Shown here: one piece after another, positions 1 through 47,567 of the stretch | Numbering within the stretch: position 1 is the first letter of the stretch | How the letters are laid out: every line of letters starts with the position of its first letter | Assembly (NCBI GenBank): GCA_029246925.1 | Contig: JAQWMF010000039.1 | Coordinates: 1 to 47,567 of the forward strand | Source of the DNA: Porticoccaceae bacterium | GTDB taxonomy: Bacteria; Pseudomonadota; Gammaproteobacteria; Pseudomonadales; Porticoccaceae | Direction: 5' to 3' | DNA length: 47,567 bases | The notes under the pieces: generated by a model | The model's input: only the letters and a program-made list of their open reading frames with translations | The model's database searches: none | What the model was told of the DNA's origin: nothing | Translations under genes and position numbers: made by a program

Positions 1-100
1 CGAGTATTTCTTTTTCTTTTAAGGTTTTGATTAGCTTTTCTATTCTGATGAATGCAACCAGCCCGAAAACAAACCCCATTACCGCTAGACCTTCCATCAT
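1..100 (-). CDS. small single-pass membrane protein, truncated by window edge
   Basis: The reading frame starts at ATG 98-100 behind a good Shine-Dalgarno sequence (AGGAG, about 6 nt upstream) and runs off the left edge of the window. The visible product begins MMEGLAVMGFVFGLVAF and continues with a charged stretch rich in Lys and Glu (KLIKTLKEKE). This is one short membrane segment followed by a basic/acidic helix. It is clearly related to its upstream neighbour at 124-261: both carry a GFVFG motif in the membrane segment and a Lys-rich tail. I do not recognise a characterised family and no function is assigned. Only the N-terminal 33 residues are in the window. Confidence 0.6.
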   Translation of the reverse strand, partial: MMEGLAVMGFVFGLVAFIRIEKLIKTLKEKEIL

Positions 101-123
101 TAACTCCTATTTATTTACTCTAC

Positions 124-261
124 CTAGCAGCACTCTTCGAGAATGCCTTTTTGTTTTAGAATTTTTTGCATCTTTTGCATTTTTACCATGCATACAGTTG
201 CTTCCGCAAATCCCATCATCCCGAACACAAACCCCAAAATTGCAAATGTTGTTAAATCCAT
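124..261 (-). CDS. small membrane protein (45 aa), paralogue of the next gene
   Basis: This is a 45-residue frame with ATG at 259-261 and stop at 124-126. It is preceded by a near-perfect Shine-Dalgarno sequence (CAGGAGGCAATA before ATG), the strongest argument that it is real. The N-terminal hydrophobic segment (FAILGFVFGMMGFAEA) is followed by a Lys/Gln/Met-rich helix and ends in LEECC. The GFVFG motif and the KxKxIL tail match the downstream microprotein at 1-100, so the two look like a tandem duplication. It lies 32 bp after glmS on the same strand and may be cotranscribed with it. The function is unknown. Confidence 0.6.
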   Translation of the reverse strand: MDLTTFAILGFVFGMMGFAEATVCMVKMQKMQKILKQKGILEECC

Positions 262-292
262 TATTGCCTCCTGTTTTATTAAGGATTATTTT

Positions 293-2128
293 TTACTCTA
301 CTGTAACTGATTTGGCCAAATTACGCGGCTGATCCACATCAGTACCCTTCACAAGAGCTACATAGTAAGACAAGAACTGTAGTGGGATAATAAAGAGTAT
401 CGGTGCAATTAAATGATTAGCGTGAGCCATATTAACCACATCCAACCCTGGCTCTGATTCAAACTGGTCATCGCTATCGGCAAACACATACATCACCGAG
501 CCTCTTGCTCTTACCTCTGCAATATTGGACTTTAGCTTATCTAACAAGTCATTATCAGGAGCAACTACCACGACGGGCATTTCTGCATCAATAAGGGCTA
601 GTGGGCCATGCTTTAATTCACCTGCAGCATAGGCTTCAGCATGAATATAGGAAATCTCTTTAAGCTTTAGCGCCCCCTCCATGGCAACGGGATACTGATC
701 GCCTCGGCCCAAAAATAGCGCATGCTGCTTATCAGCAAATTGCTCTGCAAGTTCTTTAATCGGCTGCTCTAAACTAAAGGCTCGCTCCATCTGCGCAGGA
801 AGCGACGTCAATGCTTGAGCAGATTCTGCACAAAAGTCTTGATTAATTTTTTTGGCTTCACACAGTGCCTTTGATAGCAGCAATAGCGCCGCTAATTGAA
901 CCGTAAAGGCCTTGGTTGAGGCCACACCAATCTCTGGACCTGCTTTCATTAAATAGACGAGATCTGACTCTCTCACCAAGCTTGAGGTTTCCACATTACA
1001 GATGGTTAATGAGGCTGAATAACCTAATGATTTTGCCAATCTAAGTGCGGCTAAGGTATCTGCTGTCTCGCCGGATTGGGAAAGGGTAACCAACAGTGAA
1101 TCTTTGTGTACAAAGGATTCTCTGTATCTAAACTCTGAAGCAATTTCGACACTACAGCTTATACCTACATGCTGTTCAATCCAGTAGCGCGCTACCATGC
1201 CAGCATTGTAGCTAGTACCACAGGCGACAATCTGCACATGCTTTATATTTTTAAACAGCTTTAACGAGCCGTTACCAAAAGCATTATCGGCCACCTTACC
1301 CTCAATGAGTCTATCTTGAAGTGTTCTACGAATAGCTTCTGGCTGCTCAAAGATTTCTTTAAGCATATAGTGCTTGTAGCCCGCCTTGCCGCCAGCATCT
1401 GCCGTGATATCAGATTCTTCTATCGAACGCCTTACTGGCTCACCAGTTGCATCAATAATATTGACCGCTTCTTTGGTTATCTGTGCAACATCACCTTCTT
1501 CTAGCACCGCAAATCGACGGGTAACCGGAAGAAGTGCCAACTGATCGGAGGCCACAAAGTGTTCGCCTAAACCATAACCTATGACTAGGGGGCTACCTGA
1601 ACGGGCAACCACTAATTCACTCGGGGATTCGCTATCGCTAACCACCATGCCGTAGGCACCCACTAGTTTCTGTGTTGCGGCAAAAACGGTTGACCTTAGA
1701 TCTGGGTAATCCGCTGATAGTTTATGAATTAGATGCACAATCACTTCTGTATCTGTATCTGAGCTAAACACATAGCCATCATCAGCAGTTAATGAATCCC
1801 TTAGCTCTTGGTGGTTTTCAATAATGCCATTATGTACCACCGAAAAACGGTTACCGGACTGATGAGGATGGGCGTTACGCTCTGAAGGCACACCATGGGT
1901 GGCCCAACGGGTATGGGCAATACCTGTGGTGCCTGTGGGCGACTGATCTTTGACTGCCTGAACAAGAGATTCTACTTTGCCTTCACGCTTGATACAGCTG
2001 ATAGCGCCGCTTGCATCAAGCAGGGCAACCCCCGCCGAATCATAGCCGCGATACTCTAGGCGTTTTAGGCCTTCAATTAAAATTTCTGTAATCGGTCGCT
2101 CTGCAACCGCACCTACAATTCCGCACAT
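293..2128 (-). CDS. glmS: glutamine--fructose-6-phosphate aminotransferase (isomerizing)
   Basis: GlmS makes glucosamine-6-phosphate from fructose-6-phosphate and glutamine, the first committed step to UDP-GlcNAc for peptidoglycan, LPS and exopolysaccharide. The product is 611 aa, the usual family length. It starts MCGIVGAV, so Cys2 is exposed as the N-terminal nucleophile after Met removal (class II glutamine amidotransferase domain, about residues 2-220). Two SIS sugar-isomerase domains follow (about 285-425 and 460-595), with typical segments such as [17 protein letters not shown] and [15 protein letters not shown]. The C-terminus [13 protein letters not shown] is the conserved family ending. 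The protein is cytosolic. Its leader carries an unusual array of 13-bp repeats (2134-2211), and no strong Shine-Dalgarno precedes the ATG. Confidence 0.98.
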
Positions 2129-2133
2129 AGTTA

Positions 2134-2211
2134 TTGGCTTCTTTAATTAGCTTCTTTAATTAGCTTCTTTTATTTGATTGTTCTATTTGATTGTTCTATT
2201 TGATTGTTTTA
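2134..2211 (-). repeat. six contiguous 13-bp tandem repeats of two types in the glmS leader
   Basis: The plus strand shows three copies of TTAGCTTCTTTAA-like units (2134-2146, 2147-2159, 2160-2172). They are followed without a gap by three copies of TTTGATTGTTCTA-like units (2173-2185, 2186-2198, 2199-2211). Within each set the copies differ by at most one or two bases. The array ends 6 bp before the glmS ATG, so it lies in the 5' leader or the promoter. On the sense (minus) strand the first type carries repeated AAAGAAGC, a weak ribosome-binding-like run. Function unknown. Confidence 0.9.
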
Positions 2212-2262
2212 CACGCTGCTTTATCAGACTGATTGTACCGAATTTGGTTCAACTCTGAGGGT

Positions 2263-3249
2263 CTAAATTGATTTTAGTTGATCAAAATCAGTTGCCTGTA
2301 ATCTCGGTCCAAAGCGCTCGACAACCATTGCCGCTGCCTTATTGGCCAACTTTGCCGCCCATTGATAATCTTTACCTGAAGTAATTGCATAGAGAAAAGC
2401 GCCGGCAAACATATCACCTGCACCATTGGTATCTATGGCTTTGGCGTTTACTGCAGGTATTTTAAAAAAATCATGCCCGTCAAAAATCAGCGCACCATTG
2501 GCACCGTCTGTAATGGCAAAGGTTTTTGCATAGCGCTTTAAACTGTCAGCTGCATTATCAAGATTATCTGTATTAGTAAAAGCAAGGGCTTCGTCTTTAT
2601 TACAAAAAATTAGCTCTATGCCCTCGCCTATAATGACACGCAAATTGTCAGAAAATAACTGCGCTACAAAGGGATCGGATAAACTGAGCGCTACTTTTAC
2701 ACCATGCTGTTTGGCTTTTTCTACAGCTGATTTGATAACGGCTGTTCGCGCTTCATCGGTTTGCAAATAACCTTCTATATAAAACCATTCAGAATTTACT
2801 AGGGCATTATGATCAATCTCAGAATCTGAGAATGCATCACTAACCCCTAAATAGGTGCTCATGGTGCGCTCTGCATCATCGGTGACCATCACTAGGCATT
2901 TCCCAGTAACCCTTGAATCGGCTTTTGCCGAATAAAATTGCACATTAGCCCGAGCAAGATCAGCCGCAAACAATATGCCATCCTCATCATTCGCCACCTT
3001 GCCGCCAAAGCAACCTTTGGCCCCTAGCTGAGCAGCGGCAACCACTGAATTACAGGCTGAACCACCACTGTGACGAGACAACTTTGACCCATCACTATTT
3101 AAGGCACCTAGTAACTCGGCTTGACGCGACTGATCAACCAGCGTCATTACACCCTTATCAATAGAATGATTCTTTAAAAATGCATCGCTTACCGATACTT
3201 CGGTATCAACCAACGCGGCGCCAACGGCATAAATTTGTTGAGTTGTCAT
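2263..3249 (-). CDS. PfkB-family kinase, adenosine kinase-like
   Basis: This is a ribokinase/PfkB-fold kinase of 328 aa. The C-terminal signature DTNGAGDMFAGAF begins at residue 273. It holds the anion hole GAGD and the catalytic Asp, and the N-terminal signature GGSACNSVVAAAQLGAKG lies near residue 62. The opening (YAVGAALVDTEVSVSDAFL) and overall pattern match bacterial proteins annotated as adenosine kinase, which phosphorylate adenosine or a related nucleoside or sugar with ATP. The exact substrate cannot be told from sequence. It sits between glmS and an EPS-associated regulator, all on the same strand, with a 28-bp gap to the regulator, so cotranscription is likely. Confidence 0.85.
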   Translation of the reverse strand: MTTQQIYAVGAALVDTEVSVSDAFLKNHSIDKGVMTLVDQSRQAELLGALNSDGSKLSRHSGGSACNSVVAAAQLGAKGCFGGKVANDEDGILFAADLARANVQFYSAKADSRVTGKCLVMVTDDAERTMSTYLGVSDAFSDSEIDHNALVNSEWFYIEGYLQTDEARTAVIKSAVEKAKQHGVKVALSLSDPFVAQLFSDNLRVIIGEGIELIFCNKDEALAFTNTDNLDNAADSLKRYAKTFAITDGANGALIFDGHDFFKIPAVNAKAIDTNGAGDMFAGAFLYAITSGKDYQWAAKLANKAAAMVVERFGPRLQATDFDQLKSI

Positions 3250-3277
3250 AATTATTCTTACTTTAATTTATAGGCAT

Positions 3278-3601
3278 CTAAAAGCTTTCGATTTCAGATT
3301 TTAGCTGCTGTATTTCTTGCCTTAATTTCTGATACTCAGTTTCTTTGCGAGCTAAAAAGCGCCGTGTGATCCTGGTCTTTTCAACCATTCCTGTTGGGGT
3401 TAGCAGGTATATATAGCCCATTTTATTATCTGAACGCCTAAAGTTATCCAACTTAACCCAACCCACTTTAATCAGTGAGTTTATTAAGTAATGAGCCTTA
3501 CCCAAGCTGACGCCCAGCTCTTTGGCAAGCTGGCGCTGAGAAATATTAGGATTTTTTTCGAGCCACTTAAGCACTTTATACTCAAGCTCTTGGTTGGACA
3601 T
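3278..3601 (-). CDS. MarR-type EPS-associated transcriptional regulator
   Basis: This is a 107-aa protein with an N-terminal winged helix-turn-helix (residues 10-75, including SQRQLAKELGVSLGKAHYLI as the recognition region). A C-terminal coiled-coil helix follows (about 84-107, EYQKLRQEIQQLKSEIESF). The architecture and sequence fit the small MarR-like regulators that accompany exopolysaccharide loci. It lies next to the wzz/wzc/wza block, which supports that role. Its own leader contains a sigma70-type -10 box, two palindromes and an ops-like site, suggesting autoregulation and RfaH control (inference). The targets are not visible from sequence. Confidence 0.85.
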   Translation of the reverse strand: MSNQELEYKVLKWLEKNPNISQRQLAKELGVSLGKAHYLINSLIKVGWVKLDNFRRSDNKMGYIYLLTPTGMVEKTRITRRFLARKETEYQKLRQEIQQLKSEIESF

Positions 3602-3648
3602 AGGGTAATTAGAGATTAGCTATCACAGTTAAATGAAAAATAGTTGAA

Positions 3649-3660
3649 CAGGCTACCGCA
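3649..3660 (-). promoter_or_regulatory. ops-like RfaH recruitment site in the leader of the EPS regulator
   Basis: The minus strand reads TGCGGTAGCCTG, compared with the enterobacterial ops core GGCGGTAGCNTG. It lies about 50 nt upstream of the regulator ATG and about 85 nt downstream of the predicted start site. It directly follows a GC-rich inverted repeat (GCAGGG ... CCCTGC, 3660-3685). An RfaH gene is present in the same window. The first base deviates from consensus and only one such site was found by eye, so this is a candidate only. Confidence 0.4.
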
Positions 3661-3724
3661 GGGCGAGTACTGTTGCCCCCTGCTTTTATTTTTTAGGCAC
3701 TTACCAAGCCTAGTATTTCTGGTA

Positions 3725-3809
3725 TGTTCATATTTTGAACAATAGAATCATTATAGACACAATTATTACAAAAAAGTATATTTTTGTAACTAGTACTTAA
3801 GTATTAGTT
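3725..3809 (-). promoter_or_regulatory. promoter with two operator-like palindromes upstream of the EPS regulator
   Basis: A -10 box TATAAT (minus strand, 3750-3755) is flanked by two palindromes. TGTTCA-N5-TGAACA at 3725-3741 falls just downstream of the expected start site. A 22-bp near-perfect palindrome at 3788-3809, with arms AACTAGTACTT and AAGTATTAGTT, lies upstream of the -10 box. No good -35 hexamer is visible, which fits an activator-dependent or tightly controlled promoter. The palindromes have the symmetry expected for a dimeric winged-helix regulator such as the adjacent MarR-type protein (inference). Confidence 0.5.
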
Positions 3810-3861
3810 TATGCATATATTTAACACGCAAAAGGACAAAAAATCCGCTTGAAAGGATACT

Positions 3862-4989
3862 TTAATGATCAACTGCTGTCTGAGGGCGGCTTAGATACAG
3901 ATATACCAGCAAATAGACAGCTACCTGTGCGCAAAAAACCCACCCCCAAGCACTATCCGTGGGGGATAATAACTCCCAGTGGTAGCCAATAAAGGCCACG
4001 CCAGTACTAGCGCCGGCAATTAGCAGTCCAGTCAGGGAATTAGCGGCAACCCGAGACTTGGCATTCACCTTTAATCGCTCATGAATATAATTATGCAGAT
4101 GACAATTATCAGGCTTAAACATTGAACGTCCGGCTATCTTTCGCCGCAGCATTGAAATAATAACTTCCAGACAGGGGTAACACATCATAACCGCAGCAAA
4201 CTCAACACCAATATAGCCAGTATCAACAGCATAAAAACCAGCTAGCACTAGAACAGCACCCAAACCATAGGCGCCCGCATCACCCAAAAATAAGCGACCA
4301 GAAATGACATTAAATAACAGAAAAACACCCGTAACAACACTGAGTACTTCCCAGACCAAGGCGCCAATAATGGCGTTATAAATAACCGAAGCAATAAATA
4401 CAATCCCTGGCACTAGACCATTGGCACCATCGGCCATATTTATTGCATTAATAAAACCAACACTAAAAATGACTGCAATTGCCCAGCCTAAAATAGGCTG
4501 AGACATAATAAAATCAATAACCGCATAACCGGTTTTATTGGGAATAACCTCAGGCCAAATCACAAAGGTGAGACCAAAAAACAACGCTAACATGGCTAGT
4601 CGCAGTTGCGGTGAAAGAAGGTCATTATCAACATCCTCTACCAATCCAAGCGCACTACTGGCCAAAAAAGCCATCCCAGCCCAGGGGTGAGCAACAAGAG
4701 GGCTCGCATTAGTAAATTGATGACCCTCAAAAAATTTAAAAATAAGAAAACATAAACTTATACCGATGATGACCGCCCCACCTAAACGAGAGGCATTAAC
4801 CTGAGAAATACCATGCTTTTCTTGATTGTCTTTTGCATAGCGCTGGCGGGTAACCCACTGCATAACCAGCATTCCTAGCAAGCCAGCAACACCAAACAAA
4901 AAGGTTGCTAGTAGCATCATTAAAAAAAGCTGGCCCAGCTCTTTATCTGATAGCACTAAGTTCAAAATAAAACTCCCATTAAGAATCAT
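3862..4989 (-). CDS. WecA/MraY-family undecaprenyl-phosphate sugar-1-phosphate transferase
   Basis: This is a polytopic inner-membrane protein of 375 aa with about ten or eleven hydrophobic segments. It carries the hallmarks of the polyprenyl-phosphate N-acetylhexosamine-1-phosphate transferase family: an acidic cytoplasmic motif EDVDND (near residue 117), NAINMADGANGL (near 182), GDAGAYGLG (near 235) and a His-rich loop HLHNYIHERL (near 296). Members move a sugar-1-phosphate from a UDP-sugar to undecaprenyl phosphate, the first step of a repeat unit. The sugar cannot be read from sequence; GlcNAc-type is most likely. Its start overlaps the preceding wzz-like gene by 11 bp, so the two are translationally coupled. 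It is the last gene of the leftward export operon. Confidence 0.85.
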   Translation of the reverse strand: MILNGSFILNLVLSDKELGQLFLMMLLATFLFGVAGLLGMLVMQWVTRQRYAKDNQEKHGISQVNASRLGGAVIIGISLCFLIFKFFEGHQFTNASPLVAHPWAGMAFLASSALGLVEDVDNDLLSPQLRLAMLALFFGLTFVIWPEVIPNKTGYAVIDFIMSQPILGWAIAVIFSVGFINAINMADGANGLVPGIVFIASVIYNAIIGALVWEVLSVVTGVFLLFNVISGRLFLGDAGAYGLGAVLVLAGFYAVDTGYIGVEFAAVMMCYPCLEVIISMLRRKIAGRSMFKPDNCHLHNYIHERLKVNAKSRVAANSLTGLLIAGASTGVAFIGYHWELLSPTDSAWGWVFCAQVAVYLLVYLYLSRPQTAVDH

Positions 4990-5929
4990 TTACACTCGAA
5001 TTACCATTAAACCAATAATGCCTACACAATACCAAGCATATTGACAGCATACCGCCCAAAAGCGCCGCAAGAATAACTATTAACGCTCGCTTGGGCTGAG
5101 ACTTTTCTTCAGGCACCATGGCCTCACTCACTGTTGTAAAGGCATAGTCTGGGCTTGCCTCTACTAACATTTTACTTTTAACCTGTTCTTCAATAAGAGT
5201 AAAAAATATTTCCCGCATCTCTGCAACTGAGGTGGTAGCTATCTGTTCTTGTAAATACCTAATATTTTTTTCTATTCGCGCCAATTTTCTCTGTTGTAAA
5301 TACAGATTAATTGCCAATATATAGTTTTCAACCCATTGCTTGGCCAAATAAGGGGAAAAATACTCAATACTCACTGACACCAACCCTGTTTTTTTATCCT
5401 CAGAGACTACTAACATATCTAAAAAAACCTCGTAGACCTCCCATAGGCTTGGAACTAACTCTCTTCCAGCGGGTGGGGTTCGAGTCCACTGCCTGCTGTT
5501 GGTGTCAAAAATATTTTCATCAATAAGCAACCGTTTTGTATCGCTATCCCAGCTTTTTGCCGCCATAATCTCTATCGTTATTCCCGACTGCTTAATAAAC
5601 TGCTCGATAAAGCTTCTCGACTGCATCACCTCAAGAGCAATTCTTGTATCACCATCTTGACCATCACCTATATTAATACCTGCCAGTGACGCCAGACCAC
5701 CCAATTGACCCAGCGCTGAGGACATACCGCTACTATTTTTTTGAGCAGGCGCCAGCAACACATTGGCCTGATATTGATTGGGGGTCAAAAGCGCGAAAAT
5801 TATAGCTAGCAGACAGGCCGAGGAACTGATCATTGAAATTAGCCAACGCCCCTGCCAAAGCACTGAAAATAGCTCCCTAAGGTCTATTTCATCATCGTAG
5901 GTAACCATTCCTTGGTTTTGGTTTTGCAT
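4979..5929 (-). CDS. Wzz-type chain-length determinant (polysaccharide co-polymerase)
   Basis: This 316-aa inner-membrane protein has a short cytoplasmic start (DEIDLRELFSVLWQGRW), a first membrane helix near residues 31-51, a periplasmic region containing coiled-coil, and a second membrane helix near 283-303. This is the two-TM Wzz layout. Before the second helix lies the Pro-rich segment VPEEKSQPKRALIV typical of the family. Unlike its upstream neighbour it has no kinase domain. Such proteins set polymer length together with a Wzy polymerase. A strong Shine-Dalgarno sequence (GGGAGG) precedes the ATG. It lies 42 bp after wzc and overlaps the WecA-like gene. Confidence 0.85.
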   Translation of the reverse strand: MQNQNQGMVTYDDEIDLRELFSVLWQGRWLISMISSSACLLAIIFALLTPNQYQANVLLAPAQKNSSGMSSALGQLGGLASLAGINIGDGQDGDTRIALEVMQSRSFIEQFIKQSGITIEIMAAKSWDSDTKRLLIDENIFDTNSRQWTRTPPAGRELVPSLWEVYEVFLDMLVVSEDKKTGLVSVSIEYFSPYLAKQWVENYILAINLYLQQRKLARIEKNIRYLQEQIATTSVAEMREIFFTLIEEQVKSKMLVEASPDYAFTTVSEAMVPEEKSQPKRALIVILAALLGGMLSICLVLCRHYWFNGNSSVNDS

Positions 5930-5971
5930 AGACCCTCCCTGGGCTATTTATAATTGGATTTTAAAACCTAT

Positions 5972-8215
5972 CTATTCTTTATATTCATAATTGTAGTAGC
6001 CATAATCATAATAGTAACTGCTGGCCTTTTTCTCCACCGCATTAAAGACAATACCCTTAATATCTACTCCATTGAGTTCAAATCGATGACTTGCAGCCAT
6101 CACCTGCCTTAACGAACAGGATTCAAAGCGTGCAACCATTAGGGCAGCGCCACAGTAGCTGCCAATAATAGAGGCATCAGTTACTGCAAGTATAGGCGGT
6201 GTATCAAACAATATTAGGTCATAGTGAGACTCAAGCTCAGATATCATCTCAGGGAATTGCGAGCTCATTAGCAACTCGGAGGGATTAGTCGGAAAATTAC
6301 CTCGAGAAATAAAATCTAAACCCTCTATCTGAGTCGATTTAATCGCCTCAGAGGCTTTTACGGTACCGGCAAGAATATCCGACAAACCTTGATCGGGTGA
6401 ATAGGCAAAACGCTTGTGCAAATAACCCTTGCGCATATCTGCGTCAATAATCAATACCTTTTGACCTGTCTGCGCAATCACTGCTGCCAAATTTGAGCTG
6501 ACAAAGGATTTACCAACCCCTGGGCTGGCACTACTTAACATTACAATATGATTAGAGGCATCAAGCATCGAAAAGTGCAAAGACGTTCTTAGGCTTCGTA
6601 GAGCCTCAATAGCCAAATCAGCAGGATGATCTGCCGCTAAAAGCGTTTGTTTAATGTGCTCTTTAGGTTTTTTTCTTTCTTTATAACGCTTGAGGAACTG
6701 CACCTGTTGCTTATAGGCCTCCTCATTTTCCGAGTGAGGAATGGTGGCATGAACCATCAAACCATTGTCCGTAAATACTTTAGGATCAGTGACTCCAGCT
6801 CTTAAAAAGTGCTTAAGAGCAACAATAATAACCCCTAGCATACCGCCTAGCAGAACCGCCAAGACCATAATATGTGTTTTTTTCGGCGCAACGGTCTCTG
6901 GCATAACCTCTGCCTTATCAAGAATACGTACATTACCCACAGTACTAGCCTTGAGAATAGATAATTCTTGGCGTTTATTTTGTAGCGCCAGAAAGATTGC
7001 CTGATTAACCTCAAAGTCACGCTTTAATCGCAAGATTTTTTTCTGAGTATCAGGTAACGCCTCTAATTTACGACTCAGCTTATCCCGTTGCCCCAGCAAA
7101 TTACGCTGCTGTCGCTTAAATGAAATGTAGTTGGGGTGCTGAGGAGTAAAGCGCCTTGAGATATCTGCTTCATTAATTGACATGGTGCTGATATCGGCTT
7201 CAATTTGCACCAGGCTATCCAGTGCGGATTGAGCTTCTAATGAGAGATCAACCGAGGTTCGCTCACTGCGATAATCATTTAATGCCTCTTCTGAACTAGC
7301 AAGCTCTTTTTGGATTCGCGGTATTTGCTCGTCCAAAAACGTTAAACTGTTTTCAGCCTCTGCGGCCATTCGCTGTACATTTTGCAAGTAATAATTAGCG
7401 GACACCGAATCAACAATCTCTACAATTTTTTGGCGCTCAGCACCCTCAAGTGAAATTTCAATAATACCGGTATCTTTACCCTTCTCGGATACGTTTATTT
7501 GTCGCTGTAATTTGAGAACAGCACTTAACCGCCCCGCTTTGGTAAGGGTAAATTCTGCCCCCTTATTAGCCGCCAGCTCACTAAGGTTGATTTCAATTTT
7601 GCCATCATCACTGAACGCCAAAACACCTACCTTTGATTGAATCAATAGCTGCTCATCATGCCAAAGACTATAGTTTTGACCACCTTCTGCAACCAATGTT
7701 AATGGCTGATTAACTAGGTAACCTGGTAGGGATAATTCTGCTACGGTTATTTTTTCACCACCTGCCGCATAGCTTGATAACCCAAGAGGCGGCTGACTAA
7801 GCTGATAAGGCAATGTGCCTCTAGCCATCACCTCACCGATGATTGGTAAATAATTAGACTCAACTGAAACGGTTAGACCTAACTCGTCTACAACCCGACC
7901 TAAAACAAGTCGTGATTTGATAACATGTAGCTCGGTAGCGGAGGAACTTTCGGAGGCGAAAATTTCAGCCATATCATCAAGCCCAGGAACACCTGGTGCA
8001 TTATCCTCGACCTGAATAATACCATTGGCCTTATAGATTGGCGTCGCTAAAAACACATAAATCAACGCAATAATTGCTGCCAAGGCCACTGCTGTAGCAA
8101 TAATATATCGACCGTCTAAAAGCATCCCAAAAAGCTGACGAAGATCAATTTCATCATCTAAAGATTGCTGCGGGCTTAATGGTTTCGAAGGCTTGATAAC
8201 ACTATGATCAGACAT
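5972..8215 (-). CDS. wzc: polysaccharide co-polymerase / tyrosine autokinase
   Basis: This 747-aa fusion has an N-terminal Wzz domain (TM near 38-57, DEIDLRQLFGMLL opening), a long periplasmic coiled-coil/GNVR region, a second TM near 451-470 and a cytoplasmic bacterial tyrosine (BY) kinase domain. The Walker A motif SASPGVGKS lies near 558-566, Walker A' VLIIDADMRKG near 588 and Walker B LILFDTPP near 673. The C-terminus is a tyrosine cluster (SSYYYDYGYYNYEYKE, eight Tyr in 16 residues), the usual autophosphorylation site. Wzc couples polymerisation and export, and is dephosphorylated by the Wzb phosphatase encoded two genes upstream. Confidence 0.95.
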   Translation of the reverse strand: MSDHSVIKPSKPLSPQQSLDDEIDLRQLFGMLLDGRYIIATAVALAAIIALIYVFLATPIYKANGIIQVEDNAPGVPGLDDMAEIFASESSSATELHVIKSRLVLGRVVDELGLTVSVESNYLPIIGEVMARGTLPYQLSQPPLGLSSYAAGGEKITVAELSLPGYLVNQPLTLVAEGGQNYSLWHDEQLLIQSKVGVLAFSDDGKIEINLSELAANKGAEFTLTKAGRLSAVLKLQRQINVSEKGKDTGIIEISLEGAERQKIVEIVDSVSANYYLQNVQRMAAEAENSLTFLDEQIPRIQKELASSEEALNDYRSERTSVDLSLEAQSALDSLVQIEADISTMSINEADISRRFTPQHPNYISFKRQQRNLLGQRDKLSRKLEALPDTQKKILRLKRDFEVNQAIFLALQNKRQELSILKASTVGNVRILDKAEVMPETVAPKKTHIMVLAVLLGGMLGVIIVALKHFLRAGVTDPKVFTDNGLMVHATIPHSENEEAYKQQVQFLKRYKERKKPKEHIKQTLLAADHPADLAIEALRSLRTSLHFSMLDASNHIVMLSSASPGVGKSFVSSNLAAVIAQTGQKVLIIDADMRKGYLHKRFAYSPDQGLSDILAGTVKASEAIKSTQIEGLDFISRGNFPTNPSELLMSSQFPEMISELESHYDLILFDTPPILAVTDASIIGSYCGAALMVARFESCSLRQVMAASHRFELNGVDIKGIVFNAVEKKASSYYYDYGYYNYEYKE

Positions 8216-8269
8216 ATTATTTTTAAAATCCTAACTATTAATTTTTTTAGTATTTTACTCAATCAATGC

Positions 8270-9400
8270 TTATTCTTTAGATATTCTGTCCAACTGGTAC
8301 AGGGTCGAAATACTCGGAAGCAATTGACTAACAATTCTGTTCCAACGCGCTACTGGTGCCGATGTCACATACACAATGTCCATTGGCTGCAATTGGAATT
8401 GGGTACTTAGTATCAGCATACTGCCTACCTCAGCATTTAGCTGATACAGATTAACCAGTTTATCCTGTCTATCGCTGGCTCTTAATACAAAGATCCCGCT
8501 AGCATTAGCGGAGCCTTCGTTAATACCGCCAACATTATTCAGCGCCTCAGCTAAGGTTAGGCCGCTACGATCAATACGCTGGGTTTCTGCCTTAATGACA
8601 TCACCCATCACAAACACTTTTAAGCCATCATTTCTCGGCACATGAACAATATCATTAGCACCCAAAATTCGGTTTTGACTCATATCCCCTTTTTGCAATA
8701 AGGCATAGAGATCAAGGACCTCTTTGGCAGAGCCCTGCTCGCCTTCAGAAGTAAGGACCACCGAACGCCAATCAGCATCGGCAGACATCCCTCCACAGGC
8801 AGTTAATGCATCCATTAATGTTAATGGCACATTGGTAATAGGAAGGGTAGAAGGCTGACCTACCGCCCCAGAGACAAATACACGCTGTGATCTGTAAGCG
8901 GCAACTGAAACATCAACCTGCGGCGCCTCAATATAACGACCCAAATCTGTGGTTATTAATTCTCTAATTTGAGTCACATGCAGGCCGTCAACGCTAATCT
9001 TGCCTATATAGGGATAAAAGATTGTGCCGTCAGGATGCACGACATTACCGGTTTCGCCCGCTGATCTAAACTGTCCTGCAGGAATAGTTAGCTCTGGATG
9101 ATCCCAGACAGTGATATTTAATACATCACCCACACCAACACGATAGCTATATTCATCAGTTAATGTCTGTAATTCACTGTTTGCCTGAGAATAAACTTCA
9201 GTAGAATGCGCATTCATGTCTGCTAGAAGGCTTGGCGTTATTGGCAGAGTATTAACCCTATCGGCAGATAAATCACTGGACTGAAAAAGGCCGCCAGAAC
9301 TAATATGAGCGCCGGGAGCTGCTACACAACCCACCATAAGGGGCATCAATACCAAGATAAGAATTTTGTGACGGGTTAATAGGGTTGTGAAAAGTTTCAA
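8270..9400 (-). CDS. wza: outer-membrane polysaccharide export lipoprotein
   Basis: Wza-family protein of 376 aa. The N-terminal signal peptide ends in lipobox MVGC (Cys25), so it is a lipoprotein. The polysaccharide export domain is recognisable (YRVGVGDVLNITVWDHPELT, residues about 88-108, then HPDGTIFYPYIGKISVDGL). Two SLBB segments follow (FVSGAVGQPSTLPI, FVMGDVIKAETQRI). A C-terminal helix is expected to cross the outer membrane. The start is TTG at 9398-9400, preceded by GAGG at good spacing; no ATG in frame gives a complete signal peptide. It follows wzb by 92 bp and precedes wzc by 54 bp. Confidence 0.93.
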   Translation of the reverse strand: MKLFTTLLTRHKILILVLMPLMVGCVAAPGAHISSGGLFQSSDLSADRVNTLPITPSLLADMNAHSTEVYSQANSELQTLTDEYSYRVGVGDVLNITVWDHPELTIPAGQFRSAGETGNVVHPDGTIFYPYIGKISVDGLHVTQIRELITTDLGRYIEAPQVDVSVAAYRSQRVFVSGAVGQPSTLPITNVPLTLMDALTACGGMSADADWRSVVLTSEGEQGSAKEVLDLYALLQKGDMSQNRILGANDIVHVPRNDGLKVFVMGDVIKAETQRIDRSGLTLAEALNNVGGINEGSANASGIFVLRASDRQDKLVNLYQLNAEVGSMLILSTQFQLQPMDIVYVTSAPVARWNRIVSQLLPSISTLYQLDRISKE

Positions 9401-9492
9401 AATTATTCCTCTAGACTGCGAGAATTCAATGGCGTCCAGTTTATCATCAAGTTAAGTTAATTGCCTTAATGCTAAAAAAAATTTAGCCTGAA

Positions 9493-9909
9493 TTAAAATT
9501 TTTCAGACCAAGCCTGACAGGCTTGCTCTATTTGCTGAAATACCAACGCAAATGCTTCCGAGCTTTTTCGATAGGGGTCATTGATCTCTAGATTATTTAG
9601 CCATTTTCCTAGCAACATAACCTTGCCCGAAGATGCAGGATAATCACGCATTAAACGTCGCAGCTGAAATTCTTCCATAACAAGCACTAAATCAGCCTCT
9701 TGAATAAGCTGCTCATCTAACTGTCTGGCACTATGGTTTTGAGAGCTGTAACCATGCGTATCCAGCTGTTGAGCGGCATTTTTATCTATAGGTTTATCCA
9801 CATGCGCACTAATACCCGCCGAACTAACCTTAAGTTGCGGCGCTTTTGCTTGCAATATTTTTTCAGCCGATGGGCTTCGGCAAATATTACCAATACAAAT
9901 AATCAACAC
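9493..9909 (-). CDS. wzb: low-molecular-weight protein-tyrosine phosphatase
   Basis: This 138-aa phosphatase has the P-loop CIGNICRS at the extreme N-terminus (C-x5-R) and a C-terminal DPYRK loop containing the general-acid Asp. Wzb removes phosphate from the Tyr cluster of Wzc, and its place next to wza and wzc fits. The start is uncertain. The annotated GTG at 9907-9909 has no Shine-Dalgarno, while an ATG at 9933-9935 lies one frame off and runs into a stop after ten codons. One extra A in the A6 run at 9924-9929 would join that ATG to the phosphatase frame. The in-frame GTG is kept here as the literal reading. Confidence 0.9.
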   Translation of the reverse strand: MLIICIGNICRSPSAEKILQAKAPQLKVSSAGISAHVDKPIDKNAAQQLDTHGYSSQNHSARQLDEQLIQEADLVLVMEEFQLRRLMRDYPASSGKVMLLGKWLNNLEINDPYRKSSEAFALVFQQIEQACQAWSEKF

Positions 9910-10081
9910 TTTTTGAAAGATAGTTTTTTCTCCATTGATAACTCAGCGCCTTATTTTAGAGGCAGACGGACTATAAATTAGACCTCATTTGGAGCTTTTA
10001 CTCCACACTAAATAGATAAACTTTTTATAAAATAACTGAATAGCTCTAGCTTATCACTAGACACTAGAAATAAAAAAACCA

Positions 10082-10255
10082 TTAAGAGCATAGTCTTGAA
10101 CCTAAAACCCCCAAAAGGATGAGGTCTACTGAAAGCCAAGACTTATCCCTAGACTCATCATTACTTGAGCTAGACTGCGATGCCATTAACACTGCGGATG
10201 TGAAAACTAGGCACATAATGCCTGACAGTATTTTTGATCTTAACGTAGAAGCCAT
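10082..10255 (-). CDS. small protein with signal-like N-terminus and hydrophobic C-terminus (57 aa)
   Basis: A 57-codon frame starts at ATG 10253-10255 and stops at 10082-10084. It shows an N-terminal signal or anchor (STLRSKILSGIMCLVFTSAV), a short Ser/Asp/Glu-rich middle (SQSSSSNDESRDKS) and a second hydrophobic segment (WLSVDLILLGVLG) with Arg near the end. It lies 63 bp after yjbH on the same strand. In the yjb/gfc polysaccharide operons of enterobacteria a small Ser-rich secreted protein (YjbE) also accompanies YjbH, so it may be a positional analogue (inference). The ribosome site is weak (AAGAAA). Confidence 0.45.
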   Translation of the reverse strand: MASTLRSKILSGIMCLVFTSAVLMASQSSSSNDESRDKSWLSVDLILLGVLGSRLCS

Positions 10256-10318
10256 AACGTTTCTTTTTTATTTTTAATACATATTATATTCATAATTAAA
10301 TAAATAATACACTAAATG

Positions 10319-12430
10319 CTATTTTTCAGTCCAATTACTATAGGCGTCTTTTAAACGCTGCTGATTACTTCGAATATATTTAATATTTAACCGATCATTA
10401 TTAAAATACTGATCTGCCAACTTACTACTATAGGGTGCCTGCTGGGCTCGACCAGGCACCAAACAGTTACAGCCCATATCTGAATTGATCATTGTACTGG
10501 TGCTGAGATAATACGAATCAGTTCCACGCAACTGCACCTGATGAGGTTGTCGGTCTTTTCTCACCCCCAGTGGCATTGAAAAGCCAAAACCAAGAAACTG
10601 ATGATCCGTGTCCTGGATATAAAAATGCGCTTTGGTATCGCCAAAATTAAACGCTAACTCAAATCTACTGCCCTGATCCTGCATCCAATACTGACCTGAT
10701 TCTATGCTGATAGCAAGATCTAGATCTTCCCAGTAATATCTGTAACGACCAACCCCAACATCTCTTGATACACCACTAAAGATGCGACTACCGTAATAGC
10801 CCCCACTAAATGCCAGCATATGGGCACCGCTGGGGCTTTGCCAAAAGGTCTCGGCAAATATTCCATCATATTCTTCGTTATAGACCCCTTTAAAACGACC
10901 CACTCCCAAAGAAGAGTAGATATTTAAAGGCATCTTAACCAGCTGTTTAAAAGCAAAATTAGACCATCTTGACGGGATAGACCAACGATAAAAAGATCGA
11001 CCGCGCTGAAAATCATCAGTTTCTGTTAGCTGATAGTCATAGTCGCCATAAAATACCCCACCCGACCAAAGCGGCACTTCAATCGTGCTCCGTAGTGCTA
11101 TGGAATAATCAAGCATGCCCATCTCAGTGCCAATAAAATGCCGAATTTTAGGCGAAAAGCTTATTCTTGGAATAAGATATGAATTATCACTGGCCTGCTC
11201 GCTAGCATCATTATGCTTGGCAATTAATGGCTTTAATGGCGGTAATTTTGCATTATTTTGATAAAACGCTTTTAGCTGTGACATTGAGGTGCTAAAACGC
11301 AATGTAGCCACCCCATACTTTGAAAGTGTTAGATCAAGAGACCTAATATTAGATGATGCTATCTGTGCCGCAAGCCCCATTGCTATACCCAAAGCATCGA
11401 GTTCATTACGATTAAATACTGGATTTTCAAAACCAATACTTAAGCGCCCGTGGCGCTCAGCCACCCAGACAGATTCAAAGCCCTGCTTAACAAGTGCTCG
11501 CCTAAGATAATCTAGGTTATCTTTTAGCGGTGCATCTGTATTAAGACTCTCAGTTATAACAGGTTTAATAGCTTCGCCAGCACCCTGTCTTGAATCATCA
11601 ATTAGCCAGGGAAACTGTTTGGCAATGGTTTTTTTGCGCTGTTTAGGCTTATTTAAGTCACCATCCACTGCAGAAAATAAACTGGTTCGAATACCCACAC
11701 CGAAAAATGTCGTATTTGTCGCATCAATATCTGTCTCTAAAATGGCCGAACCATAGATTTGAGCTTGCCCGCTCAGCCAATGTGCAGGCGAATGAAATTT
11801 GAACCCATAATGTGTATTAACGCCGTCATGTTCGGCCACTGCAGTCAGCCATTCAAACGGCTGATATTCGATGCCAGCAAAGCCACCTTCATAACGCTTA
11901 ATCGTTTGCTGTTGTCGCTGCGAGCCAGATCCGAGGGTTAATCTAAACTCACCTATAGAAGTATCCATTTCTTTGGAAACAGCGCTATACAGTGCCTTTT
12001 GATTTCCAGTCATACCACCTAAATCAATAGCACCGATGGATAAATCAAACCAATTTTTAGGGATAAATGTCGGTGAATATTTAAAATTGGCAATTAAGTC
12101 TGAGCCATGATCAGGATCATAGCCCATATTACTCATACCAATTTCTAATCCTGGAAAGGGGCTTGTAGCAAAACTAAAAGCCCTGCCCTCATAGGCTGAT
12201 TCACCTTGCTTAGAATGTCTATAGCTTGCTACATCAACCATATTGGTATGGGAAAAATGAAATTCACCGTAATCTAGGGTAGTCCCTGTAGGGATGAAAA
12301 ATAGCCCCGATGTGCCCAAGTAATTTAGATCATCTACCATCGCACTAGTAGGCGTCATAAAGCTCATAAAAAATAGTAATATCAACGCAGCGGGCAATTT
12401 AGATATTTGATTAAAGGATAATATTTTCAT
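10319..12430 (-). CDS. yjbH: YjbH/GfcD-family exopolysaccharide outer-membrane protein
   Basis: This large outer-membrane protein (703 aa) has a signal peptide (residues 1-30, ending near TSAMVDD). It opens with the family motif LNYLGTSGLFFIPTGTTLDYGEF, followed by many alternating beta-strand segments. It also has an insert resembling a small periplasmic domain near residues 300-390, and a C-terminal barrel part. YjbH (DUF940) proteins belong to exopolysaccharide export loci (yjbEFGH, gfcABCD) and are thought to form a beta-barrel in the outer membrane. Here it is transcribed leftwards after the terminator at 12482-12508. A promoter in the 109-bp gap is expected but not convincingly seen. 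Confidence 0.85.
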   Translation of the reverse strand: MKILSFNQISKLPAALILLFFMSFMTPTSAMVDDLNYLGTSGLFFIPTGTTLDYGEFHFSHTNMVDVASYRHSKQGESAYEGRAFSFATSPFPGLEIGMSNMGYDPDHGSDLIANFKYSPTFIPKNWFDLSIGAIDLGGMTGNQKALYSAVSKEMDTSIGEFRLTLGSGSQRQQQTIKRYEGGFAGIEYQPFEWLTAVAEHDGVNTHYGFKFHSPAHWLSGQAQIYGSAILETDIDATNTTFFGVGIRTSLFSAVDGDLNKPKQRKKTIAKQFPWLIDDSRQGAGEAIKPVITESLNTDAPLKDNLDYLRRALVKQGFESVWVAERHGRLSIGFENPVFNRNELDALGIAMGLAAQIASSNIRSLDLTLSKYGVATLRFSTSMSQLKAFYQNNAKLPPLKPLIAKHNDASEQASDNSYLIPRISFSPKIRHFIGTEMGMLDYSIALRSTIEVPLWSGGVFYGDYDYQLTETDDFQRGRSFYRWSIPSRWSNFAFKQLVKMPLNIYSSLGVGRFKGVYNEEYDGIFAETFWQSPSGAHMLAFSGGYYGSRIFSGVSRDVGVGRYRYYWEDLDLAISIESGQYWMQDQGSRFELAFNFGDTKAHFYIQDTDHQFLGFGFSMPLGVRKDRQPHQVQLRGTDSYYLSTSTMINSDMGCNCLVPGRAQQAPYSSKLADQYFNNDRLNIKYIRSNQQRLKDAYSNWTEK

Positions 12431-12481
12431 TATTATTGGGTATCAACCTGGCTAAGTAAGCTCTATTAAAATCAGACAAAA

Positions 12482-12508
12482 AAGGGGTAGCAATGAATGC
12501 CACCCCTT
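12482..12508 (-). terminator. rho-independent terminator of the cohesin-like lipoprotein gene
   Basis: An inverted repeat has arms AAGGGGTGGCA and TGCTACCCCTT on the minus strand (one G-T pair, 5-nt loop), followed by a run of six T. It lies 32 bp after the stop of the 739-aa lipoprotein gene and separates it from yjbH. Confidence 0.9.
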
Positions 12509-12539
12509 AAACAAACTAAACACTTTTGAAACAGCCGTA

Positions 12540-14759
12540 TTAACTAGATCCGGAACCTGTTCCAGTGCCTGTACCAGTAGCTGAGGAACATGAAATACCA
12601 ATATTACGCGCCTGATCTGCCCCATCTAGCTGTATCCCATCAGCGTCATCATTGTCGGCTTTAGCGCTAAATTCCACAACGCCAGCATCAGTTCTAGTAT
12701 TTACCGAAATAGTATAGGCACTTGAGGAATCTAATCCACTCAATTGATAGGTGCCTGGGCTATTTTCAGCCGCAATTAGCGGTATAGGGTTAGAATCTTT
12801 ACGATAGGTAACTACCGCATTCGCAAGCAAGGGCTTTATCAAAGAATCATTAGTACATTGTAAATACAATGTTAGATTTTCGCTAACTGCCGTGCTTTGT
12901 ACAGGGTTCTCTAGATTGATAACTATATCTTCTTCAACACATAACTGATATCCATCAGAGCTGGCGCTCTCAGAGAAAACCACATCTTGGGCTTGACCTT
13001 CAAAGGTATAACCCGCCGCACTGCTGGTTTCAACTAGATTCAAACGAGTAGAACCTGAAGCACCATCTGCAATATCAAAAGTCACTTCAACTAATTCAGC
13101 ACTGGTTGAACCCGGGAACGAACCGAACAGAGAAGCCCAACCAAAAGTCAATCTCTGATCAGTAGACGAATCACCATCAGAATCATTGGAATCCGCAAAC
13201 TGGGTCCCTGATGCAATTGCGTCAGTCAATATATTCGAGATCTCATTTACACTAAGAACACTGCTATCAAAGTTGACTGTCATTCCAACACCAGTTGTGT
13301 TGGCATCATTAGCCAAATAAGAGATAGTCACTGTGATTTGACTGCCATCTTCTGATATCTGACCATCCGACACATACACATGTTGGGTATCAGCTTGAAC
13401 CGCAGGAACATTGATAACAGTTTCAACTGGCGCTTGATTTTCTGCAGATTCAGCGTCTTCTGCTACGCTTATCCATGAATTACCTAATGAATCTTTAACA
13501 TAGACCTTATAGTCATCTTCATCTTTCATAATACCTGATGACTTAACTTCATCCGCCAAAATAACTAAACTATCTGCAGCTGAGGGGACAAAGATTGTTT
13601 TCCTAAGATCTCCCGACGCTAGTATTAAATCTAAACCAGTCGCTGGAACAGCATCTCCGAGAAAATCAAATGTAACATCGTTTGTACAGGCAGCAACTTC
13701 AGAGGTAAGTGCAAAAATAGTTAGGTGATTAACGGTAACCTCAACAGGAAAAAGACCGTCAGTTTTTGCACGAATGTTAACTGCACCTTCTGGCTCGGTT
13801 GTCCAAGTCAGCGTTTCACTATTAAAGGTACGAACCCTAAATTCAGAATCGACAGTTATCGGATTATTTGTTTTAGGGTCAACTGTAGTATCTGGCAGAT
13901 AGATGGTAATTGTAATATCGCCACTAAAATTCTTAATTGGCGTACCATTTTCATCCGTCATATTAACTTCAGTCACCCCAACAGGAACCAGTATTTCATC
14001 AATAGTACTGTCGGAATTCAACCCTTCAGGAATAAGTGATGCCATTGAAACTGCTTCTTCACCTTCTTCAGTGGCTTCTTGTGACTCTATATAGTTAACT
14101 TCAAGATTGATTGCAGAGACTTCAATAACCTGATTATTTGAGTCGAGAAACTGAATTCCTCCACCAATAACGATCTCAGCCTGACCCTCTGTCGTTTTTT
14201 CACTATTTGGATTATCAGAGGTAAGACTAATGCCCTCTGCCTTAACAGCAAAATCTTGACCGATACTGTCTTCAAAAACATCAGTGTTAGCGGCAACACC
14301 TTCAATGTCCTGAGCTAAGAGCTCTAAAATAACTGTAACGATTTGCACCTGCGAATCAAGCTTAACAGTTGCAACCTTATCCAAATAACCATCAGCTGAA
14401 ACCACAACATTAAACTCTTCAATATCCTCGGCAGTTACTTGGAAAGAACCATTAGTAAGATCGTCACCATCGGTTGGAGAACCATCTTCAACTGTCAGAA
14501 TATTAGTCGCTTTTTGCGATCCCTCAAAAAAATCGACCCGCGCAGTGTCAATCACATCACCGGTTGTTTGATCAACAACCACGCCACTAATAACTACACT
14601 AAGAGCTTCAGGCGCTTCTGGTGGCTGAACAATAACTACGGCAGCATCTTCAGGCACATTGTAGGATGAATCGGTACAGGCGACCAAAGTAAGAACACCA
14701 AGCCAAAGGCTTAGTTTAATAATTTTAGAAACAGGCTTTATTAGTATTAAACTCATCAC
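12540..14759 (-). CDS. large lipoprotein with a cohesin-like domain
   Basis: This is a 739-aa exported lipoprotein: signal peptide with lipobox LVAC (Cys28). It then has a carboxypeptidase-regulatory-like beta-sandwich (about 50-150, ISGVVVDQTTGDVIDTARV). A middle region contains LTIFALTSE (about 345-355). A domain of about 140 residues near 460-600 (VYVSDGQISEDGSQITVTIS, VNFDSSVLSV, LVEVTFDIADGASGSTRLNL) resembles cohesin modules. The C-terminus is a low-complexity Gly/Thr/Ser tail. Composition is acidic. It has its own promoter and terminator inside the export locus, so it is a separate unit. A surface adhesion or scaffold role is inference. GTG 14759 has better spacing from GGGAG than ATG 14756; either may start it. 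Confidence 0.75.
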   Translation of the reverse strand: MMSLILIKPVSKIIKLSLWLGVLTLVACTDSSYNVPEDAAVVIVQPPEAPEALSVVISGVVVDQTTGDVIDTARVDFFEGSQKATNILTVEDGSPTDGDDLTNGSFQVTAEDIEEFNVVVSADGYLDKVATVKLDSQVQIVTVILELLAQDIEGVAANTDVFEDSIGQDFAVKAEGISLTSDNPNSEKTTEGQAEIVIGGGIQFLDSNNQVIEVSAINLEVNYIESQEATEEGEEAVSMASLIPEGLNSDSTIDEILVPVGVTEVNMTDENGTPIKNFSGDITITIYLPDTTVDPKTNNPITVDSEFRVRTFNSETLTWTTEPEGAVNIRAKTDGLFPVEVTVNHLTIFALTSEVAACTNDVTFDFLGDAVPATGLDLILASGDLRKTIFVPSAADSLVILADEVKSSGIMKDEDDYKVYVKDSLGNSWISVAEDAESAENQAPVETVINVPAVQADTQHVYVSDGQISEDGSQITVTISYLANDANTTGVGMTVNFDSSVLSVNEISNILTDAIASGTQFADSNDSDGDSSTDQRLTFGWASLFGSFPGSTSAELVEVTFDIADGASGSTRLNLVETSSAAGYTFEGQAQDVVFSESASSDGYQLCVEEDIVINLENPVQSTAVSENLTLYLQCTNDSLIKPLLANAVVTYRKDSNPIPLIAAENSPGTYQLSGLDSSSAYTISVNTRTDAGVVEFSAKADNDDADGIQLDGADQARNIGISCSSATGTGTGTGSGSS

Positions 14760-14847
14760 GTTACATCTCCCTTTTATTTAGCTTAAATCCAAATGTTGCC
14801 AAATTTTTTAAAATTTATTTTTTTAAATTTCATCTATGCATATTTTC

Positions 14848-14876
14848 ACTATACATAGCTTTAAAAAAATTACCAA
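14848..14876 (-). promoter_or_regulatory. sigma70-type promoter of the cohesin-like lipoprotein gene
   Basis: On the minus strand, TTGGTA (14871-14876) and TATAGT (14848-14853) are separated by exactly 17 bp, about 90 bp upstream of the start codon. The expected transcription start is near 14841. The long leader is AT-rich. Confidence 0.55.
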
Positions 14877-15153
14877 GAAGTAATTAGGTATAGTTTTTGA
14901 CTGAAAATAGGGAAACTAATGTGATATAACTAGTCTTTTTAGCACTAGGTAATTGATGTACAGCTATTAATTGACAAGACTTATATAGTTATTTTTAAGC
15001 GCATTTTAAAACTTAGAATAATTGAAAAAATGCGACATTTGATGCGGGGTCTTCGCTTTATACTCACCATCGATAACTACCGAACCCCATATAAATTAAT
15101 GTAGTTTCTTGTAGCAACCATACCTGACCCTCCGTGGTCGTATAGTTATAGAA
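14877..15153. other. intergenic stretch between the SLBB export gene and the lipoprotein gene
   Basis: No convincing gene is visible here. The minus strand carries one imperfect inverted repeat, GGGGTTCG (near 15080-15090) against CGAAGACCCC (near 15045-15055), with a loop of about 26 nt. It could be a 3' end structure of the SLBB gene but has no T-run directly after it. The rest is AT-rich sequence with no repeats or motifs I recognise. Confidence 0.5.
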
Positions 15154-17676
15154 TTAGAGGTTTTTCAATGCCGCCGCTCCAAGTGAAAGCTGATAAATAA
15201 TACGAGTAACCTCACTCCATAAGGATAACGATGACTGTTGGTCCATATCCATTGGCACGACTACAGTGTCACCTGGTTCTATTTTAAAATTTCCCCATCT
15301 TGGCCACCCTGAGCCCTTTGGTATACGTACAGAGCCATTGACTTTAACCACATAAATTCTATCCTTATCCGCACTAGCCTTGGCACCGCCAGCTAGACCA
15401 AGGTAGTCATTAATTCGCAATGTCGCATCATATTGGTGAGCTGATGGCCAAGGCACTTCACCCATCACCGATACCTCTTGGCGATATTCCGGAACTAATA
15501 ATTGATCACCATCCCTTAGCGCAATATCTGCGGTACTACCCTGAACAATACCATTTAAATCAATAACTAAACGACCTAGGGCCCTCTCTTTATCCAATTG
15601 ACCCAGAATTTGTTGTTCATGTTCTTTACTTACGCTTTTTCCGTCTTGGAGATTAACTGAAGTAATATCTGCTTTCACCTGATCACGCAAAAGCTCTATT
15701 TTTTGCATTTCGCGTTCTCGAAGGGTTTCTCGAGTAAATACTGCAGCATCAGAATGAGCAGATGAGGTTAACCCGCCGGCACGGGCAATAACACTGGAGA
15801 GTGTTTCACCATTGAGAAAGGTGTAATCGCCAGGCAACAGTACTTCGCCACCCAATGTGACTGTCATTATCTCCCTGTAATCCGGTAAATTACGTATATT
15901 AATTTTATCGTAGGGCTTAAGAATAATATCCGGCTGCTTACCAGCAAAAATAGACACCAAGTTAATGGTTTGATGAGAAAAAACTACCTTTTCGCCACTG
16001 GAAAAGTCAGAGCGGGAAAGTTCTATGGATTGATTATAAGCCTGCTCTTGCAACCCACCAGCGGCGGCTACTAACTGGGTTAGGCGCATATTTTCAGTCA
16101 TCGGGTAATCCCCTGGAGACTGAACAGCCCCTGCGATGGAAACCACTTTACTTACCTCACCAACACGCGCCTGTTGCTGCAACTGCATCACTAACTGCAT
16201 TAAATCTTCAGCACGATCTGGCTGATTAGCAAAAATAATCAACTCATCTCTTGGTAATAAAGAATAATTCAAAGAGCTTTGAGGGTTAGAAAGAATCTCT
16301 GCCAAATCTATAAATAGCGTCGTTATTTTTCCAGAGGGCATAAGCTCTCGGCGTATAAGCGCGAAATTTAAATCTGTGTTGGGCTTTAAACCATCGCTAC
16401 TTGGCACTATATCTGAAACCTTTAGACCCTCTTCCCATAAAAACTCCCCAGGATGATATATATTGCCCAATAATGTCACTATATTATTTGCATCATCTGC
16501 TACAGCCTCAATGACCAAGAGGTCACCATTTTTTATCTTGGCATCCAACCCTTTATCCGTTCTGAGATCAATGTCGAGCACCGTCATAAAGCCCAAATGA
16601 TCCACTCGCTTTATTCTGGCTTTGGATTTGAAAGCCTTGGGCAGTAAGCCACCCGCTAGATCAATTAGCTTTCGCACCGAAGGCACAGTATTTAACTCAT
16701 AGATAGCTGGCCTTCTAACCTGACCCTGAATGCCGGCGGTTTTCCCGATAGTCGGAATAAAAATTGTGTCACCCGCCTGAAGGCGAATATCATCAGAGCG
16801 ATCACCATGTAATAACAGATCATATAGATCCAACTCAGCCTGTATTTTTCCTTTGCGCTTTAACTGTATATTTCTTAGTGAAGCTATTTCGGAAACACCA
16901 CCGCTTAGATGGAGTACATTAGTTATAGTAGATAGAGACGGAACACTGTAGCGCCCAGGTCTATGGGCTTCGCCAAAAACAAACACCTGCATAGAGCGCA
17001 AAGCTCCCAGACTGACGCTGACTTTTACACCAATATATTCCTCAGCTACCTTGCGGTTAATAAGCTGCTTAACCTCAACAAAGCTCATGCCAGCCACTCT
17101 GACTGGACCTATTTTGGGGAAGCTGATAGATCCATCCCTTTGCACTACTTGCACAAAATAATCATTCACCTTGCCGTAGAATTGAATATTTAGCTCATCA
17201 CCGGGACCAAGAAGATAATTAGGCTCTACGGGAGCATGTGCATTAGGCTGAAAAGTAGTGGGCTTACCCGCGAATAGATCGTAGCCAAATAGTTGTAATT
17301 GAGGATCTTCAGGCTGATCGGCTTGCTGAAAAGATGGCTCAAGTTGTTTATCTTTTTGTTTTGAGTCTTTTTTTGAGTCTTTTTCCGGCTGATTTTCGGT
17401 TTTTTCATTGGCGCGTTTAGATATCTCAGATTCTTTGATCTGTTGACCAGACGCAGATAATTTTTTAAGACTTTTACACAGACTTTCAACATCATACCCA
17501 GCTTGCTGTGCCATCTTAGCGATCATTGGGTCCATTTTTTTCTGACAAAAACGCTGAGCGTCTTTAAGCGCTTTTTGGAAATTCATATCGACCGGTAGAC
17601 CCTCATCAGCTTGAATCTGATAAGTGTGTATAGACAGTATTACAGCAAAAATAACGGTGAAGACTTTATTCTTCAT
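15154..17676 (-). CDS. multi-SLBB polysaccharide export protein
   Basis: This is an 840-aa secreted protein with a signal peptide (about residues 1-23) and no lipobox, so it is not a typical Wza lipoprotein. A charged Lys/Glu/Gln-rich linker (about 80-120) precedes the export domain (YLLGPGDELNIQFYGKVNDY, about 155-235). Six SLBB repeats follow, recognisable by G-x-V-xx-P-G-x-Y and AGG patterns near residues 238, 320, 405, 515, 605 and 735. A C-terminal amphipathic helix (SLWSEVTRIIYQLSLGAAA) follows. Proteins of this long type build outer-membrane and periplasmic conduits for exopolysaccharide. It lies 68 bp after rfaH and is probably in the same operon. Confidence 0.88.
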   Translation of the reverse strand: MKNKVFTVIFAVILSIHTYQIQADEGLPVDMNFQKALKDAQRFCQKKMDPMIAKMAQQAGYDVESLCKSLKKLSASGQQIKESEISKRANEKTENQPEKDSKKDSKQKDKQLEPSFQQADQPEDPQLQLFGYDLFAGKPTTFQPNAHAPVEPNYLLGPGDELNIQFYGKVNDYFVQVVQRDGSISFPKIGPVRVAGMSFVEVKQLINRKVAEEYIGVKVSVSLGALRSMQVFVFGEAHRPGRYSVPSLSTITNVLHLSGGVSEIASLRNIQLKRKGKIQAELDLYDLLLHGDRSDDIRLQAGDTIFIPTIGKTAGIQGQVRRPAIYELNTVPSVRKLIDLAGGLLPKAFKSKARIKRVDHLGFMTVLDIDLRTDKGLDAKIKNGDLLVIEAVADDANNIVTLLGNIYHPGEFLWEEGLKVSDIVPSSDGLKPNTDLNFALIRRELMPSGKITTLFIDLAEILSNPQSSLNYSLLPRDELIIFANQPDRAEDLMQLVMQLQQQARVGEVSKVVSIAGAVQSPGDYPMTENMRLTQLVAAAGGLQEQAYNQSIELSRSDFSSGEKVVFSHQTINLVSIFAGKQPDIILKPYDKINIRNLPDYREIMTVTLGGEVLLPGDYTFLNGETLSSVIARAGGLTSSAHSDAAVFTRETLREREMQKIELLRDQVKADITSVNLQDGKSVSKEHEQQILGQLDKERALGRLVIDLNGIVQGSTADIALRDGDQLLVPEYRQEVSVMGEVPWPSAHQYDATLRINDYLGLAGGAKASADKDRIYVVKVNGSVRIPKGSGWPRWGNFKIEPGDTVVVPMDMDQQSSLSLWSEVTRIIYQLSLGAAALKNL

Positions 17677-17744
17677 AACTAGTCCTTGTTAAGATATCCC
17701 TACATCTATGTATAGACCAGTATGTTGAATTTTGCCTAATAAAT

Positions 17745-18266
17745 TTAAACCACTCTTACGTTTGTATTACTTGAGCGACTTAAACTGGCTAAGGGGAGAA
17801 CTGCTCTAACTTTTTGACTCAGAATATTAATAAGAACAATGGCTCTAGAATCGCCATCAATTTGCGAGAAAACTGCGTTGAGACCACGAAATGGTCCATC
17901 TAAAACCTGCAACTGATCACCTTTTTCTGGGAGGTCAGTAATCATACTGTTGTCACTTTGATCAACGCGCTCTTTTAATTGCGCTATTAACTGATCTGGA
18001 ACCGCAGAGGGCGTGCTACCAAAGGAAACAATTCTATTGACCCCACGCGTGTAATTTATTGATAGAGCAGAAACATTCTCTTGATCAACCTGCACAAACA
18101 AATAATTTGGAAACAGTACCTCTTTGGAGACTTTGCGCTTACCGCGGCAAAGTTTTTCCACAAAAACTTTGGGACAGAAAGCATTAACCCCCTGTCTTTC
18201 AAGGTTTTCAAGCGCCCTATCCTCTTGTTGCGGCTTTGTTTGTACTAAAAACCAACCATTATTCAC
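17745..18266 (-). CDS. rfaH: transcription antiterminator RfaH
   Basis: This is a 173-aa NusG paralogue with an N-terminal NGN domain (WFLVQTKPQQEDRALENLERQG, then VLFPNYLFVQVD) and a C-terminal KOW-type domain (GDQLQVLDGPFRGLNAVF). The start WFLVQTKPQQEDRA and the short length separate RfaH from housekeeping NusG. RfaH is recruited to paused polymerase at ops sites and prevents Rho termination in long polysaccharide operons. It lies 32 bp after cpsG and before the SLBB gene. GTG at 18264-18266 is used as start. An ops-like site is seen at 3649-3660. Confidence 0.92.
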   Translation of the reverse strand: MNNGWFLVQTKPQQEDRALENLERQGVNAFCPKVFVEKLCRGKRKVSKEVLFPNYLFVQVDQENVSALSINYTRGVNRIVSFGSTPSAVPDQLIAQLKERVDQSDNSMITDLPEKGDQLQVLDGPFRGLNAVFSQIDGDSRAIVLINILSQKVRAVLPLASLSRSSNTNVRVV

Positions 18267-18298
18267 GGTTATTACTCTTTAATTGGAGTATGTTTAAT

Positions 18299-19672
18299 TT
18301 ACACTGTTTCAATCAAAGCTAAAAGTGCATCTTGGTTTTGTTTTAAAATCTGCTCATCACCACGCGACTCAATATTCAGTCGGATAACTGGCTCAGTATT
18401 GCTCATTCGCAAATTAAATCGCCACTCTGGGAATTCCATAGACACGCCATCGGTAGTATCGACTACCAAGGCTTGGTCTTGATATTTTTCTGTCACAACA
18501 GCAATCACTGCTTTTGCATCAGATACTTTGCGATTTATTTCGCCTGGCGATGGATAGGCTTCAACCATCTGCTTCACTAATTCGGACAATGGTTTGCCCG
18601 TTTTGCTAATCATTTCTAAAACCAGCAACCAAGGAATCATACCGCTATCGCAATAGAAGAAATCTCTGAAGTAATGGTGAGCACTCATTTCGCCGCCATA
18701 CACAGCATCTTCTAAGCGCATACGCTCCTTGATAAAGGCATGTCCTGTTTTAGACTGTATCGCTTCACCGCCACCGCGCTTAGCTACATCGATGGTATTC
18801 CATGTTAAACGTGGATCATGTACAACTTTAGCCCCTGGATTTTTGCTTAAAAATGCCTCAGCCAGAAGACCCACTATATAGTAGCCCTCAATAAAATTGC
18901 CTTTCTCATCCACCAAGAAACAGCGATCAAAGTCACCATCCCAAGCAATGCCCATATCCGCTTTATGCTCTAACACTGCATCGATAGTTGGCGCACGATT
19001 TTCATGAAGAATAGGATTGGGAATCCCATTGGGAAAGTTGCCATCCTGTTGATTAAATATTTTTACAATCTCAACCGGTACACCAGCGGTTTTAAAACGT
19101 TGCTCAATAGCATCTACCACATGACCTGCCGCACCATTGCCCGCGTTCATAACCAACTTAATCGGCTTGATGGAACTCAGATCAATATAGTCCAGCAAAT
19201 GATCTAGGTATGGCGCCAAAATGGATACCTGTTTAATGCTACCTCTAGCGCTTTCCTCAACTGCAGGAAAATTATTTTCTTCCGCCGTTGCTTTAATTTG
19301 CAATAGACCAGTATCTGAGCTGATTGGCTTAGAATTTTCCCTAACCGGCTTCATACCATTGTAATCAAGCGGGTTATGGCTAGCCGTTACCTCAATACCA
19401 CCATCGGTTTCTAGGTAAGAGGTAGCAAAATAAACCTCTTCTGTCCCCACTACACCAATATCGATAACATCGGCACCTGTATCACGAATGCCATTGGCTA
19501 AAGCCTGCTTAAGCGATTCACTGGTTAAACGCACATCACCGCCTAGCACGACATTTTTAGGCTTTAAAAACTCAGCATAAGCTCGGCCAATTCTGTAGGC
19601 AATTTCTTCATCGAGCTCTGTACCGAGCTGGCCTCGGATATCATAGGCTTTAAAACAAGTTAGTTCAGACAT
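18299..19672 (-). CDS. cpsG: phosphomannomutase
   Basis: This is a 457-aa alpha-D-phosphohexomutase of the CpsG/ManB type, converting mannose-6-P to mannose-1-P for GDP-mannose-derived sugars. It opens [14 protein letters not shown]. It carries the phosphoserine loop TASHNP (near residue 98), the metal loop WDGDFDRC (near 243), the sugar-binding loop GGEMSAHHY (near 325) and the phosphate-binding loop [14 protein letters not shown] (near 428). The pattern follows enterobacterial CpsG over its whole length more closely than the AlgC dual enzyme. It is the first gene of the leftward EPS unit and has its own promoter and a structured leader. Confidence 0.93.
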
Positions 19673-19730
19673 TGTGCGGCTTTCTCCTATCTACTTAGAG
19701 CACCCCAGGGGCGATCTATCAATAAACTAT

Positions 19731-19803
19731 AGCCCGCCACAACTAATGATCGGTATGTTTCACTACTATAGTGCTACGCGGGCTTTTAAAGCGCGCGATT
19801 ATA
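19731..19803 (-). promoter_or_regulatory. promoter -10 and structured leader of cpsG
   Basis: A -10 box TATAAT lies at 19798-19803 on the minus strand; its -35 box is poor. The predicted RNA of about 118 nt can pair AGCCCGC (19778-19784) with GCGGGCT (19731-19737). The enclosed loop holds a small hairpin CACTA-TAG-TAGTG (19761-19773). The structure is not followed by a T-run and does not match a riboswitch I know. Confidence 0.45.
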
Positions 19804-19888
19804 CCTAATCTGTAAGATTTGTTGTTAAGAATTTTCCGCAGCCAGACACAGGATCAAAAAAAACCACAAATTTAATGATTTAATGGGC

Positions 19889-20281
19889 TCAATCGAAACT
19901 TATTTTTCGTTTATTTGCCTCTATTTTTGCGATCCCCACTCCGGAAACCGCTTTTAATTGTTCAAAATTCTGATAAGGGCCTTGCTGCTGCCTTCTCTGG
20001 ACAATTCGACGCGCTATGGCCTCGCCTATCCCCTCAAGTTTTTCAGCAATCTCCGCAGCAGACGCAGAATTTATACGCACTGGCTTAATTGATACAGCAT
20101 CAACTGGGTTACTTTTAGCATCAGGGCGCTTAATCTTTGGATGGTTAACAGGAATTTCTTTATTTGTGGCAATTAAACCCTCATCGCCTGTGGTTTGCAT
20201 AATCCCTCTAAGTAAAGCTAAAACGAATATCATGGCGAGTACCACTAAAAGTACAGATCTTTGATTAACAGTTACCTTCAC
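19889..20281 (-). CDS. ComEA-family helix-hairpin-helix protein
   Basis: This is a 130-aa protein with one N-terminal membrane or signal helix (about residues 9-28, LLVVLAMIFVLALLRGI), a short linker and a C-terminal tandem helix-hairpin-helix region (about 68-130, INSASAAEIAEKLEGIGEAI and FEQLKAVSGVGIAKI). This is the ComEA layout: a periplasmic double-stranded DNA-binding protein used in natural transformation. Translation starts at GTG 20279-20281 behind AAGGAG. It stands upstream of cpsG on the same strand, but a promoter and structured leader lie between them, so it is probably separate. Confidence 0.85.
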   Translation of the reverse strand: MKVTVNQRSVLLVVLAMIFVLALLRGIMQTTGDEGLIATNKEIPVNHPKIKRPDAKSNPVDAVSIKPVRINSASAAEIAEKLEGIGEAIARRIVQRRQQQGPYQNFEQLKAVSGVGIAKIEANKRKISFD

Positions 20282-20447
20282 AGTTGTTCTCCTTAACAGT
20301 TTAAAAAAAATAATATTCTTATTAATTATGGCAAATATTTAACTAAAAACTGGGAAAAAACCGTCGACTGGTTCTCAAAAAAAGAGCTAAATCGTATTAT
20401 CTGCGCAATAAAACACAGAGTTCTACCATCAACACTAAGGAATCAAT

Positions 20448-21341
20448 CTAAGAAAATAACTCGGAAAGGAAAATCACAATGCAATCAAGCAATATAACCA
20501 TCGCAAAAATTAGCTTTAATGGTGATTTTTTAAACATATTTTGACCGCTGGTTTGCTTGACCTCTGCTTCAATATGTTTAGCAATTTTTACACCATAACG
20601 CCCACCTAAGATGACACCTGGAACGGTAAATACTAATAATTCCCATGGAATTCCACCCAAATTAAAATGAAAGATAAAACCAGCAATTGAGCTAATCGCC
20701 AGAACGGCAACACCAGTGCCAATCGCTATATCAAGTCTTAATCTGTAAAAAAATAATAAATATAATGCGACAATTTCTCCAACACCAATTGCCGTCCAGC
20801 CTGTAATTAGACCCCCTGTAAATACTGATAAAGCAAAAAAAACAGACACCGTATTAAGCGTAAACTTAGCCATGTGCTGCTCATCGGATACTTTGAGCCT
20901 CATCTCTAAAATTAATGCGATAAAAACACCCAAGGATATGAGTGCGAATAAAGGTTTTATGTAATTTGAGGGTACTACCCAAATATAGGTTGCAAACCAA
21001 ACACCTAAAACACTGGCGGTAGATGCTAAAATAAATGCCCTTTTATCAATATATTTTCGCCCCCAGGCCAATGCACCTGAGGTCATCCCAAAAGCCTGCG
21101 TGGCAATACTTAGCTTTAGCGCCATTGCCGGCGCTAGCTTATAAACAAAAATAAATAGCGGCATAAATAAAAAACCACCACCTATAGCTGTGGCATTGGC
21201 CACTGAAGCAGCAAAAAATGCTACCATGCTTAGAATAATTTTTGCGCCAAAAAAATATCCGCTCAGTAATACCAAAACAGTCAGGAGTAATATTTTTAAC
21301 AAAAAATTTTCTATGATCAGGCTGTTTAAAATGCCTTTCAT
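20448..21341 (-). CDS. TauE/SafE-family sulfite/anion exporter
   Basis: This is a polytopic inner-membrane protein of 297 aa with about eight hydrophobic segments. It carries Gly-rich repeats typical of TauE/SafE transporters (ATAIGGGFLFMPLF in the first half, TGWTAIGVGEIVALY and VPGVILGGRYG in the second). The family exports sulfite, sulfoacetate or other small organosulfur anions. The substrate is not predictable here because no sulfur-metabolism gene is next to it. It is divergent from the metallopeptidase gene at 21456, with a 114-bp shared promoter region. Confidence 0.85.
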   Translation of the reverse strand: MKGILNSLIIENFLLKILLLTVLVLLSGYFFGAKIILSMVAFFAASVANATAIGGGFLFMPLFIFVYKLAPAMALKLSIATQAFGMTSGALAWGRKYIDKRAFILASTASVLGVWFATYIWVVPSNYIKPLFALISLGVFIALILEMRLKVSDEQHMAKFTLNTVSVFFALSVFTGGLITGWTAIGVGEIVALYLLFFYRLRLDIAIGTGVAVLAISSIAGFIFHFNLGGIPWELLVFTVPGVILGGRYGVKIAKHIEAEVKQTSGQNMFKKSPLKLIFAMVILLDCIVIFLSELFS

Positions 21342-21455
21342 ACGTTTATTTATTCCTTAAATTAGACCAGTTAATAATATTGGGCGTATTTTTAGGTATC
21401 TTTTTACTCTATTATAAAGCGCAAGTCGAAAAGAATAATTAATAAGAGGTCGTTT

Positions 21456-23579
21456 ATGGCTCGGTTCTTTAAGGTTTATCTTATCAGCATGACCCTAATC
21501 GGGATTAGCGCCTGTGAATCCGACGACTCGAAAACGACGACCTATTCTACTCATTTCTCACCATCAACGAACAAAGATCAAAGCTATTCTAAGACGACTA
21601 GTAGAGCTTATCAAAGTGATGCCACTTTTCAGGCGAGCGACTCATATATTACTAAAAGTTTAAACGCTCAATCCACGGATAATGCATCCGGTTTATCACT
21701 GTCTTGGGATATTGATAACGATGGCAATGCGGATGCACTGACTGATGGTTTGTTACTCCTAAGATATACATTTGGACTAAGAGGAAACTCGCTATTAGAG
21801 GGTGCAATATCTGAGAATTCAACTCTTTCCACTGCAGAAGTGGAATCTTCGATTGAAGACTCTCTTGGTATTGCCGATATTGACGGTGATAATCAAGTCG
21901 ATGCACTGACTGATGGGTTAATTTTGCTTAGATACCTATTTGGTCTTACGGGTGACCCTCTTATTGTTGGCGCAATTTCACAAGGAGCCACTAGATCCTC
22001 TTACACTGACATTAGTGCCTATTTAATGAGCTACATGCCAAATGCCGTGAATGAGCCATCAACTGTTATCGTATCGGGCCGAGTAACCTTCGATCTAATA
22101 CCCTTTGAAACCTATGGCTATGGGCTTGACGATGACAGTCCTTACGCCTCCCCTGCTAGAGGTGTTCTGGTTGAGGCGTTGAATAATTCTGGAAATGTTG
22201 TTGTTTCAAACAATACCGATGAGGGCGGTAATTATTCCTTAGAAACCAACAAAGATCTTGAGTTACGCATTAGGGTATCTGCCAAAATGGTCAAAACTAG
22301 CAATGCAACCTGGGATATTCAAGTCAGTGACAACACCACAACCATAGGCAATGAGCACCCGCTTTATGTAACCGATAGCTCGCCATTTACATCGTCTGAA
22401 AATACAGTTAAAAATATTCATTTACCCGCTGGACGCAATGGTGAGAACGGTGGTATCAGATCTGCAGCTCCCTTTGCGATTCTTGACTCAATTTATGACA
22501 GCGTGCAAAAAGTGACTGCCATTCAGCCCAATGTGAACTTCCCACCTTTAGATATTTATTGGAGCCCAGATAACAATACCTCATCAGGCTCGTTTGAAAA
22601 TGGCGATATTGGCTCATCGTTTTTCCTCAGCCCGAAATCAATCTATATTTTAGGGGACGAAGATTCAGATACAGATGAATATGATCGTCATGTCATAGCG
22701 CATGAATGGATCCATTATTTTGAGGATAACTTTTCCCGTTCAGATTCTCTTGGAGGGCCGCATAGTCAAGAGGATCGCCTAGATATGCGAGTCGCCTTCA
22801 GTGAGGGCTTAGCTAATGCGTTATCGGCAGTTATAACCAGTGACTCAACCTACCGCGACAGTGATGCTTTTTTGCCATATTTTGGCTGGTCAATGAACCT
22901 TGAAAGTGCATATACACCCTACCCGGGTTGGTTTAGCGAAAGTTCAGTGCAAAGTATCATATACGACTTATACGATGCTAATTCAGATGGTGCAGACTAT
23001 ATCTCACTGGGATTTGGACCCATTTACAACGTATTAACTTCTGCTGATTATATCAATAACGACTACTTTATTAGCATCTTCCCCTTTGTGAATATTCTTA
23101 AAGATCAGCACCCTGCCAGTATTGATGACGCGATTAATAGCCTACTGAACGATCATCAAATTTTTGGCGCAGGCGATAATGGCGCTGAAGAAACCAATAG
23201 TGGTGGGATTGGCTCAAGTCTGCCTGTTTTTCGAGAAATTAGTGCCAATAATTCGCCTATAGAGATTTGCTATAACAATAATGCCGGCGTGCTTAATAAG
23301 CTGGGAAATCGGACCTATATTTTATTTAATGTACTCAGCGCAGGCATTTACCAAATCAGCTTATCGCCTAAAAGTATCACAGGTGCAACGGTAGATGCAG
23401 ATCTGTTGATTTTCAAATCGGGAACAACACTAGGGCAAGATTATTCACCTCAATATAATGGCTCCGCTTATCTAAATATATCCCTCACAACTGGCAAACA
23501 TATTATTGAAGCCGGTGTGTGGGACCCTGAACAGACAATTGCTTCAGGTAGCTATTGCTTTAACCTTGAGGTTAATTGA
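21456..23579 (+). CDS. lipoprotein metallopeptidase with paired dockerin-like calcium loops
   Basis: This is a 707-aa exported protein. The signal peptide is followed by Cys20 (GISAC, lipobox-like). Two dockerin/EF-hand-like repeats follow, about 60 residues apart: DIDNDGNADALTDGLLLLRY (about 82-101) and DIDGDNQVDALTDGLILLRY (about 145-164). Next comes a carboxypeptidase-regulatory-like beta-sandwich (about 205-330). The catalytic part has IAHEWIHYFED (HExxH at about 417-421) and a downstream FSEGLANALSA about 28 residues later, which supplies a Glu as third zinc ligand (gluzincin-like). A C-terminal domain follows. AGAGG precedes the ATG. It is likely cotranscribed with the lipoprotein gene at 23629. 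Confidence 0.8.
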   Translation: MARFFKVYLISMTLIGISACESDDSKTTTYSTHFSPSTNKDQSYSKTTSRAYQSDATFQASDSYITKSLNAQSTDNASGLSLSWDIDNDGNADALTDGLLLLRYTFGLRGNSLLEGAISENSTLSTAEVESSIEDSLGIADIDGDNQVDALTDGLILLRYLFGLTGDPLIVGAISQGATRSSYTDISAYLMSYMPNAVNEPSTVIVSGRVTFDLIPFETYGYGLDDDSPYASPARGVLVEALNNSGNVVVSNNTDEGGNYSLETNKDLELRIRVSAKMVKTSNATWDIQVSDNTTTIGNEHPLYVTDSSPFTSSENTVKNIHLPAGRNGENGGIRSAAPFAILDSIYDSVQKVTAIQPNVNFPPLDIYWSPDNNTSSGSFENGDIGSSFFLSPKSIYILGDEDSDTDEYDRHVIAHEWIHYFEDNFSRSDSLGGPHSQEDRLDMRVAFSEGLANALSAVITSDSTYRDSDAFLPYFGWSMNLESAYTPYPGWFSESSVQSIIYDLYDANSDGADYISLGFGPIYNVLTSADYINNDYFISIFPFVNILKDQHPASIDDAINSLLNDHQIFGAGDNGAEETNSGGIGSSLPVFREISANNSPIEICYNNNAGVLNKLGNRTYILFNVLSAGIYQISLSPKSITGATVDADLLIFKSGTTLGQDYSPQYNGSAYLNISLTTGKHIIEAGVWDPEQTIASGSYCFNLEVN

Positions 23580-23628
23580 ATTTAGAGTAAATTAAAGACC
23601 AAAGTTGACGAATAAAGAGGTAAAAGTT

Positions 23629-24165
23629 ATGAAATTAATTTCGATAGTCAGCCTTTTAAGCTGCCTTATATTTTTGGCTAGTTGTGATAAAAATGCCTCC
23701 AATCTAGTCATGGACGAAAAAAATCTCTCTCAGGCTACTCAGAGCTATCAAAAGCCGGGAGCGAATGTCAGACTATCTCATAATTATGATGGAACGACAG
23801 CTGTTGGAGAGATTGAGAATCTTCAGCTTAGTTTTACCGAGCAATATTCGTCAGGGAAGATGTATATTCGTCTTAAGCCAGATGCATCACTTACTATTGA
23901 ACCTGCAACCCAAAATTTTGTATTTTCTTTAGACAATGCAAAGTCCCATCCACTAGAGCTTTCGGTTAGCGCCAATTTTGCAGGTAAACATTTACTGAAT
24001 ATCCTTGCATCGGTGATAGGCGAAACAGGTCGGGTAAGCAATCGCGTTATGGCAATTGCTTTTTATGTGGGCGATAAAACCATTAAGCAAAGCAAAGCTC
24101 TAAATTCTGACGCCGCGAATAAGGTAATTATTTTACCTTCGCAGGAAAGTGGCGCTGAAATCTAG
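23629..24165 (+). CDS. small lipoprotein of unknown function
   Basis: The start at ATG 23629 is chosen over an ATG-like frame extension to 23605 because AGAGG sits 7 nt upstream and the signal peptide (MKLISIVSLLSCLIFLASC) then begins properly. The lipobox LASC gives Cys19. The mature protein of about 160 residues is mostly beta-strand-like, with no motif I recognise. It starts 49 bp after the metallopeptidase gene and is probably its operon partner, so an accessory or inhibitor role is possible (inference). Its stop codon is one base from the secF stop on the other strand, leaving no room for a terminator between the two genes. Confidence 0.7.
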   Translation: MKLISIVSLLSCLIFLASCDKNASNLVMDEKNLSQATQSYQKPGANVRLSHNYDGTTAVGEIENLQLSFTEQYSSGKMYIRLKPDASLTIEPATQNFVFSLDNAKSHPLELSVSANFAGKHLLNILASVIGETGRVSNRVMAIAFYVGDKTIKQSKALNSDAANKVIILPSQESGAEI

Positions 24166-24166
24166 T

Positions 24167-25081
24167 TTAGGGTAGATCGTCTACCAACTCACCTTCTTCA
24201 GGCTCGATCAAATCTTCGCGATCCACATTCATAGCCAGCATAACTGTTGCTGCAACATAGATGGATGAATAGGTACCAATACCCACACCAATCATCAGGG
24301 CAATCGCAAAGTTATGAATTAGCTCACCACCAAACAAAAATAGTGCCAATAACACCAACATGGTGGTCATTGAGGTATTAATGGTTCGCCATAGAGTTTG
24401 GGATAGAGATTCATTGATCACCTCAACCGAAGATGATTTGCGAATTTTTCTGAAGTTTTCTCGGATTCTATCCGATACCACAATGGTGTCGTTCAGCGAG
24501 TAACCTACCACCGCCAGCACTGCAGCTAACACAGTAAGATCAAATTCAAGACGTGTAATAGAGAAAATACCCAGTGTAATCACCACATCATGAACTAAGG
24601 CTAATACCGCACCCACAGAGAACTTAAATTGGAAGCGAATAGCAACATAGAGCATTACCACAGCCAGAGCAATCAACATGCCTAGACCACCTTTATCGCG
24701 CAGCTCCTCACCAATCTGCGGGCCAACAAAATCCACACGGCGCAAATCTATTTCTTCATCACTTATTTTAAGTACCGAATAGAGTCGATCTGCAAGCCCC
24801 TGATCGGGCTGGCCCTGCATACGAATAAGCACATCGGTTTCAGAGCCAAAATGAACCACTACAGGATCATCAAAGCCTTCATTTTTTAGATGTTGGCGTA
24901 ACTCAGCTACATCGACAGGCTTTTCATAGCCCACTTCAACTTGAGTTCCCCCAGAAAAATCCAGACCTAACACCAACCCCTGCGTAAATAATGATGCAGC
25001 TGAGGCCAATAGTAAAATACCGGAAAAAATTAACGCATAGCGGCGCAAGCCCATAAAATTATAAATTTTTAATTCACTCAT
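24167..25081 (-). CDS. secF: protein translocase subunit SecF
   Basis: SecF with SecD forms the periplasmic motor that uses the proton gradient to complete Sec protein export. The 304-aa product has six expected TM segments, the first near 11-30, and the family motifs LGLDFSGGTQVEVGY and YSLNDTIVVSDRIREN. A longer frame reaches 25135, but ATG 25081 has AGGA at correct spacing and gives the usual start MSELKIYNFMGLRRYA. The gap to secD is 10 bp, so the two are cotranscribed. Confidence 0.97.
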   Translation of the reverse strand: MSELKIYNFMGLRRYALIFSGILLLASAASLFTQGLVLGLDFSGGTQVEVGYEKPVDVAELRQHLKNEGFDDPVVVHFGSETDVLIRMQGQPDQGLADRLYSVLKISDEEIDLRRVDFVGPQIGEELRDKGGLGMLIALAVVMLYVAIRFQFKFSVGAVLALVHDVVITLGIFSITRLEFDLTVLAAVLAVVGYSLNDTIVVSDRIRENFRKIRKSSSVEVINESLSQTLWRTINTSMTTMLVLLALFLFGGELIHNFAIALMIGVGIGTYSSIYVAATVMLAMNVDREDLIEPEEGELVDDLP

Positions 25082-25091
25082 TTTCCTAGTC

Positions 25092-26933
25092 CTATATCCA
25101 TAATTTGTCGACTTTGCGACCACCGACAATGGCATTCACTAAACCGCGGGTTAAAACGATTGAAGTAAACATGGAGGTCAAAATACCGATTGATAGGGTT
25201 ACTGCAAACCCTTGAACTGGCCCTGAACCAATTAGGAACAATATCACCGCGACAATTAAGGTAGTGATATTGGCATCTAAAATTGAGACAAAAGCACGAT
25301 CATAGCCAGCACTAATAGCCCCTTGGACTGACGCGCCAGAGGCTAACTCTTCCCGAATGCGCGAGAAAATAAGTACATTGGCATCCACCGCCATACCCAC
25401 AGTTAAAACAATACCGGCAATGCCCGGCAAGGTTAGGGTCGCACCTAGTAGCGACATACAACCAACCAAGAGCAATAAGTTCATGCTCAGGGCAACATTA
25501 GCTAAAACACCAAAGCCCCGATATACAAGGATCATAAATAACAGCACCATGGTCATACCGATGGAAACTGACTTTACTCCCAATTGAATATTATCTGCGC
25601 CCAATGATGGCCCAATGGTACGCTCTTCAACAATGTACATGGGTGCTGCAAGAGCGCCTGCTCTTAGTAAAAGAGCTAGCTCAGACGATTCGCGCTGGCT
25701 ATCTAAGCCGGTAATACGGAACGATTTTCCCAGCTGACTCTGCACTGTCGCCAAACTAATAATATGTTTTTCTACAAATGGCACTGGGGTTATTTGCATA
25801 TCGCCATTACTACCAAGGGATTTTTCTAACTTGGTTTTGTACTCAATAAACAGAACACCCAACTTACGACCCACATTATCTCTAGTGGAATGACCCATCT
25901 GCCAGCCGCCTTTGGTATCCAAGGTGATATTGACCTGTGGGCGACCATTTTCATCATAGCTTGCGCGCGCATCAGTGACATTTTCACCCGTAATCACTGG
26001 GCTTGCCTCTAACCTAGCCTCTAGGGATCTGCCATCGCGAAATTCAAATACCTCACCTATTCGACCTTCAGCCTCTAAGCGAAATTCCAAATTGGCAGTT
26101 TTACCAATAATTCTTTTGGCCTCTGCAGTGTCTTGAACGCCAGGCAACTCAACCACAATACGATTTTTACCCTGACGCGATACCAACGGCTCAGAAACAC
26201 CCAGCTCATTGACTCGATTACGTAATGAGGTAAGGTTTTGCTTAATAGCATTATCTTCAATTTGGCTAGTAGCTATATCACTCAGCTGTAGCACTAGAGT
26301 CAAAGGATTCTGACCCTGTTTATTCTGCGGTTGCAGATCGCGAAAATTGGCTCGAATCAAGCTAGTCGCCTGCTCAACCTGCTGTTCATTGCGAAACCGA
26401 CCAATAATTTTTTGGCCTTTTAACTCGAAACTTCTGTATCTAATTTTTTCTTCTCGAAGACTGGATTTAACTTCCTGTAAATCACCCTCCAATCGGGTAG
26501 TCAGTGCGGCATTGAGATCAACCTCTAATAGAAAGTGGACACCGCCACTAAGATCCAAGCCCAACTTCATCGGCGAGCCGCCCAAATCACTCAACCACTG
26601 CGGAGTCGTTGGGGCTAGATTAAGGGCAACAATATATTCACCGCCCATCTCAGCCTGAACCACCTCTTTGGCGCGCATCTGCAGTTCGCTATCAATCAGT
26701 CGAATTAGCGCAGTCTCACCATCGGCTTCACCGGCAAAATACTCTATTTGCGCTTCGCCCAGAGCTTGCTCGACTTTCTTTAGTACCGCCTGATCGATCT
26801 GCATAGCACTGCTTTGTCCAGATAACTGCAATGCTGGATCTGGCGGGTAGAGATTGGGGGCAGCATAGATAAACGCAAACACAACCACCGCGAGAATCAT
26901 TAGGTTTTTCCACAGAGGAAATTTATTGGGCAT
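25092..26933 (-). CDS. secD: protein translocase subunit SecD
   Basis: This is a 613-aa inner-membrane protein with a TM helix near residues 10-25, a large periplasmic region and five C-terminal TM helices. Family markers are MKLGLDLSGGVHFLLEVD (near 122), the P1 base motif VELPGVQD and TVGMAVDANVLIFSRIREEL in TM4. The length matches gammaproteobacterial SecD. Normally yajC lies between tgt and secD; here the 143-bp gap upstream has no yajC-like frame. Confidence 0.97.
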   Translation of the reverse strand: MPNKFPLWKNLMILAVVVFAFIYAAPNLYPPDPALQLSGQSSAMQIDQAVLKKVEQALGEAQIEYFAGEADGETALIRLIDSELQMRAKEVVQAEMGGEYIVALNLAPTTPQWLSDLGGSPMKLGLDLSGGVHFLLEVDLNAALTTRLEGDLQEVKSSLREEKIRYRSFELKGQKIIGRFRNEQQVEQATSLIRANFRDLQPQNKQGQNPLTLVLQLSDIATSQIEDNAIKQNLTSLRNRVNELGVSEPLVSRQGKNRIVVELPGVQDTAEAKRIIGKTANLEFRLEAEGRIGEVFEFRDGRSLEARLEASPVITGENVTDARASYDENGRPQVNITLDTKGGWQMGHSTRDNVGRKLGVLFIEYKTKLEKSLGSNGDMQITPVPFVEKHIISLATVQSQLGKSFRITGLDSQRESSELALLLRAGALAAPMYIVEERTIGPSLGADNIQLGVKSVSIGMTMVLLFMILVYRGFGVLANVALSMNLLLLVGCMSLLGATLTLPGIAGIVLTVGMAVDANVLIFSRIREELASGASVQGAISAGYDRAFVSILDANITTLIVAVILFLIGSGPVQGFAVTLSIGILTSMFTSIVLTRGLVNAIVGGRKVDKLWI

Positions 26934-27076
26934 TCTGTCTTCCTTTTATTCCTTAATTACCCCCGTATAAATACCGAGATAGCTGAATAGCGAGGCATTA
27001 TAGCCATATTAGTTCATATTGGGGCATATTTAACGAATTAAACCCCATTGAAACCCATTTTAGTAACAAACCAATT

Positions 27077-29252
<2,176 letters not shown>

Positions 29253-29382
29253 TAAAAAACTATCAATTGAGTGAATTTTGTAAGGTCGCAAGGGTATAGA
29301 AAATCACCTCAAACGCCAACTTTTTTAACAAAATACATCAACATAGGTTGTTGACCAAAGACCGATCACTGCCAGAGTGGTG

Positions 29383-29431
29383 GCAATGTTTTTCTCCTGC
29401 AAACATTGCATTCCCGCCATCCATGGCGGTC
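29383..29431 (+). repeat. two-hairpin insertion in the D-arm of the tRNA-Leu pseudogene
   Basis: This 49-bp insert between GCCAGAGTGGTG and AAATTGGTAGAC holds two perfect inverted repeats. The first is GCAATGTTT / AAACATTGC (29383-29391 and 29401-29409) with a 9-nt loop. The second is CCGCCAT / ATGGCGG (29414-29420 and 29423-29429) with a 2-nt loop. No other copy was seen in the window. Confidence 0.75.
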
Positions 29432-29483
29432 AAATTGGTAGACAGATTCAAAATCCCCCGCCCTTAAAAGCGTGCCGGTTCGA

Positions 29484-29567
29484 CCGATTGCGAAAGCAAT
29501 CAGGGCGCCGAAGCAACGCGACGGCGGGGTAAAACCCCGAGGAGCATCCACAAGATGCTCCGAGTCA
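29484..29567 (+). repeat. T-loop-inserted structured element, copy A (84 bp)
   Basis: The element sits between TTCGA and GTCC of the tRNA-Leu T-arm. It contains three hairpins: GATTGC-GAAA-GCAATC, CGGGGT-AAA-ACCCCG (29525-29539) and GGAGCATC-CACAA-GATGCTCC (29541-29561). It is homologous to copy C at 29859-29932, which occupies the same T-loop position. Confidence 0.85.
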
Positions 29568-29644
29568 GTCCAGCCTCTGGTTATCATAATCACAAAAATA
29601 TAACCCTTTAGACGCCAATTTAACAAAAAAATGTAGATCATGAT

Positions 29645-29672
29645 TTGACCAATTACTGATCGCTGATATAAT
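29645..29672 (+). promoter_or_regulatory. strong sigma70 promoter of tRNA-Leu
   Basis: TTGACC (29645-29650), a 16-bp spacer and TATAAT (29667-29672) end 24 bp before the mature 5' end of the tRNA, leaving a short leader to be removed by RNase P. A decayed copy of the same promoter without the -10 box lies at 29351-29370. Confidence 0.85.
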
Positions 29673-29696
29673 CGCCGCCCTGCTTTTGATAGCAAT

Positions 29697-29783
29697 GCCA
29701 GAGTGGTGAAATTGGTAGACACAGGGGATTCAAAATCCCCCGCCCTTAAAAGCGTGCCGGTTCGAGTCCGGCCTCTGGTACCA
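29697..29783 (+). tRNA. tRNA-Leu (anticodon CAA)
   Basis: This 87-nt gene has encoded CCA. The acceptor stem is GCCAGAG / CTCTGGT and the D-arm contains AAATTGGTAGAC. The anticodon stem-loop GGGGA-TTCAAAA-TCCCC gives anticodon CAA, reading UUG. It has a long type II variable arm and a T-arm GCCGG-TTCGAGT-CCGGC. It is flanked by a strong promoter and a terminator and is the only intact copy of the three tRNA-Leu-related units at this locus. Open frames over it on both strands are translation artefacts. Confidence 0.97.
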
Positions 29784-29790
29784 AACAGTA

Positions 29791-29819
29791 ACACCCGCCT
29801 TTTTAGGTGGGTGTTTTTG
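29791..29819 (+). terminator. rho-independent terminator of tRNA-Leu
   Basis: The stem is ACACCCGCC / GGTGGGTGT (29791-29799 and 29807-29815, one G-T pair) with a 7-nt loop, followed by a T-run. It begins 8 bp after the CCA end of the tRNA. Confidence 0.9.
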
Positions 29820-29840
29820 TTTGTGTTAAGGGCCGGCGAG

Positions 29841-29950
29841 AAGCGGCATTCGGTTCGACTAATTGCGCCAGCAATTAGGGCGCCGCAGGCGGGGTGAAAC
29901 CCCGAAGAGCATCATCAAGATGCTCTCAGTCAGTCCGGCCTCTGGTACCA
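29841..29950 (+). pseudogene. 3' fragment of a further tRNA-Leu copy carrying the T-loop element
   Basis: AAGCGGCATTCGGTTCGA resembles the variable-arm to T-loop part of the tRNA. It is followed by the structured element (29859-29932) and then GTCCGGCCTCTGGTACCA (29933-29950), identical to the 3' end of the intact tRNA. The sequence after CCA (AAACGGACACC) also resembles that after the intact gene (AAACAGTAACACC), so the duplication extends beyond the tRNA. The 5' two-thirds of the tRNA are missing. Confidence 0.8.
29859..29932 (+). repeat. T-loop-inserted structured element, copy C (74 bp)
   Basis: This is homologous to copy A. Its three hairpins are TAATTGC-GCCA-GCAATTA, CGGGGT-GAA-ACCCCG (29890-29904) and AGAGCATC-ATCAA-GATGCTCT (29906-29926). 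Compared with copy A the outer pair of hairpin three changes from G-C to A-T, and one pair of hairpin one changes from G-C to A-T; both changes keep pairing. Nine bases between hairpins one and two are absent. Confidence 0.85.
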
Positions 29951-30061
29951 AACGGACACCATTGATCCGGGGGGGCTTCAATCTTCAGATTATCCTTCTT
30001 TTTTAATAGTTTCCAGTTTAAAATCCTCTTGTTTTTAACAAAAAAACTCGGCAAGATTTTA

Positions 30062-31084
30062 ATGGCTAATTACCTCTTTTACATTTCTCAGAATTATTCC
30101 TTTGAGATCCTGCGCCCGTTGCAACAAGCAATCTGGGCAAGGGGTGATCAATGTGCTTGGTTTGTTGAAGGCAATGAAGTCAGCCTGAAAATCTTTGACA
30201 ACAATGAAACCCAGTTAGCAAACATAGAAGCTGTTATCGACTTCGCACCTCTTGCGGTGTTTGTTCCAGGCAACGTTGTCCCAAACTTTATTCCTGGTCT
30301 TAAAGTTCAAGTATTTCATGGTTTGGAATATAAAAAGAAAGGCCACTTCAGAATCAGAGATTTCTTTGATTTATACTGCACTCAAGGCGAAATCACGACG
30401 AGTAAATTTCAGCACTTAGCGCAGATACATAAAAACTTTCATGTAGTCGAAACTGGCTGGAGCAAATTAGATCCCTTATTTACTACAAGAGCATATTCTG
30501 TAGCAAGCAAATTGCCGGTTATACTGTATGCTCCCACTTTTTCACCGAACCTGACTAGCGCGATAGCGTGTTTTGCAGAAATCAAAAAACTGGTAGCAAC
30601 AGGAAAACACTACTGGCTGGTTAAATTTCACCCGAAAATGAATCCGGAATGGATTGAAATGTATCACCAAATCAAAGCCGACAACTATGAAGTCGTGACT
30701 ATCGATTCTTGTCTTCCACTGCATCAAAGAGCAGATATTTTATTATCCGATACTTCATCGATGGTGGGCGAATTTTTACTTTTAAATAAACCTGTAGTGA
30801 CATTCAAAAACACTGATCCAGGCAACTATTTAATTGATATTGATTCTCCCGCAAATCTCGCAGACTCAATAGCAACAGGATTAACAAAACCAGCTCAACT
30901 GATGCAACAAATAGAAGAATATCAACAAAAACTACACCCTTATAGTGATGGCAGAGCATCACAGCGTATTTTACAAGCCGTTGATAAATTAATTGAAGAA
31001 CCCGTTGAGCTGGCTAAAAAACGTCCCATCAATATTTTTAGATCACTAGCGCTAAAAAGAAAGCTGGGGTATTGGAAGTTATAA
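30062..31084 (+). CDS. CDP-glycerol glycerophosphotransferase-like protein
   Basis: This 340-aa cytosolic or membrane-associated protein resembles the TagB/TagF-type CDP-glycerol glycerophosphotransferase family. It has a GT-B-like C-terminal half with ILYAPTFSPN (near residue 162), VKFHPKMN (near 200) and ILLSDTSSMVGEFLLLNKPVV (near 240), the usual family triad. Such enzymes add glycerol- or ribitol-phosphate or related groups to surface polymers. ATG 30062 (MANYLFYISQNYSFEILRPL) is used; an upstream TTG at 30029 is less likely. It stands alone just downstream of the tRNA-Leu locus and is followed by decayed sequence, so it may be a leftover of an acquired surface-polymer cluster (inference). 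Confidence 0.75.
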   Translation: MANYLFYISQNYSFEILRPLQQAIWARGDQCAWFVEGNEVSLKIFDNNETQLANIEAVIDFAPLAVFVPGNVVPNFIPGLKVQVFHGLEYKKKGHFRIRDFFDLYCTQGEITTSKFQHLAQIHKNFHVVETGWSKLDPLFTTRAYSVASKLPVILYAPTFSPNLTSAIACFAEIKKLVATGKHYWLVKFHPKMNPEWIEMYHQIKADNYEVVTIDSCLPLHQRADILLSDTSSMVGEFLLLNKPVVTFKNTDPGNYLIDIDSPANLADSIATGLTKPAQLMQQIEEYQQKLHPYSDGRASQRILQAVDKLIEEPVELAKKRPINIFRSLALKRKLGYWKL

Positions 31085-31085
31085 A

Positions 31086-31205
31086 ATGAATATATTAATT
31101 CTTTCAGGCGGATCAATGGGGTCAGAGTATGCTGTCCAATTTATTTTCGCCATCATATTAACCCCAGATGAGGAAAGGCTATCTCTTGATCCAGCGATGG
31201 TTTAA
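31086..31205 (+). pseudogene. possible 5' remnant of a gene following the glycerophosphotransferase gene
   Basis: An ATG one base after the preceding stop opens a frame starting MNILILSGGS. This looks like the first beta-strand and glycine loop of a nucleotide-binding protein. After ten codons it meets TGGGGTCAGAGTA, a sequence resembling the ends of short repeat elements found with REP-associated transposases. It then ends at 39 codons with no recognisable domain. TGGGGT (31117-31122) and ACCCCA (31161-31166) can pair. The best reading is a truncated gene or insertion scar; the evidence is thin. Confidence 0.3.
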
Positions 31206-31323
31206 ATGGTTGTATCAAATCCCTTGGGATTGCTTTAGAAAAATAGTAGGTATTATTTTTAATAAAAGTGTATTTGGGATGCTTATTTGTCTACTGTACC
31301 TCGATCTCTCAGAAGAAAGTTAA
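31168..31323 (+). CDS. possible 51-aa aromatic-rich small protein
   Basis: The frame begins ATG AGG AAA at 31168 and stops at 31321-31323. The product MRKGYLLIQRWFKWLYQIPW and so on is rich in Trp, Tyr and Ile, ends with a short hydrophobic helix (FGMLICLLYLDL) and could sit on the membrane. No good ribosome-binding site precedes it, and the surrounding sequence looks decayed. It may be a remnant of a larger gene. Reported at low confidence. Confidence 0.25.
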   Translation: MRKGYLLIQRWFKWLYQIPWDCFRKIVGIIFNKSVFGMLICLLYLDLSEES

Positions 31324-31455
31324 AGATATATATTTACCCGCATCAAAGATGATAGACACATTTACCAGCATATACGCATTTTTTTACCAATTTTAGCGCA
31401 ATAGGTATAAATAATGTAACAGATACCGTCCTACCGCGCGGGACTTATATATGTA
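31324..31455 (+). other. gene-free AT-rich stretch
   Basis: No gene is visible here. The region lies between the decayed 31086-31323 stretch and the end of the lipoprotein gene on the other strand. A GC-rich patch at 31428-31442 (GTCC-TACCGCGC-GGGAC) forms only a weak inverted repeat and has no T-run. Confidence 0.5.
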
Positions 31456-32241
31456 TTACATACGAACATAGGTTTGCGTAACTAACTGCCCACCTAGATT
31501 AAACGACTGTGTCATATGGTTATCATCGATCAGCTTGAAACCAACCTCTGCTGAGTGATCCGAGTAATTATCCCATGATCCAACCATACCGGTTTCGATT
31601 ACCCTTCCTTCGCCTTGAAGGTCAAAAGTTCCAAAGCCAAAATTTCGAACTTTTTGACCCTGATTAAGAGCACTTTGAAGAATAATAAAATGTCCGCCAC
31701 CAATCATCTTAGTTTCGGCAAACTCAGTTAACTCTGAACTATCCGCCTGCCTCTCTTCTAGCGTCCAAAGACCATCAAATGGAGTTGGCTCACCAGGCGC
31801 TCTATCCCAGACTTCAACCATTGTATCCAGAACCCGTCCATCATCATATGTCATACCATGCAAGACCTGATCAAAGCCTATCTCAGTGGGTTCGATGGTG
31901 ATCTTAAAACTCAAGTCAGACAGCGGACCATCATGATTAACCAATGGTTCTTCTACCATCACGCCATTTACCCATGCGGCATTGCCAGCACCCACATCCA
32001 TATCACCCGTAGATTCATTATCAAAGGCGAACATAAACTTGCCTCTGGTATAAATTTTGATTTGATCTCTGAGTAAAACGGAAGTTTCACCCTTTTCAGT
32101 AATTGTTACCTTTGAAAGCAGATAAGCGCCATCTGACAGTTTTTGCATTACATTATTCTCCAGCTGTTGCGATTGCTCATCTGATGAGCAACTTACTAAA
32201 AATACACTTAACAGTATTAAAATTGGGGCATTTAACGTCAT
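31456..32241 (-). CDS. lipoprotein of unknown function
   Basis: This is a 261-aa exported lipoprotein with a short signal peptide and lipobox LVSC (Cys18). The mature part is predicted mainly beta and has two roughly similar halves, each with a GxFxFAF or GHFIILQ strand and a downstream V-x-x-W segment. This gives the impression of a lipocalin-like or small barrel repeat, but no family is assigned. AAGGTG precedes the ATG. It is divergent from the GH16 gene with 427 bp between starts and may share regulation with it (inference). Confidence 0.75.
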   Translation of the reverse strand: MTLNAPILILLSVFLVSCSSDEQSQQLENNVMQKLSDGAYLLSKVTITEKGETSVLLRDQIKIYTRGKFMFAFDNESTGDMDVGAGNAAWVNGVMVEEPLVNHDGPLSDLSFKITIEPTEIGFDQVLHGMTYDDGRVLDTMVEVWDRAPGEPTPFDGLWTLEERQADSSELTEFAETKMIGGGHFIILQSALNQGQKVRNFGFGTFDLQGEGRVIETGMVGSWDNYSDHSAEVGFKLIDDNHMTQSFNLGGQLVTQTYVRM

Positions 32242-32668
32242 CTTATTTCACCTTTATAAAAGATTTACACCAGCCAGTTAATACTTTGTAGGCTCATTAA
32301 AAAATTGGGTTGAAATCTGACAATCTAGTTAAGCACTTTTAGCCCCATAGGTCATAAATTTTTATGCCATTTGACCGCATAATTATGTCGCTTCGACTGA
32401 GACTGCCTAGTTTTTTTATTGCAAAAACAAGCGAGATATTGTGACTTTTATAAGTTGATATAAAACCCGTCAAAATCCATAGTTTACTGGCTTTTTTTCA
32501 TTACACTTTGACAAACAAGGGTGGGTTAATTTAGCTTTTTCTCTACTTGTCTCAAAAAAAGGCTAATCTAACGCGCCAAGCTAGCCAAAATAGCGCCGAA
32601 AAGGGTAAATTCGGGGCTGGAAAAAGAATTCCTATAACATTGTAAAGTTACTTCCTAAGAGGGTGGTC
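32242..32668. promoter_or_regulatory. divergent intergenic control region (lipoprotein / GH16)
   Basis: No gene is visible in 427 bp. For the rightward GH16 gene a -10-like TATAAC lies about 35 bp upstream of the ATG, with a poor -35 17 bp further up. A TTGACA occurs near 32508 without a good partner. An interrupted inverted repeat GGTCATAAA ... TTGACC near 32350-32385 could be an operator. None of these is decisive. Confidence 0.35.
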
Positions 32669-34837
32669 ATGAAATCTATTCTAAAAACTTTTAACGCTGG
32701 CTCAATCAGCAATTTTGCACTGATTGGTATATCGAGTGTATTAATCACAGCTTGTGGTGGCTCAGACTCGGACTCAAACGACCCAAGACGTTTTGATAAA
32801 ACTGGTCCTGAAATGTCTGTTGTCGGCGAAAAAATTGTTGAGCTTGATATTAACGATTCATACGACGATGCTGGCGCTACGGCGCGTGATGTGTGGGACG
32901 TTAATAATTTAGCGGACCAAGATCCAAATACGCCTGCAGTTGAAACTATTGCAACTGCATATTATGAAGTAACTGGCAACTCAGAATCTGCATGTCAAGA
33001 TTTAGCAGAAGGTAATGACTCTTCAGTAACTGCTGTTTCTGAAGTGGACACCTCTCAGGTTAAAACTTTTTGTGCACTTTACACCTCTGAAGATTCAAGC
33101 GGCAATGTCTCGCATGCTTCAAGAACTATCGTAGTAGATGATAGAACTGGGCCAGTCATTACCATTGCCGGATCGAATCCGGTACTTGTAGCCTATAACG
33201 GGAATTTTGAGCTAGCATCTGCTACGGCTTACGATGCTTTTGACGAGGTAACGTCTGAAGTCACAAACATTACAAATCCTGTAAACACTGCCATCCTTGG
33301 CACTTACAGCGTGGAATACACAGCTACTGATGCAGCTGGTAATGAAACCACCGCAACCCTTACTGTTGTTGTAGAACCTTCCTATGCTGATAGTGTTGTT
33401 ATTTTTGAAAATGGAAGCACTACTGCAGCATGGCAACCAGGTCTTAACGGATATGATCAAGGCAACGGCTGGGGTGCTTGCCCTGGCGCAACTGCTTGCC
33501 CAAACCTCGATTTTGGTATAGTAAATGACGCAGAAAGAGGTGATGTAATTTTTGTCACTCACGCAGACAATGATCAAATGGCCGGCTTCTTTGTTGAAAC
33601 AAGCACACCAAATGACCTTCGCGGCGCTGAAGTCAATGGTAAGCTCGAATTCGATATCTGGTCAGAAGCAGGTATTACTGTAAATGTTTCAGCTGACTGT
33701 GTTTATCCCTGTCAAGGCGGCCCTATAAAACTTGAAAATGTGGGTGTCGGCGAATGGCAAACTATTGCTATTCCAGCCACTCAACTGATGACCAGTGGGC
33801 TCAACTCCATTACTATGGAAAATGTAAGTACCTTTAGTATTGCTGCTGACGGTATGAGAGACGCTACCTTCCGCTTGGATAACATTAAATGGTTGTGTGA
33901 ATTTACCTGTACAGGTACTGATCAACCAGATCGTGAATACGAGCCATGGGTCAAAGCAGATGCCTCTATCGGCTATAACGCACCAACCACCTATGCAGGC
34001 TACGATCTTGTTTGGTCTGATGAGTTTGACGGCACTGAAGTTGACACTAATAAGTGGAATCTAATCGATGCTGGCGGCGGTTTCGGTAACTTTGAGCTTC
34101 AATACTATAGTCCTGAAAATGCAAGCGTTGAAAATGATCTTCTAGTAATTGAAGCTGATATTCAAAGAAGCGATGACGCAGATCTTCCTGGCAACGAACT
34201 CTATTCATCAGCCAAGCTAACCACACAGGACCTATTTGAGTTTAAACATGGTCGTGTAGATATTCGTGCTGTAGTTGCCGAAGGTAAAGGTTTCTGGTCT
34301 GCTGGCTGGATGCTAGGTTCTAATGTTGATGCTATTGGCTGGCCATTCTCCGGTGAGGTTGATATCTTCGATACCATCGGTGGTGAGTTAAATGGCGTTC
34401 CTCAAGAAGGCATGATTGTTCACAATGCCTACTGGAACACTGAAGGTCCTAATGCACCTCAGCCATACAATGAATCTTATTACAACCAAAGCAGCTGGGG
34501 CGAAAGACGCATCAATCAAACCAACGAAGGTGTAACCTTCTCTAATCAATTCCACGTATTTAGTGTCGAGTGGGATGAAACTAAGATTAGATTCTTTGTT
34601 GATGGTGTCTATATTTCAGGAAAAGACCTTGCTCTTAACTCTGGAGCGGCTTGTGCTGGCGGATCAGGTCTATCCTGTGTTGGCGAAACATATAATCAAG
34701 ACTTCTTCCTGATTCTAAACGTTGCAGTGGGCGGCGATTGGCCTCAGGCTCCAAATAACTCAACTCAATTCCCGCGCGGAATGCTGGTTGATTATGTTCG
34801 GGTTTATCAAACAGCTGCACAACAAGCAGCTCAGTAA
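32669..34837 (+). CDS. GH16 laminarinase-like lipoprotein with Asp in the catalytic motif
   Basis: This 722-aa surface lipoprotein has lipobox ITAC, then two Ig-like DUF5011-type domains (about 45-235, each starting near TGPxxxxxG) and a jelly-roll carbohydrate-binding domain (about 240-415). The C-terminal glycoside hydrolase family 16 domain covers about 445-715: YDLVWSDEFDGTEVDTNKWN, GRVDIRAVVAEGKGFWSAGW, then GEVDIFDTIGG. GH16 enzymes normally show E-x-D-x-x-E, with the first Glu as nucleophile and the second as acid/base. Here the second is Asp. The family cleaves beta-1,3-glucans such as laminarin. ATG 32669 is chosen for the AGAGGG 9 nt upstream. The gene ends in a strong terminator. 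Confidence 0.88.
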   Translation: MKSILKTFNAGSISNFALIGISSVLITACGGSDSDSNDPRRFDKTGPEMSVVGEKIVELDINDSYDDAGATARDVWDVNNLADQDPNTPAVETIATAYYEVTGNSESACQDLAEGNDSSVTAVSEVDTSQVKTFCALYTSEDSSGNVSHASRTIVVDDRTGPVITIAGSNPVLVAYNGNFELASATAYDAFDEVTSEVTNITNPVNTAILGTYSVEYTATDAAGNETTATLTVVVEPSYADSVVIFENGSTTAAWQPGLNGYDQGNGWGACPGATACPNLDFGIVNDAERGDVIFVTHADNDQMAGFFVETSTPNDLRGAEVNGKLEFDIWSEAGITVNVSADCVYPCQGGPIKLENVGVGEWQTIAIPATQLMTSGLNSITMENVSTFSIAADGMRDATFRLDNIKWLCEFTCTGTDQPDREYEPWVKADASIGYNAPTTYAGYDLVWSDEFDGTEVDTNKWNLIDAGGGFGNFELQYYSPENASVENDLLVIEADIQRSDDADLPGNELYSSAKLTTQDLFEFKHGRVDIRAVVAEGKGFWSAGWMLGSNVDAIGWPFSGEVDIFDTIGGELNGVPQEGMIVHNAYWNTEGPNAPQPYNESYYNQSSWGERRINQTNEGVTFSNQFHVFSVEWDETKIRFFVDGVYISGKDLALNSGAACAGGSGLSCVGETYNQDFFLILNVAVGGDWPQAPNNSTQFPRGMLVDYVRVYQTAAQQAAQ

Positions 34838-34860
34838 TAAAAGTTAAACCTAGTAACAAC

Positions 34861-34894
34861 AAAAAAACCGGCTCTATTAAGAGCCGGTTTTTTT
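34861..34894. terminator. bidirectional rho-independent terminator
   Basis: A7-CCGGCTC and GAGCCGG-T7 flank a 6-nt loop, so the hairpin has a T-run on either strand. It serves both the GH16 gene (plus) and pyrF (minus). Confidence 0.95.
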
Positions 34895-34952
34895 ATATTT
34901 GTTACATTTTTTTGTATAACAAAAGTCGTGAGATCTAATCTAGTATTGAGGG

Positions 34953-35648
34953 CTAAAGAGATTGGTTTATCTTTTGTAACATTTGCATAGGATCTTCAGC
35001 TTGAGTAATGGGCCGACCAATAACTAAATAATCACTACCCCGTTCAATTGCCTGATGTGGCGAAACAATACGTCGTTGATCATCAGAGGCACTATCCGTT
35101 AAACGGATACCTGGAGTAACCAGCTTAAAGTCCTGACCTAGTTCCTGCTTTAAAGCAGATGCCTCTTGAGCAGAACATACTACCCCATCAAGCCCAGATT
35201 CTTGCGTCAACCTAGCCAATGCCATCACCTGATCACCCACTACAGCATTAATACCCATCTGACACAAATCACTATCATCCATACTGGTTAGAACAGTAAC
35301 AGCAATAAGTAGCATATCGCCACCATGTTGCTCTATGGCCTGCTTAGCTACAGTCATCATGCGACCTCCACCAGAGGCATGCACATTAGACATCCACACC
35401 CCAAGATCAGCCGCCGCAAGAATAGCCTTGGCCACTGTATTAGGAATATCGTGAAATTTTAAATCTAAAAATATATCAAAGCCGCGATCGGTCAATGATT
35501 TAACCAGCTGTGGACCAGCGGCTACGAATAATTCTTTACCTACTTTGAGTCGGCATTGATTTGGATTCAGCTGATCGGCAAGAGCCAAGGCTGATGCTGC
35601 ATTATCAAAGTCTAAGGCTACGATAATGCGTGGTTCTGATATCGTCAT
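34953..35648 (-). CDS. pyrF: orotidine 5'-phosphate decarboxylase
   Basis: PyrF converts OMP to UMP in pyrimidine synthesis. The 231-aa product has the catalytic motif [11 protein letters not shown] (Asp/Lys charge relay, near residue 62), [16 protein letters not shown] at the start and VTPGIRL and [10 protein letters not shown] at the phosphate-binding end. It follows lapA with a 3-bp gap and is probably cotranscribed. The usual lapB between lapA and pyrF is absent. Confidence 0.97.
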
Positions 35649-35651
35649 AGA

Positions 35652-35903
35652 TTATTCATCTCTTTGCTTAAAACGTCCGAGTTTACGGCGATAAGTGCCG
35701 ACCATTAGGCTACTAAAAACAATACCTAACAGTGCCCCAAACATTAAAAATAGTATTAACCACAAGCCTAGACTAATTTCTGGGCCATTAAAATAAACAA
35801 AATCGACACTTAGGAGTTGCTTATTATGGAGCGCAAATAAAGCACCCACCAAAGCAACGGCAAATAAAAGGATAATTTTAATAAAAGATCTGATTGCGCC
35901 CAC
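35652..35903 (-). CDS. lapA: LapA-family (DUF1049) inner-membrane protein
   Basis: This is an 83-aa protein with two TM helices (about 8-27 and 43-66) separated by HNKQLLSVDFVYFNGPEISLG. The typical LapA loop, and then a basic tail (TYRRKLGRFKQRDE), follow. LapA works with LapB in control of LPS synthesis in enterobacteria. GTG at 35903 is preferred because GGAG lies at proper spacing; the frame could extend to a TTG at 35924. LapB, normally next in this gene order, is missing. Confidence 0.8.
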   Translation of the reverse strand: MGAIRSFIKIILLFAVALVGALFALHNKQLLSVDFVYFNGPEISLGLWLILFLMFGALLGIVFSSLMVGTYRRKLGRFKQRDE

Positions 35904-35998
35904 TAGGTGCTCCAAAAGAACCAACTTAATTAGCCTATTGTAACCGCTGAAAGGAACACAATAAAATAGTCGATCGACTTAATTTTCAATAAATACAG

Positions 35999-36028
35999 AA
36001 ATGCCGCAAGGAAACCCTCGCGGCATTT
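35999..36028 (-). terminator. probable terminator of rpmE
   Basis: The inverted repeat AAATGCCGC / GCGGCATTT has a 12-nt loop and is followed on the minus strand by a T-rich but interrupted run. It lies about 33 bp after the rpmE stop. Confidence 0.6.
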
Positions 36029-36060
36029 TGTGGCAATCTCAACGATAAGAAATAAGTGTA

Positions 36061-36270
36061 TTACTTCTTACTACCGCCGAAACGCTTATTAAATCTATCA
36101 ATACGACCGCCTGTATCGGCAACTTTCTGCTTACCCGTGTAAAACGGATGGCAAGATGAGCATACATCAATATGTATTCCCTCAGGGCGTGTTGAACCTA
36201 CTTTAATTACATTGCCGCAACTACAGGTTGCTGTCATTTCGTTATAACTTGGGTGAATATCTGCTTTCAT
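36061..36270 (-). CDS. rpmE: 50S ribosomal protein L31
   Basis: This 69-aa zinc-binding form of L31 starts [20 protein letters not shown] and has CSC and CSSC cysteine pairs, then HPFYTGKQK and the basic tail [14 protein letters not shown]. The four cysteines mark the C+ paralogue used under zinc-sufficient conditions. It is divergent from priA, as in many gammaproteobacteria. Confidence 0.97.
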
Positions 36271-36427
36271 CTTTTACTCCAATCTGCAAACCGCCACCTC
36301 AACCTGTTATGCTATAGCTCTTTACAGGCTAAAAACATTAGTACTTCGCAAGGCACGGCAAGCTTTACCAAAAGAGCGCGGATTCTATCAGATAATAAGC
36401 CTCATACAAAAGGAATTCTTTTAAGAT

Positions 36428-38647
36428 ATGCCACAAAATGGGCTAATAACGGTTCGTATCGCAGTTCCATCCCCTCTGCGCCGAACATTCGACTATAAAT
36501 TACCTGAACATCTACGTTCAAAGATCGATGATCAAAAACCGTTGCCAGGCATGCGTGTCAAAGTTGAATTTGGTCGTAGATCCCTGATTGGGTTAATTGT
36601 TGCTACTAATCAAGGTAGTGAAATAGCACCAGAAAAACTTAAAGATATCATCGATATTATCGATTCATCCCCTATTGTACCCTCAGCCTTATTTGAATTG
36701 TTTATTTGGGCCGCTAATTACTACCAACACCCTCTAGGGGAAGCACTATTTACCACACTGCCCTCTCTTCTTCGTAAAGGAGAGCCTGCAATACCCGCCT
36801 GTATACCCCACTGGAAATTAACTGAACTGGGATCTAATTTAGAGGCCAAAGTACTTAAGCGAGCACCAAAACAGCAAGCCCTTATAGATTTTATTCAGCA
36901 ACATTCAGACTGTGTAGCGGAATCTGAAATCACTGCATTATTTTCCAGCACTATCCGCAACCAGCTAAAAGAGAAGGGTTTGATTGAGCCTGTGCTTATA
37001 GAGAAAACACCGCCAGCCGCATCAGATGAAATCTTAAAACAGCCGAGCTTACAACTCGACAACCAGCAACAAGTAGCTATGAATGCAATAGATTTGCACA
37101 GTTTTAATAGCTATTTATTAGAGGGAGTAACTGGCAGTGGAAAAACAGAAATTTACCTTCAAGCTATTGAGCAAGCACTGCGATATGAACGTCAGGCTCT
37201 GATACTCATTCCCGAAATAAGCCTGACCCCACAAACCGAAAAACGCTTTCGCAATCGCTTTAATGTACCGATGGTTACCATACACTCGGGCATGACAGAT
37301 AATCAGCGCTTAAACGCATGGTTACAAGCCAAGTCAGGTCAAGCCAAGATCATTCTAGGCACAAGATCAGCTATTTTTACCCCATTTAAAGCGCTCGGTT
37401 TAATTATATTAGATGAGGAACACGATCCTTCTTATAAACAGCAGGATGGATTTCGATATTCAGCGCGGGATTTAGCCGTTATTCGTGCTCAACGAGAAAA
37501 TATTCCGGTTATTTTGGGCTCTGCCACCCCCTCTTTAGAGTCGCTCAACAACAGCAATAAAGGCAGATATCAGCACCTAACATTAGACAAACGAGTAAAT
37601 AGCGCAACAACACCTGATTGGAAACTAGTCGATTTAAAAACTGAATCCATACAATGTGGCATTGCAGATTCAACATTAACCGCTATTAAAAAGACGCTTG
37701 AAGCGCAACAACAGGTATTGGTGTTTCTCAATCGGCGCGGCTTTGCACCTACTCTACTCTGCCATCAATGTGGCTGGACCGCACAATGCCTAAGCTGTGA
37801 TAGCAAACTTACTGTCCACCGCGCGCGCGGTCGATTAATTTGTCATCACTGTGATTATCAGCAACGGCAAATACATCAATGCCCTAGCTGTAAAAGCTCA
37901 GATTTAATAGCAGCTGGCGAGGGAACCGAGCGCAGTGAAGATTTCCTTCAACAACGCTTTTCTGACTACCCTGTTATTCGAGTTGATAGAGACAGTACCA
38001 GAAAAAAAGGGGCGCTAGAGGCATTCTTTGCAACTGCAGATAGCGGCAAAGCCTGTATTCTTGTGGGCACTCAGATACTTGCCAAAGGTCATCATTTTGA
38101 AAATGTTACCCTAGTTGTGATTCTGGATGCCGATAGCGGCCTAATGAGTCCAGATTTTCGCAGCCATGAACGAATGGGACAGTTACTAACCCAAGTGGCA
38201 GGTCGAAGCGGTCGAGGCAAACTCAGTGGACAGGTTATTGTGCAAACCCACCAACCTGAGCACCCAGTATTGGACCAACTATTTAACGAAGGTTATCGTC
38301 AACTAGCCCAAAAACTACTTAATCATCGTCAACTGAGTCTACTGCCCCCTTTTAGAGCCCTTGCGGTTATTCGCGCAGAATCAGCAAACCCACAGTTAGC
38401 CATAGAATTTTTAAGCCTTGCGCGCCGTCTTAGTGAGCAGCATACAACATCAGAACTGGCACTACTGGGGCCGCTACCTGCACTAATGGAAAAACGTTCA
38501 GGGCGTTACCGATTTATACTTCAAATAACCTCAACCAGCAGAGGCAGCCTACAAACATTGCTTACTCAGGTTGCTAGTCCATTAGAAAAAAATACTAAAA
38601 CCAACAAAATTCGCTGGTCTATTGATGTAGATCCACAGGAGCTCTAG
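36428..38647 (+). CDS. priA: primosomal replication helicase PriA
   Basis: PriA restarts stalled replication forks as a 3'-5' DNA helicase. The 739-aa product has an N-terminal DNA-binding domain (RIAVPSPLRRTFDYKLPEHL), Walker A GVTGSGKTEIY (near residue 236) and a Walker B DEEHD box (near 333). The zinc-binding cysteine cluster CHQCGWTAQCLSCDS ... CHHC ... CPSC is near 440-490. The helicase C-terminal motifs QVAGRSGRG follow near 595. Length and motif order are typical. Confidence 0.97.
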   Translation: MPQNGLITVRIAVPSPLRRTFDYKLPEHLRSKIDDQKPLPGMRVKVEFGRRSLIGLIVATNQGSEIAPEKLKDIIDIIDSSPIVPSALFELFIWAANYYQHPLGEALFTTLPSLLRKGEPAIPACIPHWKLTELGSNLEAKVLKRAPKQQALIDFIQQHSDCVAESEITALFSSTIRNQLKEKGLIEPVLIEKTPPAASDEILKQPSLQLDNQQQVAMNAIDLHSFNSYLLEGVTGSGKTEIYLQAIEQALRYERQALILIPEISLTPQTEKRFRNRFNVPMVTIHSGMTDNQRLNAWLQAKSGQAKIILGTRSAIFTPFKALGLIILDEEHDPSYKQQDGFRYSARDLAVIRAQRENIPVILGSATPSLESLNNSNKGRYQHLTLDKRVNSATTPDWKLVDLKTESIQCGIADSTLTAIKKTLEAQQQVLVFLNRRGFAPTLLCHQCGWTAQCLSCDSKLTVHRARGRLICHHCDYQQRQIHQCPSCKSSDLIAAGEGTERSEDFLQQRFSDYPVIRVDRDSTRKKGALEAFFATADSGKACILVGTQILAKGHHFENVTLVVILDADSGLMSPDFRSHERMGQLLTQVAGRSGRGKLSGQVIVQTHQPEHPVLDQLFNEGYRQLAQKLLNHRQLSLLPPFRALAVIRAESANPQLAIEFLSLARRLSEQHTTSELALLGPLPALMEKRSGRYRFILQITSTSRGSLQTLLTQVASPLEKNTKTNKIRWSIDVDPQEL

Positions 38648-38731
38648 TAAATTCCATAAACTGTTCAGTTTACTTTGCTTACTACAGCCTTTTTCACCTA
38701 CAATTCGGTTTAACAATAGGTATAGGCAGTT

Positions 38732-39253
38732 ATGGCACAAAATTATCACAAGAAATCCAGCTCAGCTACCAAGCGTCAAAATGGACAGCGCAGTGGTGGC
38801 TTTCCAGTTTTTCTTTCAGGTTTTGTGCTCGGCATAATAGCCTGCCAATTACTGCCCTATTTATTAAAAGCAGAAAATACAAAATCTGGCTCTGATAATC
38901 ATGGCACCGAAGTCGAAGCTCCAGCAGCCCCTGATTTCCAATTTCCCAATTTACTAAAAGGCGAAGAAATTAATATTCCTCGCACTGACAATAATCCCAG
39001 TAAAAACACCAATGCCAGTTATTTACTTCAAGTGGGATCATTTAAAAATAAAGACGATGCTGAGCGCTTGCGAATTAAACTCTTGCTACTGAATTTACCC
39101 GTTTTCACTGAGGCCTTTAAAACCTCGTCAGGGAGCAAGTTACATCGTGTTTTGGCAGGACCTTTTGGCAACAGCAAAGAAAGCAGTATGGCTAGAAGGA
39201 AGCTAATGGAAAACGATTTAGATTCACTGCTGTTAAAACGAAACAACAATTAA
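38732..39253 (+). CDS. SPOR-domain protein, FtsN-like
   Basis: This 173-aa single-pass inner-membrane protein has a basic cytoplasmic start, a TM helix near residues 26-46 (FPVFLSGFVLGIIACQLLPYL), a Pro/Ala-rich periplasmic linker and a C-terminal SPOR domain (about 95-170, YLLQVGSFKNKDDAERLRIK, HRVLAGPFGNSKES). SPOR domains bind denuded peptidoglycan at division septa. A gene of this kind lies downstream of priA-argS in Pseudomonas; here argS is absent and the gene follows priA directly. It ends in an inverted repeat shared with the convergent CoA-transferase gene. Confidence 0.88.
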   Translation: MAQNYHKKSSSATKRQNGQRSGGFPVFLSGFVLGIIACQLLPYLLKAENTKSGSDNHGTEVEAPAAPDFQFPNLLKGEEINIPRTDNNPSKNTNASYLLQVGSFKNKDDAERLRIKLLLLNLPVFTEAFKTSSGSKLHRVLAGPFGNSKESSMARRKLMENDLDSLLLKRNNN

Positions 39254-39269
39254 TGGCACCGCCATTAAT
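39249..39269. terminator. inverted repeat spanning both convergent stop codons
   Basis: ATTAATGGC-ACC-GCCATTAAT is a perfect 9-bp inverted repeat. It contains the TAA of the SPOR gene (plus) and the TAA of the CoA-transferase gene (minus). It has no proper T-run, so its terminator role is only likely. Confidence 0.5.
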
Positions 39270-40476
39270 AATCTGTAATAACACCGCTTTTCTTTAGCTT
39301 AGTTATTTGCTCAGTATTTAGCCCCAGACCCGTCAATACCTCATCCGTATGGGCCCCCAATTCAGGCCCAGCCCAATCAGTACCTCCCGGGGTTTCTTCA
39401 AGCTTAGGCAATATTGCAGGAATCTTTAGTGGCTCACCATTAATCTCTACCTGCTCAAATAATCCTCGCTCATTAAAGTGACGGTCGTTCATCATATCTT
39501 CAGCGCTGTATACAGGCCCACAGGGAATTCGCTGCGCCTCTAAAATAGCTAATGCATCCTCAAGCTTATATTTGGCACACCAAGCCTTTAAAACCGCATC
39601 TATTTCAGCCTCATGACGCACTCTGTCGGCATTAGTAGCATAGTCTTGATTAACCGCCATATCATCGCGACCCACGGCTTGCATCAAACGAGTAAAAATT
39701 GAATCACCATTACCCCCAATCACTAAGAATTTACCGTCTTTACATTTATACGTATTGGTCGGGACAATGCCAGTAACCGTTGTGCCTGAGGGCTGTCGAA
39801 TAATATCAGCACCATGATATTCAGGAATCACTGCTTCAAGAAGATTAAACATAGATTCATAAAGGGCGACATCCACCACCTGCCCCTCAGTCGACTGATC
39901 CCCAACCTTTTCATCGCGCGCTCTTAAAGCCATCATAATACCAATCACGGCATGTAACCCAGATACACTATCTCCCAGACTAAGATTGGGCCTAACAGGG
40001 ACTTCATCTGGGTAGCCATTCAAATATCTAAAACCACTGATGCCCTCACAGGCAGAGGCAAATCCGGGTTTTTTAGCATAGGGGCCAGTTTGCCCATAAC
40101 CGGAAATTCTGGCATAGATAAGACGCGGATTTTCTTGCCTAAGACTCTCAGGGTCAAGCCCCCAGTTCTCCATAACTCCGGGACGGAAATTTTCAATCAC
40201 AATATCGGCACCCACCAATAACTGCCTGACAAGATCGCGCCCCTCTGGCGTCTTCAAATCCACCGAAATACACTTCTTATTGCGCGCCAAGCTTCGCCAC
40301 CATAATGAGGTACCATCTTTTACTTCGCGCCAGTTACGAATTGGATCGCCACCCGGCGGCTCTACCTTAATAACCTCAGCCCCAAAATAACCCAGCATAC
40401 AGCCGGCAAAGGGGCCAGCCAGAAGCTGACCCAACTCAATAACTCGCAGACCCTGTAGTGGTTTATGCATTTGCAT
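39265..40476 (-). CDS. CaiB/BaiF-family CoA-transferase
   Basis: This is a 403-aa class III CoA-transferase. It starts GLRVIELGQLLAGPFAGCML and continues with GAEVIKVEPPGGDPIR, VIENFRPGVMENWGL, ISGYGQTGPYAKKPGF and SLGDSVSGLHAVIG, where GD holds the catalytic Asp that forms the acyl-anhydride intermediate. The family moves CoA between carboxylic acids; neighbours give no hint of the substrate. It stands alone between convergent and divergent neighbours. Confidence 0.9.
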   Translation of the reverse strand: MQMHKPLQGLRVIELGQLLAGPFAGCMLGYFGAEVIKVEPPGGDPIRNWREVKDGTSLWWRSLARNKKCISVDLKTPEGRDLVRQLLVGADIVIENFRPGVMENWGLDPESLRQENPRLIYARISGYGQTGPYAKKPGFASACEGISGFRYLNGYPDEVPVRPNLSLGDSVSGLHAVIGIMMALRARDEKVGDQSTEGQVVDVALYESMFNLLEAVIPEYHGADIIRQPSGTTVTGIVPTNTYKCKDGKFLVIGGNGDSIFTRLMQAVGRDDMAVNQDYATNADRVRHEAEIDAVLKAWCAKYKLEDALAILEAQRIPCGPVYSAEDMMNDRHFNERGLFEQVEINGEPLKIPAILPKLEETPGGTDWAGPELGAHTDEVLTGLGLNTEQITKLKKSGVITDY

Positions 40477-40584
40477 TAATGCCTATATAATGAAAATATA
40501 CCCAATTCTAGCATCGATTTGATATTACACTCTTTAGTATAAAAAAATTTAGCTGATAATTATCAAGGAGCACCAAGAGATAAA

Positions 40585-41349
40585 ATGAAGCCGCTAAATC
40601 AAAAGTATAAGAGCCTCTGCCTCTCTAACAGCGTACAAAAACTGCGCCGTCAACAATGTATAATTTTTACCGTGCTTCTTCTTTCAGCTGTAAGCTACAG
40701 CTGGATACAGTTTCTGTATTCATCTGAAAAAAAATGGGACGAGGGTATCATTCAGCTCCCCAATACCGAGAAACTACAACTGTATATCGATGAAAAAATA
40801 ACCTCAAAATATACAATAGATCAGCCATTAAATAATGACTTAGACGACATTATTGATGATCAGGCCATGCAATTAAAACTCTCTGGATTAACCAAAAATG
40901 TCACTCTATCAAGAGAGCCAAATGACCAAGAATTGAATGACTTTTACACCCAATACAAAGAACAGTACAGGGAATCCTCTACTTTCCACTTTACCCAGTA
41001 TCTTGTTTCAAACATTCAGTATGGCGGGCAGGCTATGAATATAGCCCAAAAGATACTCGACACACCACCAGCCAATAGAGATAAGCCCTCAAAATTAATT
41101 AACCTAAATACAGTGCAAGTTGATCAACTCTATGGGGTGGGATTTAGTAAAAAATTATTAAATAAAGTTAATCAGGAAAGAATATCTCTTCCCTGCTGGA
41201 CAGGGCCCATCACATCAAAAGTTGGCGCCCATTTAATATGCTTTAAAAAAGTAAGTATTGGCGCTATACCAGAAATGGCATCTATCAAGCCCCAGCTAGT
41301 CAATCACTGGCGCTATGAAACAGCCAAAAAAGACACAATGCGCCAGTAA
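40585..41349 (+). CDS. parvulin-like peptidyl-prolyl isomerase, membrane-anchored
   Basis: This 254-aa protein has an N-terminal membrane helix (about 25-45, CIIFTVLLLSAVSYSWIQFL) and a periplasmic part. The region from about residue 110 follows the PpiC/parvulin pattern: NDQELNDFYTQYKEQYRES, FHFTQYLVS, GPITSKVGAHLICFKKVSIG, IKPQLVNHWRYETAKK. The isomerase domain looks divergent, so it may be a chaperone rather than an active isomerase. It is convergent with trpA (17-bp gap). Confidence 0.65.
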   Translation: MKPLNQKYKSLCLSNSVQKLRRQQCIIFTVLLLSAVSYSWIQFLYSSEKKWDEGIIQLPNTEKLQLYIDEKITSKYTIDQPLNNDLDDIIDDQAMQLKLSGLTKNVTLSREPNDQELNDFYTQYKEQYRESSTFHFTQYLVSNIQYGGQAMNIAQKILDTPPANRDKPSKLINLNTVQVDQLYGVGFSKKLLNKVNQERISLPCWTGPITSKVGAHLICFKKVSIGAIPEMASIKPQLVNHWRYETAKKDTMRQ

Positions 41350-41366
41350 AAGGATTAATAGTCCGC

Positions 41367-42134
41367 TTAGGCCATCAACTCTTTAAAGAAGCCTCGAAGA
41401 CCCTCAGAGCCAGACTGCTCCCATATTTTAAGGGCCGCAGTTCCAACAATAGCCATATCCGCATGGCCCCGCAAAAAATCCATATCCTGCTTACTGCTAA
41501 CACCAAAACCAACACCAATAGGAACATCAGTGTGCTGTCGACAACGTTCAATCAACGCCACCACATCATCGCCCATATTGGTTTTAGAGCCTGTTACCCC
41601 TTTTCTAGCCACAGCATATACCATGCCTCGACTTGCAGCGCCTAACTGTGCCAAACGCTTATCACTAGACGTAGGCGTCATAAGTATAATTGGCTCAATT
41701 CCCGCTTCAGCGGCAAGCTTGTGCAAACTGCCCGCTTCCTCAATAGGTAAATCAGGAAGAATAAAACCCACACCACCAGCCGCTTTAAGACGCTCGACAA
41801 AAACCTCTTCGCCCATTTTAAACGCCGTGTTGTAGTAACCCATCATCAGTACTTTAAAAGGGAAGCGCGCACTGACTTCTGCCATTAGCTCAAAACACTG
41901 ATCAACCGTAGTACCGGCTTTTAATGACTGCTCATTGGCATGAACAAACAGCGGGCCATCAGCACTGGGTTCAGAAAATGGAAACTGTAGCTCGACTATA
42001 TCAACACCAGCCTCTGCCATAATTTCCAGCTCTTGCATATTCTCTTCAAACGAGGGATAGCCACAAACCACATGGGCCATCACCAACAAATCTTTCTGCT
42101 GTTTACGCTCGGCAATAAAAGCTTGCAAACCCAT
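41367..42134 (-). CDS. trpA: tryptophan synthase alpha chain
   Basis: TrpA cleaves indole-3-glycerol phosphate to indole and glyceraldehyde-3-phosphate. The 255-aa TIM barrel keeps the catalytic Glu (VDIVELQFPFSEPSADGP, compared with the usual ELGIPFSDPLADGP) and Asp in SADGP. It also has YYNTAF and GVGFGVSSKQD. It is somewhat shorter than the typical 268 aa and its motifs deviate from the common gammaproteobacterial form. The ATG overlaps the trpB stop by one base (TAATG). Confidence 0.93.
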   Translation of the reverse strand: MGLQAFIAERKQQKDLLVMAHVVCGYPSFEENMQELEIMAEAGVDIVELQFPFSEPSADGPLFVHANEQSLKAGTTVDQCFELMAEVSARFPFKVLMMGYYNTAFKMGEEVFVERLKAAGGVGFILPDLPIEEAGSLHKLAAEAGIEPIILMTPTSSDKRLAQLGAASRGMVYAVARKGVTGSKTNMGDDVVALIERCRQHTDVPIGVGFGVSSKQDMDFLRGHADMAIVGTAALKIWEQSGSEGLRGFFKELMA

Positions 42135-43393
42135 TATTTTTTCTCCGCCCGATACTGATCCGCTTTACCGCCAATAAATGACTTCCATTTAGCATCATCA
42201 AGCGCATCTGCAATAGTAAAAATATCCTTATCACCGCGGCCCGACATATTAACCAAAATAATCTCATCCTTTTTCATAGTCGCCGCTTCTTTTAGTGCCA
42301 CTACAAAACCATGGGTACTCTCCAGCGCTGGAATCAAACCCTCAGTACGCATGGTCAATCTCAGTGTTTCTTTAACCTCTGCATCCGTAGCCGCCTCAAA
42401 ACGCGCCTTACCCTGATCATGGAGATGAGCAAAAATCGGATTGACACCTATATAATCCAAACCAGCCGCTACCGAATGGGTCTTGTTCATATTACCCTCA
42501 TCATTCTGCAGGAAATAGGTCTTGTACCCCTGAGCAACACCTACAGAAGCATCATCATAAGCAAGGCGTGCCGAGTGCATATAAGAGCCAATACCCTCAC
42601 CACCTGCTTCACAACCCACCAACTCAACATCGGCCTCGTCGATAAATCCCTGAAATAGCCCCATAGCATTAGAACCACCGCCAACGCAGGCATAGACTCG
42701 ATCAGGCAAACGACCCGCCTGCTTAACAATCTGCTCGCGCGCCTCAAGACCTATCACTGACTGAAACCAACTGACCATCTCTGGAAATGGATGCGGACCA
42801 CAGGCAGTGCCCAAAATATAATGGGTATCCGCCATATTGGTCACCCAATCGCGCATACATTCATTAACCGCATCTTTTAGGGTTTTCTGACCATCCTCTA
42901 CCGCAATCACCTCAGCGCCAAGATTTTCCATCCAAAACACATTAGGGCGCTGGCGGGCAACATCCACTGCACCCATATAAATCTTACAATCAAAGCCGAA
43001 CTTAGCCGCCATAGTCGCCGTGGCGAATCCATGTTGACCCGCGCCCGTCTCAGCAATAACTCGCGTCTTACCCAATCTCTGAGTCAACAACCCCTGACCC
43101 ATCACATTATTCACCTTATGAGATCCAGTGTGATTGAGATCTTCACGCTTAACATAAATCTGCGCACCGCCCAACTCGCGAGATAAATTCTCCAGATAGG
43201 TAACGGGCGTTGGACGACCAGAATAAGACTGCAACAGCGCCATATAATCCTGCCAAAATTTTGGGTCAGCCTTACATTCTCGAAAGCACTCTAGAAGCTC
43301 CTCGATCGTTGCATGTAAAATTTCGGGAAGAAAAACGCCACCATATTCCCCATAGTAGCCTTCACGGCCATCGGAGAAATCAAAAATATCCAT
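42134..43393 (-). CDS. trpB: tryptophan synthase beta chain
   Basis: TrpB is the PLP enzyme joining indole and serine. The 419-aa product has the PLP lysine in HTGSHKVNN (near residue 85), GAGQHGFATATMAAKFG, CVGGGSNAMGLF (phosphate loop, near 235) and CEAGGEGIGS. ATG 43393 is preferred over a longer frame to 43417 because GAGG lies at good spacing and the family begins near this point. No trpF or other trp gene is nearby. Confidence 0.95.
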   Translation of the reverse strand: MDIFDFSDGREGYYGEYGGVFLPEILHATIEELLECFRECKADPKFWQDYMALLQSYSGRPTPVTYLENLSRELGGAQIYVKREDLNHTGSHKVNNVMGQGLLTQRLGKTRVIAETGAGQHGFATATMAAKFGFDCKIYMGAVDVARQRPNVFWMENLGAEVIAVEDGQKTLKDAVNECMRDWVTNMADTHYILGTACGPHPFPEMVSWFQSVIGLEAREQIVKQAGRLPDRVYACVGGGSNAMGLFQGFIDEADVELVGCEAGGEGIGSYMHSARLAYDDASVGVAQGYKTYFLQNDEGNMNKTHSVAAGLDYIGVNPIFAHLHDQGKARFEAATDAEVKETLRLTMRTEGLIPALESTHGFVVALKEAATMKKDEIILVNMSGRGDKDIFTIADALDDAKWKSFIGGKADQYRAEKK

Positions 43394-43559
43394 GAAAATC
43401 CTCAATTGTGCGCACAAAGCATTATTTTTTAAGCCCCTGCGCCATAGAAATTGTATAAAGCTTATTTTATCGAGTTAGCAACAGCGAGACAACTTAACTG
43501 TCTAACAATATGTGTTTACAAAATATATTATGCCTCCGCACACCACAACCATGACCAAC

Positions 43560-43625
43560 TTATACACATTGGTCAATATTTATTCAGACCCCCTGTTGTT
43601 ACTGCATTTGTGAATTTTATCCACA
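43560..43625 (+). promoter_or_regulatory. two DnaA boxes upstream of nrdJa
   Basis: TTATACACA (43560-43568) and TTATCCACA (43617-43625), both in the same orientation, match TTATNCACA. They are 57 bp apart and 220-290 bp upstream of nrdJa. DnaA control of ribonucleotide reductase genes is known for E. coli nrdAB. Confidence 0.65.
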
Positions 43626-43674
43626 TATTTTTCAACAGCTTACCAACCAGATATTGGAATATTTTTCAAAGAAA

Positions 43675-43726
43675 ACACAACATATAGTGGAATAGTGCTT
43701 GCAACACACAAAATGTTGGATAAACT
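43675..43726 (+). promoter_or_regulatory. NrdR boxes and promoter of nrdJa
   Basis: Two NrdR-like boxes start at 43675 (ACACAACATATAGTGG, 14 of 16 to consensus ACACWATATWTWGTGT) and 43706 (ACACAAAATGTTGGAT, 12 of 16). The start-to-start distance is 31 bp, the usual three-turn spacing. A promoter-like TTGCAA (43699-43704) and TAAACT (43721-43726), with a 16-bp spacer, overlaps the second box, so NrdR binding should block polymerase. Confidence 0.7.
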
Positions 43727-43845
43727 CTACCTATAAATAACAACACTATTTACTCGGACAGCTAATTAAAGTGATACGGCAAATTCGACAAAAAAGTAGC
43801 TGTATAAAATTTGCCGTCTGCTAAGGACAAACAAAAGGGCCAGTG

Positions 43846-45996
43846 ATGAGCGCAACCAAATTAAAAACAGTAAAGCCAAGCAAATCATTTGATGATATCC
43901 AGTTTCAAGAAGCGTCATTGGATATTTGGGATAAAAAATACCGACTAAAGGATAAGCAAGATAATCCTGTCGACAAAGATATCCAACAAACCTATGACCG
44001 AGTTGCCAAGGCACTATCTGATGTAGAATCCAAAGCCAAGCGTAAAGAATGGCATGAAAAATTTGTTTGGGCATTACAAAATGGTGCCATACCCGCTGGG
44101 CGAATCATTTCTAATGCTGGCGCGCAAGCCTACAAACCTGCGACCTCAACCATCAACTGCACAGTGTCTGGCATCGTTCCTGACTCCATGTCAGGCATTC
44201 TTGAGCGCAACCTAGAGGCCGGCCTGACCTTAAAAGCTGGTTGCGGAATTGGCTATGAATTCTCTACTCTGCGCCCAAAGGGTGCCTATGTTTCTGGTGC
44301 TGGTGCCTACACCTCAGGTCCATTGTCGTTTATGGATATCTACGACAAGATGTGTTTCACCGTATCCTCTGCTGGCGGTCGACGAGGCGCTCAAATGGCA
44401 ACATTTGATGTAAGCCATCCTGATGTATTCGACTTCGTAAAAGCCAAACGAGAAGACGGTCGTCTACGTCAGTTCAATCTATCACTGCTTATTACCGAAG
44501 AGTTTATTCAAGCCGTTCGCAATGATGGTAACTGGAATCTTACATTCCCTATTAGCGCAAAAGAAGTTGATGCAGACCTTAACCTAGAAGGGAATGATAT
44601 TGTATGGAAACCATTCCCAACAACGGACGGCTATGTCACCAATGATCAGGGGCTAGTGGCTTGCCGGATTTATGAAACAATTCGCGCACAAAAGCTATGG
44701 AATGCCATTATGTCATCCACTTATGACTTTGCAGAACCAGGCTTTATCCTTATCGATCAGGTCAACAAAAACAATAACAACTGGTACTGTGAAGATATTC
44801 GAGCCACTAACCCCTGCGGTGAGCAACCTCTTCCACCCTATGGAAGCTGCCTTTTAGGCTCAGTTAACCTTACCAAGTTTGTACGCAATCCATTTACCTC
44901 AAAAGCTTCATTTGATTGGGAGCAATACGCCGAAGTAGTTAAAGTCTTCACTCGTATGCTAGACAACGTAGTAGAAATCAACGGTCTACCACTTAAAGGC
45001 CAAAGAGACGAAATTCAATACAAGCGTCGTCACGGCATGGGCTTCCTTGGCTTGGGCTCGGCTATCACTATGCTTTGCATGAAGTATGGTGACAAAAACT
45101 CCGTAGACTTCACCGAAAAAGTTGCACAAGAAATGGCAGTTTCCGGCTTAGAGAGCGGTCTTGATCTGGCTCGAGAAAAAGGGCCAGCACCGATTATGGA
45201 CGATGAATTTGAAGTAACCGCAAATATGCTATTTAAACAGCCAGAGTTGGCAAAAGACGGCATTAAATTGGGCGACAAGCTCAAAGGTAAGGTTCTGATG
45301 GGTAAATACAGCCGCTATATGCAAAATATTGCAAAAGTAGCGCCTGAATTGACTGATGCCCTAATCGAAGAAGGTTGCAGATTTAGCCACCACAGCTCAA
45401 TTGCACCTACAGGCACCATTTCGCTGTCTCTGGCCAATAACGTTAGCAATGGTATTGAACCCAGTTTCGCTCACCACTACTCGCGCAACGTAATACGTGA
45501 AGGTAAAAAATCTAAAGAGAAAATCGACGTATTCTCCTATGAGCTTCTGGCTTATCGTACACTCATTAACGAAAAAGCCATGCCATTTGGCACATCCGAA
45601 GATGAACTATTACCAGACTATTTTGTAAGTTCTGAGACTATCAAGCCAAAAGCGCACGTAGATATTCAAGCCGCCGCGCAAAAATGGGTAGATTCATCAA
45701 TTTCAAAAACCATTAATGTACCCACTGAATGCGAATACAACGACTTTAAAGATATTTATCTGTATGCCGCAGAAAAAGGACTGAAAGGCTGTACCACTTT
45801 CCGTTTTAATCCAGAGGCCTTCCAAGGTGTTCTCGTTAAAGAAAGTGATCTAGAAAACACCGTTTACAGCTTCACCCTAGAAGATGGCTCAACCGTTGAA
45901 TACAAAGGAAACGAAGAGATTGAATATGATGGCGAGACCCACACCGCCGCCAATCTATTCGACGCACTTAAAGAAGGTTACTACGGGAAGTTCTAA
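43846..45996 (+). CDS. nrdJa: class II ribonucleotide reductase, catalytic subunit (adenosylcobalamin-dependent)
   Basis: This is a 716-aa class II enzyme that makes deoxyribonucleotides with adenosylcobalamin, independent of oxygen. It has STINCTVSG (one Cys of the redox pair), KAGCGIGYEFSTLRP, NPCGEQPLPPYGSCLLGS (thiyl-radical Cys and catalytic Glu, near residue 325) and PTGTISLSLANNVSNGIEP. It lacks a C-terminal CxxC tail, which is supplied by the next gene, as in the split NrdJa/NrdJb of Pseudomonas. ATG 43846 has AGGG about 8 nt upstream; a GTG one codon earlier is less likely. Confidence 0.93.
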   Translation: MSATKLKTVKPSKSFDDIQFQEASLDIWDKKYRLKDKQDNPVDKDIQQTYDRVAKALSDVESKAKRKEWHEKFVWALQNGAIPAGRIISNAGAQAYKPATSTINCTVSGIVPDSMSGILERNLEAGLTLKAGCGIGYEFSTLRPKGAYVSGAGAYTSGPLSFMDIYDKMCFTVSSAGGRRGAQMATFDVSHPDVFDFVKAKREDGRLRQFNLSLLITEEFIQAVRNDGNWNLTFPISAKEVDADLNLEGNDIVWKPFPTTDGYVTNDQGLVACRIYETIRAQKLWNAIMSSTYDFAEPGFILIDQVNKNNNNWYCEDIRATNPCGEQPLPPYGSCLLGSVNLTKFVRNPFTSKASFDWEQYAEVVKVFTRMLDNVVEINGLPLKGQRDEIQYKRRHGMGFLGLGSAITMLCMKYGDKNSVDFTEKVAQEMAVSGLESGLDLAREKGPAPIMDDEFEVTANMLFKQPELAKDGIKLGDKLKGKVLMGKYSRYMQNIAKVAPELTDALIEEGCRFSHHSSIAPTGTISLSLANNVSNGIEPSFAHHYSRNVIREGKKSKEKIDVFSYELLAYRTLINEKAMPFGTSEDELLPDYFVSSETIKPKAHVDIQAAAQKWVDSSISKTINVPTECEYNDFKDIYLYAAEKGLKGCTTFRFNPEAFQGVLVKESDLENTVYSFTLEDGSTVEYKGNEEIEYDGETHTAANLFDALKEGYYGKF

Positions 45997-46036
45997 ACAG
46001 TTCGTAGCACCACAAAGGACAGAAAAGAGGATAAAC

Positions 46037-46720
46037 ATGAGCAAGAAAATTGACCAGAAGATCGTAGGCTACAAAGTAGTCTCAGGCGAGCCGGCGGCAC
46101 AGGAAGTCACTCCAGCAGAGCAAGAGAACAATATTATTCAGATGCACGAAAAAGTATCGCGCCCTGAAACACTCGCTGGCAGCACCTACAAAATTAAGAC
46201 ACCGCTTTCCGATCACGCACTGTATCTTACCATCAACGATATCGTGCTAAACGAAGGAACAGACCACGAACTGCGTCGTCCATTTGAGGTATTTATTAAT
46301 TCCAAAAATATGGACCACTTCCAATGGATTGTTGCCCTAACACGCGTAGTGTCTGCGGTATTCCGCAAAGGTGGCGACTGTACCTTCCTAGTAGAAGAGC
46401 TAAAAGCAGTATTCGATCCACAGGGCGGATACTTCAAACCAGGTGGCAAATTTATGCCCTCACTGGTAGCGGAAATTGGCTGGGCGATCGAAGATCATCT
46501 ACAAAAGATCGGCATGCTTAAAAAACCAGAAATTCCTGAGCATCAGCAAAAAATTATGGATGAGAAACGCGCTGAATTCGAAGGTACTGCTACGGCAAAA
46601 GAAGAGCCTAGCGATTTCCCAGCCAATGCCGAAGTCTGCAAAAAATGTAGTGTTAAAGCTGCTATTCTTTTGGACGGCTGTATGACCTGCCTAAACTGTG
46701 GCGACTCAAAGTGCGGCTAA
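46037..46720 (+). CDS. nrdJb: class II ribonucleotide reductase, C-terminal subunit
   Basis: This 227-aa protein starts MSKKIDQKIVGYKVV and ends with cysteine pairs (CKKC and then CMTCLNCGDSKCG), resembling the C-terminal electron-transfer tail of one-piece class II reductases. The middle carries NMDHFQWIVALTRVVSAVFRKGG and EIGWAIEDHL, conserved in NrdJb. It starts 40 bp after nrdJa with GAGGATAAAC before ATG. A longer frame that reaches back to 45884 overlaps nrdJa and is not used. The two subunits together should give the active enzyme. Confidence 0.9.
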   Translation: MSKKIDQKIVGYKVVSGEPAAQEVTPAEQENNIIQMHEKVSRPETLAGSTYKIKTPLSDHALYLTINDIVLNEGTDHELRRPFEVFINSKNMDHFQWIVALTRVVSAVFRKGGDCTFLVEELKAVFDPQGGYFKPGGKFMPSLVAEIGWAIEDHLQKIGMLKKPEIPEHQQKIMDEKRAEFEGTATAKEEPSDFPANAEVCKKCSVKAAILLDGCMTCLNCGDSKCG

Positions 46721-46740
46721 CAGCTTACCTTTGAAATAAA

Positions 46741-46767
46741 AAAGCGGCTATTTAGCCGCTTTTTTTT
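46741..46767 (+). terminator. rho-independent terminator of nrdJab
   Basis: AAAGCGGCT / AGCCGCTTT with a short loop is followed by a T-run, about 20 bp after the nrdJb stop. Confidence 0.93.
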
Positions 46768-46870
46768 ACCCAAAATAAAGACTTTTCCAACTCACAACCA
46801 TAGACTAAACGCTCAAAGGTTTAATCAATTAAAATAACCTGCAATAAGATTTTTTAGGCTTAAATATCCA

Positions 46871-47524
46871 ATGCAAAATAAATACAAAATCGGCAAAATT
46901 CGCAGCGATAATCGCGCAAAAATAATTGCCATTGCAGAAATGGAATTTGCCGAGTTCGGCTACAAAGGCGCATCCATTATGAATATTGCCAAACGAGCAA
47001 ACTTACCACGCGCCAATATTCACTACTACTTTAAAAGCAAGCTAGAACTGTATAAAAAAGTCCTGATGGATATTCTGCAATTATGGAATGACGCATTTAA
47101 CCAAATCACCCCCGAAGACGACCCTGCCGATGCCATAGGTGCCTATATAAGAGCCAAGGTAATGTACTCAAAAACCAACCCATTGGCCTCAAAAATATTT
47201 GCCAACGAAATTATTCATGGCGCACCCAGAATTAGCGAGTATTTAAATAGTGATTTTCGTAACTGGCTTAAATCAAAATCTGCTGTGATAGAGCAATGGA
47301 TTAAACAGGGAAAAATGGACCCTGTGGATCCCCTATTTCTAATAATGCTAATTTGGAGTGCCACCCAACATTACGCCGATTTTTCCACCCAAGTGAGCGC
47401 GGTACTAGATAAGCCGCAATTAACCGATCAAGATTTTGACGATGTAGCCGATAATCTTATTCATATTATTCTAAAAGGCTGCGGCATCAAACCACCGCCT
47501 TCAATCACCAAAATAAACGTCTAG
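46871..47524 (+). CDS. TetR-family regulator, RutR-like
   Basis: This 217-aa repressor has an N-terminal TetR helix-turn-helix (residues about 14-62, FAEFGYKGASIMNIAKRANL and NIHYYFKSKLELYKKVL). A C-terminal ligand-binding domain follows, with FANEIIHGAPRISEYL and LIWSATQHYADFSTQV, as in the RutR/YcdC group. RutR responds to uracil or thymine and controls pyrimidine catabolism and related genes in E. coli. The ligand here is not known. It has its own terminator and no obvious operon partner within the window. Confidence 0.85.
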   Translation: MQNKYKIGKIRSDNRAKIIAIAEMEFAEFGYKGASIMNIAKRANLPRANIHYYFKSKLELYKKVLMDILQLWNDAFNQITPEDDPADAIGAYIRAKVMYSKTNPLASKIFANEIIHGAPRISEYLNSDFRNWLKSKSAVIEQWIKQGKMDPVDPLFLIMLIWSATQHYADFSTQVSAVLDKPQLTDQDFDDVADNLIHIILKGCGIKPPPSITKINV

Positions 47525-47535
47525 GCAAAAGAAAA

Positions 47536-47561
47536 CCCGCAATAAACTCAGTTATTGCGGG
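47536..47561 (+). terminator. terminator of the TetR-family gene
   Basis: CCCGCAATAA / TTATTGCGGG is a perfect 10-bp inverted repeat with a 6-nt loop, 12 bp after the stop. The window ends just after it, so the T-run cannot be fully judged. Confidence 0.8.
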
Positions 47562-47567
47562 CTTCGA

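Follow-up and report, generated by a model that had tools for sequence, protein, structure and literature searches.

Two related elements on either side of a tRNA-Leu gene

The DNA analysed here, a stretch of 47,567 nucleotides that we call the window, belongs to a draft assembly (1.55 Mb) of a Porticoccaceae bacterium. Direct reading of the window revealed an intact tRNA-Leu(CAA) gene, designated copy B, flanked by two hairpin-rich elements, designated copies A and C (Table 1). Copy B was the sole tRNA detected in the window by ARAGORN, and also the sole tRNA found by Rfam at the gathering score.

Table 1. Features of the tRNA-Leu(CAA) locus, in coordinates of the window
Feature	Position	Strand	Basis
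Degenerate tRNA-Leu(CAA) copy A, 5' part to the T-loop TTCGA, with a 49-bp hairpin-rich D-arm insert and a 5-bp gap before the anticodon arm	29371-29483	+	Sequence comparison; ARAGORN calls no tRNA
Element copy A, 84 bp, first letter C after TTCGA, last letters GTCA	29484-29567	+	R1 match 29479-29567, 58.8 bits, E 4.7e-14
tRNA-Leu tail remnant behind copy A, GTCCAGCCTCTGGT	29568-29581	+	Direct reading
Intact tRNA-Leu(CAA), copy B	29697-29783	+	ARAGORN; Rfam RF00005, 53.6 bits
Intrinsic-terminator-like hairpin and T-run behind the tRNA, in the style of the terminator arriving with the unit in locus L325	29784-29823	+	By eye
Inverted T-arm-like stretch (GGCGAGAAGCGGC...GGTTCGA) directly before element C	29830-29858	+	By eye; relatives and E. 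coli laid out alike
Element copy C, 74 bp, first letter C after TTCGA, last letters GTCA	29859-29932	+	R1 match 29854-29932, 73.8 bits, E 1.7e-18
Second tRNA-Leu tail with CCA, GTCCGGCCTCTGGTACCA, exact copy	29933-29950	+	Direct reading, sequence comparison

An earlier note on this DNA, made from the letters alone, had placed the elements directly behind the T-loop TTCGA, with an intact gene in the middle. Direct reading confirmed this placement, with the tRNA-Leu(CAA) tail following each element at once; TTCGA ends at 29483 before copy A and at 29858 before copy C. The note had also described both outer units as split tRNA-Leu genes. Unit A is indeed a tRNA copy interrupted after TTCGA, but unit C contains the 3' tail only, with an inverted T-arm-like stretch before its TTCGA. 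The hairpins said to be kept in both copies are shared, but their number had to be corrected from three to four. The paired changes proved to be real: in the alignment, hairpin 1 and the last hairpin have G-C in copy A and A-T in copy C.

The two copies can be aligned end to end, and comparison without gaps gave one block of 38 nt with 84% identity and another of 59 nt with 88%. In folding calculations, both copies beat 200 of 200 shuffles on either strand (z -5.2 and -3.6 for the two copies on the + strand, -3.8 and -4.0 on the - strand). A covariance model of the element that includes TTCGA, designated R1, was made from 22 seed sequences, with copy C but not copy A among them, and its matches to copies A and C are not due to chance. 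A separate 49-bp insert with two hairpins lies in the D-arm of copy A (29383-29431); the sequences of these two hairpins had no exact match in the fetched loci except in views of the window itself.

Anatomy and junctions of the element

The element is gene-less, about 60-100 bp in size, and composed of four hairpins. It starts with C after TTCGA and mostly ends with TCA before the tail. The base of hairpin 1 is A/T-rich, hairpins 2 and 3 are short and often have GNA loops as judged by eye, and hairpin 4 is longer. Among 74 extracted units (67 distinct), 58 followed TTCRA, 14 followed the end of another element and 2 followed the D-loop sequence GCTGA. On the 3' side, a tail came next in 49 units, another element in 18 and other sequence in 2, and 5 were extracted incomplete. 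These shares are conditional, because the units were picked by their flanks. Tandem elements were also joined head-to-tail without any tRNA part, at TCA/CTAA (the slash marks the joint). In the same flank-selected set, all 14 units behind another element began with CT, and 40 of the 58 units behind TTCRA began with CA. The TTCGA and TCA joints of these units show insertion behind a constant short motif, with no duplication of the target.

The setting of the element varied. It was found within a full pseudo-tRNA upstream of an intact gene at tRNA-Cys (L154), at tRNA-Gln (L186) and in copy A of the window, and after the D-loop sequence GGCTGA upstream of tRNA-Ser. At tRNA-Phe (L150, L158) it lay on the opposite strand, after CTCGGA, and in three loci (L185, L138, L151) tmRNA-like tails carried it, as judged by eye. 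We make no general claim that the local tail recurs in inverted form between the terminator and the element, since the tRNA's own tail was the best match in only 20 of the 99 tRNA-element pairs described below.

The motif-dependent insertion, the hairpins at the ends and the lack of target duplication resemble the logic of IS200/IS605 transposons, and TTCGA is kept only by the first copy of an array. These properties would suit mini-elements derived from REPs or IS200/IS605 and moved by a Y1 transposase. We consider such an origin improbable, because Y1 genes were found in just 8 of the 48 genomes of the genus, none of the 9 Y1 loci had an R1 match, and the GTAG tag of REPs (PMC3733652) is absent from the element ends.

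Distribution and tRNA context

R1 matches were found in 32 of the 48 genomes of the genus and in at least 68 of 369 genomes of the class Gammaproteobacteria. This and the other class-wide counts below, for RtT and AaHKsRNA22, are lower bounds because the scan filters were strict, and they take in the window's own genome. At E 0.01, the number of R1 matches was 36 in G018, whose genome is a single contig, 29 in G048 and 4 in the genome of the window; a tRNA gene was present in the fetched stretch at 13 of 15, 8 of 10 and 1 of 3 places, respectively. With copy A as the query against 36 genomes, three tandem copies were found behind the same tRNA in the congener G010, and further copies behind a tRNA-Leu tail and a tRNA-Ser. 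When 50 genomes were scanned with a pattern, the core GTTCGAC-hairpin-GGACGCC recurred, often as tandem copies at a spacing of 160-190 bp, amid numerous chance matches; a reversed control pattern gave about as many matches in many genomes, and loci were then picked by eye for a hairpin-like gap. Of forty-four genus loci with the core, 35 contained tRNA genes (Ser, Leu, Lys, Asp, Arg) and 9 contained none; no element was seen in one of the 44, L025. A tRNA was also present in 22 of 29 fetched new loci of the class. The search of related genomes that the earlier note had proposed therefore yielded further copies, with the hairpins kept and with strong covariation as described below, and its suggestion of a small non-autonomous element tied to tRNA T-loops gained support from copies at other places that stand behind TTCGA in the vicinity of tRNA genes.

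Public genomes scanned with a pattern yielded 94 stretches; among the 80 listed, 17 were named Woeseiaceae or Woeseia, 4 Porticoccaceae and many only Gammaproteobacteria or Proteobacteria. From 108 pattern matches, 71 had a tRNA within 700 bp on the same strand: for 55 the distance past the tRNA was 57-95 bp (median 76), for 13 it was some other value below 700 bp, and 3 lay less than 700 bp before a tRNA. The remaining 37 had no such tRNA. A set of 99 distinct tRNA-element pairs, picked for a spacing of 40-110 bp, had a median distance of 76 bp. The tail after the element fitted the local tRNA above the tRNA tails of all other amino acids in 54 of these pairs, and the local tail was not the single best match in 45. 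When R1 was run on the public stretches (84 of the 99 loci L200-L298, with 15 same-genus loci left out), no match was obtained in those labelled Clostridia, Opitutales, Planctomycetota or Bacteroidia. A link to phages was tried and dropped: a pattern scan of viral contigs gave 5 stretches, none with an R1 match at E 0.001.

Several further observations were made at individual loci. In two Woeseiaceae loci, element copies lie about 3.6 kb apart around ordinary genes (L224 2877-6489 and L228 3016-6600). The enclosed genes, named by eye, encode PEP-CTERM-like proteins and a CadC-like regulator, and may be cargo. In L058, L078, L080, L138 and L160, tail, terminator and element stand, by eye, behind DNA that does not resemble the tRNA 5' half, as if an island had inserted into the same tRNA and separated it from the element. 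The repeat GATCCTTCGRCTTCRCTCAGGATGAC is located close behind several element arrays (L078 899-924, L080 531-556, L093 1198-1223, L096 1118-1143, L140 and L144); its exact matches occur in 26 of 402 fetched loci, many of which are overlapping views of the same places. In L189 (1501-1578), an element copy lies inside a gene that looks by eye like a serine resolvase, and no tRNA was found in this locus.

Relation to RtT and AaHKsRNA22

The repeats of E. coli tyrT have been known for decades, and we know of no accepted origin for them. The earlier note knew of no element of the present form. This is not supported, because the E. coli tyrT repeats, which the note itself had cited as a loose parallel, share the order of parts, and the Rfam model RtT matches family members in the window's genus. 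E. coli K-12 tyrT/tyrV has first the tail, then GGGGAAGGRTGAGAA...GGTTCGA, the hairpins and again a tail, which is the order seen in the element family. RtT (RF00391; rttR, tpr) and the family have in common the tRNA tail, an inverted T-arm containing TGAGAA, then GGTTCGA, the hairpins and a further tail with CCA, in repeated units. By eye, the layout of RtT, with an inverted T-arm that contains GAGAA, then GGTTCGA, the hairpins and a second tRNA 3' end, was found at window copy C, in its relatives and in E. coli. GAGAA, GAGAC or AGAAC was located between tRNA and element in 52 of the 99 pairs.

The RtT model scored 132.9-137.5 bits on E. coli K-12 tyrT/tyrV and passed its cut-off (45 bits) in the congener loci L342 and L343, with 72.1 and 71.5 bits, and it had no match in the window at E up to 0.1. 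Conversely, R1 did not match E. coli tyrT (L329), L342 or L343 at E 0.01, and the link to E. coli therefore runs through the common layout and intermediate loci. In the class, RtT was found in at least 55 of 369 genomes, above the cut-off in 23. Twenty of the 55 are also among the 68 R1 genomes, and either model matched in 103 of 369. Seven listed places overlapped between the two class-wide scans. In 30 fetched RtT loci, R1 and RtT matches overlapped at 21 (E 0.01 or better), and an additional R1 match in L365 did not overlap; a tRNA or tmRNA gene was present in 28, with a tmRNA gene in L389.

A megablast search with the E. coli tyrT repeat unit found matches in 4680 of 5426 E. coli genomes, at 1-9 places each. 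The other 746 had no match, and 18 of the 9980 places were on plasmids. One report lists a VNTR of 175 bp at the rtT RNA in Salmonella (PMC2658671). A literature search, for which most subscription journals were beyond reach, found no paper treating tRNA T-loop hairpin elements as a family.

AaHKsRNA22 (RF02902) is another branch. This model aligned along the whole element in the congener locus L076 (27.5-30.2 bits, below the cut-off of 39.8 bits) and had no match in the window at E 0.1. It passed the cut-off at three places in G093, the one genome out of 56 of the order to do so, which belongs to another family; these places are beside tRNA-Arg genes. In the class, it passed in at least 1 of 369 genomes, with 10 copies (L390, L394-L402). 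Nine of these 10 copies begin at an exact AAGTGCGGT, a share helped by the search because the model itself holds most of these letters. We take AAGTGCGGT to be a DNA-uptake sequence of the Haemophilus type. A tRNA gene was found in 1 of the 10 loci. In L398, the inverted form of AAGTGCGGT also occurs at the far right end of the copy.

Filled and empty sites

A match to tRNA-Leu(CAA) was obtained in 29 of the 48 genus genomes, and 30 loci were fetched, two of which represent the same place. L317, L322 and others had no element, and one kind of terminator followed the tRNA-Leu. In the filled locus L325, a different terminator comes first, followed by the element, the tail, and then the resident terminator and flank. 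The DNA beyond the tail of the element in L325 matched the DNA right after tRNA-Leu in the empty loci L317 (62/68), L322 (58/67), L320 (48/62), L313 (56/73) and L314 (46/58), while the score of its first terminator against the empty-site terminators was not above the best shuffle. At tRNA-Ser(GGA), the filled locus L075 gave 52/64, 55/63 and 53/63 with the empty loci L335, L341 and L348, respectively, and its first terminator behaved likewise. The filled locus L337 gave 32/39, 36/43 and 40/48 with the same three loci, for the flank only. Four tRNA-Leu loci (L308, L321, L323, L327) appear to hold decayed remains, and L299 and L300, which are near the window by tRNA sequence, have no element. 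Empty sites, which the earlier note had named as a check, thus exist at two tRNA loci. The comparison of filled with empty sites indicates that a unit of tail, terminator, short hairpin, TTCGA and element enters at the T-loop and that the tRNA is kept whole. In rebuilding the tRNA, leaving a tail copy and having empty sites, the unit behaves as integrative elements that target tRNA genes do.

These comparisons bear on two other explanations. One of them involves no insertion reaction at all: an old duplication of a tRNA tail with hairpins would have been spread by the host through unequal crossing-over, gene conversion and transfer of whole loci. The near identity of many tandem units (L065, L158) and the variable number of places per matching E. 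coli genome would fit such amplification. Against it, the empty sites carry a different resident terminator, the same element is found at many tRNAs with differing tails, copies occur at D-loops, and most of the copies in one genome have no tRNA beside them. We therefore judge that amplification alone is quite unlikely to account for the data.

The other explanation, to which we give a slightly better but still low chance, regards the units as mini-islands of tyrosine recombinases, i.e., gene-less satellites of integrative elements with the tail as the shared att core in double-stranded DNA and the hairpins as binding sites. The unit order and the rebuilding of the tRNA are as for islands in tRNA 3' ends. 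By eye, the tail in the five loci L058, L078, L080, L138 and L160 follows sequence unrelated to a tRNA 5' half, as at the end of an island, and in L224 and L228 two element copies flank genes. However, the joints TCA/CTAA and TTCGA/C have almost no common core letters, and the positions at the D-loop and antisense to tRNA-Phe do not fit a core in the tail. No integrase was noticed among the listed open reading frames of L224 and L228, which were read without a profile search; a unit of 150-190 bp is itself too small to carry an integrase gene.

Pairing in the stems

The covariation of the hairpins was analysed in 22 units aligned by MAFFT from sequence only, with the structure written by hand. 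This set consists of 29 units, minus 8 with other hairpin-2 types or nearly double (copy A among them), plus L098. Of 612 cells, 93.0% were paired; 123 double changes were counted, and 23 of the 28 pairs had double changes. The covariation score was 0.562, compared with 0.161 after shuffling and at most 0.101 for slid versions of the structure. With the same structure, 97 distinct sequences from public genomes, in an alignment fitted to the model, gave 91.9% paired cells, 494 double changes and a score of 0.425 against 0.101.

Mismatches in the stems provide information on the nucleic acid that is folded. G-U and A-C mismatches originate from equivalent transitions, and RNA stems tolerate only G-U well. 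In the element stems of 209 distinct sequences, at positions with at least 90% Watson-Crick pairs, we counted 44 G-U, 37 A-C (p 0.5) and 60 other mismatches. The tRNAs of these loci (169 found, those with terminal CCA counted) served for comparison: their acceptor and T stems, 2004 pairs in all, had 73 G-U, no A-C and 1 other mismatch. Because the tRNA finder itself favours G-U, two more counts free of this bias were added: hairpin 1 taken by its flanks gave 2 G-U and 4 A-C in 109 arms, and terminators after tRNAs, a weaker control, gave 52 G-U and 15 A-C in 119 arms (p 0.036). A first version of the count had given 57 G-U against 414 other mismatches, much of which came from the poorly aligned hairpin 4. 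Since the element stems show no preference for G-U, the pairing seems, from these sequence comparisons, to be maintained at the level of DNA, or else through a palindrome-correcting process acting on DNA. The position on the opposite strand at tRNA-Phe also suits a DNA target.

The earlier note had proposed selection on a folded DNA or RNA. Folded DNA fits better, and RNA is not favoured, given the G-U and A-C counts and the terminator-like hairpin that separates element C from the tRNA in the window. For E. coli RtT, an RNA is reported to be released from the transcript of the tRNA. In Rfam, RtT is entered under cis-regulatory RNAs and AaHKsRNA22 under sRNAs, and E. coli records name the repeat RtT sRNA. 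A tRNA-linked small RNA, with hairpins kept for RNA function, is nonetheless the least probable of the explanations we weighed, and we hold it to be very improbable. Both contrasts in the mismatch counts (element stems with tRNA stems, hairpin 1 with terminators) argue against it. Moreover, a terminator-like hairpin usually lies between tRNA and element (by eye in the printed loci; L271 is an exception), and elements also occur antisense to tRNA-Phe.

Proposed mode of insertion

The element is a real, widespread and regular feature. With modest confidence, we favour the reading that the copies in the window are members of a gammaproteobacterial family of small, gene-less, four-hairpin DNA elements, which most likely includes the tyrT/RtT repeats of E. 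coli, and that the unit enters a tRNA gene at the boundary between T-loop and tail. This reading draws on the observed junctions and copied tails, on two tRNA loci with both filled and empty sites, on the TCA/CTAA joints and on stems without wobble preference. The unit measures roughly 150-190 bp and consists of the element, a tRNA tail copy, a terminator and a short sequence with GGTTCGA at its end. On entering at this boundary, it would leave the tRNA intact by providing a fresh tail and terminator, and the original ones would be displaced downstream. The moving form may be a folded single-stranded DNA on which a recombinase acts in trans, and insertion may take place into a hairpin loop of single-stranded DNA. 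Tandem arrays could grow if units insert repeatedly or are exchanged unequally. The element could be linked neither to a transposase nor to an integrase.

The settings at the T-arm, at the D-arm and at the uptake sequence can all be read as hairpin loops. A broader joint reading, which we regard as possible but rather doubtful, is that these are ancient gene-less DNA elements that insert in the loops of DNA hairpins, namely the T- and D-arms of tRNA genes, the T-arm of tmRNA genes and, in one branch, a site beside a DNA-uptake sequence that makes a hairpin with its inverted counterpart. Such elements would move as folded single strands via an undiscovered recombinase, rebuild the tRNA they enter, and leave repeated att-like sites able to trap cargo genes, and the RtT and AaHKsRNA22 'RNAs' would be mobile DNA.

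The apparent nature of the RtT/tyrT kind is altered by how broad the family is, by its regular place in T-loops, by the existence of empty sites and by the DNA signature of the stems, and the RNA label of the two Rfam families is put in question. With the E. coli tyrT repeats tied to a class-wide family in tRNA T-loops, an oddity becomes a testable question about a mobile element, its mover and the strand that moves. In addition, tRNA genes gain another type of lodger besides phages and islands.

Comparison with known systems

Genomic islands and prophages occupy tRNA 3' ends and, like the unit described here, rebuild the tRNA and leave a second copy of its tail. The unit differs from them in that it is gene-less and about 150-190 bp long, has its edge at the T-loop TTCGA, and contains elements joined in tandem. 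REP elements with RAYT (GTAG) and CGTC REPs are, like the element, short palindromic extragenic repeats, and CGTC REPs share with it the lack of a known transposase, according to the accessible part of one source (PMC3733652). In that part, each REP has one hairpin, and no tRNA tail or T-loop position is described. From RtT, the element family differs in the sequence of hairpins 1 and 2 and in its use of many tRNAs, and the window in the terminator-like hairpin standing before element C and behind the tRNA. The element is a new branch of the RtT/tyrT kind and is not without precedent.
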